From NCBI GenBank assembly GCA_016722945.1, contig JAEQMT010000038.1, forward strand, positions 744,001 to 808,000: a DNA stretch of 64,000 nt, given 5' to 3'. Position numbers and translations under genes: made by a program. Below, piece after piece: positions 1 through 64,000 of this stretch. Below the pieces are notes generated by a model, which saw only the letters and a list, made by a program, of their open reading frames with translations, ran no database searches and was not told the origin of the DNA. The stretch's first letter is position 1; each line of letters begins with the position of its first letter. Origin of the DNA: Desulfofustis sp. PB-SRB1. GTDB lineage: Bacteria; Desulfobacterota; Desulfobulbia; Desulfobulbales; Desulfocapsaceae.

Positions 1-474
1 AACCGTTGCATCGGGCAGGAGAAGGGCGGTATGTATTTTTTCTGTCAGGTGCGGTTCCATGGTCCTGGCTTCAGCCGGAGACAGTTCCTCACAGGCAATA
101 CCAGCGGATGCGCAGCGCGCCGGAAATTGCGCGCCAAAGCCTGGGTCATCGTCTTCAACCCCGACAAAAAGCGCCCCCGTATTTTCGATGCATTGAGGGG
201 CCAGCTGTTTCAGAATATCGCTTTCTTGACGACATTCTACCGCGGCCCGCAGGTCATTTGCCACATAGCGTGCCCCCGAATGGAGTAGACCATGATTGCC
301 CCCTGATGCGCCGGCACAAAGATCGTGCTTGTCGATCAGCAGGCAGCGAATGCCGCGCAGGGACAAGTCTCGCATGATACCTGCACCAGTCAGCCCGCCT
401 CCGATAATGAGAACCTCGGTTTCAAGCACTTTCAGCTCGGCATTGTCTTGTCTGGGGTTAGCTTGTGTGCTCAT
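1..474 (-). CDS. glpD: Glycerol-3-phosphate dehydrogenase, N-terminal part (cut by window edge)
   Basis: The 158 visible codons run off the left edge. After about 15 residues comes a classic FAD-binding strand-turn-helix, VLIIGGGLTGAGIMRDLSLRG, then IDKHDLCAGASGGNHGLLHSGARY, the substrate and flavin region of the GlpA/GlpD family. The enzyme oxidises sn-glycerol 3-phosphate to dihydroxyacetone phosphate at the inner membrane and passes electrons to quinone. It lies about 96 bp downstream of glpK on the same strand, as the last visible gene of a glycerol cluster. Whether it is the one-subunit GlpD or the GlpA type (with a C-terminal Fe-S/BFD extension) cannot be told from this part. The start is the only early ATG, just before the FAD motif. 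Confidence 0.88.
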   Translation of the reverse strand, partial: MSTQANPRQDNAELKVLETEVLIIGGGLTGAGIMRDLSLRGIRCLLIDKHDLCAGASGGNHGLLHSGARYVANDLRAAVECRQESDILKQLAPQCIENTGALFVGVEDDDPGFGAQFPARCASAGIACEELSPAEARTMEPHLTEKIHTALLLPDATV

Positions 475-570
475 GACCTGGCTCCGTCACCGTGGTAATT
501 GAGGATTGAAATTCTGTTCTGTGCCGCAGCAGCGGACGGCCAGTGATGAAGGGGATTGCCTGAATAATAG

Positions 571-2062
571 CTAATAAGTGGATCGTGTTCGTCTTACTGC
601 ATCCTGCCATCCCAGATATTTTCGTTCGCACACATCACGGGCCAGAACCGGGGTAAACCGACGGTCGAGCCGCCACGATTCTGCAAATTGCGCTGGTGCC
701 GGGTAGATATCTTTTCTTAGTCCGGCGAGGTAGGCAGCTCCAATAGCGGTAGTCTCAAGTGTACGGGGACGATCGACCGGGGCGTTGAGGATATCGGCAA
801 GAAATTGCATGGTAAAGTTCGAAGCCACCATGCCACCATCGACTCTGAGGACCGGGGCATTTTCCTGCTTCCAGTCATGTTGCATGGCCTCTAAAAGATC
901 ACGTGTCTGGTAGCAGACAGATTCCAGGGCAGCCCGAGACAGTTCTGCCGGCCCGGTACCCCTGGTGATGCCGAAAATCGCTCCCCGTGCATCGGCATCC
1001 CAATGCGGAGCACCGAGTCCGGTGAAGGCCGGGACCAGATAGACATCCTGGTTTGGATCCGCGGCTCGAGCAAGTCCCCCCGACTCGGAAGCTGCTTCAA
1101 TCAACCCCATGGCATCTCGCATCCACTGCACGGCCGCACCGGCCACAAAGATAGAACCTTCCAGGGCGTAGGCGGTGACACCATCAATACGATAACCAAT
1201 CGTGGTCAGGAGTTTGCTGGTGGAGGACACTGCCTCGGAACCGGTATTGAGCACGGCAAAGCAGCCGGTACCGTAGGTGGCTTTGAGCATTCCCGGCTGA
1301 AAACATGCCTGACCGACCAGGGCGGCCTGCTGGTCGCCGGCTATACCGCAGACAGGCACCGGCACACCGAACATCTCCAGCATCGGTCATGCCGAACTCC
1401 GCGGAACTGTCATACACGTCGGGAAGCAGGGAAGACGGAATCTGGAGGACTTCGAGGAGTTCGTCATCCCAACAATTATCGTGGATATTGAAGAGCATGG
1501 TCCGGGCCGCGTTGGTCGCATCGGTTGCGTGAACCCGGCCACCAGTCATACGCCAGAGCAGAAAGCTGTCGACGGTGCCGAAGGCAAGCGCTCCCTTTTC
1601 GGCTTTTTCGCGCGCTCCCGCAACATTTTCAAGGATCCATTGGATCTTGGTTGCCGAGAAATAAGGGTCAATCAGCAGGCCTGTTTTGGCGGTGACGAGT
1701 TCGCCATGTCCCCCCTCTCGCAACTCGTTGCAATACTCCGAGGTTCTTCGATCCTGCCAGACAATGGCCCGGTAGACCGGTTCTCCTGTTGCGCGGTCCC
1801 AGAGGATTGTGGTCTCCCTCTGGTTGGTGATGCCGATTGCCGCAATATCACGGCCGCTCAGGCTCGATTTACTCAGAGCCTGTCGGCAGGTCTCCAGGGA
1901 ACTCTTCCAGATATCTTCCGGCTCATGCTCTACCCAGCCGGACTGGGGGAAGAATTGCTCGAATTCCTGTTGGGCGAGCCCAAGGATATCAAAGGTTTCG
2001 TTAAAAACGATGGCTCTGCTCGAGGTGGTGCCTTGATCGATACTGAGAATATGTCTGCTCAT
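571..2062 (-). pseudogene. glpK: Glycerol kinase with a +1 frameshift (glpK)
   Basis: Two overlapping reading frames together cover a full FGGY glycerol kinase of about 497 residues. The N-terminal frame starts [20 protein letters not shown] (phosphate-binding motif DQGTTSSR) and stays homologous to [10 protein letters not shown]. The C-terminal frame resumes at [20 protein letters not shown] and continues through the second domain ([33 protein letters not shown]) to the end. The switch lies at about 1376-1386: the strand reads GATGCTGGAGATGTTC where GATGCGGAGATGTTC would keep the frame, so one extra base explains it. Everything else looks intact, so this is either a very recent mutation or a sequencing error. 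GlpK makes glycerol 3-phosphate from glycerol and ATP and follows the glycerol importer genes. Confidence 0.85.
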
Positions 2063-2243
2063 AGCGAATTCTTCAGGCTGTAAATCTGATGTCTATCTGG
2101 CTGCCAATCAACCTTCATCTGTTGTATAATGTTTGTCCTTTGGGCTTGCCGGTATCAACGCTCAATCGCTCACAGAGCGCTGCTCTGCCCCTGCTTTCGC
2201 GGCTTGCGGGAAACCAAAAGCACGGCACATGATCAACATCTGG

Positions 2244-2525
2244 CTAGACATATCGAAAAACGAATATGAACCAGATTATGGACAGTATGAGCCCCCCCCA
2301 CAGCGGCGCTCCGTAAAAAGCCAGCCACCCCATATTGATAAAGCCTGTCCCCAGCCAGGAGATAAACAATCGATCCCCTCGGGTGGTAACCAGGCCGAAC
2401 ACTCCCCGCCTTTGATTACCACCGGGACTGTAATGCTCCCATACGCCCATGGTGGCGATAGACAATACCACGACGATGAAGAAAGCAGCTGTCGGCCAGG
2501 TCCATGCCATCCAGGATAAACCCAT
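2244..2525 (-). CDS. glpU: Small membrane protein of glycerol ABC transporter operon (DUF2160)
   Basis: A 93-residue protein with three hydrophobic stretches (residues about 5-28, 52-70 and 75-93) and the conserved pieces MAWTWPTAAFFI, GVWEHYSP and RGDRLFISWLGTGFINMGWL. This matches the DUF2160 family, found almost only in glycerol ABC transporter operons (glpU of the rhizobial glpSTPQUV type). It follows glpQ by 17 bp on the same strand. Its biochemical role is not established; an accessory membrane subunit is an inference from position. The 180 bp between it and glpK hold no gene. Confidence 0.8.
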   Translation of the reverse strand: MGLSWMAWTWPTAAFFIVVVLSIATMGVWEHYSPGGNQRRGVFGLVTTRGDRLFISWLGTGFINMGWLAFYGAPLWGGLILSIIWFIFVFRYV

Positions 2526-2542
2526 AAGAAACCCTCCTCTGA

Positions 2543-3346
2543 CTAGACCCGTCCAAGGGCAAAGCCTTTGGCGATATAATTTCGGACAAAATAAATCACG
2601 ATCGCACCAGGTATGATGGTTAGCGAGCCGGCAGCAGCCAACAGGCCCAACTCGTACCCCGAACTGCTCGCCGTACGCGTCATTGTTGCCGCAATCGGTT
2701 TCGCGTCCACTGAGGTAAGAGTCTTAGCCAGCAACAACTCTACCCACGAGTACATGAAGCAAAAGAACATCGTCACTCCGATACCGGCGGCAATGGTCGG
2801 GATAAAAATCCGGATAAAAAATCTCGAAAACGAATAGCCGTCCAAAAAGGCTGTTTCATCAAGTTCCTTTGGTACGCCGGACATGAAGCCCTCAAGAATC
2901 CATACCGCAAGAGGAATATTGAAGAGGCAGTGGGCAAGAGCTACGGCCAGGTGCGTGTCAAACAGGTTGATGGCAGAGTATAATTGGAAGAACGGCAAAG
3001 CAAATACCGCCGGCGGGGCCATACGGTTGGTGAGCAGCCAGAAGAACAAATGCTTGTCGCCAAGGAACCGGTAGCGTGAGAATGCATACGCTGCCGGCAA
3101 TGCGACGGTAACCGAGAGCAGGGTATTGATCACCACGTAGATGATCGAGTTGATGTAGCCGTTGTACCAGGTCGGATCGGTGAATATAACCTTGTAATTA
3201 GCCAGGGTGAATTCCTGTGGGAAAAATGAGAAGCCGCCCAGGATCTCCGTTGTCGTCTTGAAGGACATGGAGACCAGACCATAGATCGGCAGCATCAAAA
3301 ACAGGATGTAGAGGGTTGGTACCAGCCACTTCGTTGATCGGGTCAT
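2543..3346 (-). CDS. glpQ: Glycerol ABC transporter permease GlpQ
   Basis: A binding-protein-dependent inner-membrane permease of the MalG/CUT1 type with six predicted membrane segments, starting MTRSTKWLVPTLYILFLMLP. The EAA-type cytoplasmic loop is visible as PKELDETAFLDGYSFSRFFIRI. The ATG at 3346 is chosen over the one 15 bases upstream because it sits one base after the glpP stop and has GAGGAG about 8 bases ahead. With GlpP it forms the channel energised by GlpS and GlpT. Confidence 0.88.
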   Translation of the reverse strand: MTRSTKWLVPTLYILFLMLPIYGLVSMSFKTTTEILGGFSFFPQEFTLANYKVIFTDPTWYNGYINSIIYVVINTLLSVTVALPAAYAFSRYRFLGDKHLFFWLLTNRMAPPAVFALPFFQLYSAINLFDTHLAVALAHCLFNIPLAVWILEGFMSGVPKELDETAFLDGYSFSRFFIRIFIPTIAAGIGVTMFFCFMYSWVELLLAKTLTSVDAKPIAATMTRTASSSGYELGLLAAAGSLTIIPGAIVIYFVRNYIAKGFALGRV

Positions 3347-3347
3347 G

Positions 3348-4211
3348 TTACTGCTCCTCATTTCGCATCATGATGGTGTAGAACGCCCAGCAGACCAGCA
3401 ATACCATAAGAAAATAAACCAGCGACATGGCCGCCGCCGGGCCAAGATCGAATTGCCCAAGGGCGATCTTGACCAGATCGATCGACAGAAATGTCGTGGT
3501 GTTGCCGGGGCCGCCGCCGGTTAACACGAACGGCTCCGTATAAATCATAAAGCTGTCCATAAAACGCAGCAGGATGGCGATGGTCAGTACCCGTTTCATT
3601 TTTGGCAGCTGAATATAGCGAAAAATTGCCCAGCGGCTGGCGCCATCAATATGTGCCGCCTGGTAGTAGTCATCGGGTATCGAACTCAGGCCGGCGTAAC
3701 ACAGCAGCACGATCAACGATGTCCAGTGCCAGACATCCATTACCACCGTGGTCATCCAGGCAGATATCGGTTGTCTGGTAAAATTGAAATCAATTCCCAT
3801 GGAATTCAGGGTGTACCCGAGCAGACCGATATCGGGCAGCGCGAAGATATTCCACATGGCACCGACTACATTCCAGGGAATCAAGAGCGGCAGGGCCATT
3901 AAAACCAGACAAACCGATACCCATAGACCTTTGCGGGGCATGGTCAGGGCAACAGCGATGCCGAGGGGTACCTCGATGGCGATGATCATGCCGGTGAAGA
4001 CAAGCTGTCTGATCAGGGAAGCATGAAAACGGGGTGAACGCAGCACCTGTTCAAACCAGGTCGTTCCTTCCCAGAAAAATACGTTGTCCCCAAAGGTCTC
4101 CTGGAAGGCATAATTGACAACCGTCATCAACGGTATGAAGGCATTGAAGGCCACCAGAATCAAGACGGGTACAACAAGCCACCAGGCCTTATTGTTTTGA
4201 GTCTTATGCAT
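3348..4211 (-). CDS. glpP: Glycerol ABC transporter permease GlpP
   Basis: A MalF/UgpA-type permease starting MHKTQNNKAWWLVVPVLIL, with six membrane spans and an EAA loop read as PDDYYQAAHIDGASRWAIFR. The start at 4211 overlaps the last eight bases of glpT (ATGCATAA) and has GAGGAG ahead of it; the longer frame to 4268 lies inside glpT and is less likely. The overlap suggests translational coupling with the ATPase gene upstream. Confidence 0.88.
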   Translation of the reverse strand: MHKTQNNKAWWLVVPVLILVAFNAFIPLMTVVNYAFQETFGDNVFFWEGTTWFEQVLRSPRFHASLIRQLVFTGMIIAIEVPLGIAVALTMPRKGLWVSVCLVLMALPLLIPWNVVGAMWNIFALPDIGLLGYTLNSMGIDFNFTRQPISAWMTTVVMDVWHWTSLIVLLCYAGLSSIPDDYYQAAHIDGASRWAIFRYIQLPKMKRVLTIAILLRFMDSFMIYTEPFVLTGGGPGNTTTFLSIDLVKIALGQFDLGPAAAMSLVYFLMVLLVCWAFYTIMMRNEEQ

Positions 4212-5283
4212 GGATTGTCTCCTCAACGAGCCAATCGTCACAATAGATTCTGGTATGATCCGGATCAAACTGAATTCTGGGGTTCTCCGCGGGGATGTCC
4301 TGGTCTTCTTTGATCACCATTTTGATTATCTCTGATTCATGCGTGAGGGTGAGCACCTGGTAGCGCCCCAGATCTTCTATCTTTTCAATACGTACAGGAA
4401 TTCCATCACGTGCAAATTCGATAAATTCCGGCCGGACACCGACTTCGAGCTTGCCATGCAACTCACCTTTGACCCGATGGGAGGTTTTCAGGAGATTGTT
4501 GTGAAAGACAGGTTGGCCGCCATCGACACGGCAGGAGAATACATTCATCCCCGGAGAGCCGATGAAATAACCCACGAAGGTGTGTCGAGGCTGGTTGAAC
4601 AATTCAACCGGAGTGCCGACCTGCACCACAAGGCCGTCATACATAACCACTACTTTTTCCGCAAAGGTCAAAGCTTCAACCTGGTCGTGGGTGACATAAA
4701 TCATGGTGACCCCAACCTGCTGGTGCAATTCCTTCAACTTGGAACGCAACTGCCATTTTAGATGCGGATCGATAACCGTCAGGGGTTCATCAAAAAGGAT
4801 GGCGTTGACATCGGAACGAACCAGGCCGCGGCCGAGGGAGATTTTCTGTTTACCATCGGCGGTAAGGCCCGCGGCCCGCTTCTTGAGATTAGCAGTCAGA
4901 TCAAGCATTTGTGCTATTTGCTCGACGCGCTCTTTGACCAAGGTTTCAGCCATACCACGGTTGCGCAGCGGGAAAGCCAGATTATCGAAAACCGTCATGG
5001 TGTCGTAAACCACGGGGAACTGAAAGACCTGGGCTATTTGCCTTCGTGAGGTAGGGAAATGGGTTACCTCTTCACCGTCAAAGAGGATTTCCCCCTCGGA
5101 TGGCGTCAATAGTCCGGATATAATGTTTAACAGCGTTGTTTTGCCACATCCGGAAGGACCCAGAAGCGCATAAGCGCCTCCGTCTTCCCACACCTGGTTG
5201 ATTTCATTAAGCGCGTAAACCGGATCCTGTCCCTTTGGTGGCGGATATGCATGCCTCACATTTCTGAATCTGATTCTTGCCAT
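4204..5283 (-). CDS. glpT: Glycerol ABC transporter ATPase GlpT (degenerate signature motif)
   Basis: A 359-residue MalK/UgpC-like nucleotide-binding subunit with a C-terminal TOBE-type regulatory region from about residue 240. Walker A is GPSGCGKTT (about 42-50), Walker B ends ILFDEPLTVID and the H-loop is YVTHDQ. The usual LSGGQ signature is replaced by LTADGKQK (about residue 139), so this subunit cannot supply a normal signature to its partner. It pairs with GlpS, 17 bp upstream, which has the opposite defect. The same degeneration occurs in this glycerol transporter family as I recall it, so it is probably not decay. Confidence 0.88.
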   Translation of the reverse strand: MARIRFRNVRHAYPPPKGQDPVYALNEINQVWEDGGAYALLGPSGCGKTTLLNIISGLLTPSEGEILFDGEEVTHFPTSRRQIAQVFQFPVVYDTMTVFDNLAFPLRNRGMAETLVKERVEQIAQMLDLTANLKKRAAGLTADGKQKISLGRGLVRSDVNAILFDEPLTVIDPHLKWQLRSKLKELHQQVGVTMIYVTHDQVEALTFAEKVVVMYDGLVVQVGTPVELFNQPRHTFVGYFIGSPGMNVFSCRVDGGQPVFHNNLLKTSHRVKGELHGKLEVGVRPEFIEFARDGIPVRIEKIEDLGRYQVLTLTHESEIIKMVIKEDQDIPAENPRIQFDPDHTRIYCDDWLVEETIHA

Positions 5284-5300
5284 GGTGCAACCTGCCTGGG

Positions 5301-6359
5301 TTAAAGATCAATCAAATGGTCATCTGTACCGAAGTACATACAGTGGTCTGGATTAAAATAAATATGAGCCTTTTCCCCATATTCGAAAGAGTGAATCCCT
5401 GGAGCTTGACTGACCCAGACATTACCATTTACTTTTAAGCGGATTATCGATTCCGAGCCGCTGATCTCGGCAATCTGGACGGTACCACTCACTTTTACAC
5501 CGTCGCCTTCCGGCAGAAAATGGTGGGGCCGTAAAGCAATTTTATATTCTCCGTCCGGCAAGGCGGTGAGCTTTTCAGGGACACTCCAGGAAACTACCTC
5601 TCCGAGCATTGCCTGGTCACCACGTTTTGTAATTACTGCCGTATTGATCGGCGGGTCTGAGAATACCTCGGCACTTTCCAATGTGTTCGGCTTGCGGTAA
5701 ATGGATGCAGTACTGCCAAACTGAACCACCCGACCTTCTTTGAGGGTCGCGGTATTGCCACCCAGCATCAAAGCCTCCAGCGGCTCGGTTGTGGCGTAGA
5801 CCACGGTGGCGCCGGTATCCTCGAACAATTTCGGTAATTCATCACGGAGTTCTTCACGCAGTTTGTAATCAAGATTGGCCAGAGGTTCATCCAGCAGGAC
5901 AAGTTCCGCACCTTTTACCAGGGCCCGCGCCAGCGCAGTCCGCTGCTGCTGGCCGCCGGAGAGTTCCCGGGGCAGTCGATTGAGCATCGGGGTCAATTTG
6001 AGGAGATCGGCAAAGCGATGAACCTTTTCGTCAATTTCCTGCCTGCTGAACCCTGCAACCTTGAGAGGTGAGGCAATATTTTCATAGACAGTGAAACTGG
6101 GGTAATTAATGAAGGACTGGTATACCATTGCCACGCTGCGCTGCTGCACGGGGAGCCGGGTGACATTTTCACCATTGGTCCAGATTTCCCCGGTGGTTGG
6201 TCTCTCCAGCCCTGCCATCAAGCGCATCAGGGTGGTTTTCCCACTGAGCGTGGTGCCGAGCAGAATGTTAAACCCACCGGGCTTCAACGTCAGTGACGTT
6301 TCATAAATCTGCGTTTCCGCGCCAACCCGGAAGGTTACATTTCTCAGTTCAATAGCCAT
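5301..6359 (-). CDS. glpS: Glycerol ABC transporter ATPase GlpS (H-loop histidine missing)
   Basis: A 352-residue ABC ATPase with a C-terminal TOBE domain. Walker A is GTTLSGKTT (residues 35-43), the signature is a normal LSGGQQQR (about 134) and Walker B is ELVLLDEPLANLD. The switch or H-loop, normally YVTHD, reads YATTEP (about 190), so the catalytic histidine is a threonine. It is the first gene after glpR on this strand and is followed by glpT. In the composite-site model the GlpS Walker A pairs with the GlpT signature, so both defects fall in one ATP site. Confidence 0.88.
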   Translation of the reverse strand: MAIELRNVTFRVGAETQIYETSLTLKPGGFNILLGTTLSGKTTLMRLMAGLERPTTGEIWTNGENVTRLPVQQRSVAMVYQSFINYPSFTVYENIASPLKVAGFSRQEIDEKVHRFADLLKLTPMLNRLPRELSGGQQQRTALARALVKGAELVLLDEPLANLDYKLREELRDELPKLFEDTGATVVYATTEPLEALMLGGNTATLKEGRVVQFGSTASIYRKPNTLESAEVFSDPPINTAVITKRGDQAMLGEVVSWSVPEKLTALPDGEYKIALRPHHFLPEGDGVKVSGTVQIAEISGSESIIRLKVNGNVWVSQAPGIHSFEYGEKAHIYFNPDHCMYFGTDDHLIDL

Positions 6360-6381
6360 GACGTTTCTTCCTAGTCCTTCC

Positions 6382-7158
6382 CTATTCCGAAGGTTCTGCG
6401 ATCCTTACCTCGACATTATTCTGTCGGCATAACTCGATAAACTCATCTGGAATACCGGTGTCGGTAACCAGGATATCAATATCATTAAGCGTTCCCACCT
6501 TGACCGGGGCAGAGCGCTCTAGTTTCATCGAATCGGTTACCAGGATCACCGTACGAGCCTGTCGGATGATGGCCTGCGTCACCCGTACCTCACGCAGATC
6601 ATAATCCAGTATTTCGCCTGAATAATCCAGGGCCGAACAGCCGATAATCGCATAATCCGGTTTAAATCTGTCAATAAACTCTTCAGTGGCCGGTCCAACA
6701 ATCCCGCCATCGGAACTGCGTATTTTGCCTCCTGCTATCATGACCTCTATGTTGCGAAGAGGCCATAATGTACTCGCCACGGTAATATTATTGGTGATCA
6801 CCAGGATGGAATCATGATCTACCAGAAACTCGGCCACACGTTCCGTGGTGGTTCCGAGATTGATATACATTGAAGTATTGTTTGAGATGATTCCCGAGGT
6901 AATCCTGGCAATTTCAGTTTTTTCCTCAGCCATCAGGGTCTTTCTGGCACCGTGACCAAGATTCTCGACGGTATTCCTGATAACCGCGCCGCCGCGGACA
7001 CGCTGAACAAATTCAAGATCATATAACCGATTCAGGTCACGTCGTATGGCCTCTGGAGTAACCTGAAAATGGGCTGCCAATTGATCCACCTGTACGGAAC
7101 CATGCTCACGGATATGTTCCAAAATCAAACTTTGTCGCGTACTTATACTGGTTTGCAT
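6382..7158 (-). CDS. glpR: DeoR-family transcriptional regulator (GlpR-like)
   Basis: A 258-residue DeoR/GlpR regulator. The N-terminal winged helix-turn-helix reads LAAHFQVTPEAIRRDLNRL (about residues 24-42), followed by the sugar-phosphate sensor domain with the IAGGKIRSSDGGIVGPATEEF stretch. It lies between glpV and glpS on the same strand, so it probably controls the glycerol cluster, with glycerol 3-phosphate as the family's usual effector. It starts ATG at 7158, 22 bp ahead of glpS. Confidence 0.85.
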   Translation of the reverse strand: MQTSISTRQSLILEHIREHGSVQVDQLAAHFQVTPEAIRRDLNRLYDLEFVQRVRGGAVIRNTVENLGHGARKTLMAEEKTEIARITSGIISNNTSMYINLGTTTERVAEFLVDHDSILVITNNITVASTLWPLRNIEVMIAGGKIRSSDGGIVGPATEEFIDRFKPDYAIIGCSALDYSGEILDYDLREVRVTQAIIRQARTVILVTDSMKLERSAPVKVGTLNDIDILVTDTGIPDEFIELCRQNNVEVRIAEPSE

Positions 7159-7200
7159 GGTAATGTACTGGCTGAAAGATGATACTTCTACTTAAACCAA

Positions 7201-7231
7201 GGGCCCGCCCCTAACACGTAAAGGCGGGCCC
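7201..7231 (-). terminator. GC-rich hairpin between glpV and glpR
   Basis: Nine-base perfect arms GGGCCCGCC and GGCGGGCCC flank a 13-base loop, about 30 bases past the glpV stop. No strong T-run follows on the minus strand, only TTGGTTT. It is therefore more likely a partial terminator or an mRNA-stabilising hairpin that keeps the binding-protein message abundant relative to glpR and glpSTPQ. Confidence 0.55.
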
Positions 7232-7262
7232 ATAGTCCTCTGATCAGGTATTCACCGGCTAA

Positions 7263-8993
7263 TTATTGGGCCCAGCGTTTAACCAGTTCATCATAGTTAA
7301 CCGTTTCTCCCTGTGGCTTCTCATTGGCCAGTTTGGCCTTGGGAGAGCCCGGCCTGCTCAACCATTCGGCAGGATCTATTTTTTCGTTTAACCTCGGACC
7401 ACAGCCACCGTAGGTGTTGGCCTTTTCATCAGCTCTCTGCATCCGCTCCATTACCAGGTCCATTTCCTCGGCAAGACGATCCATGGCCTGTTGCGCGGTA
7501 AAAACACCTGAATTGACATCGCCGATCTGCTGCCACCAGATCTGCGCCAGCTTTGGATAGTCAGGTACGTTGACGCCGGTAGGCGACCACATTACCCGGT
7601 CAGGCGAACGATAAAACTCAACCAGGCCGCCCAGTTTTGGGGCGCGCTCGGTAAAGGAATCATGGTTGACGGTGCTATCGCGGATGAACGTCAGGCCGAC
7701 ATGGCTTTTCTTCACATCCACCGTCTTGGAGACGACGAATTGTGCGTAGAGCCAGGCTGCCTTACGGCGATCAACCGGGGTTGACTCGAACAAGGTCCAG
7801 GAGCCGGCATCCTGATAGCCAAGCTTCTGGCCCTCTTCCCAATAGGGACCATGGGGGGATGGAGCCATGCGCCACAGGGGCATGCCGCTGTCATCAACGG
7901 TGTTGTTGCCGTCCGACTTAGGCGCCACCATGGAAGCGGTGAAGGCGGTGTACCAAAAGATCTGTTGAGCCACATTACCTTGGGAAAGCGCTGGTAATGA
8001 CTGGTAGAAGTCATAACTGGCCGCACCCGGAGGAGCATATTCCCGCAGCCACTCGTCCCACTTGCGAATCGCATATACTGCCGCGGGGCCGTTGGCAGCG
8101 CCACCACGGCTTACCGATGCACCCACGGGATTACAGGTGCCTTCTTCCATGCGAATTCCCCATTCATCAACGGGGATGCCGTTTGGCAATCCTTTGCTGC
8201 CGGCTCCCGCCATGGAGAGCCAGGCGTCGGTCATTCGCCAGCCAAGATCAGGCGCACGCTTACCATAGTCCATGTGTCCGTAGATTCTGACGCCGTCAAT
8301 TTCCTGAACATCATTTGTGAAAAATTCGGCAATATCTTCATAGGCAGACCAGTTTACCGGCACGCCCAATTCGTAGCCGTACTTCGCTTTGAATTTTTCC
8401 TTCAGATCCGGGCGATCAAACCAGTCTTTACGAAACCAGTAGAGATTGGCGAACTGCTGATCGGGGAGCTGATAGAGCTTTCCGTCAGGACCGGTGGTGA
8501 ATGATTTGCCGATAAAATCATCAATGTCCAGATACGGGTTGGTAACATCGCTTCCTTCGCCTGCCATCCAGTCTGTTAGATTGACGGCAAGCTGTAAGCG
8601 TGAATGGGTACCAATCAAATCTGAATCATTGATATAGGCATCATAGAGATTCCGTTTGGTCTGCATCTGAGTTTGCACCGCCTGGACAACTTCACCCTCG
8701 CCCAGTAACTGGTGATTTACCTTGATACCGGTGATGTCCTCAAATGCCTTGGTCAGGGTTTTGGACTCGTACTCATGGGTAGGAATAGTTTCAGACAACA
8801 CATTGATCTCCATCCCGGCAAAAGGCTTCGCCGCATTGATGAACCATTCCATTTCCGCCATCTGCTCACTTTTTGACAGTGCCGAAGGTTGGAATTCCTC
8901 ATCAATCCACTTCTGTGCCTCGTCAACGCCAGCGTAAGCCTGAGTAACGCCAAACGCTGCTACAGCGGTAACTAACGCAATCTTTCGTAACAT
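7263..8993 (-). CDS. glpV: Glycerol ABC transporter substrate-binding protein
   Basis: A 576-residue periplasmic protein with a Sec signal peptide (MLRKIALVTAVAAFGVTQAYAG, cleavage after the AYA). A type I extracellular solute-binding fold follows, with INVLSETIPTHEYESK near the start of the mature chain and NLYDAYINDSDLIGT in the ligand cleft region. Its size and its place first in the glp cluster match GlpV. A very strong ribosome site, AAGGAGGTCATC, precedes the ATG, fitting the high expression expected of a binding protein. It captures glycerol in the periplasm for GlpPQST. Confidence 0.88.
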   Translation of the reverse strand: MLRKIALVTAVAAFGVTQAYAGVDEAQKWIDEEFQPSALSKSEQMAEMEWFINAAKPFAGMEINVLSETIPTHEYESKTLTKAFEDITGIKVNHQLLGEGEVVQAVQTQMQTKRNLYDAYINDSDLIGTHSRLQLAVNLTDWMAGEGSDVTNPYLDIDDFIGKSFTTGPDGKLYQLPDQQFANLYWFRKDWFDRPDLKEKFKAKYGYELGVPVNWSAYEDIAEFFTNDVQEIDGVRIYGHMDYGKRAPDLGWRMTDAWLSMAGAGSKGLPNGIPVDEWGIRMEEGTCNPVGASVSRGGAANGPAAVYAIRKWDEWLREYAPPGAASYDFYQSLPALSQGNVAQQIFWYTAFTASMVAPKSDGNNTVDDSGMPLWRMAPSPHGPYWEEGQKLGYQDAGSWTLFESTPVDRRKAAWLYAQFVVSKTVDVKKSHVGLTFIRDSTVNHDSFTERAPKLGGLVEFYRSPDRVMWSPTGVNVPDYPKLAQIWWQQIGDVNSGVFTAQQAMDRLAEEMDLVMERMQRADEKANTYGGCGPRLNEKIDPAEWLSRPGSPKAKLANEKPQGETVNYDELVKRWAQ

Positions 8994-9100
8994 AAAGATG
9001 ACCTCCTTGAGCTGTGTTTGTGTTTTAATGGATTTGTGCTGAGCTGTTTTACATGACCCTCCTCTACTTTGTTTTAATGGAAGTGCAGCGACGTGATTGA

Positions 9101-9129
9101 ACAGAACACAATTTTTTTCACGAAGTCAA
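9101..9129 (-). promoter_or_regulatory. Possible sigma-70 promoter for glpV
   Basis: On the minus strand TTGACT (9124-9129) is followed 17 bases later by a weak -10, TTCTGT (9101-9106), about 107 bases upstream of the glpV start. The rest of the 9000-9480 interval shows no gene. It does hold a GC-rich inverted repeat (CCGCCGCCGG with CCAGGCGGCGG, about 9171-9211). The -10 match is poor, so this is a candidate only. Confidence 0.25.
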
Positions 9130-9485
9130 CGTTTCGGTTCCCTTAAACGGCAATAACATTATTTCACCTCACCGCCGCCGGCTTTGACGAAACCGCCTCC
9201 AGGCGGCGGCACAACATACAGTGCCTAGATCGTGCCTGCCCAAAAACGCATACTTAAATATTTATCACATTATTTCAGTATGTTAAGGTGTTTTTTCTTG
9301 GGACATCCGTTGCTGTGAACGATAAGAGTATCTAACCACTCTGCCTTAAATTTTTTCCGCCTGTGAAGTTTTCCTGTGTTGTCAACAAATAGAGTTGTCC
9401 GGTTTTAAAACAAATAAACTGTCCGGTTTGTCCTGTGTCGCCATCTCCTGCTGTAGCGTAGCGAAAGCAGGAGATGGCGGTCATC

Positions 9486-9640
9486 TCACGTCGTCTGCTC
9501 CGCGCAGGTGATGGACTCATGCAATGAACCATCGGCCTCATAATCGGCAAGTTTTTGCGGGCCATGAAATACCGCCATCCTGCCGGTCGGATAACGGTGA
9601 ATCCTGACTCTCACTTTGACGATGTGGTATCTCGTCTGAT
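9486..9640 (-). mobile_element. C-terminal tail of an ISNCY/IS481-like transposase (remnant)
   Basis: On the minus strand the frame reads VKVRVRIHRYPTGRMAVFHG then PQKLADYEADGSL, closely resembling the C-terminal end of integrase-core transposases (HEYPDGxLAIFHGPRxLA). The catalytic DDE region is absent. The upstream side joins directly to a broken metallo-hydrolase gene at about 9640. The AGGAGATGGCGACACAGGACAAACCGGACAG-type sequence beyond the stop (about 9410-9480) may be the old insertion-sequence end. The family label comes from the motif alone. Confidence 0.5.
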
Positions 9641-10190
9641 CTGGCCAAACTGAGCAGTGCCGCCACCTCAATTTATGGTGAAGAACTTTTCGCCAGGCGC
9701 TACGGCGTCATTGTCCCGGCTCCGGCCGAGCGGGTGGTGGCCGTAGAAGACGGCTTCGAGTTGCGGTTGGCTGAACGGGTTCCGCGGTTTTACGACACCC
9801 CCGGTCATGCCCGCCACCACTGCTGCATCTGGGATGAAAAAAGCGGCGGCATTTTTGCCGGCGGCAATGGAAACCTCAATCAGGAAGATGATGGATCTGG
9901 TCCCGGACTATCTCTACATCACCCATTACGGGCCGGTGGTCGCCGCCCCCGGTGCGGTGGCCAGACTGCTTCATCAGGTGCGGGGTTTCGGCGCCCTGCT
10001 GCCGGTTTTGCCGGAACTCAGTCACGACCAGCTTGCCGCCCGGGTGTTTTCCATCATCTCCGAGGCGTACGCGGACTACCTCGGAGGCGAACCACCACCC
10101 GCAAAGCTTGCTGAACTGCTGGCCGAAGATGTGGATCTCAACGCCCAGGGCATTGCGGTGTGGGGCAAGCGAATGCAAAAAAGCGGGTGA
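9640..10190 (+). pseudogene. MBL-fold metallo-hydrolase, decayed
   Basis: Two frames carry pieces of one metallo-beta-lactamase-fold hydrolase. The first (about 9640-9860) reads AATSIYGEELFARRYGVIVP, then FYDTPGHARHHCCIWDEKSG (the DTPGHxxHH metal-binding region). The second (about 9855-10190) reads AAMETSIRKMMDLVPDYLYITHYGPV and continues to a stop. The N-terminal HxHxDH half is missing, having been replaced by the transposase remnant. About 30 residues around the expected GDT/FPTTTPVQFDP segment are deleted at the frame change. It cannot encode an active enzyme. Confidence 0.7.
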
Positions 10191-10428
10191 GCGTCACCAG
10201 CATGTCCCCGGCTATAATGCTCCGCCTCACCTGAATGGGGAAAGCTTGCTGGAGTTGTACCTGTACCCACCGAGTCGGCACCCTGCGACTCGGTGCTGTA
10301 CCCTTTTGTGTAATGCCGAAGCGATGCTGTTTTGGTTTGAACCAGGTATATCCCTTGCCCTTTGCTTTACCATACGGTATCGTTAGATGTTGATATTCCG
10401 TACCATCAGTTATTAAATCGTCAACCAT
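10191..10428. other. Gene-free interval between pseudogene and ATPase gene
   Basis: No convincing gene. The minus strand holds a short frame with ITDGTEYQHLTIPYGKAKGK and then YTWFKPKQHRFGIT (about 10290-10420), which looks like a fragment of a larger protein I do not recognise. A perfect inverted pair CCGAGTCG/CGACTCGG lies at about 10269-10292. Confidence 0.4.
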
Positions 10429-10489
10429 TCGATATAAAAGGGATATTTCAACCAAAATACACCAGATTTGTGAATTTTTTCCAGCGCTG

Positions 10490-11608
10490 GTGTTAACGGG
10501 AGGGCGACAGACGGGGAAGACCACGCTGTTAAAGGCTCTGTTTCCTCACTATTCATACGCCAGCCTGGACCTACCCGCTGATGCTCAGCTGGCCGAAGAA
10601 GACCCCGATACCTTTCTGGCAAAGTACCCACCCCCCGTGGTTATCGATGAAGTGCAGTATGCCCCGAAACTGTTTCGCCACCTGAAGGTTCGGATCGACC
10701 GGCAGCGCACCAAATGCGGCCAATATCTGCTTACCGGTTCACAGAAATTCAACCTTATGAAAGAGATCAGCGACAGCCTGGCCGGACGGTGCGGCCTGTT
10801 GGAGCTGGAGCCGTTTTCGGTCAACGAACTGGGCAGCGATTATCATGCGGCACGCACGGAAAAGGGGTTAGCCTATTGCCTGACGCGCGGCACCTTCCCA
10901 CACCTGTGGGATGCGCCAACCCTGCCGAGAGAGGATTTTTTCCGAAGCTATATCGCAACCTATATTGAGCGCGACGTGCGGCAAATCCTCAACATCACAT
11001 CGTTGCGTGACTTTGACCGTTTTATGAGAGTTTGCGCGCTCAGAACCGGCCAGCTGGTCAATAAATCAGAGATTGCCAGGGAGGTGGGAGTATCCGCGAA
11101 AACAATACATGACTGGTTACGTATCCTGCATGCGAGCAATCAGGTTATTCTCCTTGAACCCTATTTCAAAAATATCGGCAAGCGGGTAATAAAATCCCCC
11201 AAACTCTACTTTTCCGATACCGGTCTGGTCTCTTATTTGATGGGTTTAAACGTATCTAACGTTCTCGATTCTCCCCATCTTGACCACCTTTGGGAAACAT
11301 TTGTCTTCTCGGAGCTGCGCAAATCTCTGTTTTTACAACATCCGGAAGCAACATTGTGGTTCTATCGAGACCAGCAGAGAGAAGCCGATTTCATGATTTC
11401 CTACGGCTCGCAATTGTATCTGCTCGACGCCAAGTGGAAGGAAATTCCGCCTCAATCAGCATTTACCACCCTGTGCGATATCCAAGGTTATTTCCGCGAG
11501 GCGTCATCGCAGGTTTTCATGATAACGCCAAATCAGGATAGTTTCCCCGTTACACCTGACAAACACGTCATCAGCGGTTTTTCTCTCGCAGACTGGAAAT
11601 GGCAGTAG
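10490..11608 (+). CDS. P-loop ATPase with DUF4143 domain
   Basis: A 372-residue protein of the AAA/DUF4143 family. The N-terminal ATPase half has Walker A GGRQTGKTTLL, Walker B PPVVIDEVQYAP and a sensor-1-like YLLTGSQKF. A helix-turn-helix-like segment follows (VGVSAKTIHDWLRILHASNQ), then the C-terminal DUF4143/nuclease-like part (FVFSELRKSL, FYRDQQREADFMI). The function of the family is not established. The listed start is a GTG only three codons before Walker A. Homologous sequence continues upstream in frame to about 10397 (RYKRDISTKIHQICEFFPAL) without any ATG or GTG, so the real start is probably an ATT near 10429 or has been lost. Confidence 0.75.
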   Translation: MLTGGRQTGKTTLLKALFPHYSYASLDLPADAQLAEEDPDTFLAKYPPPVVIDEVQYAPKLFRHLKVRIDRQRTKCGQYLLTGSQKFNLMKEISDSLAGRCGLLELEPFSVNELGSDYHAARTEKGLAYCLTRGTFPHLWDAPTLPREDFFRSYIATYIERDVRQILNITSLRDFDRFMRVCALRTGQLVNKSEIAREVGVSAKTIHDWLRILHASNQVILLEPYFKNIGKRVIKSPKLYFSDTGLVSYLMGLNVSNVLDSPHLDHLWETFVFSELRKSLFLQHPEATLWFYRDQQREADFMISYGSQLYLLDAKWKEIPPQSAFTTLCDIQGYFREASSQVFMITPNQDSFPVTPDKHVISGFSLADWKWQ

Positions 11609-11622
11609 GCCGGTTTCCGGCC
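11608..11622 (+). terminator. Hairpin after DUF4143 ATPase gene
   Basis: GGCCGG-TTT-CCGGCC begins at the stop codon and is followed about 15 bases later by CTTCTTCTTTT, consistent with an intrinsic terminator with a distant, imperfect T tract. Confidence 0.5.
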
Positions 11623-11769
11623 CCCGGTCGGGACCTTCTTCTTTTCAGTGGGAAAAACGAACTCTATTTTTTATCTGTGTGCTGGTGCCGGATGCATTAG
11701 TGTCTCAGTAGCGAAGTTTCTCAAGGAAGAGGTTAATTGCTACAGGAGAAAATCCAGGAGAAAACCTAC

Positions 11770-12357
11770 ATGAAAGCTAACAGTTTCAATACCATAGTAA
11801 TAATTCTTTCGATGAGCCTATCCCTGGTATTGCAGGTTAACGCTCAGACCCAGTATACAAAAACACCCAGTGATCATGAAGGTCCTTTTTATCCCGTAGA
11901 GCAACAGGCTGACGAGGATAATGATCTGGTGAATGTCAACGGGAAGTCTGAATCCGCCCGTGGTGACATCCTGCATGTGCACGGGGTAGTGGTAGACCAG
12001 CAAGGAAATCCCCAGGCTGACGTCACCATCGAAATATGGCAGACCGATGCCAACGGCCTCTACCGCCATCCACGGGAGAGGGCACAAGGTCCAAGAGATC
12101 CGTTTTTTCAGTACTGGGGTAAAGCGGATACTGATACGGATGGCAGATACAGCTTTACCACGCTGATCCCCGGGGAATATGCGCCCCGTCCACCCCATAT
12201 CCATTTTAAGGTCTGGGTGGATGGGGAAGTGGTGCTCACCAGTCAGATGTATATTGTCGCGGACGGGAATCAGCCCAGGGTCAACGAGCAACTCAAACTA
12301 GAGATCGAAAGAAATAGCAATGGTGAGCACTCCGGCTTTTTCAGGATAGTGATTTGA
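11770..12357 (+). CDS. Intradiol ring-cleavage dioxygenase-like protein, exported
   Basis: A 195-residue protein with a signal peptide ending VNAQTQ and then an intradiol dioxygenase core: VVDQQGNPQADVTIEIWQTD, GLYRHP and GEYAPRPPHIHFKV. The two tyrosines (LYRHP, GEYAPRP) and two histidines (HIH) are the non-haem Fe(III) ligands of the protocatechuate 3,4-dioxygenase and catechol 1,2-dioxygenase family. The ATG at 11770 has AGGAG 10 bases ahead; the longer frame to 11737 would destroy the signal peptide. Secreted single-subunit members of this family occur widely and their true substrate is often unknown. It stands alone, with no beta-ketoadipate genes nearby. Confidence 0.8.
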   Translation: MKANSFNTIVIILSMSLSLVLQVNAQTQYTKTPSDHEGPFYPVEQQADEDNDLVNVNGKSESARGDILHVHGVVVDQQGNPQADVTIEIWQTDANGLYRHPRERAQGPRDPFFQYWGKADTDTDGRYSFTTLIPGEYAPRPPHIHFKVWVDGEVVLTSQMYIVADGNQPRVNEQLKLEIERNSNGEHSGFFRIVI

Positions 12358-12401
12358 ATGGTGCCAGGCCTAGGGCTGCTATACGGAGACGGACGCCCAA
12401 T

Positions 12402-14105
12402 TCAGGATGAACAGCTATAGTGCGACACCCCACCGGCATTAAAAAACTCTCTGGGTCTAAGACGATAGTATTTTTCTTCTCTCTCTTGTGATTGCTCGTC
12501 ATAGGGATCGTTCAATACTTCCTGCAACTCCCTGACCAGGTTGTAGTCACCCTCCATGGCCCGCTCGTAGGCGGGGACGATCAGCCACTCCCGCCATGCG
12601 TATTTGGGGTTTATCCGTTTCATCTTTGCTGATATCTCAGTCACATCGCCCTCTTTGCCGACCGCGGCGCGCCAGCTGTCGAGCCACGCCTGCCACTCAT
12701 CACCCAGTTGTGGGGTGGGAGCCTGGTAGAAGCTTTTTTGCAGAGCCGAGGTGTGCTCTGGAACATGAGATAGCTCACGGAAAAAAATCGTGTAATCCAC
12801 CTCTGAGCGTTCCAACAACTGCAATAATTGTGTGGTGAGTCCCTGGTCATAGTGGCGCAGGCCAAGCTTGGTCATCCACATGTTTTGCAGCTCGTTTTGC
12901 ATTGCGTCCGCAAAGCCTTGGCGGACCCGGTCAAAAGCCTTCAACGCTTCAGGGTCTTCGGCCAGAAGCGGTCGTACCGCGGTCCAGAACATATGGTAAT
13001 TGGCCTCCGCGGCAACTGGTTGATTGAAGAATGAAAAATGTGTACCGCCGCCCGTCCACGGTTGAAAACGGGGGTCAAACATTTCGCAGAAGCCAAAGGG
13101 GCCATAGTCCAGGGTAAAGCCGCCGGCCGCGCAGTTGTCGCTATTAAAATTGCCCTGGCAGTATCCAACCCGCAGCCAGTTGGCCACCAGCGAGGTAAGA
13201 CGCCGGCGAAAAAGCCGTGCCAGCTCAACCAGTTGCTCGGCAAAAGCAAGGCGCTGATCGATGTCGCCGTGGTACTCCCGCGCAATCAAATGCGCAACAA
13301 TCATGTGCAGCTCTTGTAATGCTTTGGGATGCGCGGTGGTACGGGCACGACGGGCAAATAATTCCAGTTGGCCGACGCGTAGAAAAGATGGGGCGACCCG
13401 GGTTGCAATCGCCACCGGATTGTCCACCATGATATCAGGATCGGCTGTCTGGCAATTCTCTGCATACCAGGGCCGGGCAACACTCTCAGAGCGGGACACG
13501 TAGAGCGTCAAGGAGCGCGAGGTCGGCACCCCCAGGGCATGCATATACTCCTGGGCGAGAAATTCCCGCACGCTTGAGCGCAGCACCGCGCGGCCGTCAG
13601 CACCTCGGCAATAGGGCGTTGCGCCGCCGCCCTTTAACTGCATTTCCCAGCGCTGCTGGTTAACGATTCCCTCAAAGACCGAGATCGCCCGACCATCGCC
13701 ATAGCCGTTACCGGTGCCAAAGGGACACTGGTGGGTATATTCGGTGCCGTAAATAGATAGAGCGTAGCCGGTCGCCCAGCCGACCTGGCGCATAGGCGCG
13801 GTTGCGGCCGAGAGATCACCGGAAAACAGTCGGATAAACCGTGCATCATGGGCGAGTTCGTCGCTCAGCCCAAGTTCGTGAAAAAAGACCCTGCTGTGGC
13901 TGACATATTCCGGTTCCGGCAGCGGTGTGGGTGCCACCGGTACGAAATGACCGGAAAAAACCTGCCGGGCGCGGTGGTCATCACCATCTTCGGTACCATC
14001 CGGGTCGACATTCAGACTATCCATCAGGGAGTAATCAGCTAGCCCCACAAACTCATCAAAGCTTGTTACCAGGGGCCAACCATCTAGTTTGGGTGCGGTA
14101 GACAT
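12402..14105 (-). CDS. SelO/YdiU-family protein AMPylase, divergent paralogue
   Basis: A 567-residue pseudokinase-fold protein of the SelO (YdiU, UPF0061) family, which transfers AMP to protein hydroxyls. Visible markers are LQ-type [20 protein letters not shown] (ATP-binding lysine and activation region), [15 protein letters not shown] (catalytic Asn-Asp segment, NSDN where most bacteria have NTDN) and [10 protein letters not shown] (metal-binding Asp). It ends SHYSCSS, keeping the C-terminal Cys where animals use selenocysteine. It is convergent with the dioxygenase gene. A second, more typical SelO gene lies at 35.0-36.7 kb. The two are different clades rather than a tandem duplicate. Confidence 0.85.
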
Positions 14106-14270
14106 TGTTATACATACCTCGAGAAGGGTGCTAGCATCCGCATTACTGATCAGCGGTTGTCAGCTTTCCACTTGGTTGCAAAATTTTCCAGGAATCAACC
14201 TCTTACGCAATGAAGCTCGATAGGCTTCTCCCTTCTAATTTTAGTGGTTTTTTACCAGAAATAAACCCAT

Positions 14271-14430
14271 GATGGTTTCGTAAAAACCCCAATTACGGGC
14301 ATTGTGGAGATGAACCGAAATCCATAGTCATTCCAAATTACTGGATTCCCGCTGCAGCCTGCCCTTGAGTGTTGTTATCGAGGGCGGGAATGACGTTAGC
14401 AAGCAAATTCAAGGTTTTTACGTGTTCATC
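14271..14430 (+). repeat. 160-bp MITE-like repeat, family 1, copy A
   Basis: Ends are GATGGTTTCGTAAAAACC and GGTTTTTACGTGTTCATC, an imperfect 18-bp terminal inverted repeat. The core is GGATTCCCGCTGCAGCCTGC, then CCTTGAGTGTTGTTATCG and AGGGCGGGAATGACG. It shares its whole length with copies at 32352-32511 and, inverted, at 42885-43044. A 7-bp direct repeat AACCCAT lies immediately outside both ends, the expected target-site duplication. There is no coding capacity. Confidence 0.8.
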
Positions 14431-14526
14431 AACCCATGGGCAACATTTGCGGAGGATCGCCATCGAACCACTGCAACAATCTTGATTCTTAGATGAACGG
14501 GTACTGCGTTTTTCCTGATCATCGCC

Positions 14527-14548
14527 GAGCTTTTCCAGTGAAAAGCTC
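14527..14548. other. Perfect hairpin upstream of MFS gene
   Basis: GAGCTTTTC-CAGT-GAAAAGCTC, a nine-base perfect stem with a four-base loop in the 14431-14663 gap between the repeat and the MFS gene. No T-run follows, so it may be an operator or a leftover repeat tip. Nothing else is seen in this gap. Confidence 0.35.
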
Positions 14549-14663
14549 AGCTGGATACAGTAATGAACATTGTTTTCCCCTGTTGCGTCCGAGAACCAAG
14601 CATCACGTAGAAAAACAGTGAGCCTGGGGGCGATCACCTCTCCTCACATATAATTGGTGTACG

Positions 14664-15857
14664 ATGCGCTACCGTATTCTTTTTGCAGCGGTGCTCATGC
14701 AGGCCTGCCTGGGCGCCACCTATTCCTGGTCGGTGTATGTACAGCCATTGCGAAAACTCGCGGACATCGCCCAAGGGCCGGCCCAGATTCCCTTTACGCT
14801 GTTCTACTTTGCCTTCCCCCTTACCATGATGATCGCCGGGCAATTTCTGCCAAGGATCGGTCCACGAAGATCCGCCGTGTTGGGGGGATTTCTTTTTGGC
14901 GGCGGCTGGCTGCTGGCCGGGATGGGCAACCACTCCTTCCTCCTGACGATTATTGGCATCGGAGCAATTGCTGGGATTGGTGCTGGAATGGCCTATATCG
15001 TGCCAATTGCCGTCTGTGTTCGTTGGTTCCCCGACTCCAAGGGGTTGGTCACCGGTATTGCGGTGGCCGGCTTTGGCGGTGGCGCTGCCATAGTCAGCCA
15101 GGTCGGTGGCTATCTCATCAACACCATGGGGCTCAGCCCCTTTACTACCTTTACCGTCTTTGGGATTATTTTCTTGATATTGGTTACTTCCGCGGGTTCA
15201 GTGATGCGATTCCCGGAGGATCAGTTGACCACAACCCCGAAAGAGCGTTTGAGGGCCTCCCAGATCTTCTCCCATGTCAATTTCAGGATTCTCTACTTCG
15301 CCATGTTCCTGGGCCTTGCGGCCGGTTTTGCGATTAATGCCAACCTCAAGGAACTCTATCAGGGGACCGGCAATGAGGTGAGTCTTGGCATAACCGCGGT
15401 ATCACTTTTTGCCCTGGCCAATGCTGCCGGCAGGGTCATCTGGGGGACTGTTTTCGACCGCCTTCAATCAGCCACCGCGATTCAGGCCAATCTCATGCTT
15501 CAGGCCGCCATCCTGGCCCTTGCCCCCTTTCTCTTACATCTGCAATGGGGTTTTTTGGCTGTTGCCATGATCACCGGCTTCAACTACGGAGGAGTACTGG
15601 TGCTCTATGTCTCCTCGGCCACCAGGAGCTGGGGAGCAGCCAATATTTCCCAGGTATACGGCTGGCTCTTCACCAGCAATATCCCGGCTTCGGTCTCTCC
15701 CATCCTGGCCGGCTTTATCTACGATAGATTTACCCATTTTACCCCGGCTCTCCTGGTACTCTCCGGTTTCCTGGTATGCGGCACCCTGCTGGTACGCACC
15801 AGATCAACGGTGCTTAACCAGGTGATACGTAGTAAGAAGCGTGCCGCACAAATATAG
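14664..15857 (+). CDS. MFS transporter, oxalate/formate antiporter (OFA) family
   Basis: A 397-residue protein with 12 predicted membrane spans. The N-terminal MRYRILFAAVLMQACLGATY and WSVYVQPL, and the FPLTMMIAGQFLPRIGPR loop (MFS motif A region), are typical of the OFA group. AIAGIGAGMAYIVPIAVCVRW is the family's conserved fourth and fifth span region. Family members carry oxalate/formate, lactate or other small carboxylates. The substrate here is not determined. The gene stands alone, with no frc/oxc-type genes nearby. Confidence 0.8.
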   Translation: MRYRILFAAVLMQACLGATYSWSVYVQPLRKLADIAQGPAQIPFTLFYFAFPLTMMIAGQFLPRIGPRRSAVLGGFLFGGGWLLAGMGNHSFLLTIIGIGAIAGIGAGMAYIVPIAVCVRWFPDSKGLVTGIAVAGFGGGAAIVSQVGGYLINTMGLSPFTTFTVFGIIFLILVTSAGSVMRFPEDQLTTTPKERLRASQIFSHVNFRILYFAMFLGLAAGFAINANLKELYQGTGNEVSLGITAVSLFALANAAGRVIWGTVFDRLQSATAIQANLMLQAAILALAPFLLHLQWGFLAVAMITGFNYGGVLVLYVSSATRSWGAANISQVYGWLFTSNIPASVSPILAGFIYDRFTHFTPALLVLSGFLVCGTLLVRTRSTVLNQVIRSKKRAAQI

Positions 15858-15980
15858 CCGCGGTAACATGTTTCTCTCGCCTCGACCTTGAAAGATAATT
15901 CTCCTTTTTAAGACTCCCTTCATTGATCGAAAACAGCACGTTATCCGAACACGAAAAGGTTCTTTCCCCAACTTGAATGG

Positions 15981-16760
15981 TCAAGGAGATGGCAACACCT
16001 TGATCTCAAAGAGCCATGGCCAGTTCTTGCCGGTGATGTAGATGGCGCCGATGGCGGGGTCATGGGCAATACCGTTGGCAACGCCGGCGATTCTGCGTTC
16101 ATCGGCGGTAAGCAGCCCGGTAAGGTCGATATAACCGAGTACCGTCCCATCGGTTGGATCAATGCGGGCGATGAGCTCCTTTTTCCAGATATTGGCCCAG
16201 ATTTCGCCCTCTATGTATTCCAGCTCGTTGAGATTGGTGAGTTTTCGGTAACCGTCTCGCGCGGTTATGGTGTGGATCAGCTTGAAGGTGTGGGGGTCGA
16301 CAAACCGGAGGGTGGCACTGCCGTCGCTGACAATCAGCAAGCGACCCTCATGGGTTAGACCCCACCCCTCATGGGGGATGGTGAGTCTGCCTGTTTCCGT
16401 GAGATCTGCAAGGGTGTAGCGCAGGACGACCTGCTCCCGCCAGGTGAGCTGCAGCACCTCATTGTCCCAGATGGTGAGTCCCTCGCCGAACATATCGTCC
16501 GGCAGCGAGGTTCGCATCAGCACCCGGCCGGTTTCAAGCTCCACCTTGCGCACCGATGAGCGGCCATACAGGCCGGTGGATTCATAGAGGAATCCGTCGT
16601 GAAAGACCAACCCCTGGGTGAAGGCGCTCTGATCGTGGGGATGGCGTGCCACCACGAAATGACCGACTATGGGAGCGTTTGCCTGGATGGCTGCGCAGGA
16701 AAGCGGCAGCATGGCAAGTACAACCAATAACAGCTGCCGAATCGGCTTCGCACACCTCAC
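15981..16760 (-). CDS. Glutaminyl-peptide cyclotransferase (glutamine cyclase), exported
   Basis: A 259-residue protein with a GTG start and an N-terminal signal segment (LLLVVLAMLPLSCAAIQANA), then the five-bladed propeller of plant/bacterial-type glutaminyl cyclases: HPHDQSAFTQGLVFHDGFLY, ESTGLYGRSSVR, FGEGLTIWDNEVLQLTW, WGLTHEGRLLIVSDGSATL and NELEYIEGEIWANIW. It turns N-terminal glutamine into pyroglutamate on exported peptides. It is convergent with the MFS gene. The cysteine in LSC might act as a lipobox, though the -3 residue is unfavourable. Confidence 0.85.
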   Translation of the reverse strand: MRCAKPIRQLLLVVLAMLPLSCAAIQANAPIVGHFVVARHPHDQSAFTQGLVFHDGFLYESTGLYGRSSVRKVELETGRVLMRTSLPDDMFGEGLTIWDNEVLQLTWREQVVLRYTLADLTETGRLTIPHEGWGLTHEGRLLIVSDGSATLRFVDPHTFKLIHTITARDGYRKLTNLNELEYIEGEIWANIWKKELIARIDPTDGTVLGYIDLTGLLTADERRIAGVANGIAHDPAIGAIYITGKNWPWLFEIKVLPSP

Positions 16761-16772
16761 AAGCTTAGTTGT

Positions 16773-16893
16773 GATGGCGTCGTAAATTGTGATAGCATCG
16801 TGAAAATTCAGATATCCGTCATTCCAGACGTGATTCGATACTCCGGACTCATTGAAACTACGGGATTCCCGCTTTTACGGGAATAACGGTAAA
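16773..16893. repeat. Degenerate family-1 MITE-like repeat
   Basis: Pieces of the family-1 repeat are visible: GATGGCGTCGTAAA at the left, GTCATTCCAGA in the middle, and GGGATTCCCGCTTTTACGGG then AATAACGGTAAAAA at the right. The inner hairpin is CCCGCTTTTACGGG. It has no long match to the 160-bp copies and looks like an old relative of the short-core variant at 31095-31227. Confidence 0.45.
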
Positions 16894-16911
16894 AAAAGAA
16901 GTTATTTCTAC

Positions 16912-16995
16912 CTTCTGCCTTCTGCCTTCTGATTTCTGATTTCTGATTTCTGATTTCTGATTTCTGACTTCTGACTTCTGACTTCTGACTTCCGC
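16912..16995. repeat. Heptanucleotide tandem repeat, 12 units
   Basis: Twelve consecutive 7-bp units: CTTCTGC (2), CTTCTGA, TTTCTGA (5), CTTCTGA (3) and a final degenerate CTTCCGC. The array ends exactly at the base before the stop codon of the CBS-domain gene (16996), so it lies in that gene's immediate 3' untranslated region. Such an array should be length-variable by slippage. Confidence 0.92.
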
Positions 16996-17442
16996 CTAAG
17001 CCGGATACTTCCCCTCCAGATAGTCCTTTAGATAGTGGATTTCCACATGTTTGTCCTTGAGCTGCGCTTTAACCACGTCGCCCAGGGAGACAAGGCCGGC
17101 CAATTTGCCGCTCTCGATGATGGGAATATGGCGGATCCGGTGCTCGGTCATGATGCTCATCAAATTATCCACCGTTTCTTCGGGGTCGGCGGCAATCACT
17201 TCGCGGGTCATGACATCGCCCACCGATAGCGCGGCGATGGTGGTGGGGTTTTCGTGCAGCGCCTTGAGCACATCGTTGGGGGCGACAATGCCCTCGATAA
17301 CGTTATAGTTGTCGACCACCACCAGTGAACCGATGCGGTTAGCAAAAAAAAGCGACAACACATCGATGAGCCTGCTCTCTTCGGGGACGGTGACGACGCG
17401 GGTACCCTTTGCCGCCAGAATGTCTTTAGCTCTCATACTCAC
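16996..17442 (-). CDS. CBS-domain protein
   Basis: A 148-residue stand-alone Bateman module made of two CBS motifs: VPEESRLIDVLSLFFANRIG with SLVVVDNYNVIEGIVAPNDV, then DVMTREVIAADPEETVDNLM with IRHIPIIESGKLAGLVSLGD. Such pairs bind adenine nucleotides and regulate partner proteins. It follows nuoN by only 14 bp on the same strand, so it is probably co-transcribed with complex I, hinting at an energy-sensing role (inference). ATG at 17442 or 17436. Confidence 0.85.
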   Translation of the reverse strand: MSMRAKDILAAKGTRVVTVPEESRLIDVLSLFFANRIGSLVVVDNYNVIEGIVAPNDVLKALHENPTTIAALSVGDVMTREVIAADPEETVDNLMSIMTEHRIRHIPIIESGKLAGLVSLGDVVKAQLKDKHVEIHYLKDYLEGKYPA

Positions 17443-17456
17443 TCCTCAAGGTTTTC

Positions 17457-18875
17457 TCACCAGCCCAGCGGGTAGAGGCTGAAACCAAACACCGCCACCG
17501 CAAGCACCGCCGTTCCCGCCGGCGCCAGGGCCAGACCGGTGATGGCAAAATCATCTTCGGGCGTGGTGAAATACATGGCCGCAATCAACCGCACATAATA
17601 GTAGATGGACAGGATGGTACTGATAAGGCCCAGTACGCCCAGTACCAGTTGCCCGGCGCTGAAGGCGGCGGTGATGATATAAAATTTTGCCATGAATCCG
17701 GCGGTGGGCGGAATGCCCGCCATGGACAGCAGAAACACCGTGATCATTGCCGCCGAATAGGGATGTACCTTGGCAAGTCCGTTGAAATCGGCAAATGAAA
17801 TACGCTTCTCGTCGTTTCCCGACAGGGTTGAAAGCGCCGAAAAGATACCAAGGGTGGCCAGCGCATAGGCGGCCAGGTAAAAACCGATCACAGTGCGGCT
17901 GGCGCCGGTCACATCAGCCGAGATGATGGCAATGAGCAGGTAGCCGGAATGAACGATCCCGGAAGCGGCCAGCATCCGCTTGATGTTGGTCTGGCCGAGG
18001 GCGATCAGGTTGCCGGTAAACAGGGTCACCACACAGAGATACCAGAGGATGTCACGCCAGACTGACAGCAAGGAGCCGTCGGTGAGCAGCAGATTGACCA
18101 GGGCGCAGAACACCGCCGTTTTCACCGCCGTAGCCATAAAACCGGTAACCGGCAGAGGGGCGCCGTCATAGACGTCAACCACCCAGGCGTGAAAGGGAAC
18201 GGCGGCGATCTTGAAGAGAAAACAGATCAGGATCAATAAAAATCCGGCCGTTGCCAGAGGCGAAGTGAACAATCCGGACTCGGCAAGGACACGGCTGATC
18301 CCGGCAAAGGAGGTGGTACCGAGACCACCGTAGACAAACATCGCCCCCATAACAAAAAAACCGCCGGAAAAGGCGCCGAGCATCAGGTATTTGAGCACCG
18401 CCTCAGCCCGCAACAGCCGCTCCCGATCGGCGCCCACCAGCACATAGACGGCCAGCGACATGATCTCCAGGGCGATGAACAGGGTAATCAACTCAGCCGC
18501 CATGGTAAGCAGCAGCATGCCGCAGGCGGCAAAGAGCAGCATGGCATAAAATTCCGGCACATACCCCTTGTTGTGACCAAAATAGGTCTGCGAGGCAAGG
18601 GCCGAGAAGCCGCCACAGGCCAGGATGATCAGCCCCGCCACCCCGGAAAAGGGGGATACGGCAAGCATCGAGCCAAAGGTCTGCTGATAGGGGAAAAACG
18701 GCATGCTCACCAGGGTTGCGGCCTGCACGAAAAAGCAGAACATGAAGAGCCCCGTGGTGAGCAGGGCCATGACCTCGCGACCAAACAGGGAGAAGCCGGC
18801 CACCAGCATCACCACGATGGCAGCGGCGGTAGTGACAATCAAGGGTAACAGGGCAAGCAGATCAGCCATCACCAT
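17457..18875 (-). CDS. nuoN: NADH-quinone oxidoreductase subunit N
   Basis: A 472-residue, 14-span antiporter-like membrane subunit of complex I. Recognisable stretches are ELITLFIALEIMSLAVYVLV, FKIAAVPFHAWVVDVYDGAP and NIKRMLAASGIVHSGYLLIA, with the pumping lysine in LLFKIAAVPFHAW. It overlaps the end of nuoM by about 8-14 bases depending on which of two nearby ATGs is used. It is the last nuo gene and is followed by the CBS gene. Confidence 0.95.
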   Translation of the reverse strand: MVMADLLALLPLIVTTAAAIVVMLVAGFSLFGREVMALLTTGLFMFCFFVQAATLVSMPFFPYQQTFGSMLAVSPFSGVAGLIILACGGFSALASQTYFGHNKGYVPEFYAMLLFAACGMLLLTMAAELITLFIALEIMSLAVYVLVGADRERLLRAEAVLKYLMLGAFSGGFFVMGAMFVYGGLGTTSFAGISRVLAESGLFTSPLATAGFLLILICFLFKIAAVPFHAWVVDVYDGAPLPVTGFMATAVKTAVFCALVNLLLTDGSLLSVWRDILWYLCVVTLFTGNLIALGQTNIKRMLAASGIVHSGYLLIAIISADVTGASRTVIGFYLAAYALATLGIFSALSTLSGNDEKRISFADFNGLAKVHPYSAAMITVFLLSMAGIPPTAGFMAKFYIITAAFSAGQLVLGVLGLISTILSIYYYVRLIAAMYFTTPEDDFAITGLALAPAGTAVLAVAVFGFSLYPLGW

Positions 18876-20376
18876 CCCCCCGTTGCGCCAGTATCGCCCC
18901 CGCCGCCGCCGATGATCGGCTCACCTGGGCGCTCAGGGTGTCGGCGGCTGGTTCGATTTTGTCGATAAAGGGCCCCGGAAAAAGCCCCATAACCACAATC
19001 AGTACGATAAGCGGCAGCACCGTCAGACTTTCGATGGGCGTCAGATCACGCATCGTCGTCGCCGTCTTCGTCCGAGGACCGAAGAACACCCGGCCAAACA
19101 GCCATAACATGTAGGTAACCGCAATGATCATCGAGGTTCCCGCCAGGATACCGATCACCAGGTTAAACTTTACGGCGCCGACAATAATGAGAAACTCACC
19201 GATAAATGAGGCCGTGCCCGGCAGTCCCACCGAACCCAGCAGGGCAACCATGAAAAAGACGGAAAACAGCGGCGCCTGTCCGCCCAGCCCGCCGAAGCTC
19301 TCGATATCGCGGCTGGAGGTGCGCTCCTCGATAAGCCCCGCCAACAAGAACAGGAGCCCGACGCTGGTGGCGTGGGCGACCATCTGATAGAGAACGCCGG
19401 TAATGGCCTGCACGTTGAGACAGAACAATCCCACCCCGATAATGCCCATGTGCGAGGCCGAGCAAAAGGCGAGCAGCCGTTTCATATCGCGCTGGCCCAG
19501 GGCGGCGATGCCGCAATAGGCCATCCCAACCACCGCCAGAAAGGCCAGCAGCAGGCTTATCTTGCCAAGCGGTTCGGGAAAAATTGGCAACACAAAGCGC
19601 AACACCCCATACGCCCCGATTTTTGCCATGATGGCGGAAAGCACAAAGGTTGCCGCCGGCGGCGCTTCGGTGTAGGCGTCGGGCAGCCAGGTGTGCAGCG
19701 GAAACAGGGGGATTTTCACGGCAAATGCAAGTACAAAACCAAGCAAGGCGATGGTGGCGACGGTACCGCTGAGGCGAAGGGTGGCAAGATCGGCCACGGC
19801 AAAGCTCCAGACGCCGCTCTGGGCCTGGTAGACAACGCCAAGGTAGACGCAGGAGGCGAGCATCAGCAGGGAACCGGCAATGGTGTAAATGGTGATTTTC
19901 AGGGTCGCGCCTACCCGGTTGGGGCCGCCGTAGAGGCCGATCATGAAAAAAATCGGCAGCAGCATCAGCTCGTAGAAAAAGTAGAACAAGACCAGATCGG
20001 CGGCGCAGATTGCGCCGATCATGGTGCCCTGGACAATCAGCAGGCAGCCGTAATAGCCACGCGATTTTGTGGAAAAAAGCAGGTACACCACGGGAAACAG
20101 AGCACCTGCCGCCACCAGCAACAAAAGCGACAGACCGTCCACCCCGAGCCGGTAACCGATTCCCAGGGCGGGCACCAGCGGGTATGACTCATAGAAGGCA
20201 AAGCCGCCCGAAATCGGATCGAATAAAGCGAAAAGATTAATGCTGAACGCCGCCATCAGCACCGCCACCGCCAGCCCGACGGCTCGTGCCGACTCGCGCC
20301 CCAGCGGCAGCACCAGCACCACCAGCCCGGCCAGCAGCGGCAAAAAGATCATGGTTGAGAGCGGCGGTGTAATCAT
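18862..20376 (-). CDS. nuoM: NADH-quinone oxidoreductase subunit M
   Basis: A 504-residue antiporter-like subunit of the proton-pumping arm. Motifs include YFFYELMLLPIFFMIGLYGG, VKIPLFPLHTWLPDAYTEAP and MKRLLAFCSASHMGIIGVGL, which carry the conserved Glu and Lys residues of the channel. Nine bases separate it from nuoL. Confidence 0.95.
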   Translation of the reverse strand: MITPPLSTMIFLPLLAGLVVLVLPLGRESARAVGLAVAVLMAAFSINLFALFDPISGGFAFYESYPLVPALGIGYRLGVDGLSLLLLVAAGALFPVVYLLFSTKSRGYYGCLLIVQGTMIGAICAADLVLFYFFYELMLLPIFFMIGLYGGPNRVGATLKITIYTIAGSLLMLASCVYLGVVYQAQSGVWSFAVADLATLRLSGTVATIALLGFVLAFAVKIPLFPLHTWLPDAYTEAPPAATFVLSAIMAKIGAYGVLRFVLPIFPEPLGKISLLLAFLAVVGMAYCGIAALGQRDMKRLLAFCSASHMGIIGVGLFCLNVQAITGVLYQMVAHATSVGLLFLLAGLIEERTSSRDIESFGGLGGQAPLFSVFFMVALLGSVGLPGTASFIGEFLIIVGAVKFNLVIGILAGTSMIIAVTYMLWLFGRVFFGPRTKTATTMRDLTPIESLTVLPLIVLIVVMGLFPGPFIDKIEPAADTLSAQVSRSSAAAGAILAQRGDGDG

Positions 20377-20384
20377 AGTCGTCT

Positions 20385-22289
20385 TCAGCCCACAAGTAAG
20401 CGATATACGGCAAAACTGAGCAGTCCCACGCCAACCACCATGTAGATGGCATAGACCCGCACATAGCCGCTCTGTACTGCCGAGACCGCATCGGCACCGG
20501 CCCGGTAGAGCCAGACCACCGCCTGGACCGGGCCATCGACGATACGCGGCTCGACAACCCGGCGGATCGCCGCTCCCGCCCCCAACAGCGGCTGGACAAA
20601 GAGGGAGTCGTAGAGCTCATCGACGTGGAATTTTGCTTCGGCAAAGCGGGCAAAACCGTGATACACCGGCTCCACGGCGGTGGGGATAAAGCGGCGGTAG
20701 GCAATACCGATGCCAACCGCACAAACGGTAAGGGAGGCGAGAATCGTGAGCAGTTCAAGCTTGATGTGGGGGCTGTGATGCGCCTCCAGGCCAAGCCAAT
20801 GGGAGAGCAGCTGGTGGCCGCCCAGAATCGGCGGCAGATTGATAAAGCCGGCCAGCACTGCTCCTGCCGCCAGTATCATAAGTGGGATGGTCATGACCCG
20901 TAGTGATTCCGTCACCTCCTCATAATGAGCATCACGCGGGGTTCCATGGAACACCACGAAAATCAGACGGAAGGTGTAATAGGCGGTCATCCCCGCCACC
21001 AGGATGCCCAATAGCCAGATAACCGGGTGGCCGGTGGCCAGTGCCGCCACTAAAATCTCATCTTTAGAGAAAAACCCGGCCAGAGGTGGTACCCCGGCCA
21101 GGGCCAGGGCGCCGATCAGCATCGTCACGTAGGTAATGGGCAGACGTTTTTTGAGCCCACCCATGCGCCAGATATCCTGCTGATGATGCAGGGCGGTAAT
21201 CACCGAACCGGCGCCCAGAAAGAGCAGCGCTTTGAAAAAGGCGTGGGTAAACACATGAAAAATCCCCGCCGAGTAAGCGGCAAGCCCGACTCCGACAAAC
21301 ATATAGCCAAGCTGAGAAATGGTGGAATAGGCCAGGATCTTTTTGATATCGCGTTGAAACATCCCGAAGATGGCGCCCAACAGAGCGGTGAGAATCCCCA
21401 CCCAGGCGATAATCACTCCAGCGGGGACACTCTGCATGTACAGAAAAGAAAACCTCGCCACCATGTAAACGCCGGCGGTAACCATGGTGGCGGCATGGAT
21501 CAGCGCCGAGACCGGGGTGGGACCGGCCATGGCATCGGGCAGCCAGACGTAGAGCGGCAGTTGCGCCGATTTGCCGGTGGCGCCGATGAAGAGCAGCAGG
21601 CCAACCGTAAGGGCGAGTAACGGCGTCAGTTCCGGAGCGCGTTCCCGCAGGTCGGCATAATCAAAACCGGTGTCGCCGATGGCCCAGAACAGCAGGGCAA
21701 GGCCCAGGATGAAGCCAAGATCGCCGATCCGGTTGACGATAAAGGCCTTGTTGCCGGCCGCCACGTTGGCGCGATCATCGTTGTAGTAGCTGATCAGCAG
21801 ATACGAACAGAGCCCCACCCCCTCCCAGCCGACAAACATCACCAACGGGCCGCTGCCCAGCACCAGGATGAGCATGGCACCCAGAAAGAGGTTGAGATAG
21901 GCGAAAAAGGCGCCGGCATTGGGGTCGCCTTTCATGTAGCCGATGGAATAGATGTGGATGAGCGAGCCCACAAAGGTGACGAACAATACCATCAAAACGG
22001 CCAGCGGATCGGCCATCAGACCGAAATTCACCCGCATCTCACCCACCGCGAACCATTGATAGAGGCTCTGACTCAGCACCCGGTCATGGCCCGGCAGCCC
22101 GTTGATCTGAACCAGCAGGCCCAGGGCCAGCAGAAAAGAGAGTATCGGACCAAATGCCGCGATAATGCCGAAATGATGGGCGGCCATACCGCGCTCCCGC
22201 ACGGTTGCCAGCCGCAGTACACCGAGCACGAATGCTCCTGCCAGAGGCAGTATGACCATGGGCAACAGTAGCGCGCTGTGGTGCATCAT
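20385..22289 (-). CDS. nuoL: NADH-quinone oxidoreductase subunit L
   Basis: A 634-residue distal membrane-arm subunit, including the long C-terminal lateral helix region. Diagnostic pieces are FVGWEGVGLCSYLLISYYND, SAQLPLYVWLPDAMAGPTPV, SALIHAATMVTAGVYMVARF and DIKKILAYSTISQLGYMFVG. Starts MMHHSALLLPM; nuoK ends 4 bases before it. Confidence 0.95.
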   Translation of the reverse strand: MMHHSALLLPMVILPLAGAFVLGVLRLATVRERGMAAHHFGIIAAFGPILSFLLALGLLVQINGLPGHDRVLSQSLYQWFAVGEMRVNFGLMADPLAVLMVLFVTFVGSLIHIYSIGYMKGDPNAGAFFAYLNLFLGAMLILVLGSGPLVMFVGWEGVGLCSYLLISYYNDDRANVAAGNKAFIVNRIGDLGFILGLALLFWAIGDTGFDYADLRERAPELTPLLALTVGLLLFIGATGKSAQLPLYVWLPDAMAGPTPVSALIHAATMVTAGVYMVARFSFLYMQSVPAGVIIAWVGILTALLGAIFGMFQRDIKKILAYSTISQLGYMFVGVGLAAYSAGIFHVFTHAFFKALLFLGAGSVITALHHQQDIWRMGGLKKRLPITYVTMLIGALALAGVPPLAGFFSKDEILVAALATGHPVIWLLGILVAGMTAYYTFRLIFVVFHGTPRDAHYEEVTESLRVMTIPLMILAAGAVLAGFINLPPILGGHQLLSHWLGLEAHHSPHIKLELLTILASLTVCAVGIGIAYRRFIPTAVEPVYHGFARFAEAKFHVDELYDSLFVQPLLGAGAAIRRVVEPRIVDGPVQAVVWLYRAGADAVSAVQSGYVRVYAIYMVVGVGLLSFAVYRLLVG

Positions 22290-22293
22290 GTAC

Positions 22294-22590
22294 CTATCCC
22301 CGCAACAGGTTAAACACGTTGGTATCCAGTTTACCTTTGTGTTTGTGCAACAAGATTATCACCGCCAGGGCCAGGGCCGCCTCGGCGGCGGCCACCGCCA
22401 TCACCAGCAGGGCCAGAACATGGCCGTCCATGGATTCGTGCAGCCGGGCAAAGGCGATAAAGCCGAGGTTGGCGCCGTTGAGCATAAGCTCGATGGCCAT
22501 GAACACCACGAACACGTTGCGCCGGGTAATTACCCCCAATACCCCCAGGCAGAACAGGGCCACGCTCAGGTAGAGGGCATGCTCAATCAT
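22294..22590 (-). CDS. nuoK: NADH-quinone oxidoreductase subunit K
   Basis: A 98-residue, three-span subunit starting MIEHALYLSVALFCLGVLGV, with the conserved membrane glutamates in FMAIELMLNGANL and AAAEAALALAVIILL. The start at 22590 is taken because upstream in-frame sequence is the out-of-frame end of nuoJ, with which it overlaps by 8 bases. Confidence 0.93.
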   Translation of the reverse strand: MIEHALYLSVALFCLGVLGVITRRNVFVVFMAIELMLNGANLGFIAFARLHESMDGHVLALLVMAVAAAEAALALAVIILLHKHKGKLDTNVFNLLRG

Positions 22591-23095
22591 TGCCACCCTC
22601 CCGTTTACCGGCCAGCACCACCGCCCCCACCAGGGCGACGAGCAGCAAAATGGAAACAATCTCAAAGGGCAGCAACCAGTCGGTGAACAGCACCACGCCC
22701 ACTTCTTTTATGGTGCCGAAACCCGGCGGTGCCTCCGGTGTCGAAGTCACACTCAAGGAATTTATCCCATAAAGCAGCAGCAGGGCCAGCGGGGTCAGGG
22801 CCGCCGCTCCCCCGGCCAGGTAGTACCAGTAGCCGGACTCATCGGGCAAATCATCGGGCTGGATATTAAGAAACATGATGATAAAGAGGATCAGCGACAT
22901 AATTGCGCCGGCATAGACGATCAGCTGAATGGCAAAGACCAGCGTAGCGGACAGCAATCCATAGAGCCCGGCCAGGGCAATGAGGGTGACGGCAAAGCTC
23001 ATGGCGGCGTTCATCGGGTGCTTGAACATCAGCAGACCCACCGCCCCGACGATGGCGAGAAGGCTGAGCGCGTAAAAAAGAAGGGGCTGGCTCAT
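22583..23095 (-). CDS. nuoJ: NADH-quinone oxidoreductase subunit J
   Basis: A 170-residue, five-span subunit starting MSQPLLFYALSLLAIVGAVG. It contains HPMNAAMSFAVTLIALAGLY and VYAGAIMSLILFIIMFLNI, the latter holding the family's pi-bulge helix region. The longer frame reaching 23281 reads back through nuoI and is rejected. It is four bases from nuoI. Confidence 0.93.
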   Translation of the reverse strand: MSQPLLFYALSLLAIVGAVGLLMFKHPMNAAMSFAVTLIALAGLYGLLSATLVFAIQLIVYAGAIMSLILFIIMFLNIQPDDLPDESGYWYYLAGGAAALTPLALLLLYGINSLSVTSTPEAPPGFGTIKEVGVVLFTDWLLPFEIVSILLLVALVGAVVLAGKREGGND

Positions 23096-23099
23096 GATC

Positions 23100-23618
23100 T
23101 CACCGATCCTCCTGCTCGTGCTCGGCAAACCCGCCGGGCGTGGCCAGCAGATCCTCAAGCTCCAGCACCATATCTTCGCGACTGGTACCGGTGACCGAGA
23201 AAATCCCGGTATCCATGCGAATCGCATCCATGGGACAGGCCTCGACGCAATATCCGCAGTAGATGCACTCCAGCAGGTCAATGGTAAAGCGGGCCGGCAT
23301 TTTTTCGGCCACCCCGTCCAACCGCTCGGTTGCCTCGATCATGATGCACTCAGAGGGACAATTGGTCTGGCACATAAAACAGGCGACGCATTTGACGGTG
23401 CCGTCGGGATGAAGGGTAAGCCGGTGGCGGCCGCGCCAGCGGGAGGTGATTTCCGGCTTCACCTCGGGGTAATCACGCACATAGAGGTTACGATTATCAC
23501 GCAGGTTTCGCAGGAAATGGGTGATGGTAACCCCCATCCCCTTGATCACCTCGATCAGGTAGAGCTGCTCGAGAAAGGTTCGTCCCCGCCGCTTTATCTG
23601 TTTTACCCGCGCCGCCAT
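23100..23618 (-). CDS. nuoI: NADH-quinone oxidoreductase subunit I (two 4Fe-4S ferredoxin)
   Basis: A 172-residue peripheral-arm subunit. Two ferredoxin motifs, CVACFMCQTNCPSEC and CIYCGYCVEACPMDA, bind clusters N6a and N6b, which carry electrons toward NuoB. The N-terminal helices (EVIKGMGVTITHFLRN) anchor it to the membrane arm. Confidence 0.95.
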   Translation of the reverse strand: MAARVKQIKRRGRTFLEQLYLIEVIKGMGVTITHFLRNLRDNRNLYVRDYPEVKPEITSRWRGRHRLTLHPDGTVKCVACFMCQTNCPSECIMIEATERLDGVAEKMPARFTIDLLECIYCGYCVEACPMDAIRMDTGIFSVTGTSREDMVLELEDLLATPGGFAEHEQEDR

Positions 23619-23622
23619 AACC

Positions 23623-24906
23623 TTATCCTAATGCCACCACCACCGCGCCGGTGATGAAAATATTGAACAGGGCAAGGGGCAGCAGCTTCTCCCAGCCAAG
23701 TTTTTGCAACTGGTCGTAACGAAATCGCGGCAACGTCCAGCGTACCCACACATAGACAAAGCAGACAAAAAAGGTTTTGAGCAGAAACACGGCGGTCTGC
23801 AGCCAGACCACCAGAATCCGATCCGCCGCCCCGCCCGCGCCGGCGACGATATAGCCCAGAAGAATCACCTCGATCAGCGCCACCAGACTCCACACCACCG
23901 CGATATAAACCTTTGTTTCACGTACCCGCTGGGCCGGATTGGGCGCCGGGCCGGGGTTGTTAAAACCAATCCAGCGGGCAAAGACATAGGCTGCCGCCGG
24001 CAGGATCAGCATTAGCGCCACCGCCACCGGGCGGGCATGGGCAACAAGGGTCTGGGTGTTGAGCCAGGGAATCTGATAACCGCCGAAAAAGAGGGTGACG
24101 ATCAGGGCGCTGGAGACAAACATGGCGATATATTCACCCATGAAAAAGAGGGCGAACTTCATGGAACTGTATTCCACATGGAAGCCGGCGACGATCTCGC
24201 TTTCACCTTCGGCCAGATCAAAGGGGGTGCGGTTGGTTTCGGCAAAGGCGGCGATGACAAAGATGATAAAACCAAGGGGCTGGAGAACGACCCCCCACAT
24301 GGGTATAACACCAAACAGCAGTCTGCCCTGAAACTGGGTGACCTCGGTGAGGTTCACCGTGCCGTAGACGGCAAGCAGGCTCACCAGGGCCAGCCCCATG
24401 GGGATCTCATAGCTGATTACCTGGGCCGCCGCCCGCAACCCTCCCAACAGACCATATTTGTTATGCGACGCCCAACCGGCGAGAATGATGCCGTAGACAC
24501 CGAACCCGATGATGGCCAGAAACCAGAGAATACCCAGTTCCAGCGGCATGGCCTGCATCAGGTAGGTGGACGCGCCCAGCACCAGCGCATCGGCAAAGGG
24601 AATCACCGCAAAACAGAGCAGGGCGGTGATAAACACCAGGGCCGGGGCCAGAATGAAGTAGAACTTATGGGCGATGTGCCCGGGGATCACATCTTCCTTG
24701 AACAGCAGCTTGATGGCATCGGCGATGTTCTGAAGCAGCCCGCCAAAGCGAAAACCGAGCACGTTACAACGGTTGGGGCCGGCCCGATCCTGGATAAAGC
24801 CGGCCCCGCGCCGCTCCATCCAGACCATGACCGCCACCGCCGAAAGCGGTACAAACACACCGAATCCCACGCGGATGATGGTGATGAAGATTTCGGTACC
24901 AGACAC
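23623..24906 (-). CDS. nuoH: NADH-quinone oxidoreductase subunit H, extended
   Basis: A 427-residue quinone-chamber subunit. Conserved parts are ERRGAGFIQDRAGPNRCNVL, WASHNKYGLLGGLRAAAQVI, SYEIPMGLALVSLL and AETNRTPFDLAEGESEIVAG. Typical NuoH is about 325-350 residues. Here about 80 extra residues with two or three added hydrophobic segments (LMLILPAAAYVFARWIGF, VYIAVVWSLVALIEVILLGY) are inserted before the terminal FFVCFVYVWVRWTLPRFRYD block. The frame is intact, so this is a family variant rather than an error. Confidence 0.93.
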   Translation of the reverse strand: MSGTEIFITIIRVGFGVFVPLSAVAVMVWMERRGAGFIQDRAGPNRCNVLGFRFGGLLQNIADAIKLLFKEDVIPGHIAHKFYFILAPALVFITALLCFAVIPFADALVLGASTYLMQAMPLELGILWFLAIIGFGVYGIILAGWASHNKYGLLGGLRAAAQVISYEIPMGLALVSLLAVYGTVNLTEVTQFQGRLLFGVIPMWGVVLQPLGFIIFVIAAFAETNRTPFDLAEGESEIVAGFHVEYSSMKFALFFMGEYIAMFVSSALIVTLFFGGYQIPWLNTQTLVAHARPVAVALMLILPAAAYVFARWIGFNNPGPAPNPAQRVRETKVYIAVVWSLVALIEVILLGYIVAGAGGAADRILVVWLQTAVFLLKTFFVCFVYVWVRWTLPRFRYDQLQKLGWEKLLPLALFNIFITGAVVVALG

Positions 24907-24908
24907 GA

Positions 24909-26450
24909 TTACAAACCCTCCAGTCTCATGCCGTGCTCGCCAATCTTATCGGGATCCACAGCGCCCAGCGGCGCCACCGCCGTGCGCATCCCGGCCCAGG
25001 CCGCGCCCATATCGGCCACCGGACCGCCCAGCGCGTGCAACAGCTCGAGCAGCTCGGGGACGGGCCGGTTCTTCACCACCGCCCGGCCAAAGCGCTGCAG
25101 GACGCCATCGCTATTGATAACCGAACCGGCATACTCGCTGTAAGAGGCGATGGGCAGAACAATATCGGCGTTATCGAAGAATTCGCAGTGATGAGTGGCA
25201 CAGGCAATGGTAGTGATTCCCTTCATCATTTCACTGAGATCGGCATCGGCGCCGTCGGTAAACGGATCGTTGTTCAGGGTGATCACCAGATCCGCATGGC
25301 CAAGGGCTTCTCGCAGGTACTCACGGCTGGTGTCGATACCAAGCAGATTAAGTGATGGCCGGTTGGCCGCCTTATCATCTTTGATCAGATAGTCGTCACC
25401 GTCGCCGGCGACGATGGCGGCAGCACTATAGCCTGATACTTTTGCACCGTGTTCGAGACAGAACATCTGCGCGGCGTAGAGCTGCTCGAGACTACAATCT
25501 GGAGAAACGACGACCAGCGGATATTTTGCCTGACCAAGATGCGTCCGCACTGCATCCAGCGCCTCAGTAGGGGTGACCGGGACGCCCTTCACCAGTGGTG
25601 TCTCCAGCCGATTTTCGTTCTCCAGGTGATAGCTCAAGCGCCCGTCATCACAGATAAAATATCCGTTGATCAGGGGGTTATGGCGGGCCCGGTAGCGATA
25701 GATGCGGGCGTCCTTGTATTTCTCGCGGTGATGGTCGATGGTTATGGAACAGCCGGTGGCGCACCCGTGACACACTCCCGGCGTCTTTTTGAGAAACCAG
25801 ACCCGCTGCTTGAAGCGAAAATCCCGGCTGGTCATGGCCCCCACCGGACAGAGCTCCACCACGTTGAGGGCGTAGCGGTTATTGAGCGGCTTACCCGGAA
25901 AAATTGCCACCCGGGCCTGATCGGCCCGGTTGACGATGCCCAGCTCACCGGTCTTGGTGATCTGCCGGGTAAAGCGCACACAGCGGCCGCAGAGCACGCA
26001 GCGCTCCTGGTCGTGGACGACGCCGCCGCCGAAATCCAGGCGCTTATCTTTTTTCACCTGGGCGACATCCATCCGGCTGTCGCCCAGATCGAATTTCATG
26101 TAGTAATCCTGCAGGGTGCACTCACCCGCCTGGTCGCACACCGGGCAATCCACCGGATGATTTATCAATTCCATCTCCAGGATATCGCGCTGGATCTTCT
26201 TGATCTTCTCGCTCTCCAGCACCACCTTCATACCCTCCGCGGCCGGGGTTTTACAGGCGGGCACGATGGGTGGCCGGCCGTCTTCGATCTCCACCAGGCA
26301 CATCCGGCAGTTGCCGTCGGCGCCCAGGGCCGGATGGTAGCAGAAATGCGGGATGTCGATACCCACCGCCTCCAGGGCGTCGATGAGATTGGCGCCCGCC
26401 GCCACCCGCACCTCATGGCCGTTGACGCTCAGTGTCACTTTCTCACTCAT
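24909..26450 (-). CDS. nuoG: NADH-quinone oxidoreductase subunit G, short form
   Basis: A 513-residue protein with the full set of N-terminal iron-sulfur motifs: the 2Fe-2S set (CYHP, CRMCLVEI, CKTP), the CDQAGECTLQDYYMKFD segment of the His-Cys cluster, CVLCGRCVRFTRQI, and CHGCATGCSI of the next 4Fe-4S cluster. A reduced molybdopterin-oxidoreductase-like domain follows and ends near residue 510, whereas many NuoG proteins run to 700-900 residues. It overlaps the nuoF stop by 4 bases. Confidence 0.92.
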   Translation of the reverse strand: MSEKVTLSVNGHEVRVAAGANLIDALEAVGIDIPHFCYHPALGADGNCRMCLVEIEDGRPPIVPACKTPAAEGMKVVLESEKIKKIQRDILEMELINHPVDCPVCDQAGECTLQDYYMKFDLGDSRMDVAQVKKDKRLDFGGGVVHDQERCVLCGRCVRFTRQITKTGELGIVNRADQARVAIFPGKPLNNRYALNVVELCPVGAMTSRDFRFKQRVWFLKKTPGVCHGCATGCSITIDHHREKYKDARIYRYRARHNPLINGYFICDDGRLSYHLENENRLETPLVKGVPVTPTEALDAVRTHLGQAKYPLVVVSPDCSLEQLYAAQMFCLEHGAKVSGYSAAAIVAGDGDDYLIKDDKAANRPSLNLLGIDTSREYLREALGHADLVITLNNDPFTDGADADLSEMMKGITTIACATHHCEFFDNADIVLPIASYSEYAGSVINSDGVLQRFGRAVVKNRPVPELLELLHALGGPVADMGAAWAGMRTAVAPLGAVDPDKIGEHGMRLEGL

Positions 26451-27748
26451 GGCGCCGCCTCAAGGTTTTGTGCGGGCTGAGCGGCGGCACTATGCTCGGT
26501 GACACAGGCCTCGAACTCGTGGCGGAATTTCACCAGATAGCTGCGCACCGGCATGGTACAGGCGGCGGAGAGCACACACACGGTTTTCATTTCGATATTG
26601 TCGCACAACTCCAACAGCAGATCGATATCGGCATGGCTGCCTTCCCCCGCCAGCAATTTACGCACCAGTTTCTCCATCCAGCCGAGCCCCTCCCGGCAGG
26701 GGGTGCACTGGCCGCAGGACTCGTGGTGATAGAACTGAATAAGATTTTCCACGACCCTGACCATATCCACCGTCTCATCAAGCACCACGATGCCGCCGGA
26801 GCCGAACATGGTCTTATGGGCGGCCATGGACTCATAGTCCAGGGTGACTGTTGCCGCTTCCTCAGCGGTCAACACCGGGGTGGAACTGCCGCCGGGAATA
26901 ACCGCCTTCAATCCCCGCCCCCGCCAGACGCCGCCGGCTACCTCATCAATCACGCCAAGCAGCGGCAGTCCCAGCGGCAACTCATACATTCCGGGTCGCT
27001 CCACATGGCCGGAAATACCAAACAGGTGGGTGCCGGGACTTTTTTCGGTGCCGTAGGCCCGATACGCGGCCGCACCGTTGGCAAGGATATACGGCAGCGA
27101 GGCAATGGTCTGGACGTTGTTTATAATGGTGGGACACCCGTAGAGGCCGACCACCGCCGGAAACGGCGGCTTTGAGCGGGGCTGGCCTTTTTTGCCCTCG
27201 ATGGATTCCAGCAGGGCGGTTTCCTCGCCGCAGATGTACGCTCCCGCGCCCCGATGAATGGTGAGCTGCAGGCTGAAATCATGACCGGCCACCGACTCAC
27301 CGAGATAGCCGGCCGCATAGGCCTCTTCCACCGCGCTGCGCAATATCTCATACTGGCTGGTGTACTCGCCGCGGATGTAGATATAGGCATCGTGACAGCC
27401 GATGGCGTAACAGCAGATGATGATGCCCTCGATCAGCAGATGCGGGTCGCGAACAATGATGTAGCGATCCTTGAAGGTGGCCGGCTCCGACTCGTCGGCA
27501 TTTACCGTCAGGTAGACCGGTTTGCCGGTGTCCTTGGGCAGAAAACTCCACTTGATGCCGGCCGGAAAACCAGCCCCGCCGCGCCCCCGCAGGCCGCTGT
27601 TCTTGACCTCTTCGGTGACATCATCGGGCGTCATATCAAAGAGCGTATCAAGGGTTGCATAGGCCCCCTGTTCGCGGGCCACCGCCAGCAGATGGGCGTC
27701 TTCAACGTCGAACCTGGCGCTGAGTATGGAGACGGGGGATATTGTCAT
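26447..27748 (-). CDS. nuoF: NADH-quinone oxidoreductase subunit F (NADH/FMN binding)
   Basis: A 433-residue subunit that accepts hydride from NADH. It shows the nucleotide and FMN loops (GLRGRGGAGFPAGIKWSFLP, GAGAYICGEETALLESIEGK) and the N3 4Fe-4S motif ESCGQCTPCREG with a later Cys in VLSAACTMP. Four-base overlaps with nuoE and nuoG suggest coupled translation. Confidence 0.95.
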   Translation of the reverse strand: MTISPVSILSARFDVEDAHLLAVAREQGAYATLDTLFDMTPDDVTEEVKNSGLRGRGGAGFPAGIKWSFLPKDTGKPVYLTVNADESEPATFKDRYIIVRDPHLLIEGIIICCYAIGCHDAYIYIRGEYTSQYEILRSAVEEAYAAGYLGESVAGHDFSLQLTIHRGAGAYICGEETALLESIEGKKGQPRSKPPFPAVVGLYGCPTIINNVQTIASLPYILANGAAAYRAYGTEKSPGTHLFGISGHVERPGMYELPLGLPLLGVIDEVAGGVWRGRGLKAVIPGGSSTPVLTAEEAATVTLDYESMAAHKTMFGSGGIVVLDETVDMVRVVENLIQFYHHESCGQCTPCREGLGWMEKLVRKLLAGEGSHADIDLLLELCDNIEMKTVCVLSAACTMPVRSYLVKFRHEFEACVTEHSAAAQPAQNLEAAP

Positions 27749-28263
27749 ATAGCCTCACTGCGTAAATCTTCAATCAGGGCGCCCAGTTTTTCCTCGTCCA
27801 TGTCCTCGTAAAACACCCCGTCAACCTGCACCACCGGGGCGGACCCGCAGTGGCCCAGACACTCCACCTCCTCCAGGCTGAACCTGCCGTCTTCGGTCAC
27901 CGCGCCGGGAACCAGATCGAGGTTCGCGGCCAGCCAGTCCACCAGGAGCTGTTTTTCCCGCAGATAGCACGACAGGGTGCGGCAGATGCAGATATGGTGT
28001 TTGCCCGGCGGCCGCAGGTGGTACATGGTGTAAAAGGTGGCCAGCTCGAAGACCTGGGCATGATAGGCGCCGGTTCGCTCGGCCACGTACTCCATGGCCT
28101 CGCGGCTGATCCACCCCTGCTGCTCCTGAACCAGCCACAAGGCCGGCATGATGAGCGAATCGCGCTCCGGATAGCGCGGCTCCAGGCGGGTAAACTCGGC
28201 CTCACGGGTCTCATCAAAGGCAAAGGGTCGCCCGGCGTCGAGAAGCTGCGAACGATCGCTCAT
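27745..28263 (-). CDS. nuoE: NADH-quinone oxidoreductase subunit E
   Basis: A 172-residue thioredoxin-like subunit holding 2Fe-2S cluster N1a. The four ligands lie in CICRTLSC (the first Cys of that stretch plus the next one five residues on) and ECLGHCGSAPVVQVDG. The N-terminal helical part includes LIMPALWLVQEQQGWISREA. Confidence 0.94.
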   Translation of the reverse strand: MSDRSQLLDAGRPFAFDETREAEFTRLEPRYPERDSLIMPALWLVQEQQGWISREAMEYVAERTGAYHAQVFELATFYTMYHLRPPGKHHICICRTLSCYLREKQLLVDWLAANLDLVPGAVTEDGRFSLEEVECLGHCGSAPVVQVDGVFYEDMDEEKLGALIEDLRSEAI

Positions 28264-29975
28264 CGGTCGAGCTCTCCGCCGATAATATTGATGCTGCCCA
28301 GGTTAATGATCGCATCGGCGATCATCTCGCCTTCCACCATTTCATGAAATCCGCCCATGGCATAAAAGCAGGGAGGACGCACCTTGAGCTTATAAGGGGT
28401 GCCGGAACCGTCTGAGACAAAGTAGAAACCCAGTTCGCCGTTGGCCGCCTCGAAACTATCGTACCAGGCGCCCTCGGGTACCCTGACCCCCTCGAAGATG
28501 AGCTTGAAGTGGTTGGCGGCGCCCTCGATGGAGTTGTAGACTTTGCTTTTTTCAGGCAGCACGTAGCGATGATCGGCGGCAAACAACTCTCCCTCTGGAA
28601 TCATCTTCACTGCCTGGCGGATAATGCGCATGGACTCGAAAATCTCTTCAAAGCGCACCATCATGCGGTCATACACATCACCGGTGGTGCCCACCGGTAC
28701 GTTGAAATCAAAACTCTCGTAGAAGTAGTGGGGGCTGTCCTTGCGCAGATCAAAACCGACCCCCGAGGCCCTCAGGTTGGGGCCGGTGAATCCATAGGAG
28801 AGGGCGGTTTCGGGACTGAGTACACAGACATTCTGGGTGCGGTCGTGAACAATGCGGTTACGCGCCACCAGCTTAAGCGAATCGTTGACGCCTTTTTCGA
28901 TATCGACGAGCTGACGGGCCAGATCATCCTGCCAGCCCTCGTAAAAATCGTGGGCCATACCGCCGATCCGGGTAAAGGAGCTGGTGAGCCGGGCCCCGGT
29001 CAGCCTGCTGATCAGATCATAGGATGCCTCTTTTTCATTATAGAGGTACCAGTAGTTGGTAAGCCCACCCATATCCACCAGATTTGCGGCGAGACAGACG
29101 AGATGATCCTGAATACGGAAAAATTCCGACAGAATCACCCGCATGAACACGGCCCGCTCGGTGATGGCGAGCCCCAGCCAGGACTCGATCGCCTTGACGT
29201 AGGCGATATTGTTCATCAGCGCCGAGCAGTAGTTGAGGCGGTCGGTGAGCGGCACGATCTGGTTGTAGGTGCGGTGCTCGGCGGTTTTTTCAAAGCCGCG
29301 ATGGAGATAACCGATCTCGTTGACGTTGGCCATGATGGTCTCACCGTCAAGCGCTGCGAAAATGCGGATGGCGCCGTGGGTGGCCGGGTGCGACGGGCCG
29401 ATATTGAGAAACATGATCTCGGTGTTGATATCGCTCATGGTGGAGTCATCCACCCCGTTGACTTTGAGCCGCGCCCTGATTTCCGGCTCCAGACTGTCGG
29501 GCTCGGTGCAGACCTGGCCGGCATGGATATCGTAATCCTTGCGCAGCGGGTGTCCCTTGAACTGGTGGTGGTTGAGAATCCGGCGCAGATCGGGATGGCC
29601 GGTAAAGGTGATGCCGTACTGGTCAAACACCTCACGCTCGGCCCACAGGGCCGAGCCCCAGAGATCGGCAACCGACGGCAGCCCGGTGTCGGGATCGGCC
29701 ACCGGTACCCGTACCTGTACCAGGTAGTTTTTTTTCCAATTGCGCAGGGTGTAGACCACCACAAACCGAGCGGCGGCCCGCTTCGGGTAGGTAAGATAAT
29801 CAACGGCGGTGATATCGAGCAGCAACGAAAAATCCAGATCAGGATAGGTCTTGAGCCTTTTCAACACCTCGTACAAAGCGGCACCGTCCACTGTCAGCAG
29901 ACGGGTATCCAATACCGTTTCACGGGTGATATCGGCAAAAACCGATGCCAGAATAGTATCCAGCGGCGTCGTCAT
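28260..29975 (-). CDS. nuoCD: Fused NADH-quinone oxidoreductase subunit C/D
   Basis: A single 571-residue chain. Residues about 1-165 are the NuoC (30 kDa) domain (REVFDQYGITFTGHPDLRRI, GHPLRKDYD). The remainder is NuoD (49 kDa), with NIGPSHPATHGAIRIFAALD, the quinone-site histidines, CSALMNNIAYVKAIESWLGL and the C-terminal LGSINIIGGELDR. The fusion resembles the enterobacterial arrangement. It overlaps nuoB and nuoE by 4 bases at each end. Confidence 0.95.
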   Translation of the reverse strand: MTTPLDTILASVFADITRETVLDTRLLTVDGAALYEVLKRLKTYPDLDFSLLLDITAVDYLTYPKRAAARFVVVYTLRNWKKNYLVQVRVPVADPDTGLPSVADLWGSALWAEREVFDQYGITFTGHPDLRRILNHHQFKGHPLRKDYDIHAGQVCTEPDSLEPEIRARLKVNGVDDSTMSDINTEIMFLNIGPSHPATHGAIRIFAALDGETIMANVNEIGYLHRGFEKTAEHRTYNQIVPLTDRLNYCSALMNNIAYVKAIESWLGLAITERAVFMRVILSEFFRIQDHLVCLAANLVDMGGLTNYWYLYNEKEASYDLISRLTGARLTSSFTRIGGMAHDFYEGWQDDLARQLVDIEKGVNDSLKLVARNRIVHDRTQNVCVLSPETALSYGFTGPNLRASGVGFDLRKDSPHYFYESFDFNVPVGTTGDVYDRMMVRFEEIFESMRIIRQAVKMIPEGELFAADHRYVLPEKSKVYNSIEGAANHFKLIFEGVRVPEGAWYDSFEAANGELGFYFVSDGSGTPYKLKVRPPCFYAMGGFHEMVEGEMIADAIINLGSINIIGGELDR

Positions 29976-30490
29976 GGTGTATCCAGAATCCCCTTGAAAT
30001 CCTGGTGCCGCTCCCGCAGCACGGAGTCGGAACGCACCTGCTCCTGTATGTTCATCAGGGCATCCAGCACCGCTTCGGGACGCGGCGGACAGCCGGAAAT
30101 GTAGCAGTCTACCGGAATGATCGAATCGATCCCCTGCACGGTGCAGTAGTTGTCATACATACCGCCGGAGCCGGCGCAGGCGCCCATTGACACCACCCAT
30201 TTGGGCTGCGGCATCTGTTCGTAGATGCGCTTGAGGATCGGCGCCTGTTTGTAACTGATGGTGCCGCACACCAGCAGCAGATCAGCCTGGCGGGGAGAAA
30301 AACGAACCACCTCGGCACCGAACCGGGAAATATCGTGCTGACTGGCGGCGGCGCTCATGAACTCGATGGCACAGCAGGCCGTACCGAAGACCATGGGCCA
30401 CAGCGAATACTGCCGCCCCCAGTTGATCAGCGTGTCGAGCTTGGTGGTGAGAACCGAATCACCCAGCCCCGCTTCCAATCCTAGCGCCAA
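29972..30490 (-). CDS. nuoB: NADH-quinone oxidoreductase subunit B
   Basis: A 172-residue subunit carrying the terminal cluster N2, which reduces quinone. The four ligands are in the tandem CC of GTACCAIEFM, in MGACAGSGGMYDNY and in YISGCPPRPEAVLDAL. It overlaps nuoA by 10 bases on the minus strand. Confidence 0.95.
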   Translation of the reverse strand: MALGLEAGLGDSVLTTKLDTLINWGRQYSLWPMVFGTACCAIEFMSAAASQHDISRFGAEVVRFSPRQADLLLVCGTISYKQAPILKRIYEQMPQPKWVVSMGACAGSGGMYDNYCTVQGIDSIIPVDCYISGCPPRPEAVLDALMNIQEQVRSDSVLRERHQDFKGILDTP

Positions 30491-30840
30491 TTGAGCACCC
30501 CCTTGCTCAGAACGTAGATGAGCCCGGTAAACAGCAGCAGGATAAAGACGCTCATCTCGATGAAACCGGACAATCCCAGCTCCCGAAGGCTTACCGCCCA
30601 GGGAAGCATGAAAACCGTCTCGATATCGAAAATCAGAAATAAAATGGCAAGCAGATAGAACTTGACGCTGAACTTCTGGTCGGCGCGGCCGACCATGGGC
30701 TTGATACCGCTCTCATACGGTTCGTTTTTGGCGGCGCTCTGGGCGCGCGGCCCGAGAAAGGCGGTGGCAAGCATGATCAGCGGCAACAGTACCACCAGTC
30801 CAAAGAAAAGGACTCCTGAAAGCACCAACTCCGCTGACAT
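30481..30840 (-). CDS. nuoA: NADH-quinone oxidoreductase subunit A
   Basis: A 119-residue, three-span subunit with the conserved loop KNEPYESGIKPMVGRADQKF and then FYLLAILFLIFDIETVFMLP. It is the first gene of the operon. The ATG at 30840 has a strong GGGGGGTGATC site directly ahead. No clear sigma-70 promoter could be read in the 250 bases upstream. Confidence 0.94.
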   Translation of the reverse strand: MSAELVLSGVLFFGLVVLLPLIMLATAFLGPRAQSAAKNEPYESGIKPMVGRADQKFSVKFYLLAILFLIFDIETVFMLPWAVSLRELGLSGFIEMSVFILLLFTGLIYVLSKGVLNWR

Positions 30841-31094
30841 GATCACCCCCCGGCAAGAGACGTTATCGTCCGCATGAAATACAAACTAAACGCCCCCACC
30901 GTTTACCAAGCTCTCATGGCCGCTGTCAAGGGAAAGGAAAAAGATTTTCCGTTGGCCGGTTATGCCATGCTTCTTCAGAGACAAGCTGATTATCGGTCTC
31001 AGAAACTATTCTACCGCGGTGGCCTGGATGCGGGAGACCGGTCTCCGTTCTCAAACCCTACTGCACCGCCCCCGAAAAATTATTAGGCGCCCAT

Positions 31095-31227
31095 GATGAA
31101 TTCGTAATAACCTCAAAACTGCTTGCTGCCGCCATTCCCGCGAAAGCGGGAATCCAGTGATTTCATATAATTATGAATGTCACGTCAATTCCGGTATGAC
31201 GGGAATATGGGTTTTTATGACACCATC
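31095..31227. repeat. 133-bp MITE-like repeat, family 1, short-core variant
   Basis: The ends GATGAATTCGTAATAACC and GGTTTTTATGACACCATC match the terminal inverted repeat of the 160-bp elements. The core is reduced to CCATTCCCGCGAAAGCGGG followed by AATCCAGTGATTTC, replacing the CTCGATAACAACACTC-type insert. Its right end is fused to the broken parE gene, so it probably truncated that gene. Confidence 0.65.
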
Positions 31228-31401
31228 TTTACTGTTGCTGCAATCTTGACCCAGCAGAGGTTTTTGGGCAAGGGCGCTGAAGGTTTCGTCTATCATCGAA
31301 AGATATGTACGCCTTTGTGCGGGTCCCCACTGTTTTTAAGTATAGCGGCCGATTGACAGCAAGTCGGCAACCGCCTTGTGGGTCAGGGAGAATGACGGCA
31401 T
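31228..31401 (-). pseudogene. ParE-type toxin remnant
   Basis: Immediately after the ParD-like stop (TAATG overlap) the minus strand reads MPSFSLTHKAVADLLSIGRY T, then an in-frame TAA, then KQWGPAQRRTYLSMIDETFS and ALAQKPLLGQDC. This is the N-terminal two thirds of a ParE/RelE-fold toxin (IGRYTxxQWG motif) with a nonsense codon in place of the residue before KQWG. The C-terminal catalytic end is replaced by the repeat at 31095-31227. No active toxin is possible. Confidence 0.75.
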
Positions 31402-31643
31402 TACACCATGCTTTCCTTGTCCAGTGTATCAAGGATGGCCTTCAGGCAATAGTCTGCTTTACCGCTTTCTTCTCCCTCAACAAGTGCTTGGCGCAAGAGA
31501 GCCTTTTTGATTTCCCGCTCTTCTAAAAGTTGCAGGCCTGCCCGGATAGCTTCGCTAGTCGTACCAAAATGGCCGCGGGAAACCTGATCGGCAATAAATT
31601 TTTCATAGTGAGCGCCAAGCGTTACGCTTGTGTTTTTATGCAT
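31401..31643 (-). CDS. ParD-like antitoxin (orphaned)
   Basis: An 80-residue ribbon-helix-helix protein: NTSVTLGAHYEKFIADQVSR, GHFGTTSEAIRAGLQLLEER and a C-terminal toxin-binding tail. This is the ParD family pattern. Its partner toxin gene downstream is broken, so the antitoxin is an orphan that may persist as a harmless DNA-binding protein. The ATG at 31643 follows GGTGAAACC. Confidence 0.8.
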   Translation of the reverse strand: MHKNTSVTLGAHYEKFIADQVSRGHFGTTSEAIRAGLQLLEEREIKKALLRQALVEGEESGKADYCLKAILDTLDKESMV

Positions 31644-31938
31644 GGTTTCACCTCTTGATGTACCAACAAGTAATATTCAATAATATATCATCTGCTAGAG
31701 GGGGTGGCAAGGAGCAAGGGGGGGATTTCTAGACAACCTAACGCGGGCTAAGTGGTCGAAACTCACCGTCTTTCGCAAATAGCCATGGTGTTGCCATACA
31801 GGCCGCCAAGACTCGCCGCCCGGTGGCCGGTTTACCCTTCGAAGCGGGTTTTGTAACCCCATAATGTAGGGCCGTGGACGGCCGCACCCAAAATCTGACT
31901 AAACGGTGGCAGGCCCGCGTACGTGCCCGCGTTCAAAT

Positions 31939-32320
31939 TTATTGATACATTTTGAGTGTCGAGTGGTGGGCGATAGTATCAAAATCCCGATCGTTGTGAA
32001 GCAGTCGGCACTCGTGCTCAATGGCGACCGCACTGATCAGGCAATCAACCGGCGTACGAATCGTGACACCGTGCTTACGAAGCGTTCGGTAGAGCTGAGC
32101 CGCACGGGTAAAGGTTGTGCGCGGCATCGGCAGGTAGATCAGCCCGGCAAGATAGTACGCTGTTTTACCATACTCCGCGTCTTAGCGGATGCCCTGAAGC
32201 ACCTCCGTGAGGATGATCCACACAGGCAGATATCCTCCTCACGTTCGATCAACTCCTGAAACCTTTTTACGTGCCACCCGCTTCGCCCGGCAAAAAAAGT
32301 CAATCCAGACGCTGAAGACA
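31939..32320 (-). pseudogene. VapC-type PIN-domain toxin remnant
   Basis: Across three frames the minus strand gives SVWIDFF, then AGRSGWHVKRFQELIEREED with ICLCG, then IILTEVLQGIR, then an in-frame TAA. After it come DAEYGKTAYYLAGLIYLP and RTTFTRAAQLYRTLRKHGVT, IRTPVDCLISAVAIEHECRL, LHNDRDFDTIAHHS. Together these make a nearly whole PIN-domain ribonuclease with its acidic residues. It is broken by an extra T in a T7 run (about 32303), a one-base loss near 32225 and a stop near 32180. The upstream vapB is absent; the 160-bp repeat begins about 30 bases before the toxin's N-terminus. Confidence 0.75.
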
Positions 32321-32351
32321 GCCGAAAGGAGATTGCAATGCTATTTTGTTT

Positions 32352-32511
32352 GATTGAATCGTAAAAACCTCTATCACCGCCATGGTGGAGCTGACCCGAA
32401 ATCCATAATCACTTGAAATTACTGGATTCCCGCTGCAGCCTGCCCTTGAGTGTTGTTATCGAGGGCGGGAATGACGATATCAAGCAATTTTGGGGTTTTT
32501 ACCAGTGCATC
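32352..32511 (+). repeat. 160-bp MITE-like repeat, family 1, copy B
   Basis: Exactly the same length as copies A and C. It has ends GATTGAATCGTAAAAACC and GGTTTTTACCAGTGCATC and the same core (TACTGGATTCCCGCTGCAGC, CGAGGGCGGGAATGACG). Its right end stops three bases before the stop codon of ltaE. Clear target duplications are not visible around this copy. Confidence 0.8.
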
Positions 32512-32514
32512 AAT

Positions 32515-33543
32515 TCAAGACCCGGATAGATGGATAAAAAAGTGGTGCATGGCCTCGACGGTGCGCTCCACTGCCGACCGGTCGATATCAAGGTGGGTGA
32601 CGAGCCTGATGCGGGTGCCGGAGGGGATGAGTATGGATTGCTCGGCAAGAAAGGATGATAGGCCGGCTTCCGCCTTATCAGGCACCGTAATGAATACCAT
32701 ATTTGTCTGGGCTTCGTCATAGTCGACCTGGACGGATTCAATTAAGCGCAGCCCGTCGGCCAGCCGGGCGGCGTTGTCATGATCTTCCTGGAGTCGTTCG
32801 ACGTGATGAGTCAGGGCATGGATACCGGCGGCGGCGATGATGCCCGCCTGACGCATGCCGCCCCCCACCATCTTGCGCCAGCGCCGGGCCGTCTCGATGG
32901 TTGGTTTGTCACCACACAGCAGTGATCCCACCGGCGCCCCCAGCCCCTTGGAAAGGCAGCACGATACCGTGTCAAAGGCGGTGCACAACCGGCTTACATC
33001 GACGCCGTGTTTGATTGCCGCATTGAAGATACGGGCCCCGTCCAGGTGCAGCCGAAGGTTGTGGCGGGCGCCAAAGGCGGCCAGTTGATCAATATAGTCA
33101 AGAGGTAGAGCGAGCCCGTAGTGGGTATTTTCCAGGCAGAGCAGCCGGGTTCTGGCAAAATGAAAATCATCCTGCTTGATGGTTGCCGCCACCTTGTCCA
33201 GATCAAGGGTGCCGTCGGGTTCAAAGTCCAGGGGCTGGGGCTGAATGGAGCCCAGTACGGCGCCGCCGCCGGCCTCGTACTTATAGGTGTGGGCATGCTG
33301 GCCGGCGATGTATTCATCGCCCCGCTCACAATGGCTGAGCAGGGCCAGCAGGTTAGCCTGGGTGCCGCTGGGGGTGAACAGCGCCGCCTCTTTGCCCAGC
33401 AGCCGGGCGCCCAGTTCCTGAAGTTCATTGACGGTGGGGTCATCGCCATAGACGTCGTCGCCCACCACGGCGGAAGCCATAGCCTCACGCATGGCCGGGG
33501 TCGGTTTGGTCACCGTGTCGCTGCGCAGATCAATAGTGTGCAT
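32515..33543 (-). CDS. ltaE: Low-specificity L-threonine aldolase
   Basis: A 342-residue PLP enzyme of the threonine aldolase family. It starts [20 protein letters not shown] and has [52 protein letters not shown] (PLP-binding Asp) and [14 protein letters not shown] (Schiff-base lysine). It cleaves L-threonine or L-allo-threonine to glycine and acetaldehyde. The CDF gene upstream ends 3 bases before it on the same strand. Confidence 0.92.
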
Positions 33544-33545
33544 CT

Positions 33546-34418
33546 CTACTCCTTCACATCCATATGAATGGTTGCCTCAATCCCCAGCTCATCACGCAGG
33601 GCCGATTCGATCCTTGCCGTCGATTCATGGGCCTGCCGTAGCGGCATATCACCATCGAAATTAATGTGAAAGGTCAATTCACGATGATCGCCGTAGTGAT
33701 GACAGTGAAAATGGTGCGGGGTCAAATCAGCCTGCTGGGCCAGAACGATTCGTCTGACCTCGGCCAGCAGCTCAGGGTCGGGTGATTCGCCAAGCAGCCG
33801 GTTAATCCCGTCGCGCAGGATCTCATAGGCGGCGTAAAAGATAAGCACCGCCACCGCCACCCCCATTGCCCCGTCAACCCACCAGAACAGCGGGCTGATA
33901 AAAATGCCCCCCAGAATCACCAGTGAAGAGAGGGCGTCGGTGCGGTGATGCCAGCCGTCCGCCTTAAGCAGGGAACTGGAGGTGCGCCGCGCCGCCCAGA
34001 AGGCGAATTGGGCCATGAGTTCCTTGACGATTATGGAAACAACCGTGACAGCAACGGCAAGCATTCCGTAATCAACGCCGATCCGGCTGCGCAAGTGGCC
34101 GATTGCCTCGATGAAAAACTCCAGACCGATCATCGCCAGGATAACCCCGACAATCACCGCGCAGATCAACTCTATCCGGCCGTGGCCGAATGGGTGGTCC
34201 TCATCGGCTGGTTTTTTGCTGAGCCAGGCACTGAACAGAACGATGGCGGAGCTGAACGAATCGGTCAAGGTGTGCCAGGCATCAGCGGTCAGGGCCACCG
34301 AACCGGTAAGCAAACCCACCCAGAGTTTGGCACCAAACAAGAGGGTGTTGCCGAAAATAGAGACCCAGCCCACCAGATGCGGCAGACGATGGGGCGACAG
34401 ACGAGACGGCATCTTCAT
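33546..34418 (-). CDS. Cation diffusion facilitator (CDF) metal transporter
   Basis: A six-span metal/proton antiporter of about 290 residues. Metal-site motifs are [14 protein letters not shown] (span 2) and [18 protein letters not shown] (span 5, HxxxD). HPFGHGRIE is the cytoplasmic His loop, and a C-terminal domain of about 85 residues contains [20 protein letters not shown]. It exports Zn(II), Fe(II), Mn(II) or similar. ATG at 34418 is preferred over 34469, which would overlap the small gene upstream. Confidence 0.88.
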
Positions 34419-34426
34419 TGGCGGCC

Positions 34427-34585
34427 TTAACTGATCATCTGGAGCAGTCCGCACAGGGCAAAACCGCAAGCCATGAACAACAGGCCCGGAACCACCAGCC
34501 CGGCGCCGGCCCGGATCCCCACCAGGATGAGAACAAAGGATACAATTACTTTGACAAAGGGAGCGGTTGAAGCAAGAGAAGACAT
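34427..34585 (-). CDS. Small hydrophobic protein
   Basis: About 52 residues with two membrane-spanning stretches (VKVIVSFVLILVGIRAGAGL and VVPGLLFMACGFALCGLLQM). I do not recognise a family. It sits 9 bp upstream of the CDF gene on the same strand. The start could also be a GTG at 34642 overlapping the lipoprotein stop. Confidence 0.45.
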   Translation of the reverse strand: MSSLASTAPFVKVIVSFVLILVGIRAGAGLVVPGLLFMACGFALCGLLQMIS

Positions 34586-34626
34586 CGATGCGGCACTGGT
34601 TTGAAGAGGTTTAATCGGGACAACCG

Positions 34627-34866
34627 TCAATAGCTGCTCCACACCGTATATCCCTGCGCCTTGAAGTCCTCGATGCAGTCACGATACCGTTCATACGATA
34701 CGGCAGTACGCAATTTACCTACCTCGCAGGTTCTGGTCTCACCGGTGTTGTAATCGATGAGCATGGTGTGAGAATGCTCCTCCTGGAATGAGGCGCAGCC
34801 GGTCACTGCCGAAGCAACCAGCAGGGCAGCCAGATAACGCATACCGTTGTTCCATCTCATGGTCAT
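34627..34866 (-). CDS. Small lipoprotein
   Basis: A 79-residue protein with a lipoprotein signal: charged MTMRWNNGMR, hydrophobic YLAALLVASA and lipobox VTGC. The mature part is about 55 residues (SFQEEHSHTMLIDYNTGETR then TCEVGKLRTAVSYERYRDCI) with two cysteines that could form a disulfide. Function unknown. Confidence 0.7.
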   Translation of the reverse strand: MTMRWNNGMRYLAALLVASAVTGCASFQEEHSHTMLIDYNTGETRTCEVGKLRTAVSYERYRDCIEDFKAQGYTVWSSY

Positions 34867-35037
34867 TGTGTCCCTGAAACGCTCTGTTACACATCGGAAG
34901 AGACCAAGCCGCCACCGCCGTCAAGCGTGTATCACAGGAGCCCGATCCGCGCCCGATCAATACCCATCAGACTCCGGCAAACAGGCTCTATTGCACCAAG
35001 GTCGGCCATGGTTAGTGTGGATATACATAAAAACGAG

Positions 35038-36660
35038 ATGAACCACAACAACGAGATCATGTCCCCCACTTCATCGTTACACGGTTTACGCTTCGACAAT
35101 CGGTTTTATCAGGCAATGCCGGCTGACCAAGAGGATACCAACCATATCCGGCAGGTCTACCAGGCCGTCTACTCCCCGGTTAATCCGACTCCGGTCAAAA
35201 AACCCCACCTGGTGGCCTGGTCGCCGGAGGCCGCCGCCCTTATCGACCTGGTTGAAGCCGATTGTCGCAGTGCCCTGTTTACCGATATCTTTGTCGGCAA
35301 CCAACTGCTGCCGGGCATGCAGCCGTTTGCCATGAACTACGGCGGCCACCAGTTCGGCAACTGGGCCGGCCAGCTTGGCGACGGGCGCGCTATCAATCTG
35401 GGCGAAGTACTCAACCATCGAAAAGAGCACTGGACCCTGCAACTCAAGGGCGCCGGGCTCACCCCCTATTCGCGCAGTGCCGACGGCCGGGCGGTATTGC
35501 GCTCATCCTTGCGTGAATATCTGTGCAGTGAGGCCATGCACCATCTGGGCATTGCCACCACCCGCGCCCTGAGCCTTATTTTGACCGGCGAAGCGGTGGT
35601 TCGCGATATGTTTTACGATGGGCACCCCGCCTCCGAGCCGGGTGCGGTGGTGTGCCGCATGTCGCCCTCGTTTGTACGATTCGGCAATTTCGAGATCCAC
35701 GCCGTGCGCAAAGAAGTCGAGCTGTTACGCACCCTGGCCGATTTCACCATCGGCGCCGATTTCCCTCACCTGCTTGCCGAAAAAGGCGACACCGAGCGTT
35801 ATGTCCAGTGGCTGGCCGAAATCGCCCGGACAACCGGTGAACTCATCGCCCAGTGGATGCGGGTGGGCTTTGTGCACGGGGTGATGAACACCGACAACAT
35901 GTCAATTTTAGGGCTGAGTATCGACTACGGACCCTACGGCTGGCTGGAGGGCTACGACCCCACCTGGACGCCCAACACCACCGATAGTGAGGGGCGGCGC
36001 TACTGTTTCGGTAATCAGCCCTATATCGGCCAATGGAACCTGATGCAGCTGGCCAACGCCCTTTACCCCCTTGTCCAGGCGGCAGAGCCGCTCCAGGAAG
36101 CGGTTGACGAGTACCGCACCACCTTCCAGAGCCGCTGGCAGCAGATTGTCCATGAAAAGTTGGGCCTTGAGAACAGCGAAGAAGGTGATGCTGCGCTGAT
36201 CAACGATCTGTTTGAGCTACTCACCAAAACCGAAACCGACTACACTATCTTTTTCCGGCGCCTCACTCTCATCAACCCGGCTGACAATGAACCCTGTAAC
36301 GACCCGCTGGCGCAGCTCTTACCCGCCTATTACCAGCCCGACACACTCGACGATGAGTATCGGGCTGCTGCCTGCCGGTGGATCTCCCGCTACCGCGCCC
36401 GGCTTGCCCGTAACCAGATTCCCAACGAGCAGCGGGTGTTGTTGATGAACCGCACCAATCCCAAATACGTGTTTCGCAACTACCTGGCTCAAATGGCAAT
36501 CGACAAGGTCGAACAAGGCGACTTTGGTCTGCTGACTGAGCTGCACGAGGTGCTGCGCCACCCCTACGACGAGCAGCCCGACTTTGACCACTACGCCGTA
36601 AAGCGCCCTGAATGGGCCCGCAACCGCGCCGGCTGCTCGATGCTGTCGTGCAGTTCGTAG
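35038..36660 (+). CDS. selO: Protein adenylyltransferase SelO (YdiU family)
   Basis: A typical bacterial SelO of about 540 residues: [79 protein letters not shown] (catalytic NTDN) and LSIDYGPYGWLEGYDP. It ends GCSMLSCSS with the conserved C-terminal Cys pair. It AMPylates proteins in redox homeostasis. The ATG at 35038 is one of several candidates: 35059 is also possible, and the frame is open from 34927. It is a second SelO paralogue in this window (see 12402-14105). Confidence 0.9.
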   Translation: MNHNNEIMSPTSSLHGLRFDNRFYQAMPADQEDTNHIRQVYQAVYSPVNPTPVKKPHLVAWSPEAAALIDLVEADCRSALFTDIFVGNQLLPGMQPFAMNYGGHQFGNWAGQLGDGRAINLGEVLNHRKEHWTLQLKGAGLTPYSRSADGRAVLRSSLREYLCSEAMHHLGIATTRALSLILTGEAVVRDMFYDGHPASEPGAVVCRMSPSFVRFGNFEIHAVRKEVELLRTLADFTIGADFPHLLAEKGDTERYVQWLAEIARTTGELIAQWMRVGFVHGVMNTDNMSILGLSIDYGPYGWLEGYDPTWTPNTTDSEGRRYCFGNQPYIGQWNLMQLANALYPLVQAAEPLQEAVDEYRTTFQSRWQQIVHEKLGLENSEEGDAALINDLFELLTKTETDYTIFFRRLTLINPADNEPCNDPLAQLLPAYYQPDTLDDEYRAAACRWISRYRARLARNQIPNEQRVLLMNRTNPKYVFRNYLAQMAIDKVEQGDFGLLTELHEVLRHPYDEQPDFDHYAVKRPEWARNRAGCSMLSCSS

Positions 36661-36815
36661 TTTAGCACGCGACCTTCGCATAGAGAGCAAGCCCGATGTC
36701 GATAAATTGTGTACTTGAACCGTACCATGGGATAGTATGGGAAAGTACAGATTAGTTTTCCAGGGCTCCCTTCATCAATCGTCAACCGTCTATAAAAACG
36801 CACCATGGTGATAGC

Positions 36816-37058
36816 ATGTCCTCTGACAAGACCGAAGTCATCATCCTCACCCGCCAATTTAGAATAGAAGGCGAGATCGCCCTGATCCAGGGGGCGCGCA
36901 TCACCGATTTCGTCAACGAGGCAAAGAATTTTATCGCGATAACCTCGGCCCGGGTCTTTACCCATGAGGGAAGAGAGGTTCTGGCGGCCGATTTTATCAA
37001 TCTGCAGATGCACGAGATAACCCTGATCCTCCCCGCCGACGCCCTTCATCGGGATTGA
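36816..37058 (+). CDS. Small beta-rich protein, DUF6812-like
   Basis: An 80-residue protein: MSSDKTEVIILTRQFRIEGE, IALIQGARITDFVNEAKNFI, AITSARVFTHEGREVLAADF, with no membrane segment. The pattern 'hormone-independent' label does not apply; it resembles the small DUF6812 family placed next to twitching-motility genes, a weak recollection. It lies 12 bp ahead of the first pilT-like gene on the same strand and is probably co-transcribed with it. Confidence 0.6.
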   Translation: MSSDKTEVIILTRQFRIEGEIALIQGARITDFVNEAKNFIAITSARVFTHEGREVLAADFINLQMHEITLILPADALHRD

Positions 37059-37070
37059 TAGAAAAGAGCC

Positions 37071-38141
37071 ATGGCCCTGCTGGACAAAATTTTCGAGGCG
37101 GCGGTGGAGATGCGGGCCTCCGATGTCCATGTGGTTCCCGGTGAACCCTTTATGGTGCGACGTGTTGGACAACTGGTGCGCCTTAAAAGTAAAGAGCTCA
37201 CCGCCGAACAGACCAGCCACGCCATCGCCGAAATTCTCACCCCACCCCAACGCGATACCCTGAACCGCCACCAGCAGCTGGATTTTGCCTACGAGGTAAA
37301 GGGCCTTGGTCGTTTCAGGGGCAGCGCCATGGTGCACAATAACGGTATGAGCGGCATCTTCAGGATCATTCCGGCCCAGATCCCCACCTTCAAACAGCTG
37401 GGCATCCCCGCTGTGGTATACAAAGCGCTGGACAACCACCAGGGCATCATCCTGGTTACCGGCGCCACCGGACACGGTAAGACCACCACCCTGGCGGCCA
37501 TGGTGGACTATATCAACGAGCGCAGGGCGCACCATATCCTCAGCCTCGAAGATCCCATTGAGTTCATTCATCCCCTCAAAAAAGCGGTGGTCAACCAGCG
37601 CCAGCTGGGCAGTTCGACCCTGTCGTATCACAATGCCCTGAAGGGCGCTTTGAGGCAGGATCCGGATGTGATCGTCATTGGTGAACTGCGTGATCTCGAC
37701 ACCATCTCCATGGCCATCTCCGCCGCCGAAACCGGCCATCTGGTGATCGGCACCCTGTCCACCTCCAATGCCGCGAAAACCGTGGAACGCATTATCAATT
37801 CCTATCCGCCGGGTGAACAGAACCAGATCCGCACCATGCTCAGCGAGTCCCTTAAAATGGTGCTTACCCAGCGGCTCATTGCCGGAAAGGATCGTAAACA
37901 GATGGTTCTTGCCGTGGAAATTCTAGTGGGCAACCTCTCCGTTGCCAACCAGATACGGGACAACAAGACCTATCAGATCCCCTCAACCATGCAGATGGGC
38001 AAAAAACAGGGCATGCAGTTAATGGACGACTCGGTTTTCACCTTGTATGAGGCGGGCAGGATTTCACCGGAGGCGGCGGTGATAAATCTTGAAAGCCAGG
38101 TCCTTCGCAAGCGCATCATCGCCGCCGCGAAAGGTTCCTGA
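37071..38141 (+). CDS. PilT/PilU-type twitching ATPase, first paralogue
   Basis: A 356-residue secretion-superfamily ATPase. It has an N-terminal PAS-like domain (MRASDVHVVPGEPFMVRRVG), Walker A GATGHGKTTT, Asp box LSLEDPIEFIHP, Walker B VIVIGELRD and the AIRAGA-like AISAAETGHLVIGTLSTSNA. The His box is TLSTSNA where PilT and PilU have TLHTxxA, so the conserved His is Ser. It ends with a normal C-terminal region. The likely role is an accessory retraction motor working with the second paralogue (inference). Confidence 0.82.
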   Translation: MALLDKIFEAAVEMRASDVHVVPGEPFMVRRVGQLVRLKSKELTAEQTSHAIAEILTPPQRDTLNRHQQLDFAYEVKGLGRFRGSAMVHNNGMSGIFRIIPAQIPTFKQLGIPAVVYKALDNHQGIILVTGATGHGKTTTLAAMVDYINERRAHHILSLEDPIEFIHPLKKAVVNQRQLGSSTLSYHNALKGALRQDPDVIVIGELRDLDTISMAISAAETGHLVIGTLSTSNAAKTVERIINSYPPGEQNQIRTMLSESLKMVLTQRLIAGKDRKQMVLAVEILVGNLSVANQIRDNKTYQIPSTMQMGKKQGMQLMDDSVFTLYEAGRISPEAAVINLESQVLRKRIIAAAKGS

Positions 38142-38197
38142 ACAGATGAGGACGGCAAACGCCCTGAGCGGTTGTCCGTACCACTAAACAGCTGAAA

Positions 38198-39259
38198 ATG
38201 GCACAAATTGACCGGTATTTTGCCGAAGTTAAAAACAAAGGGGCCAGCGACCTCCATATGGTGGTCGGTTTTCCACCGTTGCTGCGCCTGCGTGGTGAAC
38301 TTGTCCCCATCGATGCGCCGGTGCTTACGGCAGAGACAAATAAGCAGATTCTGTTTGAAATTCTCTCCGCTGAGCAGCAGGAAAAACTCACCACTGACAG
38401 AGATCTCGACAAGGCCTATGAATTGGCCGGGGTTGGCCGTTTTCGCTGCAACTTTCTCTACCAGCACCGGGGTATCGGGGCGGTATTTCGGATAATTCCC
38501 ACCGATATCCTCACCCTGGAAAAACTGGGGATGCCCGAAGCCGTGCAAAAAATCGCCCACTATCAACGCGGCCTGGTGCTGGTTACCGGCCCCACCGGAA
38601 GCGGCAAATCCACCACCATGGCGGCGATCATCGACAAAATCAACGACACCTACCCCAAACACATCATCACCATCGAAGACCCGCTGGAATTCGTCCATCC
38701 CAATAAAAAATGCATCTTCTCGCAGCGTGAAATCGGCACCCACGCAGTGAGTTTCGGTGAAGCCCTGAAGGTGGCCAGCAGAGAAGACCCAGACGTAATT
38801 CTGGTGGGCGAGATGCGCGACCTGGAGACCATCTCTTTGGCGCTGACCTGCGCGGAGCTGGGAATTCTGGTATTCGGGACCTTGCACACCAACAGTGCCG
38901 GCAAGACCATCGATAGAATCATCAACGCCTTTCCCACCGACCAGCAGACCCAGACCAGAACCATGTTGTCGGAATCGCTGAAGGCGGTTGTCGCCCAGCA
39001 GCTTCTCAAAACAACGGACGGCAAGCGGTGCGCCGCGGTAGAGATATTGATCGGCTCATCGGCGCTGGCATCCATTATCAGAGAAGGCAAGATCACCCAG
39101 ATCGACTCACTGATCCAGACGGGCAAAGCGGTGGGTATGCAGACCATGGATCAGCATCTGCTCGATCTGATCGCGGCGGGCAGAATCACCAGGGAAGCCG
39201 CCTATGAGAAGGCTATCGACAAATCGCTGTTCTCGACAGCGACCGACGAACAGCTATGA
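38198..39259 (+). CDS. pilT: PilT-type twitching ATPase, second paralogue
   Basis: A 353-residue retraction ATPase: GASDLHMVVGFPPLLRLRGE, Walker A GPTGSGKSTTM, ITIEDPLEFVHPNKKC, Walker B VILVGEMRDLET and an intact His box VFGTLHTNSAGKTIDRIINA. It starts 57 bp after the first paralogue. PilT-like ATPases depolymerise type IV pili. No pilin or assembly genes are in the window. Confidence 0.88.
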   Translation: MAQIDRYFAEVKNKGASDLHMVVGFPPLLRLRGELVPIDAPVLTAETNKQILFEILSAEQQEKLTTDRDLDKAYELAGVGRFRCNFLYQHRGIGAVFRIIPTDILTLEKLGMPEAVQKIAHYQRGLVLVTGPTGSGKSTTMAAIIDKINDTYPKHIITIEDPLEFVHPNKKCIFSQREIGTHAVSFGEALKVASREDPDVILVGEMRDLETISLALTCAELGILVFGTLHTNSAGKTIDRIINAFPTDQQTQTRTMLSESLKAVVAQQLLKTTDGKRCAAVEILIGSSALASIIREGKITQIDSLIQTGKAVGMQTMDQHLLDLIAAGRITREAAYEKAIDKSLFSTATDEQL

Positions 39260-39306
39260 CGCGTACCACTGAACCATTTTCCACCCGCCCATGACAGGGA
39301 TCGCTG

Positions 39307-39573
39307 ATGCCCCCTGTATTCATCAATCGTCCCCGCTTTCACTGGGTGTCGGACAGGACTTGCAGCCGGGCCGATCACCGGCGCTGGGAATGTTATAATG
39401 CGGTGCTCTACCTGGTTGGCGGTCTTATCTTCATCGCCGGCTCCATCCTGTTTTTCCCGGCGCTGGCCCCCTATGAGAATGTCGGCACCTGGCTGTTCAG
39501 CCCTGCTGAACCGCGGCGCTACCAGCGGCGTACTCGACCGGTATCGAGATGGACAAAGTTTGACTTGCGGTAA
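39307..39573 (+). CDS. YrhK-domain membrane protein, 3'-truncated
   Basis: An 88-residue frame whose residues about 27-65 match YrhK (YNAVLYLVGGLIFIAGSILF, FFPALAPYENVGTWLF). In the family the motif continues into a further hydrophobic stretch. Here it changes abruptly after GTWLF to SPAEPRRYQRRTRPVSRW, which is the antisense of the mepK 3' end. The gene therefore looks cut at about 39500 by a rearrangement, leaving mepK intact. Confidence 0.6.
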   Translation: MPPVFINRPRFHWVSDRTCSRADHRRWECYNAVLYLVGGLIFIAGSILFFPALAPYENVGTWLFSPAEPRRYQRRTRPVSRWTKFDLR

Positions 39574-40061
39574 TAGCCGACACCGCCACCCTGCTGTGAC
39601 CATGCCAGATCTCTGAGCGCGGTGGTGGGCAGGTCGGTGAGCCGGACATCAACGGCGCGGCCTCTCATGTGCAGACTCTTCTTGGCCACTCCGCCGCTTT
39701 TTTTACGCAGCGAGGCATTGGTTTTTTCCGACCGATAGCCTGAAATAATCTCATAGGTACCGGTACTGCCGGCACTGCGTTGAATAGCGCACAAAAGGGA
39801 AAGCAGCTCGGTGTCGATGGGATGCACCTCGCCGGTGCGGAAATCGCGCAGAAAGTGATTGATCGCGGCACGTGTCCCAGGTTCGCAGGAGTGCGGGGAA
39901 AAATCGATACTGAGCGATTCTCCGGTATGGGTGTGATAGAGTCGAAGCGGATGCGGCCGCTTGGTTTGAGCCAGGATACTGGTGGGTCCGAGCAGTGCCA
40001 TCGATACACCACACACCGCTGTTCTGCTGATAAAACGACGCCTTGTCAGATAGCCTTGCAT
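39519..40061 (-). CDS. mepK: MepK/YcbK-like murein endopeptidase (DUF882, M15A)
   Basis: A 180-residue exported metallopeptidase with a twin-arginine-like signal (LTRRRFISRTAVCGVSMALL). The zinc-site motifs are SGYRS, KSLHMRGRAVDVRL (SxHxxGxAxD) and NFVHLDTGRVRRW (second His). In Escherichia coli the orthologue MepK (YcbK) cleaves mDAP-mDAP 3-3 cross-links. It follows ldtD on the same strand by 27 bp, the same order as ycbB-ycbK. Confidence 0.88.
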   Translation of the reverse strand: MQGYLTRRRFISRTAVCGVSMALLGPTSILAQTKRPHPLRLYHTHTGESLSIDFSPHSCEPGTRAAINHFLRDFRTGEVHPIDTELLSLLCAIQRSAGSTGTYEIISGYRSEKTNASLRKKSGGVAKKSLHMRGRAVDVRLTDLPTTALRDLAWSQQGGGVGYYRKSNFVHLDTGRVRRW

Positions 40062-40087
40062 ACCGGTTCCACAATGATAGAAAATAA

Positions 40088-41776
40088 TTATTGAGGATTC
40101 AGCACCGCCAGCAGGGCGGCGTCCCGCTCATACACGTCGCGATTAAAACGGATATCGCCATTGTTGTCAAGCCAGGCGGTCTGGTAGGTGAGGTGGACGG
40201 GCAGCGGTGTGGAGAGACGAACCACCCTGCGCTCACCTGAATCGACGATGGCTTCGATTTTCTCCATCGTCCATGATGCATCCTCCAGTTTGAGGGCAAA
40301 CAGGGCGAGGCTCAGCGGACTGCCAACCCTGATGCACCCAGAGCTGAAAGAGCGCGATGACTGGTCAAACAATTCCCGCGCCGGAGTATCGTGCAGATAA
40401 ACTGAATGATGGTTGGGAAAGATGAATTTCACCTGCCCCAGGGCGTTCCACGGCCCCGGGTCCTGCCGCAGTTTGTAGCCTGCCATCTGCCCCCGGGTAA
40501 CGGCATGCCAGTCGATTGTGGTTGAATCAAGCTCCACCGCGTCTTCCTGCCAGCTGGAAAAGAGCCTGATATGCTCCTCCACCAGAACATTGGGGTTCTC
40601 GCGCAGGGCCGGCAACTTCTTATCGCGGGCAATGCTTGGCGGAATATTCCAGTACGGGTTGAAATCCAGATATTTGATGGTATCGGAGAAGACCGGGGTC
40701 TGGTGCCGCAACCTGCCGACGATCACCGGCAGCGCCAGCACCGGTTCATCCTTTTCCACCCCCACCAGGGAGAAATCGGCAATATTGACCATGACGAAGG
40801 TTTCCCCCAGGTCGTGATCCTGCCAGCGCCAGCGCGCCATATTGGCGGTGACGATATTGATCTTATCCGCTTTTGAAAGATTCAAGGCGGCCAGGGTATT
40901 GGGACCGACAATCCCGTCTGTTTTCAGGCCGTGCCGGCCTTGAAAGGCGGTAATTGCCGCAACCAATCCCTCATCGTAGATACGCGATGGTTCATCCTGC
41001 CCACTCATCTGCTCTTGGCTGCCGAGATTCTGCCGGATCGCCGGCACCCGGGGATCGGTGTCCCCCGGCCTGATCAACGGGCCATTGTCAATCACCGTCC
41101 AGCCGGTCTGCTCCGGTTCCGCTCTGAGTCGCGCCAGGGCCACCTTGAGATCTCTATACCAGCGATGGTGCGGGGCCAGCGCATGCAGGTAGGCAGCCAG
41201 ATCGTCCGTCGCCAGGCATGCCTCAACCGCGGCCACCGGGTTGAACTGTACGTTGCCCGCCTCCGTGAAGAGCTCCGGTGCGGCGGAATAAAATATGAGC
41301 TGACCGAAACTCATATCATGGATGTATTTTACCACGTTATAGCTGATCAGCGTGTCCAGCTGGGCAAGATCATCGGGGTGCCTGGATTCCCACAATGCCA
41401 TGATTTCCGGCAACTGATAGGCCACCGGATCAAGCCCTTCATCGCCGGCTCTGGTGATGAACTCGACAATAGTCCGAGCCTTGTCGCCGGGACCATCCGG
41501 GCTTACCCACAGCGGCCGGGCGCCGAGTTCAAGATAAATGGTTGCCAGGCAGAACTCCCTGGTGGCCAGCATCGGTTTTTGTTCCTGATAGCCGATGAGC
41601 GAAATCGGGAAGCAGGCAAGGTGTTTGGCCAGCGCCTGGTGCAGTGCATCAGCTTCTTCGGGCGCAGCGGCCCCAGCCGCATATGCATTGATTGAAACGG
41701 TGGCCGTTAACAGGACTAAAAGGGCGCGCAGCAGGCGGCCCGCCGAAGGACATGAGACAGATAAAGCGGTGTTCAT
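40088..41776 (-). CDS. ldtD: L,D-transpeptidase (LdtD/YcbB-like)
   Basis: About 562 residues with a signal peptide (RLLRALLVLLTATVSINAYA). It has a long N-terminal scaffold, a peptidoglycan-binding repeat (GLVAAITAFQGRHGLKTDGI, VGPNTLAALNL) and a C-terminal YkuD domain with the catalytic SFSSGCIRVGSPL, preceded by SVYLHDTP. It forms 3-3 meso-diaminopimelate cross-links in the periplasm. The ATG at 41776 is chosen because the 28 residues upstream do not fit before the signal peptide. Confidence 0.9.
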   Translation of the reverse strand: MNTALSVSCPSAGRLLRALLVLLTATVSINAYAAGAAAPEEADALHQALAKHLACFPISLIGYQEQKPMLATREFCLATIYLELGARPLWVSPDGPGDKARTIVEFITRAGDEGLDPVAYQLPEIMALWESRHPDDLAQLDTLISYNVVKYIHDMSFGQLIFYSAAPELFTEAGNVQFNPVAAVEACLATDDLAAYLHALAPHHRWYRDLKVALARLRAEPEQTGWTVIDNGPLIRPGDTDPRVPAIRQNLGSQEQMSGQDEPSRIYDEGLVAAITAFQGRHGLKTDGIVGPNTLAALNLSKADKINIVTANMARWRWQDHDLGETFVMVNIADFSLVGVEKDEPVLALPVIVGRLRHQTPVFSDTIKYLDFNPYWNIPPSIARDKKLPALRENPNVLVEEHIRLFSSWQEDAVELDSTTIDWHAVTRGQMAGYKLRQDPGPWNALGQVKFIFPNHHSVYLHDTPARELFDQSSRSFSSGCIRVGSPLSLALFALKLEDASWTMEKIEAIVDSGERRVVRLSTPLPVHLTYQTAWLDNNGDIRFNRDVYERDAALLAVLNPQ

Positions 41777-41928
41777 AAGCCAAGATACTAAGAGATACTC
41801 TGGTAAAAAATCAAAAAGGATCAGACAAAGGCGAAACGCGAAGTTTTGTAAAACACTCATCGTAACAGATTAGATCGGACTTAACCACAAGTAACTTCAT
41901 TTTTGTGGTATATGCCACCAACACATCG

Positions 41929-42849
41929 TCATCCGGCGGCCAGCAGGACCACCGACAGACTGACAAATGAGAAAATCGTGGAGATGACAATTGCCGCCGA
42001 GGCCAGTTCGGTATCGCTGCGCAGTTGCGAGGAGAGCACGTAAATTGCGGTGGAGGCGGGCAGACAGAAAAATATCAACCCGGTCTGCCGGGCGACTCCC
42101 TCCAGCCCGAACAGGGCATAGAGCACCGCGGCCGTTGCCGGCAGCAGTACCAGCTTGAACGCGGCGGCCACGGTTGCCAGCCGAAGGTGAGCGCGCAGAC
42201 CGGAAAAACTGAGCGAGCCGCCGATGGAGAGCAAGGCAAGGGGCAGCGTCACCATGGCGGCCAGTTGCAGGGTATTGTCGAGAAAAAGCGGAAATGAACC
42301 CACCATCCGGCTATAGCCGATTCCCAGAAAACAGCCGATAATCAGCGGATTGGCCACTAAGGCGCGGCCCACCAGCGGCAGGCGGGAAGTGCCGCCGGCG
42401 GCAGTCTGCCCGAACCAGATGAGCAACGACACGGCAAAGACGTTGATGACCGGAATGGCGATGCCGATCAACACCCCGAAGTAGGCGATACCGGCCTCCC
42501 CCAGGCTGTTGATGACCACCGCCACCCCGATATAGGTGTTGAACCGGTAGCAGCTCTGGGAAAACGAACCCGCCTCATAGGGGGTCACCGGCCCATGGAT
42601 GATGAACAGCGTGCTGAGCACAAACATGATACAAAATGTTAGCAGACTTGCCCCTACAAAGAGCCATTGGTCATCACCGGCCGGTTCGGCGCCACCGATT
42701 TTCCAGAACAGCAGCAGGGGAAAGAATATGGTGTAGATCAGCTTATCCGCCTTTTTCAAAAAGGCGGCATCGGTCAGCCCGACCCGCTTCAGTACCGCCC
42801 CCAAAACAAGCAGCGCAAAGATGGGAAACAGGGCGTTAAGGACAATCAT
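41929..42849 (-). CDS. AEC-family (auxin efflux carrier type) permease
   Basis: A 306-residue, ten-span transporter: VLNALFPIFALLVLGAVLKR, GLTDAAFLKKADKLIYTIFF, NTYIGVAVVINSLGEAGIAY and the terminal IVISTIFSFVSLSVVLLA. The fold is that of the Mem_trans/AEC family, which moves malate, malonate or other organic anions in bacteria. The substrate is undetermined. A MITE-like repeat begins 36 bases upstream of its start. Confidence 0.85.
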   Translation of the reverse strand: MIVLNALFPIFALLVLGAVLKRVGLTDAAFLKKADKLIYTIFFPLLLFWKIGGAEPAGDDQWLFVGASLLTFCIMFVLSTLFIIHGPVTPYEAGSFSQSCYRFNTYIGVAVVINSLGEAGIAYFGVLIGIAIPVINVFAVSLLIWFGQTAAGGTSRLPLVGRALVANPLIIGCFLGIGYSRMVGSFPLFLDNTLQLAAMVTLPLALLSIGGSLSFSGLRAHLRLATVAAAFKLVLLPATAAVLYALFGLEGVARQTGLIFFCLPASTAIYVLSSQLRSDTELASAAIVISTIFSFVSLSVVLLAAG

Positions 42850-42884
42850 GACGAGGTGCGTTTATACAATAGAAACATATCCAT

Positions 42885-43044
42885 GATGGACTCGTGAAAA
42901 CTTTGAATTTGCTTGCTAACGTCATTCCCGCCCTCGATAACAACACTCAAGGGCAGGCTGCAGCGGGAATCCAGTAATCTCGAATCATTATGGATTTCGG
43001 GTCAACTCCACAATCAGCGTAATTGGGGTTTTTACGACTTCATC
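42885..43044 (-). repeat. 160-bp MITE-like repeat, family 1, copy C
   Basis: Inverted relative to copies A and B, the same 160-bp length and over most of its length the same sequence. Ends are GATGGACTCGTGAAAACT and GGTTTTTACGACTTCATC. ATCCAT flanks both sides as a possible target duplication. It lies directly beside a second element with the same ends (43051-43205). Confidence 0.8.
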
Positions 43045-43050
43045 ATCCAT

Positions 43051-43205
43051 GACGAACTCGTAAAAACTCAGTCTAGCAGTTTAAGATGGCTAAGTAATAA
43101 GTCTACGGAGTGGTGGTCGTTTTGACCTCGCAGTCGTACATATAGTACGTCGAGAAGTCAAAACGATCCCACGACGACGTAGAGCGAAGTTTTTACGACG
43201 CCATC
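43051..43205. repeat. 155-bp element sharing family-1 ends but with a different core
   Basis: The ends GACGAACTCGTAAAAACT and AGTTTTTACGACGCCATC match the family-1 terminal repeats. The interior differs: a long imperfect hairpin of GTCGTTTTGACCTCGCAGTC and GTCGAGAAGTCAAAACGATC around TACATATAGTA. It sits six bases from copy C. The rest of the gap up to phnW at 43372 shows no gene. Confidence 0.65.
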
Positions 43206-43371
43206 ATCAATGAAAAGCAGTAATTCGCCGGCAAACCGGCTTCTTAACGAAATCCTCACCACATTATAACCAATTTCACACACACCAGGGCCCCGCAATC
43301 TGGTACTAAGGGTCACCGATAGCGGATCAAAACCGATTCACCTGATTCCCTCAACCCCTTATTGCCCCGTC

Positions 43372-44490
43372 ATGACCACGCCGCCGTTTGACCAGATGCC
43401 CGATAATCCCTACCTCCTGCTCACTCCCGGCCCGCTTTCCACCAGCAAGGGCGTCAAACGCGTGATGCTGCGCGACTGGTGCACCTGGGACGACGATTAC
43501 AACGCAATTGTCGAAACTATCCGGGCCCGCCTGCTTACCATCGCCAACGCCCCCGAGGGGTATACCAGCGTGCTCATGCAGGGCAGCGGCACCTTCAGCG
43601 TCGAATCGGTAATCACCACGGCGGTGGCACCGGGCGACAGGCTTTTAGTGCTGGCAAACGGCGCCTATGGATTGCGGATTGCCGAGATCGCCCGACGCAT
43701 CGGCATCGACTTCACCGTCCTGGACAGCGGAGAACTGGCCCAGCCCGGTCTCAATGAACTGGCCGCAACCCTCGCCGATGATCCCGCCATCACCCATGTG
43801 GCGGTGGTGCACTGTGAGACCACCACCGGCATGCTCAATCCCATCGAGGAAATCGGGGCGGTGGTGAAAGAACACGGCAGGATCTACATCGTCGACGCCA
43901 TGAGCAGCTTCGGCGGCGTCCCCATCGATATGGCAACACTTGGCGCGGATTTTCTTATCAGCAGCGCCAACAAGTGCATTCAGGGGGTACCCGGCTTCGG
44001 CTTTGTCATTGCCCGGCGCGCAATTCTTGCCTCACTGGCCGGTACCGCCCGCTCCTTGAGTCTGGATCTGCATGCCCAGTGGCAGACCATGGAAGAGCAC
44101 CATGGCAAGTGGCGTTTCACCTCACCCACCCATACGGTGCGCGCCTTTGCCCAGGCCCTGGCCGAATTTGAGGAAGAGGGCGGGGTAGCGGCACGGCATC
44201 AGCGGTACCGGGAAAATCATCGTATCCTCATAGAAGGTATGGAACGCCTCGGCTTTGTCTGCCTGCTGAACCCGTCGGTTCGCTCGCCGATTATCACCGC
44301 GTTTTACAATCCGCCCCACCCTGATTATGACTTTAGGCGCTTTTACGAAGCCCTGAAAACACGGGGCTATGTCATCTACCCGGGCAAGGTAAGCGAGCAC
44401 TCCACCTTCCGCATCGGCACCATCGGCCACGTCTTTCCCCGTGATATCGAGGCGCTGGTAGAGGCGGTTGAACAATCTAGGGAACCTTGA
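43372..44490 (+). CDS. phnW: 2-aminoethylphosphonate--pyruvate transaminase
   Basis: A 372-residue PLP aminotransferase: [75 protein letters not shown] and [17 protein letters not shown] (Schiff-base lysine). It converts 2-aminoethylphosphonate and pyruvate to phosphonoacetaldehyde and alanine. Its last two codons and stop (CCT TGA) come from the left end of a MITE that starts at 44480, so the native C-terminus has been replaced by a few residues. phnX follows. Confidence 0.93.
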
Positions 44491-44620
44491 AAAATGAGAA
44501 TTTTCTTTCAAGATCGAGGCGCGAGAAAAATTTTGCCGCAGGCATATGATCGATATTCCGAGGATAAAATTTTTTGAGCAACACTGAGATTGGACGAAAA
44601 GGCCATTTTGCAAGGTTCCC
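44480..44620 (+). repeat. 141-bp MITE-like element, family 2, complete copy
   Basis: It begins GGGAACCTTGAAAAATG and ends CATTTTGCAAGGTTCCC, a 17-bp inverted repeat with one mismatch. The interior (GAGAATTTTCTTTCAAGATC, GCCGCAGGCATATGATCG, ATTCCGAGGATAAAATTTTT) recurs at 55972-56113 and, cut short, at 45896-45986. It fills almost the whole phnW-phnX spacer and supplies the phnW stop codon. Confidence 0.85.
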
Positions 44621-44640
44621 TCAATTTATTGGAGATACAC

Positions 44641-45492
44641 ATGCACAATCAGGATTTTTCTTATACCAGAACCTATCGCGGCCCCGTCAAGCTGGTGGTA
44701 TTCGACTGGGCCGGCACCGCCGTGGATTTTGGCTGCCAGGCACCGATCATCGCCTTTATGGAAGGCTTTAAAAAACGGGGCGTGGAGGTCACCATGGAAC
44801 AGGCGCGCGCTCCCATGGGCATGGAAAAACGGGCCCATATCGAGGCGGTTCTGGCCATGGACGAGGTAGCCGCACTCTGGCGTTCGGTGCACGGTAAAGA
44901 CGCTACGGATGAGGATATCGACAGTATGTACGAGGACTTCGTACCGCATCTGCTGAGCATTCTCCCCGATTATTCCGCGCTCATTCCAGATGTCGCCGAT
45001 GCCGTTTCCGCATTGCGTGCGGATGGCGTCAAAATCGGCGCCACCACCGGCTATTTTCATGAGGCGGCCGAAGTCGTGGTGCGGGCGGCGGCAGCGGCGG
45101 GCTACATCCCCGACGCCCACCTCTGCGCCTCCGACGTCCGCCAGGGCCGACCATCCCCGGCCATGGTACACCGCATTATGGAGTTGCTCGATATCTATCC
45201 GCCCGAGGCCGTGGTCAACGTCGGCGATACCGTGGTGGATATCCATACCGGTCTCAACGGCGGGGTTTGGAGTGTCGGCGTGGCCGCCACCGGCAATGAG
45301 ACCGGCCTCGGTCTCAAGGAGTTGGAGGAATTGGAGCCGGCCCGGCGCGAGGCCAAGATCGCCACGGCACGGAGTCGTCTGATTCAAGCCGGCGCCCACT
45401 TCGTCATGGACACCATGGCTGAGCTGCCCGGTATCATCGACACCATCAACGGACTGCTGAAACAGGGAAAGTCACCTTATTCCCACTGCTGA
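44641..45492 (+). CDS. phnX: Phosphonoacetaldehyde hydrolase (phosphonatase)
   Basis: A 283-residue HAD-superfamily enzyme: VKLVVFDWAGTAVDFGCQAP (nucleophile Asp), GMEKRAHIEAVL in the cap with the Schiff-base-forming lysine region, GATTGYF (motif II) and VNVGDTVVDIHTGLNGGVWS (acidic motif). It cleaves the C-P bond of phosphonoacetaldehyde to acetaldehyde and phosphate, completing the PhnW pathway. The ATG at 44641 has GGAG ten bases ahead. The longer frame from 44590 starts inside the MITE and is rejected. Confidence 0.93.
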   Translation: MHNQDFSYTRTYRGPVKLVVFDWAGTAVDFGCQAPIIAFMEGFKKRGVEVTMEQARAPMGMEKRAHIEAVLAMDEVAALWRSVHGKDATDEDIDSMYEDFVPHLLSILPDYSALIPDVADAVSALRADGVKIGATTGYFHEAAEVVVRAAAAAGYIPDAHLCASDVRQGRPSPAMVHRIMELLDIYPPEAVVNVGDTVVDIHTGLNGGVWSVGVAATGNETGLGLKELEELEPARREAKIATARSRLIQAGAHFVMDTMAELPGIIDTINGLLKQGKSPYSHC

Positions 45493-45574
45493 TCCACGCC
45501 AAACGAGTGATCAACAAAGCTCACCGGCCCGATGGTCTGCCTAAGCGGTGACCCGTTCACGGCAGCCCCGGAAG

Positions 45575-45594
45575 CGCCGGTCACCAGACCGGCG
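45575..45594 (+). terminator. Hairpin after phnX
   Basis: CGCCGGT-CACCAG-ACCGGCG followed by TTTAAAAA, about 80 bases past the phnX stop. This gives a short, GC-rich stem with a weak T tract and plausible termination of the phn pair. Confidence 0.5.
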
Positions 45595-45895
45595 TTTAAA
45601 AACAGCCTCCCTATCGCGATCTTTGCAATCGATCCTCCCAAAGGCGACCGTTACCTAACCATGTTACAACCGACGACGCCTTTTTCCCTCTCCGCAAGGG
45701 GGCAATGATTAACACTGAATTGCGGATCGGTAAACACATCGAAATATACCGTCTCCAGAACATATGCTTTGAAATAATCTTGCAAGAGCGCAGAAGAAAA
45801 GATAGGCTGTTGTTCAAAATGCAGGCGCCCTGCCAGGGTATCCGTTTTTCAGGCCCGGGGAAACAACAAATCCGCTTCCAAACCGCAAGTATTGA
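45595..45895. other. Gene-free interval before the integron remnant
   Basis: No recognisable gene on either strand. The minus strand has a short open stretch (DYFKAYVLETVYFDVFTDPQ, about 45690-45780) with no family match I can name. It may be debris from the deletion that removed the integrase N-terminus. Confidence 0.4.
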
Positions 45896-45986
45896 GGGAG
45901 CCTTGAAAAATGAGAATTTTCGTTCAAGATCAAGGCGCGAGGAAAATTTTACCGCAGGCATATGACAGATATTCCGAGGATAAAAT
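45896..45986 (+). repeat. Family-2 MITE, left part only
   Basis: GGGAGCCTTGAAAAATG through ATTCCGAGGATAAAAT matches the first 90 bases of the copies at 44480 and 55972. It then breaks off directly into integron-integrase coding sequence. The missing right end and the missing N-terminal part of the integrase point to one deletion with its endpoint inside the element. Confidence 0.8.
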
Positions 45987-46258
45987 CGCATACCTTCCGG
46001 CACAGCTTCGCCACCCATCTTTTGCAGGCACAGTACGACATACGCACGATACAGACCATGCTGGGCCACCCCGATATACGAACGACGATGATCTATACCC
46101 ACTGTATACCCAGTAAAACAGCGAAAGAGGCGAAAAGCCCCATGGATTTTGAACCAGCCCAACAACAAGAATCATTACTTGGCACGTTAATTGCGATATC
46201 GATAACCCCACAATTTGCGAATTATCTGGACGCAATCCGTTCAGATAAGTACTTGTAA
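45962..46258 (+). pseudogene. intI: Integron integrase IntI, C-terminal fragment
   Basis: The frame reads [40 protein letters not shown] and AKSPMDF. It has the tyrosine-recombinase box II (HxxR, the LLGH-type His and the YTH nucleophile Tyr). The ending of the form R/KSPxDx after the Tyr is typical of integron integrases. Only about 60 of some 320 residues remain. The upstream ATG and first residues come from a MITE, and the first arginine, the IntI-specific insertion and the N-terminal domain are gone. It is transcribed toward the cassettes, unlike class 1-3 integrons. Residues after PMDF read into unrelated sequence. Confidence 0.8.
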
Positions 46259-46282
46259 TGTGAACAGAAAAACTAGCATTCA

Positions 46283-46537
46283 ATGAAAATAATACTGATT
46301 CTAAAATACACTAGCCTTTGCCTAGCGACTATTTTTATAATTTTTGTCACATGGTTTACTTGGATTGGTGGAACTGCGTATGGTTATGCATCATATCTAG
46401 AAGCAAAATGGATAAAGGATCACCCAAAGACAAAAGGTGATCTAGAAAAATATTTGAATTTATACTCTTTGCATCAAATTGATCCAAAAACATCAATGTG
46501 GGGTTGGCATTACGAATTACAACCGGGGAAAGAATGA
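46283..46537 (+). CDS. Small membrane-anchored hypothetical protein (cassette gene)
   Basis: 84 residues: one N-terminal membrane span (ILILKYTSLCLATIFIIFVT then WFTWIGGTAYGYA), then a short hydrophilic part ending YSLHQIDPKTSMWGWHYELQ. AT-rich, unlike the neighbouring core genes. I recognise no family. Its stop overlaps the next small frame by ATGA, suggesting a coupled pair. Confidence 0.55.
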   Translation: MKIILILKYTSLCLATIFIIFVTWFTWIGGTAYGYASYLEAKWIKDHPKTKGDLEKYLNLYSLHQIDPKTSMWGWHYELQPGKE

Positions 46538-46632
46538 TGCAATATCGTATCTTATGGAATAAGAATTGTCCACTAGATGTAGTATATGACGAGTCTGATA
46601 AAATTATTCATATATATACATCTTATGAATAG
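46534..46632 (+). CDS. 32-residue hypothetical peptide, coupled to upstream gene
   Basis: ATG overlaps the previous stop (ATGA). The frame reads MMQYRILWNKNCPLDVVYDE and SDKIIHIYTSYE, then TAG. It is soluble in character. Translation is supported only by the overlap; it may be the shortened second gene of a two-gene cassette. Confidence 0.35.
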   Translation: MMQYRILWNKNCPLDVVYDESDKIIHIYTSYE

Positions 46633-46648
46633 AAATTGATATAAATAA

Positions 46649-46779
46649 CACATAACCAACCAATCAACACGGACCGCAAAAACATCTTACGATTGAAAGT
46701 TTTTTGGTTTGCATTAGCTTAATTTATTTTTCAGTTATCGTACGCCGCACTTTTGCGGCCGGTTATCGCAACGTTAACT
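46649..46779 (+). other. Candidate attC site 1
   Basis: A bracketing pair ACATAAC ... GTTAACT, each one or two bases off the RYYYAAC/GTTRRRY consensus. Nested inside are ATAACC/GGTTAT (46652-46657 with 46761-46766) and CCGCAAAA/TTTTGCGG (46673-46682 region with 46751-46758). About 131 bp, with a large apical region as in the long attC type. It lies exactly between two small genes. Confidence 0.5.
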
Positions 46780-46792
46780 CTTTATATAAAAA

Positions 46793-47098
46793 ATGAAGAA
46801 GTTTATTTCAACAGAAACTAATCCAGGAGAGTTCCTAGTGCCATCCCTATCAGATGGATCATGGAAACTCAAGGGCCTGAAGTCCAAGAAAGACTACCAA
46901 AAGGGAATGATCGTCTTTGTAGGCAAAGATATCACTGCCAAAGATGTATTTGCGAAAATGGTAGATAATGGACACGTCTTTTCATCTGTAGACAGTCAGT
47001 TGGAATGCCTTGAAAAACTCATCTCAGATATTCCAAACTTCAAAATTGGAACCAAAGTCACCCTCAGTGAAGGCAAACTGAATGTCTTCCAGAGTTAA
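46793..47098 (+). CDS. Hypothetical protein (cassette gene)
   Basis: 101 residues, soluble and lysine-rich, starting MKKFISTETNPGEFLVPSLS and ending KIGTKVTLSEGKLNVFQS. No family recognised. It is flanked by attC-like palindromes on both sides and starts 14 bases after the left one, as is usual for cassette genes. Confidence 0.6.
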   Translation: MKKFISTETNPGEFLVPSLSDGSWKLKGLKSKKDYQKGMIVFVGKDITAKDVFAKMVDNGHVFSSVDSQLECLEKLISDIPNFKIGTKVTLSEGKLNVFQS

Positions 47099-47103
47099 CA
47101 AAA

Positions 47104-47244
47104 CGTTGAGTTGACGTGGCCCAACGATCGGTGTGCTCCGCTGCGCTGCGCAAACCAATCGTTGGACGTTGCAAATTGCCCCAATAATCGGCAGTTACCA
47201 CTGCCATTATTAACGCAATTTGCACGTCAACTCGGCCGTTGGGC
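47104..47244 (+). other. Candidate attC region 2 (possibly two sites)
   Basis: It contains GCCCAAC (47119-47125, perfect RYYYAAC), GTTGGAC (47161-47167, perfect GTTRRRY) and GTTGGGC (47238-47244, perfect GTTRRRY). Between the last two is a strong hairpin GCAAATTGC / AATAAT / GGCAGT pairing with ACTGCC / ATTATT / GCAATTTGC. GAGTTGACGTG (47108) and CACGTCAACTC (47223) are an 11-base perfect inverted pair that overlaps this layout. The simplest reading is two attC-type sites joined after loss of a cassette. Confidence 0.6.
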
Positions 47245-47294
47245 GTCTTACTGTCGCGCATAGAGCACATAAATCAAACTGATTGACTCAATTG

Positions 47295-48665
47295 ATGACG
47301 CAGGCAATTACACGAGAGAGACTTTCCGACCTATTGGTCGATCCCCGTGAGGATCTCGACTTTGAGGTCAAGAATTGGCTGGACCTTCAAAATAGTAACG
47401 AGGATAAAGCGACATTTGCAAAGGCAATCTTAGCACTTGCCAACCATGGTGGTGGCTTTGTTGCTTTAGGTCTATTAGAAACGGATTCGGGAATAGTTGA
47501 GGCAGAGGGACGGCCAGCAACACTGGATAGATATAGTCAGGATCTGATTAATGGCATCGTACAGAATTACTGTGACCCTCCGTTTCACTGTGCCGTTCAT
47601 ATAGTTGCTAGTCCAGACGAAACACTATATCCAATAGTGGTTGTTCCCGGCGGCCATCGGATTCCTGTAAGGGCACGTCGGGCTGGTCCGCACGGAAACA
47701 TTGTCCAAAATAACGCAATCTACATTCGAAAGCCGGGACCTCGGAGCGAAACTCCGCAAAGCGCCCAGGATTGGGATTATCTTCTGGCTAGGTGCTTGCG
47801 TAATCGTCGGGACGAGATGTTCGATCAGATCAGGGACTTGATCACAGGTGCCGTGCCACAGATAGAACAACCCACTGAGCCAGCCCGTCTAGAAGATTGG
47901 ATTCGCGTCGGTTTCGAACGGTGGCACACGCTTACCCAGGTGTTACCAGAGCATGTTGGCCCACGTTTCCCCCATGGGTACTACAATTTTGCTTATGAGA
48001 TCATAGGCGAACGCCGACAGATTTCGCCTGCTCAGTTGCCAGATGTATTGAGGGCAAGTGTGGTTCGTCATACAGGATGGCCGCCTTTTTGGTACCCAAC
48101 ACGGGAAGGAATAACACCTTATCCAATTGACGGCGCAGTTGAATGTTGGCTCGGCGGCGATACACAAACGCCTGCCGAGAACCGTGATGCTGCTCATTCA
48201 GACTTCTGGCGGATTCATTCTGAGGGCATGGCATTCTTACTCCGTGGCTTTCAAGAAGATGGAATGGAAGTGCAGCGCCCAGGTCGCTCAACCATCCTAC
48301 CTGGCACGGCCTTCGACATCTCACTTCCCGTGTGGCGGATAGGCGAGACGCTTTTGCAGGCGCAACGTTTAGCGGAGAACCTGTTTGAAGGGCCAACGAC
48401 GATAAGGTTTATTGCCACCTATGAAGGTCTATCTGGGCGGGCCCTAACGAGCATTGACCATAGACGTCATGTCTGGGAGAGTCGCATTGCGCGCCAGAAT
48501 TCAATTACTTTGAATACACATGTGGACGCACAGGCGATCGATACGAACTTGCCGGAAATCGTGCACCCTCTTTTGTCCCCTCTGTACGCATTATTCGACT
48601 TTTTTGAGTTGTCGATCCAGCTAGTTTCCGAAGAATTGTCGCGCATGCGTGGAGGTAATATTTAG
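47295..48665 (+). CDS. Putative DNA-binding AlbA_2/Schlafen-like protein (cassette gene)
   Basis: About 456 residues. The N-terminal DPREDLDFEVKNWLDLQNSN with EDKATFAKAILALANHGGGF, VALGLLE is the AlbA_2 (Schlafen AlbA-type) fold found in many helicase-like regulators and defence proteins. The remaining 300 residues have no motif I recognise. The usual C-terminal HATPase or helicase parts are not evident. ATG at 47295 is preferred to the TTG at 47283. It is unusually long for a cassette gene. Confidence 0.6.
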   Translation: MTQAITRERLSDLLVDPREDLDFEVKNWLDLQNSNEDKATFAKAILALANHGGGFVALGLLETDSGIVEAEGRPATLDRYSQDLINGIVQNYCDPPFHCAVHIVASPDETLYPIVVVPGGHRIPVRARRAGPHGNIVQNNAIYIRKPGPRSETPQSAQDWDYLLARCLRNRRDEMFDQIRDLITGAVPQIEQPTEPARLEDWIRVGFERWHTLTQVLPEHVGPRFPHGYYNFAYEIIGERRQISPAQLPDVLRASVVRHTGWPPFWYPTREGITPYPIDGAVECWLGGDTQTPAENRDAAHSDFWRIHSEGMAFLLRGFQEDGMEVQRPGRSTILPGTAFDISLPVWRIGETLLQAQRLAENLFEGPTTIRFIATYEGLSGRALTSIDHRRHVWESRIARQNSITLNTHVDAQAIDTNLPEIVHPLLSPLYALFDFFELSIQLVSEELSRMRGGNI

Positions 48666-48767
48666 ATGGCAGTGACAGCTGGACTTGTTAATTTTCTATC
48701 TTGGGCAAAGAGAAAGCAACGCCCAACAAAAATTTCCAGCCGACGCGCAAACTGCGCGCGCGGCTGA
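48666..48767 (+). CDS. Short frame running into attC site 3
   Basis: It starts one base after the previous stop: MAVTAGLVNFLSWAKRKQRP then TKISSRRANCARG, and ends within the attC palindrome. The second half is simply the palindrome read through. It could be the start of a second cassette gene whose rest was lost; translation is doubtful. Confidence 0.25.
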   Translation: MAVTAGLVNFLSWAKRKQRPTKISSRRANCARG

Positions 48768-48780
48768 AATTAAGCGTTCT
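48721..48780 (+). other. Candidate attC site 3
   Basis: GCCCAAC at 48721-48727 is a perfect R'' box. The stem AATTTC-C-AGCCG pairs with CGGCT-GAAATT (48731-48741 with 48761-48771), leaving one unpaired C, the extrahelical base typical of attC. The GC-rich tip is CGCGC/GCGCG. The right box GCGTTCT keeps only the GTT core. About 60 bp, the normal short attC size. Confidence 0.65.
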
Positions 48781-48885
48781 CGGCGGCTGCGCCGCCGAGA
48801 ATCGCGGTGCTGACCGGACACCGCACACCAATCAACCAGACTGCGTCTGCTTAATCGGCGCACGGCGCCGGTCAGCACCGCGATT
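48777..48885. other. Two perfect palindromes, possible further attC
   Basis: TTCTCGGCGGC-TGC-GCCGCCGAGAA (48777-48801), then an 18-base perfect inverted pair AATCGCGGTGCTGACCGG (48800-48817) and CCGGTCAGCACCGCGATT (48868-48885) with a 50-base spacer. It lies between attC site 3 and the next cassette gene. It has no clear GTTRRRY box, so it could be an attC of a degenerate type or a different folded element. Confidence 0.6.
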
Positions 48886-48909
48886 AGTTTCCAAAAGTAG
48901 GATCGTGAA

Positions 48910-49233
48910 ATGCTCGGAATATTCAAGACTAAAGAAGGTGAGTGGCCATTCGATCAGCCAAAAAATTGCGCCGTTTTTACGATTCGACAAATCATAGAGG
49001 GTGAATGTCCGATTCAAGTTGTATATCACGACTTAGAAGATAATGGCTGGCAGTTTGTCGGTAATATTGAATACACTATGGAAGATGCCAGACTGGTTGG
49101 TCTAGAGGAAATTACAAAAATCGATCCAACGGTATTCGAAGTCGCTAAGATTGAACCAGGTTTTCATGCTTGGCGAAATAAAATCGGAGACGCGTGGATA
49201 ATAGCTAAAACACCCAAGCAGGCCGATGAATAA
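48910..49233 (+). CDS. DUF2185-like small protein (cassette gene)
   Basis: 107 residues: VFTIRQIIEGECPIQVVYHD, LEDNGWQFVGNIEYTMEDAR, LVGLEEITKIDPTVFEVAKI and PGFHAWRNKIGDAWI. The pattern (polar ligand-binding fold, WQF..., ...GxxAWR) resembles DUF2185 and related immunity-type proteins, from memory. A role as an immunity protein is inference only. An attC candidate follows directly. Confidence 0.55.
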   Translation: MLGIFKTKEGEWPFDQPKNCAVFTIRQIIEGECPIQVVYHDLEDNGWQFVGNIEYTMEDARLVGLEEITKIDPTVFEVAKIEPGFHAWRNKIGDAWIIAKTPKQADE

Positions 49234-49307
49234 ACTAACAATAAAATTGAGCTAATTGGCTGGACTCGATGCGCTCGCCTAGCTCATAGCTCATTTTAAC
49301 GTTGTGT
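49232..49307 (+). other. Candidate attC site 4 (best formed)
   Basis: The left box AACTAAC and right box GTTGTGT each differ by one base from RYYYAAC and GTTRRRY. The inner arm AAAATTGAGCTA (49243) pairs with TAGCTCATTTT (about 49286-49297) except for one unpaired base, an extrahelical base. 76 bp in all. It starts at the stop codon of one small gene and ends 8 bases before the ATG of the next, exactly the cassette layout. Confidence 0.7.
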
Positions 49308-49314
49308 TTGAAAG

Positions 49315-49857
49315 ATGAATGATCCGACATTTCTATCCCAGTGCCTCGCGCTAGGGCTGATTGAGCCCGACCAGGTTGCATCGTGGGCAGACGGACAGAT
49401 TGCTGCCACGGATCAGCCCCCGTACTGGCTGATTCAGCTCTCGACCCAATCGGACGGCGACCCACTGGCAGTCCAGAAGCTTCTCGCTGAAGCGGGGGCT
49501 GCTCCTCAGGTTGACGACGATTCATACCTTTCTCTCGTTGCCGGACTCTACTCAGCCCGAGCTGACGCCAATCGGGCAGTCGGATTGTTGTACGAACGAT
49601 TCTGTATTGATTGGGAAGAGATGACAGACCTCCGGCAGGAGATCTTCGTGATCGAAGACGAGATGGGTTGGAATGAATCAAAAGGAAATGGCAGGCTCAA
49701 GCGGCTGCTGAAGAAACATCTGTCTGAGTTCACAGAGCAGGCGGAAAGATTAGGATTGAAACACAATCAGGTAGCCGGGGGAATCCCTCCCCCAGCCCCC
49801 ACAACACCTGGCAAGCGGGTCCGCACTAGGCGGTTCCCAGAGGTTACCGAGCCGTAG
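49315..49857 (+). CDS. Hypothetical cassette protein with intron-derived C-terminus
   Basis: 180 residues as read. Residues 1-152 (MNDPTFLSQCLALGLIEPDQ ... LSEFTEQAERLGLKHNQ) are a helical soluble protein with no recognised family. The last 28 residues (GGIPPPAPTTPGKRVRTRRF) are the antisense of the 3' end of a group II intron, which begins at about 49767. The native end has been lost or displaced to beyond 50546. It may still be stable, but the tail is not ancestral. Confidence 0.55.
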   Translation: MNDPTFLSQCLALGLIEPDQVASWADGQIAATDQPPYWLIQLSTQSDGDPLAVQKLLAEAGAAPQVDDDSYLSLVAGLYSARADANRAVGLLYERFCIDWEEMTDLRQEIFVIEDEMGWNESKGNGRLKRLLKKHLSEFTEQAERLGLKHNQVAGGIPPPAPTTPGKRVRTRRFPEVTEP

Positions 49858-50546
49858 CCGGGTAGTGGATGGTTACCCATAGATCTTTAAGGCAAAGCAA
49901 CCCTTGACCCCTGAGCCATTGATTGGTCATGCCCGATTGGGTGGCCACTGTGCGGGATAATCTCCATGAACCTGTGCGGCTCAAACCGACGGAGATAGCT
50001 ATGCGCAGGAATGTGCCGAGCCTGGTCAGCTCACGAACTTTGGTACGTCGGTAACGCCACTGTTTCCAGGAGCACATGTGTATCCCGCGGCGCAGCCACT
50101 GGTCGATTTCGGGTATGGGACGATAGAGTTCCGATATCCCGTAATATCCCATCCAGCCGCGTAGATACTCTGCCAGTTTGAACAATCGATACGCCATGGA
50201 GACGCCCCAGCTCCGTCCGGTCAATTCCTTGATGCGCTGTTTGAAGCGTATAAAGGCGTTATTCGACCAGCGGATTTTGGTGCCCGAGAAGGCAAAACCG
50301 AGAAAGGTGATCTCGTTGGTATGAGCCACCTTGCTTTTCTCCTGGTTGACGGTGAGCTTGAGTTTCTTCTCCAGGAACCTTCTGTCCGTCAGCCCATAAG
50401 GTTGTACGCAAGCTTCCTCCAGACGAGCCCTCGCGGGATCGCCCTTGCTTTCGACCAGTATTTATGTTCCTGTCATCACGACAGTAACTGGGTTTAAATA
50501 CAGGGGACTTGCACCCCATAAGATCACGCCCATGCCGGGCGTACAC
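49767..50546 (-). mobile_element. Group II intron, internally deleted, antisense to cassettes (copy 1)
   Basis: Read on the minus strand it starts near GTGTACGCCCGGCATGGGCG, with the typical GGGGTGCAAGTCCCC and GAGGAAGC pieces of domain I (about 50546-50400). It then jumps to the C-terminal part of the intron reverse transcriptase and ends with the domain V/VI region GAACCGCCTAGTGCGGACCC and GGGGGAGGGATTCCCCCGGC. About 780 bp remain of the usual near-2-kb element. The 3' end and the RT resemble group IIC-attC introns. Most of the RT gene has been deleted. Confidence 0.75.
49844..50384 (-). pseudogene. Group II intron reverse transcriptase/maturase, C-terminal fragment
   Basis: The fragment reads RRFLEKKLKLTVNQEKSKVA, HTNEITFLGFAFSGTKIRWS, RIKELTGRSWGVSMAYRLFK, LAEYLRGWMGYYGISELYRP, IDQWLRRGIHMCSWKQWRYR and GMTNQWLRGQGLLCLKDLWV. 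These are the thumb/domain X of a group II intron maturase. The seven RT motifs including the YADD box are absent, so neither splicing help nor mobility is possible from this copy. The plausible internal ATG is at 50329. Confidence 0.8.
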
Positions 50547-50699
50547 CTGGCACTTCACTTAACCCTAAAGGAATTCGACCTTTCTTGGTTTCTCAAACAA
50601 TGTGCTATCGGTAATAATTTACAGGTGAATTTACTTTGGGCAAGTGAGCTTTAGTGTTCGCTAATTAAGTTCCCATCCATACGAACCCGAGGACCCCAT

Positions 50700-52202
50700 A
50701 TGAAAACAATACTCATAACATTCGTGACTGCTCTGGCCATCGCCGGAACCTTGTCGGCAGCCGAGCCGCCGAAGATGAAGATGACGACGCCGATTCCGGA
50801 AGGAATTGAGACGCCGAACACGATGGAGACCCACTTGGGAACCCTGACATCGTTCGATGCCGTTCCCGACAAGGAGACGACCCGGAAGATTTACGACGCA
50901 CTCGACCTTCGCCGAGCGACCGAGGCCTTTCTCGCCACGCTGCCGATCGCCTCGATGGCGACGATGGAGTCCGGCCTCCGCTCGCTGGGCGAGCCGAACA
51001 AGGTCGTGATTCAGTTCCGGGAGCTGATGGACTCCAAGTCGCTGTGGCTCACGCCGAACACGGTGTCGATCTATCAGGGGGTCTGGTGCGAGCTTGGCGA
51101 CGAGCCGATGGTGATCGAGACGCCGCCCAAGGTGCTCGGCATCATCGACGACGCCTGGTTCCATTATGTAACGGATTTCGGCAACGCCGGCCCCGACAAG
51201 GGCCAGGGTGGGAAGTTCCTGCTCGTGCCTCCCGGCTACGACGGGAAACTGCCGGAAGGTTACTTCGTGGCAAGGACCCGGACCTACGGCAACTGGGTCA
51301 TCTGGCGCGGCTTTCAGGTCGATGGATCGACGAAGCCGGCGGTTGAGGCCACCCAGTCAAAGTTCCGCATGTACCCGCTCTCGCAGAAGGACAACCCGCC
51401 GGAGATGAAGTTCATCGACGTGTCGGGCAACGAACACAACACGATCCACCGCATGGACTACGGCTATTGGGAGGAGGTGAATTCCACCATCCAGGCGGAG
51501 CCGACCGACGGGATCAGCCCTGAGGTTCGTGGGTTGCTCGCGGCGATCGGGATCGAGAAGGGCAAGGAGTTCAATCCCGACGAGCGGATGAAGAAGATCC
51601 TCACTGAAGCCGCGAAGGTGGGCTCGGTGACCGCCCAGGCCCTCACCGCCCGGCCGCGGGATCCACGCTTCTACGTCTATCCCGGCGAGCGGGTGTGGAC
51701 CAACCCGATGCCCGGCGGTAGCTACGACTTCCTCGTCAACGGTGGCATTTTCCATGACGCCCGGATTTACATGCACTTCTACGCCACCGGGATCACCCCG
51801 GCCATGGCCGCCCGGAATGTTGGCGTCGGCTCGCAATACCTGATCGCTTACCTCGACAAGGACGGCAACGCCCTCGACGGGAGCAAGACCTGCAAGATCC
51901 ACCTGCCGCCGAACGTGCCGGCGAAGGATTTCTGGTCGTTCACCCTCTACGACAATCAGACCCGTTCGATGCTGCAGACCGACCAGCGCTTCCCGGGGGT
52001 CGACAGCCTTGGCGAGGTGAAGGCGAATGCCGACGGCTCCTACGACATCTACTTCGGTCCGAAGGCCCCCGAGGGGATGGAGCACAACTGGATCCAGACC
52101 GTTCCTGGCAAGGCCTGGAACACGATCTTCCGTCTCTATGGACCACTGGAACCGTTCTATGACCAGAGCTGGAAGCCGGGCAATCCAGAGCTGGTTGAAT
52201 AG
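50700..52202 (+). CDS. DUF1254/DUF1214 domain protein, exported
   Basis: 500 residues with a Sec signal (MKTILITFVTALAIAGTLSA). The N-terminal DUF1254 domain (ALDLRRATEAFLATLPIASM, SLWLTPNTVSIYQGVWCELG) is followed by a C-terminal DUF1214 domain (IYMHFYATGITPAMAARNVG, FWSFTLYDNQTRSMLQTDQR, WNTIFRLYGPLEPFYDQSWK). Biochemical function is unknown. It is GC-rich with a codon style different from its AT-rich neighbours, and it lies exactly between the two antisense group II introns, so it was probably acquired as a separate unit. Confidence 0.85.
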   Translation: MKTILITFVTALAIAGTLSAAEPPKMKMTTPIPEGIETPNTMETHLGTLTSFDAVPDKETTRKIYDALDLRRATEAFLATLPIASMATMESGLRSLGEPNKVVIQFRELMDSKSLWLTPNTVSIYQGVWCELGDEPMVIETPPKVLGIIDDAWFHYVTDFGNAGPDKGQGGKFLLVPPGYDGKLPEGYFVARTRTYGNWVIWRGFQVDGSTKPAVEATQSKFRMYPLSQKDNPPEMKFIDVSGNEHNTIHRMDYGYWEEVNSTIQAEPTDGISPEVRGLLAAIGIEKGKEFNPDERMKKILTEAAKVGSVTAQALTARPRDPRFYVYPGERVWTNPMPGGSYDFLVNGGIFHDARIYMHFYATGITPAMAARNVGVGSQYLIAYLDKDGNALDGSKTCKIHLPPNVPAKDFWSFTLYDNQTRSMLQTDQRFPGVDSLGEVKANADGSYDIYFGPKAPEGMEHNWIQTVPGKAWNTIFRLYGPLEPFYDQSWKPGNPELVE

Positions 52203-52219
52203 CCCGGCACACAGAAGCG

Positions 52220-52958
52220 AATCGGGTAGCCGGGGGAATCTCTCCCCCAGCCCCCACACCACCTGGTGATCAGCGACGATTATAATTGCCTGGTACCGAC
52301 AATGAATATTTAACGCTTTAAATGGTGCTCGGCGTAATTCCGGGGACGTAATATTTATCTTCCCACTTTACCGTAAGATTTACGGAGCCACGGTCTGCTG
52401 ACAGCGCTTTTATCCTGGTTGACCTTACGCTTCAATTTCAGCCTCAGGAAATCAGTGATGCTCCACTTCACTCTCTCGGCTGCTTACTGGCTTTTGCAAG
52501 AAATCATGAAATTCGTCCGCGCAGCGGACGAACTTTTGCCCTCTGCTTTCCAATTTCTTATCCAACTCGTCAAGGACGATGTTGGACAGCAGCGGAGAAA
52601 GAGGTCCACCCCGGGGAGTTCCCAGGTGGCACAGGGGAGATCTCCCGGGGTAAACACATCTCTTTCTGTACGTGAGTGCCGGGTTTACGGATACGCCATA
52701 TAATAGATAGAGGACGTTATCTTGTTGTGCGGACTCGTCCCGACGTATGCGCCTTATAACCGATTCCTGTTCGTCACCTTGTACGTTCGCGGTACACGAA
52801 TTTCCAAGCGGCTTCCTCCCGAAGCATTGTCGCCACTACCTCGTTGCTCAACGCTACACCCTTTGCCTCCATCTGGCTGGGTTTAAGACTTGCCAAGTAA
52901 CTGACCTTATTTTACACTTGACTAACTTTTAAGAACATGTGCCGTGCCCGGCCCACAC
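52220..52958 (-). mobile_element. Group II intron, internally deleted, antisense to cassettes (copy 2)
   Basis: On the minus strand the candidate 5' end is GTGTGGGCCGGGCACGGC (52958). It is followed by domain-I-like pieces AAAGGGTGTAGCGTTGAGC, GGGAGGAAGCCG, GACGAACAGGAATCGG, TTATAAGGC and CACAACAAGATAACG. Next come reverse transcriptase fragments (52346-52660) and the 3' end CACCAGGTGGTGTGGGGGCT and CCCCCGGCTACCCGAT, which matches copy 1. The domain V proximal strand and most of the RT are missing. The 3' exon is the end of the DUF1254 gene. Confidence 0.7.
52346..52660 (-). pseudogene. Group II intron reverse transcriptase, central fragment
   Basis: One frame gives GTPRGGPLSPLLSNIVLDEL, DKKLESRGQKFVRCADEFHD; a second, after a frameshift at about 52480, gives AAERVKWSITDFLRLKLKRK, VNQDKSAVSRPWLRKSYG and a stop. 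The GGPLSPLLSNI motif is RT domain 4. The catalytic YADD of domain 5 reads CADE, so the active site is lost. Clearly dead. Confidence 0.8.
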
Positions 52959-53136
52959 AAGCGCATGCAGCCGGACGCAGCAAAGCTTCGCCACTGATGC
53001 GAGGCTTTGGACCACCCGTGAGCCGAGGATATTTTATCATGACGAGAATCATTCCAGATAAAGAACTTGATAATTCATGAAGTCAGTTTGATGGATGTCT
53101 GAAAACAGATCGGTAAATGACAATGGAGATAATAAA

Positions 53137-53406
53137 ATGCCAACTATTTCACTGTTTTATGGAATAATAATTTACATGTATTATTTTGATAATAAAGAAC
53201 ATAAAATGCCCCATATTCATGCTAATTATGCTGAATATGATGCTGTCATTTCAATACCAGAAGGTGAAGTTATAAATGGTGAAATGCCAAATTCGAAACT
53301 AAAATTGATAAAAGCATGGGTTGAAATTCATCAGGAGGATTTGATGGCAAATTGGAAGCTGGCAGTCGAAGGTCAGCAACCACATAAGATAGAACCGTTG
53401 AGGTGA
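53137..53406 (+). CDS. DUF4160 protein (putative toxin of a DUF4160/DUF2442 pair)
   Basis: About 89 residues: MPTISLFYGIIIYMYYFDNK, EHKMPHIHANYAEYDAVISI, PEGEVINGEMPNSKLKLIKA and WVEIHQEDLMANWKLAVEGQ. This is the DUF4160 pattern (HxPHxHxxYxEYxA). Start 53137 is chosen for its GGAG and because the family begins MPTIS. It is four bases before a DUF2442 gene. That pairing has been proposed to act as a toxin-antitoxin system; which partner is toxic is not shown here. Confidence 0.8.
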   Translation: MPTISLFYGIIIYMYYFDNKEHKMPHIHANYAEYDAVISIPEGEVINGEMPNSKLKLIKAWVEIHQEDLMANWKLAVEGQQPHKIEPLR

Positions 53407-53409
53407 GTA

Positions 53410-53652
53410 ATGTTAAAGGTAAAAAAGGTCAATGCAAATGATGATTATACCTTACTTGTTGAATTATCTGATGGTCGAACCGGGGTATTTGACGTTAAAC
53501 CATATTTATCGAAAGGCGTATTTAAACAATTGCAAGATATAGAATATTTTAAGCAGGTAAAACCTTTTTTTTGCGGAATCATCTGGCCAGATGAACAGGA
53601 TTTAAGTGCGGACACTATTGCATATGAATTAAAAAAAGCAGAAATCGTATAG
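53410..53652 (+). CDS. DUF2442 protein (putative antitoxin partner)
   Basis: 80 residues: DYTLLVELSDGRTGVFDVKP, YLSKGVFKQLQDIEYFKQVK and GIIWPDEQDLSADTIAYEL. This matches DUF2442 (WPxxxDLxxDTLY). It starts four bases after the DUF4160 stop with GAGGTGAG ahead, so the two form one cassette-borne operon, AT-rich like many array genes. Confidence 0.82.
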   Translation: MLKVKKVNANDDYTLLVELSDGRTGVFDVKPYLSKGVFKQLQDIEYFKQVKPFFCGIIWPDEQDLSADTIAYELKKAEIV

Positions 53653-53866
53653 CAAATAGCTCCACTGGACATAATACTCGCTACGCTCGCTTTTTTTCGG
53701 TTAGCTAAGCTAGTGCCCCGTATACATCGGAGAAAAATCACCTAAATGAAGATCAGCAAATGAACATTACCGGCACTATTCTTCCTGGGACTCTGATGTG
53801 CTCCGTGCGCTGCGCCCACGAGAAAAACTTGGTCTGTCCTCGTTTTTTTGTTAACGAGAGAAACGA
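53653..53866. other. Cassette junction with weak attC-like features
   Basis: No gene. Around 53796-53860 the string GATGTGCTCCGTGCGCTGCG repeats, with small changes, the apical part of attC region 2 (GGTGTGCTCCGCTGCGCTGC at 47130). It ends TTGTTAACGAG, containing a GTTRRRY-like GTTAACG. A left box could be the AATGAAC at about 53759. The stem itself is imperfect. Confidence 0.4.
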
Positions 53867-54115
53867 ATGAGCGAGCAGCCTACCGAGAAGCAAGGCCAAT
53901 ACCTGGCGTTTATCGACATCTACATTACGATGCACGGTCGAGCGCCGGCGGAGGCCGACTTGCAGCGCTTCTTCGGTACGACGCCTCCGACAGTTCATCA
54001 GATGATCCTGAAACTGGAAGAGAAGGGGCTCATCAGCCGAGTTTCCGGTCAAGCCCGATCCATTAAACTCCTGATCGATCCCGCCGATCTGCCACGATTG
54101 AGGCGCCGCGAATAA
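53867..54115 (+). CDS. LexA-like winged-helix DNA-binding protein (cassette gene)
   Basis: 82 residues: EKQGQYLAFIDIYITMHGRA, PAEADLQRFFGTTPPTVHQM and ILKLEEKGLISRVSGQARSI. This is the shape of the LexA N-terminal winged helix (TxxQxxxLxFI...GxxPxxxEI...STVxxxLxxLExKGxIxR). The S24 autoproteolysis domain is absent. It could bind DNA on its own; its operator is unknown. Confidence 0.7.
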   Translation: MSEQPTEKQGQYLAFIDIYITMHGRAPAEADLQRFFGTTPPTVHQMILKLEEKGLISRVSGQARSIKLLIDPADLPRLRRRE

Positions 54116-54133
54116 ATAGTCACAAAATCTTCA

Positions 54134-54826
54134 ATGGAATTGATAAATAAAAAACACTTTAACTCGTTTATAGCAGTCGTCTCATTTGCCTTATTAATTG
54201 GGGGCATATCAACTGCCCTCGCTTCTTATTCACTTAAATCCGCCATAGATGCATTTTTCGAGCAAAAAGGTATAACATTCAGCAATATCTATCTTTTAAG
54301 CTGGTTGTTATTCTCCGCCATTAGATACTCAGGAGGCATAGTATCATCTATCTATTTGATATATTTGTCAAAAAGAACCGGCAGACAATTGACTTGGGGA
54401 TTGACAGGGTTATTTTTTAATGTAACTGGCGTTTTATTATATTTCTCCTATATATTTCATAAGAAACACAAAAAAAGTACATGCGAATATAAGTTTATTA
54501 TTTTCAACATAGTATTATTTTTAGAGTTATTAATTTCGTTCTTTAATATATGCGTAACATGTTTTTTTTTACGAAACGCTATAATTATAACGCCCGGCGA
54601 TTTTCTTTCTAATATCCAATTAATACTAATTTTTAGCGGCGTATTTAGCAATCTCTTATTATCTATATGGATACTCAAATTGGCAAAATTTACCAATACG
54701 AATAAGTGGTCTTTTGCATTTCTTACTATATTTATTGGAATACTTAGCCCAATACTATTATTTATCTACGATACAATATCGGAAGACAAAACCAACATTG
54801 ATCATTTAACTAGTCGTTTCCCCTGA
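54134..54826 (+). CDS. Multi-span hypothetical membrane protein (cassette gene)
   Basis: 230 residues, strongly AT-rich, with about six hydrophobic spans (SFIAVVSFALLIGGISTALA, IVFSS-type SSIYLIYLSKR, LTGLFFNVTGVLLYFSYIF, FIIFNIVLFLELLISFFNIC, NIQLILIFSGVFSNLLLSIW, AFLTIFIGILSPILLFIYD). No family recognised. Starts ATG 19 bases after the LexA-like gene. Confidence 0.6.
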   Translation: MELINKKHFNSFIAVVSFALLIGGISTALASYSLKSAIDAFFEQKGITFSNIYLLSWLLFSAIRYSGGIVSSIYLIYLSKRTGRQLTWGLTGLFFNVTGVLLYFSYIFHKKHKKSTCEYKFIIFNIVLFLELLISFFNICVTCFFLRNAIIITPGDFLSNIQLILIFSGVFSNLLLSIWILKLAKFTNTNKWSFAFLTIFIGILSPILLFIYDTISEDKTNIDHLTSRFP

Positions 54827-54850
54827 CCTTCTCGTACTCGAAGCAGGTGA

Positions 54851-55129
54851 ACTCACCGTTCACGGCGGCTTCGCCGCCGCGAGTCGCGAGCACGGGAGCG
54901 CGTGTGCACCGACGCCCTCGACAACTACAACGACAAATGGCGTGCCGAGGACGCCCCGATCCTGTCTTCAGACGAATTCGGGAAACGACTCCGGTTGACG
55001 CATCTGGGTTTCCTCTCCAGAGACTCAGTTGATGCCTTCTATGACGATGATGGCATGTTCGGTGGGCATTCGCTCATCGCGCAGTCGTTCGACGGCGAGG
55101 AGTTCACGGACTTCACCATGTACGGATAG
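54851..55129 (+). pseudogene. DUF2262-type protein, 5'-truncated
   Basis: The frame from a stop at 54848 to 55129 ends with LDNYNDKWRAEDAPILSSDE, FGKRLRLTHLGFLSRDSVDA, FYDDDGMFGGHSLIAQSFDG. This is the C-terminal pattern of DUF2262 (LxxKNxxWxxED...DDxDxFxGHSI). The N-terminal half is missing and no ATG is present; a GTG at 54902 is the only start. A perfect GGCGGC-TTC-GCCGCC hairpin lies at its 5' end (54864-54878), possibly part of an attC. It is probably a broken cassette gene. Confidence 0.5.
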
Positions 55130-55225
55130 CAATACCAGCAATGACTTGCACACCGGCCTGGATTCCACTTCACTCCATCCCCGCCGGTGAAGGCCACGCT
55201 AGCCTCACAGAACTTATAATTGTCC

Positions 55226-55260
55226 TTGCATTGGACACATATATGACCTATATTAAGGTC
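55226..55260 (+). promoter_or_regulatory. Promoter and palindromic operator of the relBE-type module
   Basis: TTGCAT (55226-55231), a 17-base spacer and TATATT (55249-55254) form a good sigma-70 promoter, 37 bases before the antitoxin start. The -10 lies inside GACCT-ATATTA-AGGTC (55245-55260), an inverted repeat placed as an autorepression site, as expected for type II toxin-antitoxin modules. Confidence 0.55.
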
Positions 55261-55290
55261 GCAATATGAACCTAATCTATGAGGTCTATT

Positions 55291-55542
55291 ATGGAATCCG
55301 TATTAGCTAATTGCTCGGCAAGTATCTCAGAGTTAAAGAAAAACCCATCTGCTCTTATCGAACAGTCCGATGGACAACCTATAGCAATCCTAAATCATAA
55401 CAAGCCAACTGCCTATCTCATTCCCGCGGAAACGTATGAATTGCTTTTGGAGAAAATCGAGGATTTTCAATTAGGTCTCCTTGTAAAAGAAAGGCAAAAT
55501 GAAAAAATAGATGCAGTGGAAGTGGATATTGATGAGCTATAA
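55291..55542 (+). CDS. Phd/RelB-type antitoxin
   Basis: About 83 residues: MESVLANCSASISELKKNPS, ALIEQSDGQPIAILNHNKPT and AYLIPAETYELLLEKIEDF, the Phd/YefM-type DNA-binding fold, with an acidic C-terminal toxin-binding tail (AVEVDIDEL). The ATG at 55291 has GAGGT six bases ahead; the ATG at 55279 is less well placed. It overlaps the toxin gene by 11 bases. Confidence 0.82.
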   Translation: MESVLANCSASISELKKNPSALIEQSDGQPIAILNHNKPTAYLIPAETYELLLEKIEDFQLGLLVKERQNEKIDAVEVDIDEL

Positions 55543-55816
55543 ATTAAAATTCATCCCTACTGCATTAAAAGAATGGGAAAAATTAGATAACTCGATACGA
55601 AAACAATTCAAATCTAAATTATTAGATCGAATTGAAGCACCCCATGTCCCTTCGAGTCGTCTCTCAGGATTTGACAACCACTACAAAATAAAACTTAGGG
55701 CTAGCGGTTACAGGCTGGTATATGAGGTAATTGAAGAAGAAATAGTCATTTTGGTAATCGCTGTCGGCAAAAGAGATAAAGCCGCTGTTTATAAAAAGAC
55801 CCGGAAAAGAACATGA
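55532..55816 (+). CDS. RelE/ParE-type toxin
   Basis: 94 residues: MSYKLKFIPTALKEWEKLDN, SIRKQFKSKLLDRIEAPHVP, LSGFDNHYKIKLRASGYRLV, YEVIEEEIVILVIAVGKRDK. The KLRASGYRLVYEV and VGKRDKAAVY signatures match RelE ribosome-dependent mRNA interferases, often carried in integron arrays with their own promoter. The gene looks intact and complete. Confidence 0.85.
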   Translation: MSYKLKFIPTALKEWEKLDNSIRKQFKSKLLDRIEAPHVPSSRLSGFDNHYKIKLRASGYRLVYEVIEEEIVILVIAVGKRDKAAVYKKTRKRT

Positions 55817-55817
55817 A

Positions 55818-55945
55818 CGGCTTTTTGCGCGGACGCGGAAAGCCGTAATCCCTGCTCCCGCGAAAGCCATTCGGCAGCACATTGCGCATCAACAGAGCGA
55901 GAAACTGCTCGCCGGCACCTGTTTTGATGCGGTATTTACATATTG
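55818..55945 (-). mobile_element. IS91-type transposase, short C-terminal remnant
   Basis: On the minus strand the frame reads YRIKTGAGEQFLALLMRNVL, PNGFRGSRDYGFPRPRKKP. It resembles the C-terminal segment of IS91/IS801 rolling-circle transposases (xEFxRRxLxHVLPxGFxRxRxYGF). No catalytic tyrosines or ends remain. It joins directly to the end of the RelE gene, so it may mark the right edge of the integron. Confidence 0.55.
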
Positions 55946-55971
55946 TTCTCTGATCACCCCTCAATACAAAT

Positions 55972-56113
55972 GGGAGCTTTGAAAAATGAGAATTTTCGTT
56001 CAAGATCAAGGCGTGAGGAAAATTTTGCCGCAGGCATATGTCTGATATTCCGAGGATAAAATTTTTCAGAGCAACGATGAGATTGGGCGAAAAGGCCATT
56101 TTGCAAAGTTCCC
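55972..56113 (+). repeat. 142-bp MITE-like element, family 2, complete copy
   Basis: GGGAGCTTTGAAAAATG ... CATTTTGCAAAGTTCCC, with the same interior as the copy at 44480-44620. AAAT lies just outside both ends as a possible target duplication. Confidence 0.85.
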
Positions 56114-56470
56114 AAATATCTGCCCAGATAGACTAGAACCTTTTTACCAGAAACAAAAAACGCACAAGGAAAACGGGGACATCTATGTCTGTCTGACCTG
56201 CTTACGGCGGAACCGATTTTTCAGGAGACTATTGTGCCGTGGATACAGCGCTTTTGCTTGTTTTTGATTATATGTGGTTACCATCGATATGCAAGCCAGG
56301 GATGGACTCCCCCCTGTAAAGATTTTTTGTCAGGCAGATATTGCGGAAAAACGAGCCCCTGGCAGGCGCATCCGGTACTACTGAAAAAGGACGAGAGCTT
56401 ACCACTCCGTTCTCCGAAGCGGTCTTACCGGCACGAAACCGACGCTATAATCCTCAACTAAGGTAAGGCG
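56114..56470. other. Gene-free interval upstream of the AI-2E family gene
   Basis: No reliable gene in 357 bases. An open frame at 56234-56461 (MPWIQRFCLFLIICGYHRYA) has no coding features I trust. The stretch ends with TAAGGTAAGGCG just before the permease start. Confidence 0.4.
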
Positions 56471-57520
56471 ATGAACCATAATCAACCTGACGACCGTTCA
56501 TTTGAAAAGAAAATAATAGAAGTAGTCATAAAGATTTCCGTTCTATTCCTGCTCATCGTTATCGCCGTTCAGATCGTCTACCCCTTTCTGATGCCGATTG
56601 CCTGGGGGATTATCATCGCCGTTGCGGTTGAGCCGCTTGTAAGGATTGTTGCCGGGTGGCTCGGTGGCAGGAGAAAAATAGTGGCGACCCTATTTGCGAT
56701 TGTTACCATCGGCCTGCTCCTTATCGCCTCGTTTAAACTGGCATCGACCTCCGTTGAGATGGCCCAGCAGCTCAGTGCAGACCTGCAGGGTGAACAAATT
56801 GTCGTGCCGCCCCCACCGGACGCTGTTCAAACATGGCCGATTATCGGCGAGCCTGTCTATGAGGCGTGGAATCTTGCTTCTTCAAATCTGGCTGTCGCCC
56901 TCGAAAAATTTGGCCCACAACTCAGAAAAGCAGGACTATTCCTGTTCGACACAATAAGCGGTGGAATCGGACAGGTACTGCTCTTTATTATATCGATTGC
57001 TATCAGTGCGGCTTTTCTGGCCACCGCTGAGAGGAGCACTGCAATAGCGACAAGAGTGGTATCAAAGTTTGCCGGCACACAAGGCGCCAAGATCATCGCA
57101 CTGAGCACGGCCACCATCAGAGGGGTAATGCAAGGGGTTATCGGGGTGGCATTTATACAGGCTGTCTTAGCGTTGATCGGGATGATGGCGGTTGGTGTAC
57201 CGGCGGCCGGGGTATGGGCTGTTCTCGTTTTAGTTTTGGCGGTCATCCAATTGCCCCCGCTGTTAATTCTTTTCCCCATTGCTCTCTGGGTATTTAGCTT
57301 CGCCAGCACCGTGCCGGCCGTTTTTTTCCTTATCTGGGCGTTAATCGTCAGCGGCTGTGACAGTATCCTCAAACCGGTTTTGATGGGACGTGGTGTCGAT
57401 GCCCCAATGCTCGTCATCCTGATCGGCGCTCTCGGGGGAATGATGCTTTCCGGGCTCATCGGGCTTTTTGTCGGGCCGTCGTCCTGGCAATTAGTTACAC
57501 CCTTTTTGCCGCCTGGGTAA
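56471..57520 (+). CDS. AI-2E family transporter (YdiK/PerM-like), C-terminus frameshifted
   Basis: A 349-residue, eight-span permease of the UPF0118/AI-2E family: FLMPIAWGIIIAVAVEPLVR, TIRGVMQGVIGVAFIQAVLA, GVWAVLVLVLAVIQLPPLLI and GGMMLSGLIGLFVGP. After GLFVGP the listed frame gives SSWQLVTPFLPPG and stops. The next frame gives VVLAISYTLFAAWVNDRD and stops at 57546, which matches the family's usual GPVVLAxxxxLFxAWV ending. A one-base loss near 57478 explains it. Only the last helix is affected, so function may be kept. Confidence 0.82.
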   Translation: MNHNQPDDRSFEKKIIEVVIKISVLFLLIVIAVQIVYPFLMPIAWGIIIAVAVEPLVRIVAGWLGGRRKIVATLFAIVTIGLLLIASFKLASTSVEMAQQLSADLQGEQIVVPPPPDAVQTWPIIGEPVYEAWNLASSNLAVALEKFGPQLRKAGLFLFDTISGGIGQVLLFIISIAISAAFLATAERSTAIATRVVSKFAGTQGAKIIALSTATIRGVMQGVIGVAFIQAVLALIGMMAVGVPAAGVWAVLVLVLAVIQLPPLLILFPIALWVFSFASTVPAVFFLIWALIVSGCDSILKPVLMGRGVDAPMLVILIGALGGMMLSGLIGLFVGPSSWQLVTPFLPPG

Positions 57521-57730
57521 ATGATCGAGACCCCTCAGCCCCATAAGTATCCGGGTGAAAGGTGACAAGCCATCGCCTTGTTACCCATTCCTAGCTCTCC
57601 CATGGTTTTTTCCCCATCAGGTCTCAAGTACTGAGGGCTTACCTTGCTCCAACCGCCGTTTCCAACGTTTTCCGGGGACAGTTTATAGAAAGTTGGTGGT
57701 CACCAGCCGTCACCGCGCTAACCAATTCGT

Positions 57731-57748
57731 AACGATTAATTAATCGTT
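57731..57748. promoter_or_regulatory. 18-bp perfect palindrome upstream of peptide transporter operon
   Basis: AACGATTAATTAATCGTT, a perfect two-fold symmetric site, followed by TTT. It lies 91 bases before the start of the binding-protein gene in a 290-base gap with no gene. It is a candidate operator; the trailing T-run could also make it a weak terminator for the upstream gene. Confidence 0.45.
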
Positions 57749-57838
57749 TTTCAATATTGGGGGCGTATAAAGGGGTGCGGTGTAATGCCGTTTTATCGTC
57801 GTTTCACATTCCATAAGAACATTGCGAGAGGATGAATC

Positions 57839-59932
57839 ATGAACAAGCGTACTACTTTGCTGAACCGGGTGTCGTGGCGCACCCGTATGGGGGTGCTGGC
57901 TTCAGCCGCCCTGTTGAGCTGCGCCCTGCCCATGGGTGGCGGCGGCCAGGTTATGGCGGCCGAGTGTCCCGCCGTGACCGTGGCTGATGATAAGGGAATC
58001 ACCGGAGCATACCCCTATCAATTCGAGATCGCCGAGTTCCAGGAAAAGGCAGAGTGCACCCTGAGTTTTTCAGAAAATCCGGCCATTGCCGAACTCAACG
58101 CCCAGATCAACGGCAACCCCGAGCTGCCGCCGGTGGCCGAGCGGTTACCGGAAGAGCCGCTGGTGTATGCCCCGTATAATGAAATCGGCGCCTACGGCGG
58201 CACCCTGGTGGGGCTGTCCAAGGGCACCGAGTCCGGCACCTCGGATCTGCTCTCCATCCGGCACGTCAATCTGGTGCGTTACAGCGACGATCTGCTGACC
58301 ATCGTCCCTGATGTGGCCAAGTCGTGGCAGTGGAATGACGACTACACCGAGCTCACCATGACCCTGCGCAAAGGCCATAAATGGTCTGACGGGGCCCCGT
58401 TTACCGCCGAGGACATCGTCTTCTGGTACGAGGATCTGATTCTTGATCCCAACGTCTATGAAAAGACCTCGGATCGCTGGCTGTTTGCCGGTGAACCGAT
58501 GAAGGTCGAGGCGGTTGACGAGATCACCGTAAAGTTCATCTTCCCGGTGCCCACCCCCGGCATCATCAACCGGTTCGCGGTGGATTACGGCCAGCCCTTC
58601 CAGCCCAAGCATTTTCTTATGCAGTTCCACGGCAAATACAATGAAAACGCCGATGCGCTGGCCGCCGAAAAGGGCCTTGCCGACTGGGGCGAATTGCTCG
58701 CCAAATACTACGGCGGCTCAGACTGGAAGGATATTCCCACCCCGTTGCTGAGTGAGTTCGATGACGTGGTGGTGCCGACCCTGGAGTCCCACATCGTCAT
58801 CGCCGACACCTCCACCGGCCGCGAGCTTGTTGCCAACCCCTACTTCCATATCGTCGACACCGCCGGCAACCAGCTCCCCTACATCAGCGAAATCTCCGAG
58901 CAGTACGTCAAGGACGTGGAGGTGAGCAACCTCAAGATCACCAACGGTGAGGTGACCTACAAGCAGCAAGCGCTCTTTATCGAGAATTTTCCGCTGCTCA
59001 AGGAAAACGAGGCCAAGGGCAACTACACCGTCGATCTTGCCCCGGCGTTCGGCCAGAACATTTTCTACGCCTTCAACACCACCGTCAAGGACGAGGTGTT
59101 GCGCGAGATATTCAACGATATCCGTTTCCGTCAGGCCATGGCCCTGGCGATGAACCGTGATGAGATGAACGAGATCGTCTTTCTGGGCCAGGGCGTACCC
59201 ATGCAGTCCATGCCGGTGGAGCCGCTGACGGTGGGATTCGTCACCGATGAACAGAAAAATTACTTTATCGACTACGATCCGGAGCGGGCCAAACAACTGC
59301 TCGCTGAGATGGGTCTTACCGATGCCAACGGTGACACCATTCTAGAACGTCCCGACGGCAAGCCGTTCATTATCCGGCTGCTCTACTCGAATCAGGGCGC
59401 GCCGGTACGGCTGCATGAGCTGACCCGCGACTATCTGGCCGATGTGGGCATCCGGCTTGACCTCAAGGAGGTATCCTCCGATGAGTACCGCGCCGCCGGC
59501 AACAACAACGACCTCGAGGTCACCACCTGGAAAAACGACGGGGTTGCCGCCCCGGCCATCTCCCAGGATGTGACCGCCATGATCCCGCCCTTTGGTGACT
59601 ACTTCAACCCGGGCAACGGTTTTGGCTGGGCGGCCTGGAAGACATCCGGCGGCACCGAAGGCATCGAGCCGCCCGAAGATGTGATGAAACTCTACGAACT
59701 GGCCGAAAAATTCATCCAGGTACCTCTGGGGACTGAGGAATCAGACCGGCTGGGCGGGGAAATCGTCGATATCCACATCAAAAACCTGTGGAAAATCGGC
59801 ACTGTGGGTGAGGTTGTCGATCCGGTCATGCATCGTAATGACCTCGGCAACTTCAGGAAGTTTACCGCCAAGACCTACGACTACTACTGGACCTACCCCT
59901 TCCGTCCCAAGCAATGGTTTTTAAAGCAGTAG
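57839..59932 (+). CDS. ABC transporter substrate-binding protein, peptide/oligosaccharide type (SBP_bac_5)
   Basis: A 697-residue family 5 binding protein with a signal peptide (RTRMGVLASAALLSCALPMG to MAAEC). SBP_bac_5 motifs are KSWQWNDDYTELTMTLRKGH, KWSDGAPFTAEDIVFWYEDL, FNDIRFRQAMALAMNRDEMN and DYDPERAKQLLAEMGL. It is long for the family (usually about 530), with extra material at both ends. It heads an operon with two permeases and two ATPases. Ligand not predictable: peptides, glycosides or similar. Confidence 0.88.
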   Translation: MNKRTTLLNRVSWRTRMGVLASAALLSCALPMGGGGQVMAAECPAVTVADDKGITGAYPYQFEIAEFQEKAECTLSFSENPAIAELNAQINGNPELPPVAERLPEEPLVYAPYNEIGAYGGTLVGLSKGTESGTSDLLSIRHVNLVRYSDDLLTIVPDVAKSWQWNDDYTELTMTLRKGHKWSDGAPFTAEDIVFWYEDLILDPNVYEKTSDRWLFAGEPMKVEAVDEITVKFIFPVPTPGIINRFAVDYGQPFQPKHFLMQFHGKYNENADALAAEKGLADWGELLAKYYGGSDWKDIPTPLLSEFDDVVVPTLESHIVIADTSTGRELVANPYFHIVDTAGNQLPYISEISEQYVKDVEVSNLKITNGEVTYKQQALFIENFPLLKENEAKGNYTVDLAPAFGQNIFYAFNTTVKDEVLREIFNDIRFRQAMALAMNRDEMNEIVFLGQGVPMQSMPVEPLTVGFVTDEQKNYFIDYDPERAKQLLAEMGLTDANGDTILERPDGKPFIIRLLYSNQGAPVRLHELTRDYLADVGIRLDLKEVSSDEYRAAGNNNDLEVTTWKNDGVAAPAISQDVTAMIPPFGDYFNPGNGFGWAAWKTSGGTEGIEPPEDVMKLYELAEKFIQVPLGTEESDRLGGEIVDIHIKNLWKIGTVGEVVDPVMHRNDLGNFRKFTAKTYDYYWTYPFRPKQWFLKQ

Positions 59933-59945
59933 CCTGAATCAGAGC

Positions 59946-59970
59946 GCGGGGGCGGCGTTATCGCCCCCGC
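59946..59970 (+). other. Intercistronic hairpin after the binding-protein gene
   Basis: GCGGGGGCG-GCGTTAT-CGCCCCCGC, then CCCTTCTTTC. It sits 13 bases after the stop and 27 before the first permease, as in many ABC operons, where such a hairpin stabilises the binding-protein mRNA and dampens read-through. Confidence 0.65.
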
Positions 59971-59996
59971 CCCTTCTTTCATCGGACGGGGACATT

Positions 59997-60989
59997 ATGC
60001 TTCGCTTTCTTGTACACCGGTTCATCGGCCTGGCGGTGACCATGTTTTTTGTCTCCATCATGGTCTTCGTGATCATGGAGCTGCCGCCCGGCGACTATGC
60101 CGACCGCTACGCCTTTCGCAAGTTTTCCGGCACCGGGGTCAACGTCACGGAGGGCGATATAGAGAACATCCGCATCCAGTTCGGCCTGGACAAGCCGGCC
60201 TGGCAGCGCTACTTCCAGTGGGTGGGCGGTATCGTCACCCGCTTTGATTTCGGCCAGTCGTTCGCCTTTGAAACCTCGGTGAACAACGTTATCGGTAAAC
60301 GGCTGTGGATGACCCTGGCAATCCTCTACTCCACCCTTGTCCTTACCTATCTGCTGGCCATCCCGATTGCCATCTACGCCGCCATTCACCGACGCTCGGC
60401 GGTTGATTATTCGCTCACCGTGCTGAGTTATCTGGGCCTTGCCCTGCCCAATTTTCTCCTGGCGCTGATCCTGCTCTATATCTCGGTGACCCTGTTCGGT
60501 ACCAGTATCGGCGGGCTCTTTTCCCCGGAGTATGAAAAAGCGGGCTGGAGCGTCGGCAAGGCGCTTGATCTGTTGCAGCATCTGATCGTCCCGGCCATCG
60601 TTTTGGCCTGGTCGGCCACCGCCCTGCAATTGCAGACGGTGCGGGCAACCATGCTCGATGAGCTCAACAAACTCTCGGTTACCGCCGCCCGAGCCCGTGG
60701 TATTCCAGAGTGGAAACTGCTGCTTAAGTATCCGGCGAGGCTGGCGGTCAATCCGGTGGTCTCCACCATCGGTTTTGATGTGAACCGGATCTTCTCCGAG
60801 CTGCCCATCGTCGCTCTGGTGCTGGGTCTGCCGGAACTTGGTGAGCTGCTCATCCAGTCGTATCTGGATCTGGATATGTATGTGGCCGGGGCGGTGCTGC
60901 TGATGCTCACTTTTTTTATCGTGGTGATGAATTTCATCTCCGATATTGCCCTTGCGGCGCTTGATCCAAGAATTTCGCTGGAAGGGTGA
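59997..60989 (+). CDS. ABC transporter permease, DppB/OppB type
   Basis: 330 residues, six spans: LRFLVHRFIGLAVTMFFVSI, IQFGLDKPAWQRYFQWVGGI, LALPNFLLALILLYISVTLF, and the EAA loop TAARARGIPEWKLLLKYPAR. It is followed 4 bases later by the second permease. Typical of dipeptide, oligopeptide and nickel importers. Confidence 0.9.
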   Translation: MLRFLVHRFIGLAVTMFFVSIMVFVIMELPPGDYADRYAFRKFSGTGVNVTEGDIENIRIQFGLDKPAWQRYFQWVGGIVTRFDFGQSFAFETSVNNVIGKRLWMTLAILYSTLVLTYLLAIPIAIYAAIHRRSAVDYSLTVLSYLGLALPNFLLALILLYISVTLFGTSIGGLFSPEYEKAGWSVGKALDLLQHLIVPAIVLAWSATALQLQTVRATMLDELNKLSVTAARARGIPEWKLLLKYPARLAVNPVVSTIGFDVNRIFSELPIVALVLGLPELGELLIQSYLDLDMYVAGAVLLMLTFFIVVMNFISDIALAALDPRISLEG

Positions 60990-60993
60990 TGCC

Positions 60994-62139
60994 ATGGCCC
61001 AGGATGCTGCAACACAGATAAACACGGAACAAACGGTAAGCGAAAAAGACCTGCGCTATTACACTGCCTCGCAATGGCAGCTGGTCTGGTGGCGCTTCCG
61101 CCGTCATAAGCTGGCTATGCTGGGCGCCGTCGTACTGCTGATCATGGCGATTCTTGGCGCGTTCGCCCACTTTTTCGCCCCGTACTCGGTTACCGCCCGT
61201 AACGGTGAATACATTATGGGCGCCCCGCAAATACCCAAATTTTGGGACGCCAACGGCGTTTCTCTGCGCCCCTTTGTCCACGGCATCACCACCAAGCGTG
61301 ACCCGGTCACCCTGCGCAAAATCGCCACCGCCGACCCCGATACCAGACGCTACGTACATTTCTTCGTGGAGGGTGAGCCCTACAAACTGCTCGGCCTTAT
61401 CCCCATGAACATCCATCTGTTCGGGCTCGATGAGGGCAAACTGCATCTGTTCGGCACCGATGAGCTGGGCCGTGATCTCTTTTCCCGCACCCTGTTTGCC
61501 ACCGCCACCTCGCTTTCCATCGGCGTACTGGGGGTGCTGGTGGCCTTTGTCCTGGCATTGATTATCGGCGGGGTGGCGGGCTATTTCGGCGGCCCCATCG
61601 ATTATGTTATTCAGCGGCTCACCGAGATCGTCCGGGTCATTCCGGTAATACCGCTCTACATGGGGCTGGCCGCCGCCTTTCCCAAGGAGTGGTCAAATAT
61701 TCAGGTGTACTTCGCCATGACCATGATCTTCGGGCTCATCGGCTGGCCAACCCTGGCTCGGCGTACCCGCAGCCATCTGCTCGGCCAGCGCGGCGAGGAC
61801 TACGTGCTGGCGGCGGAGCTCTCCGGGGCCTCGGCGTCGCGGGTAATCACCAAACACCTGCTGCCCAGTTTCACCAGCTATATCATTGTCGACCTGGTCA
61901 TCAGCTTTCCCTATATGATTCTAAGTGAAACGGCGCTCAGCTTTATCGGTCTCGGCCTGCGTCCGCCCAGCGTCTCCTGGGGCATCATGCTGCAGGATGC
62001 CCAGAATATCCGGGCCATCGAGCAGGCGCCGTGGTTCTTTATCCCGGCCGGTTTCGTGGTGCTGGCGGTGCTTGCCTTCACCATCCTGGGCGACGGTCTG
62101 CGTGACGCCGCCGATCCCTACTCAGTCAGCTCACACTAA
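60994..62139 (+). CDS. ABC transporter permease, DppC/OppC type
   Basis: 381 residues starting MAQDAATQINTEQTVSEKDL, with an N-terminal DppC-type span (HKLAMLGAVVLLIMAILGAF), a long periplasmic insert (about residues 60-145) and then FGTDELGRDLFSRTLFATAT and the EAA loop YVLAAELSGASASRVITKHL. The longer frame to 60946 lies within the previous gene. The periplasmic insert is larger than in most OppC proteins. Confidence 0.9.
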   Translation: MAQDAATQINTEQTVSEKDLRYYTASQWQLVWWRFRRHKLAMLGAVVLLIMAILGAFAHFFAPYSVTARNGEYIMGAPQIPKFWDANGVSLRPFVHGITTKRDPVTLRKIATADPDTRRYVHFFVEGEPYKLLGLIPMNIHLFGLDEGKLHLFGTDELGRDLFSRTLFATATSLSIGVLGVLVAFVLALIIGGVAGYFGGPIDYVIQRLTEIVRVIPVIPLYMGLAAAFPKEWSNIQVYFAMTMIFGLIGWPTLARRTRSHLLGQRGEDYVLAAELSGASASRVITKHLLPSFTSYIIVDLVISFPYMILSETALSFIGLGLRPPSVSWGIMLQDAQNIRAIEQAPWFFIPAGFVVLAVLAFTILGDGLRDAADPYSVSSH

Positions 62140-62145
62140 ACGGCC

Positions 62146-63222
62146 ATGGACAACGATCTGCTCATCGATGTAAAGAACCTGCGGGTCTCCTTTCATACCG
62201 ACGAAGGGTTTATCACCCCGGTGGACGGGGTGAACTATCAGGTGCGCCGCGGTAAAACGCTGGGCATCGTCGGCGAGAGCGGCTCCGGTAAGTCGGTATC
62301 TACTCGGGCACTCACCAAACTGCTGCCCAAAAACGCGGTGATCGAGCCCACCTCGCAGATACTCTTTTACCAGAACGGCGCCGCTCAACCCCTGAACATC
62401 ACCCCGCTCTCACCCAACAGCAAGGAGATCCGTGCCATCCGCGGCGGCCAGGTGGGAATGATCTTCCAGGAACCGATGGCATCATTTTCACCGGTGTACA
62501 CGGTGGGTAATCAGATTATCGAAGCGGTGCGCCAGCACCGCCACGCCGCTGCCTCTCCGCTGGCCGCTACCGCCACCATCGGCAGCCAGATCGATGAGAG
62601 CATCCGTGCCGGCAATAAAAAGATGAGCAAGTTGGAAGCCCGCGACGTCGCCGTCGATATGCTGGAGCGAGTCGGCATCGGCAACGCCGGGCTACGGGTC
62701 AACCAATACCCGCACGAGCTCTCCGGCGGGATGCGACAGCGGGCGATGATCGCGGTGGCGCTCTCCACCCATCCGAGCGTGCTGATCGCCGATGAACCCA
62801 CCACCGCCCTGGACGTCACTATCCAGGCGCAGATCCTGGAGCTGATGAGAGAACTGCAGGCCGAACTGGGCATGGCGATTATTTTCATCACCCACGATAT
62901 GGGGGTGATTGCCCAGATCGCCGATGAAGTGGCGGTAATGTATCTGGGCGCCATCGTCGAGCGCGGCCCCACCAGAGAACTCATCGAGGATGCCCGCCAC
63001 CCCTACACCAGGGGATTGCTGGCCGCGATTCCCAGCCTGGATCGTCTCGATACGCGCCTCTCGTCAGTGCCCGGCGATATCCCCAGCCCGCTGGAGCGGC
63101 CCGCCGGCTGCCTCTTTCATACCCGCTGCCCGCACCGGATAGATGGGACCTGCGAGCGGTTCGCGCCGGAGCGTACCGAGGTAGTGCCCAACCATTTTGT
63201 CCGCTGTCACCTCTACCGGTAA
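62146..63222 (+). CDS. ABC transporter ATPase, DppD/OppD type
   Basis: 358 residues: GESGSGKSVSTRALTKLLPK (Walker A), NQYPHELSGGMRQRAMIAVA (signature), VLIADEPTTALDVTIQAQIL (Walker B) and IIFITHDMGVIAQIADEVAV (H-loop). The C-terminal oligopeptide domain has GCLFHTRCPHRIDGTCER, with cysteines that may hold a 4Fe-4S cluster as in related Dpp proteins. Confidence 0.92.
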   Translation: MDNDLLIDVKNLRVSFHTDEGFITPVDGVNYQVRRGKTLGIVGESGSGKSVSTRALTKLLPKNAVIEPTSQILFYQNGAAQPLNITPLSPNSKEIRAIRGGQVGMIFQEPMASFSPVYTVGNQIIEAVRQHRHAAASPLAATATIGSQIDESIRAGNKKMSKLEARDVAVDMLERVGIGNAGLRVNQYPHELSGGMRQRAMIAVALSTHPSVLIADEPTTALDVTIQAQILELMRELQAELGMAIIFITHDMGVIAQIADEVAVMYLGAIVERGPTRELIEDARHPYTRGLLAAIPSLDRLDTRLSSVPGDIPSPLERPAGCLFHTRCPHRIDGTCERFAPERTEVVPNHFVRCHLYR

Positions 63223-63227
63223 TACCC

Positions 63228-64000
63228 ATGGAAACAACGCCGCTGATCACGGTAGAAGATCTCAGGGTTCATTTTCCCATCTACTCGAAAGGGCTTTTCC
63301 GCAAAGTGGCGGGCCACGTTAAAGCGGTGGATGGGGTCAGCTTTTCCTTGGGCCGCGGTGAAACTTTGGGGTTGGTAGGCGAGAGCGGTTCGGGCAAAAC
63401 GACTATTGGCCGTGCTATTTTGCGGGCCCTGGATGTCACCGCCGGCAGCATCACGTTTCAGGCCAATGGTGACCCGGTCGATCTGCTTGCCCTGCACGGC
63501 TCGAACCTGAAACACTTCCGCCGCAACATGCAGCTCATTTTTCAAGACCCCTATGCCTCATTGAATCCCCGCATGACGGTACGCGACATTATCGCCGAAC
63601 CGCTGGAATGCCTCAACGCCGGCTCACGCCAGGAGATCGACGAGCAGATCCGGGCGGTGGCGGCTACCTGCAAACTCAATGTCGAACATCTGCGCCGGTT
63701 TCCCCATGCCTTTTCCGGCGGCCAGCGGCAACGCATCTGCATCGCCCGGGCGCTTTCCACCCACCCCAAATTCCTTGTCTGCGATGAATCGGTATCGGCC
63801 CTGGACGTGTCCATCCAGGCCGAGGTCATCAATCTGCTCATGGATCTGCAGCAGGAACTGGGTTTGACTTATCTGTTTATCGCCCACGATCTCTCGGTGG
63901 TGGCCCATATCTCCACCCAGGTAGCGGTGCTTTACGTGGGCCGCTTCACCGAGCTGGCCCCCACCAAGGAATTATTTTTCAAGCCGCTGCACCCCTACAC
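63228..64000 (+). CDS. ABC transporter ATPase, DppF/OppF type (cut by window edge)
   Basis: The first 257 codons of the second ATPase: METTPLITVEDLRVHFPIYS, GESGSGKTTIGRAILRALDV (Walker A), FSGGQRQRICIARALSTHPK (signature), FLVCDESVSALDVSIQAEVI (Walker B, with Ser-Val before ALD) and YLFIAHDLSVVAHISTQVAV. It runs off the right edge at HPYT. The gene starts 5 bases after the previous stop. Confidence 0.92.
   Translation, partial: METTPLITVEDLRVHFPIYSKGLFRKVAGHVKAVDGVSFSLGRGETLGLVGESGSGKTTIGRAILRALDVTAGSITFQANGDPVDLLALHGSNLKHFRRNMQLIFQDPYASLNPRMTVRDIIAEPLECLNAGSRQEIDEQIRAVAATCKLNVEHLRRFPHAFSGGQRQRICIARALSTHPKFLVCDESVSALDVSIQAEVINLLMDLQQELGLTYLFIAHDLSVVAHISTQVAVLYVGRFTELAPTKELFFKPLHPY

Follow-up and report, generated by a model that had tools for sequence, protein, structure and literature searches.

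The 160-bp repeats of Desulfofustis sp. PB-SRB1 are copies of a miniature non-coding transposon (MITE) that is present in dozens of copies in the genome, three of them in the window, the 64,000-nucleotide stretch of DNA analyzed here. It is very likely that these MITEs, with their GATGNNNTCGTAAAAACC-type ends, have been moved by a 614-aa IS1182-like DDE transposase into TN[AWNNWT]NA, where the brackets enclose the 6-bp target that is duplicated. We observed directly that the ends of the MITE match those of an IS present in the same genome, and determined the duplication length, the target consensus and the copy number; from these comparisons, the transposase of the resident IS probably acts on the MITEs. 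Mobility in trans by an unseen transposase had been proposed in the initial annotation, and we infer that this is the best reading of the fixed ends, the 6-bp duplications, the target consensus and the like-ended IS.

Copies of the element in the window and across the order

The three window copies are each 160 bp long and are located where they were originally described, at 14271-14430 (+), 32352-32511 (+) and, inverted, at 42885-43044 (-). They are 84-90% alike in pairwise comparison, and their complete ends follow the pattern GATGNNNTCGTAAAAACC...GGTTTTTACGANNNCATC with variation, the left end being GATGNNNTCGTAAAAACC and the right end closing with ...CATC. The copy at 14271-14430, which contains a long dRS3-like core, has a SelO-like gene (12402-14105, -) on one side and an MFS gene (14664-15857, +) on the other; no ORF of 100 aa or more runs across it, and the AACCCAT direct repeat previously noted on both of its sides is present at 14264-14270 and 14431-14437. 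The copy at 32352-32511, where an exact duplication is absent, stops 3 bp short of a beta-eliminating-lyase gene (32515-33543, -), on the side of its stop codon. The inverted copy has ATCCAT on its left (42879-42884) and again at 43045-43050, between it and a 155-bp element (43051-43205) that has like ends, a different interior and a CGTAC..GTACG apex (class B). A copy of a 133-bp sub-family with the short core ATTCCC-N8-GGGAAT is found at 31095-31227 (-), without an exact 6-bp duplication. No ORF of 100 aa or more lies over the 160-, 133- or 155-bp window copies, which are short (<500 bp) elements without a transposase gene, and GATGNNNTCGTAAAAACC-type ends are present on both sides, in agreement with their description as non-coding with inverted ends.

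Other repeats and structured sequences are also found in the window. Repeats of about 141 bp, bounded by the inverted ends GGGAACCTTG...CAAGGTTCCC, form a further family at 44480-44620, 45896-45990 and 55972-56113; its members are 87-91% alike over their matched parts and are perhaps a different MITE. Group II intron D1-D4-3 matches are located at 52654-52839 (98 bits) and 50326-50440 on the minus strand (35.5 bits), and a tandem array of TTTCTG/CTTCTG-type units with 14-bp spacing at 16904-17001.

The genome assembly (4.69 Mb, 71 contigs, 97.6% complete, 3.8% contamination) contains 402 occurrences of the end pattern GATGNNNTCGTAAAAAC with at most one mismatch, 210 of them exact, against a single occurrence of the reversed pattern used as a control. 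A BLAST search with the window 160-mer found at least 43 places on many contigs (40 of 220 first-look candidates scored), so the possibility that there are no further copies is refuted. Pattern searches located 86 long cores of the 160-bp form (up to 3 mismatches) and 83 exact short cores of the 133-bp form. The constant length that had been claimed therefore holds within one sub-family but not for the whole, as 133-bp copies share the arms and are similarly frequent. The claim of recent mobility holds up for mobility but fits poorly as to its recency: among the 42 other places scored by BLAST, 39 are 86-93% identical to the window copy, and three weaker ones are 71-81% identical. An ORF proxy on contig C1 (ORFs of at least 120 aa) would hold 86.5% of random 160-mers, yet only two of the 39 elements there lie mainly within it and the other 37 mostly outside.

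Of the 257 genomes of the order, 191 contain exact ends, in many cases just one to three, with a maximum of 397; by hand count, 54 genomes have at least 20. A full-length 160-bp element was not found in the 256 other genomes, for which at most the best three candidates per genome were scored, and no description of this MITE family was found in the open-licence literature. Within the reach of these searches the family is a new one, of an ordinary kind. The review PMC10969869 on prokaryotic MITEs, in its account of the Chunjie MITE of Geobacter uraniireducens, gives a size of 178-235 bp, with 38 copies having TIR and DR and 57 partial copies; compared by description only, the present element is likewise a mostly intergenic, multi-copy MITE with size variants. 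MITEs of 160 and 169 bp, in 14 and seven copies, are listed in PMC3852290 for Methanosarcina acetivorans with the IS1182-family partner ISMac2, in rows ending 26/4 and 25/0 that we take to be IR and DR sizes. The small size, and a partner that is IS1182-family there and IS1182-like here, are similar; the 6-bp duplication, the 17-18-bp ends and the 169 cores in one genome differ from those entries.

Target duplications, arrays and sister elements

End pairs 60-250 bp apart were sought in the first 800,000 positions of C1 and in the window (864 kb in all), which gave 44 pairs, including one spurious nested pair (174 bp) kept in the count. Exact 6-bp duplications flank 18 pairs and exact 7-bp duplications flank three, where 0.56 and 0.02 would be expected from the flanks of different elements. 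Overall, 21 of 44 pairs have an exact 6-7 bp duplication (0.58 expected), and 23 have none. Duplications are thus not confined to the first window copy, contrary to the outcome that the initial annotation had named as a refutation.

A sister family in a second genome of the same family, G014, provides a larger sample. Fifty-five pairs were read in 48 fetched stretches, and three of unusual length (87, 131 and 220 bp) were kept. Forty-eight pairs are 162 bp long, and 47 of these show 0-6 differences from the most frequent copy, the remaining row being in the opposite orientation. Duplications of 6 bp (36 pairs), 7 bp (10) or 5 bp (1) flank 47 of the 55. The G014 elements are a young burst, unlike the family of the Desulfofustis genome.

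Empty sites rebuilt from the exact 6-bp cases gave the target-site consensus whose determination had been suggested, TN[AWNNWT]NA, in both genomes. In G014 (n = 37) there is a T at -2 in 27 sites, an A at the first position of the target in 34, a T at its last position in 36 and an A at +2 in 22; the corresponding numbers for the Desulfofustis genome (n = 18) are 12, 16, 18 and 10. The flank preference is drawn from G014, because in six of the 18 Desulfofustis sites the T or A next to the target comes from the end of a neighboring array element; the G014 sites have these bases without such neighbors.

In arrays in C1 and the window, five neighboring elements are exactly 6 bp apart, and the sole other gap below 30 bp between ends facing outward is 28 bp. 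Three elements at C1:38970-39367 have the spacer ATAAAT in common, and in the window array (42885-43205) the ATCCAT spacer recurs at the opposite end of the 160-bp copy. We suggest that each insertion rebuilds the preferred flanks, since two bases ahead of the target CATC supplies a T, and two bases beyond it GATG supplies an A; the junction CATC|target|GATG at an inserted end would thereby recreate a preferred site, and arrays would form.

A candidate partner IS and its transposase

A search for a transposon with matching ends, which had been proposed as a check, found an IS of 1931 bp in three copies in the Desulfofustis genome, each with an open 614-aa DDE transposase ORF. Two copies are on C1, as end pairs 1931 bp apart that enclose the ORF, and the third is on contig C6; the three transposases are 97-100% identical. 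Two copies have the ends GATGAAGTCGTAAAAAG / GATGAGCTCGTAAAAAC, and in the third the left end varies. AATTAT, a 6-bp duplication, is present on both sides of the C6 copy, and the other two copies have no exact duplication. The transposase exhibits Pfam matches above cut-off to DUF772 (PF05598), DDE_Tnp_1_6 (PF13751) and DDE_Tnp_1 (PF01609). The best NCBIfam match is IS1182 (NF033551, equivalog), with 135.5 bits against a cut-off of 270, and for this reason we call it IS1182-like rather than a member of the family, with which it has the DUF772 and DDE_Tnp domains in common. The account in PMC5678879 reports that IS1272, of the IS1182 family, replaces stem-loops, whereas the present clade duplicates 6 bp.

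The transposase or a relative was found at E ≤ 1e-30 in 18 of the 257 genomes, the Desulfofustis genome included. The 27 relatives' loci read include several fragments or contig-end cases; both ends are present in 14 of them, 1.88-1.96 kb apart and with at most three mismatches each, and 10 of these 14, from six genomes, have a duplication of 6-7 bp with A as its first and T as its last base. Judging by these loci, end type and target rule are both maintained in the IS clade among proteins 50-65% identical, so the end and target specificity is stable across the clade. Two of the IS copies read (L212 1240-3339 and L200 1223-3314) each lie between two 100-101-bp elements with like ends, each joint being a 6-bp spacer, an arrangement that resembles a composite transposon built from MITEs.

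According to the proposed mechanism, the 614-aa transposase would recognize the GATGNNNTCGTAAAAACC-type ends of the MITE and insert the element at TN[AWNNWT]NA, duplicating 6 bp. At least 20 exact ends are present in 10 of the 18 genomes having the IS, versus 44 of the 239 without it (Fisher p 0.0009, from counts taken by hand on related genomes that are not independent). The 17-18-bp ends are all that the MITE and the resident IS have in common; an origin of the MITE as an internal deletion of that IS was rejected, as subterminal sequence is not shared.

An unlikely alternative is that these MITEs owe their movement to another transposase of the same end type, whether different, diverged or extinct, and that the resident IS is no more than a relative. 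The lack of common subterminal sequence fits this reading, and so does G014, where about 50 near-identical copies are accompanied by no match to the 614-aa transposase among the best five candidates scored, and where no pair of element ends surrounds the other IS1182-like loci read. No IS of this kind was found at E ≤ 1e-30 in 44 of the 54 genomes with at least 20 exact ends; IS loss, incomplete assemblies or another transposase could account for this, and because of these genomes and G014 another or a lost transposase may drive the family. G141, G145 and G242, with 397, 266 and 196 exact ends, have no IS of the clade at that threshold. Other IS1182-like transposases were rejected as partners: of 36 matches in five genomes, 30 loci were read, and only the resident IS has a pair of ends within two mismatches around it, single end matches occurring beside some of the others. 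Against a different mover, all three IS copies of the Desulfofustis genome itself keep the 614-aa frame open and have ends that match, one of them with the 6-bp duplication, and relatives at 50-65% identity retain both the ends and the duplication type. Mobilization by the resident IS transposase thus remains our preferred explanation for this genome.

Palindromic cores and hairpins inside the elements

The 133- and 160-bp forms have both arms in common and differ in the core, which is ATTCCCGCTTTCGCGGGAAT in the former and 27 bp longer in the latter. The short core ATTCCC-N8-GGGAAT fits the consensus of the neisserial dRS3 repeat, ATTCCCgcCTgcgcGGGAAT, as given in PMC3046118, and the longer core does not; in addition, unlike the neisserial repeat as described there, the core here lies inside a MITE. 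The core is the most conserved part of the element: mean column identity in the 133-bp class is 99.3% for the core, 84.4% for the other interior and 91.3% for the ends, and in the 160-bp class 94.1%, 84.3% and 86.8%, respectively (16 rows each). Selection, recent homogenization or recent origin may be the source of this conservation.

Among the 257 genomes, the short core is found in 60, the Desulfofustis genome included, and the long core only in that genome and in G081 (two matches). Two inverted core units per element are present in some genomes, as judged by eye. On one G081 contig (C97; L222/L233), short and long cores occur without visible ends, judged by eye from the flanks; several dRS3-like palindromes lie within 2 kb on this contig.

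The Desulfofustis copies include every one of the eight possible combinations of left arm, core length and right arm, each of which comes in two types (57 of 76 typable, one combination being a single copy), and the parts have therefore reassorted. On a tree of the arms, core state changes 14 times in 76 copies, compared with 19-28 times in 200 label shuffles; the tree used about 105 bases per copy and dropped one copy with a core of middle length and copies without full flanks. Core length is thus partly inherited and partly swapped. We infer that the palindromic core would be a captured dRS3-like repeat that reassorts between copies by recombination.

Such a conserved palindrome (99.3% against 84.4% for the rest of the interior in the 133-bp class) could also point to REP/BIME-type repeats whose ATTCCCGC...GCGGGAAT palindrome would be the substrate for mobilization by a Y1 (RAYT-type) transposase, and both the seven Y1_Tnp matches in the Desulfofustis genome and G097, which has 75 short cores and no exact ends, are in keeping with that. 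Yet all 35 core units in C1:1-800000 are inside like-ended elements (33 two-ended, two one-ended), the 6-bp duplications sit at the outer ends of the elements, and among 26 Y1_Tnp loci in six genomes a full core was found close to two, one of them in the Desulfofustis genome, and to none of the other 24. A RAYT origin of the core was rejected on the basis of those 24 loci, and we give this explanation almost no credence.

The long predicted hairpins and the position of nearly all C1 elements (37 of 39) outside the ORF proxy might instead indicate a structured regulatory RNA or terminator kept for function, not mobility, a reading that we regard as highly improbable. At the Rfam gathering score no family matched at the elements, the only window matches being the two to group II introns. 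RNAalifold found the palindromes of the 160- and 133-bp classes (16 rows each) with little compensatory change, covariation terms being about -1.0 and -0.3, and an RNA function of these two classes was rejected. Target duplications at unrelated sites, moreover, show transposition.

The 155/162-bp class speaks more in favor of a retained structure, as its hairpin arms change between lineages and stay self-complementary. The 155-bp class represented in the window at 43051-43205 is also found in G014, G001, G006 and G022 (loci L102-L118), and the hairpin apex CGTAC..GTACG is conserved. Arm complementarity within copies has genome means of 18-33, against a mean of 11.2 and a maximum of 20 for shuffled arms, although the lowest single within-copy scores, 18, fall inside the shuffled range; the samples are small, with 6, 15, 1, 4 and 1 distinct copies and none from the one G140 locus. 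Between genomes the arms mostly behave like shuffled ones (means 6-13), the exception being G022 to G001, with 19. Because G022 left arms resemble those of G006 and G001, arm exchange is to be placed between the Desulfofustis genome, G014 and the G022/G006/G001 group. As far as the sequences go, the pattern suggests a retained hairpin with exchanged arms, and the hairpin arms of this class may have independent origins.

The proposed mobilization by an IS1182-like transposase pairs a very abundant non-coding repeat with a candidate enzyme and an exact target rule, which makes cross-mobilization testable. The modular core is a lead on the recurrence of ATTCCCGC-type palindromes in different repeat contexts. 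A broader joint reading, which we offer tentatively and consider possible rather than probable, is an order-wide system in which fixed ends and a 6-bp target rule are combined with a modular payload of captured, swapped and constrained palindromic cores, either dRS3-like units or CGTAC..GTACG hairpins in which replaced arms remain complementary. If this is true, the palindrome would be a working part of the element, for example a DNA hairpin or a host-factor site for mobilization, and not filler.
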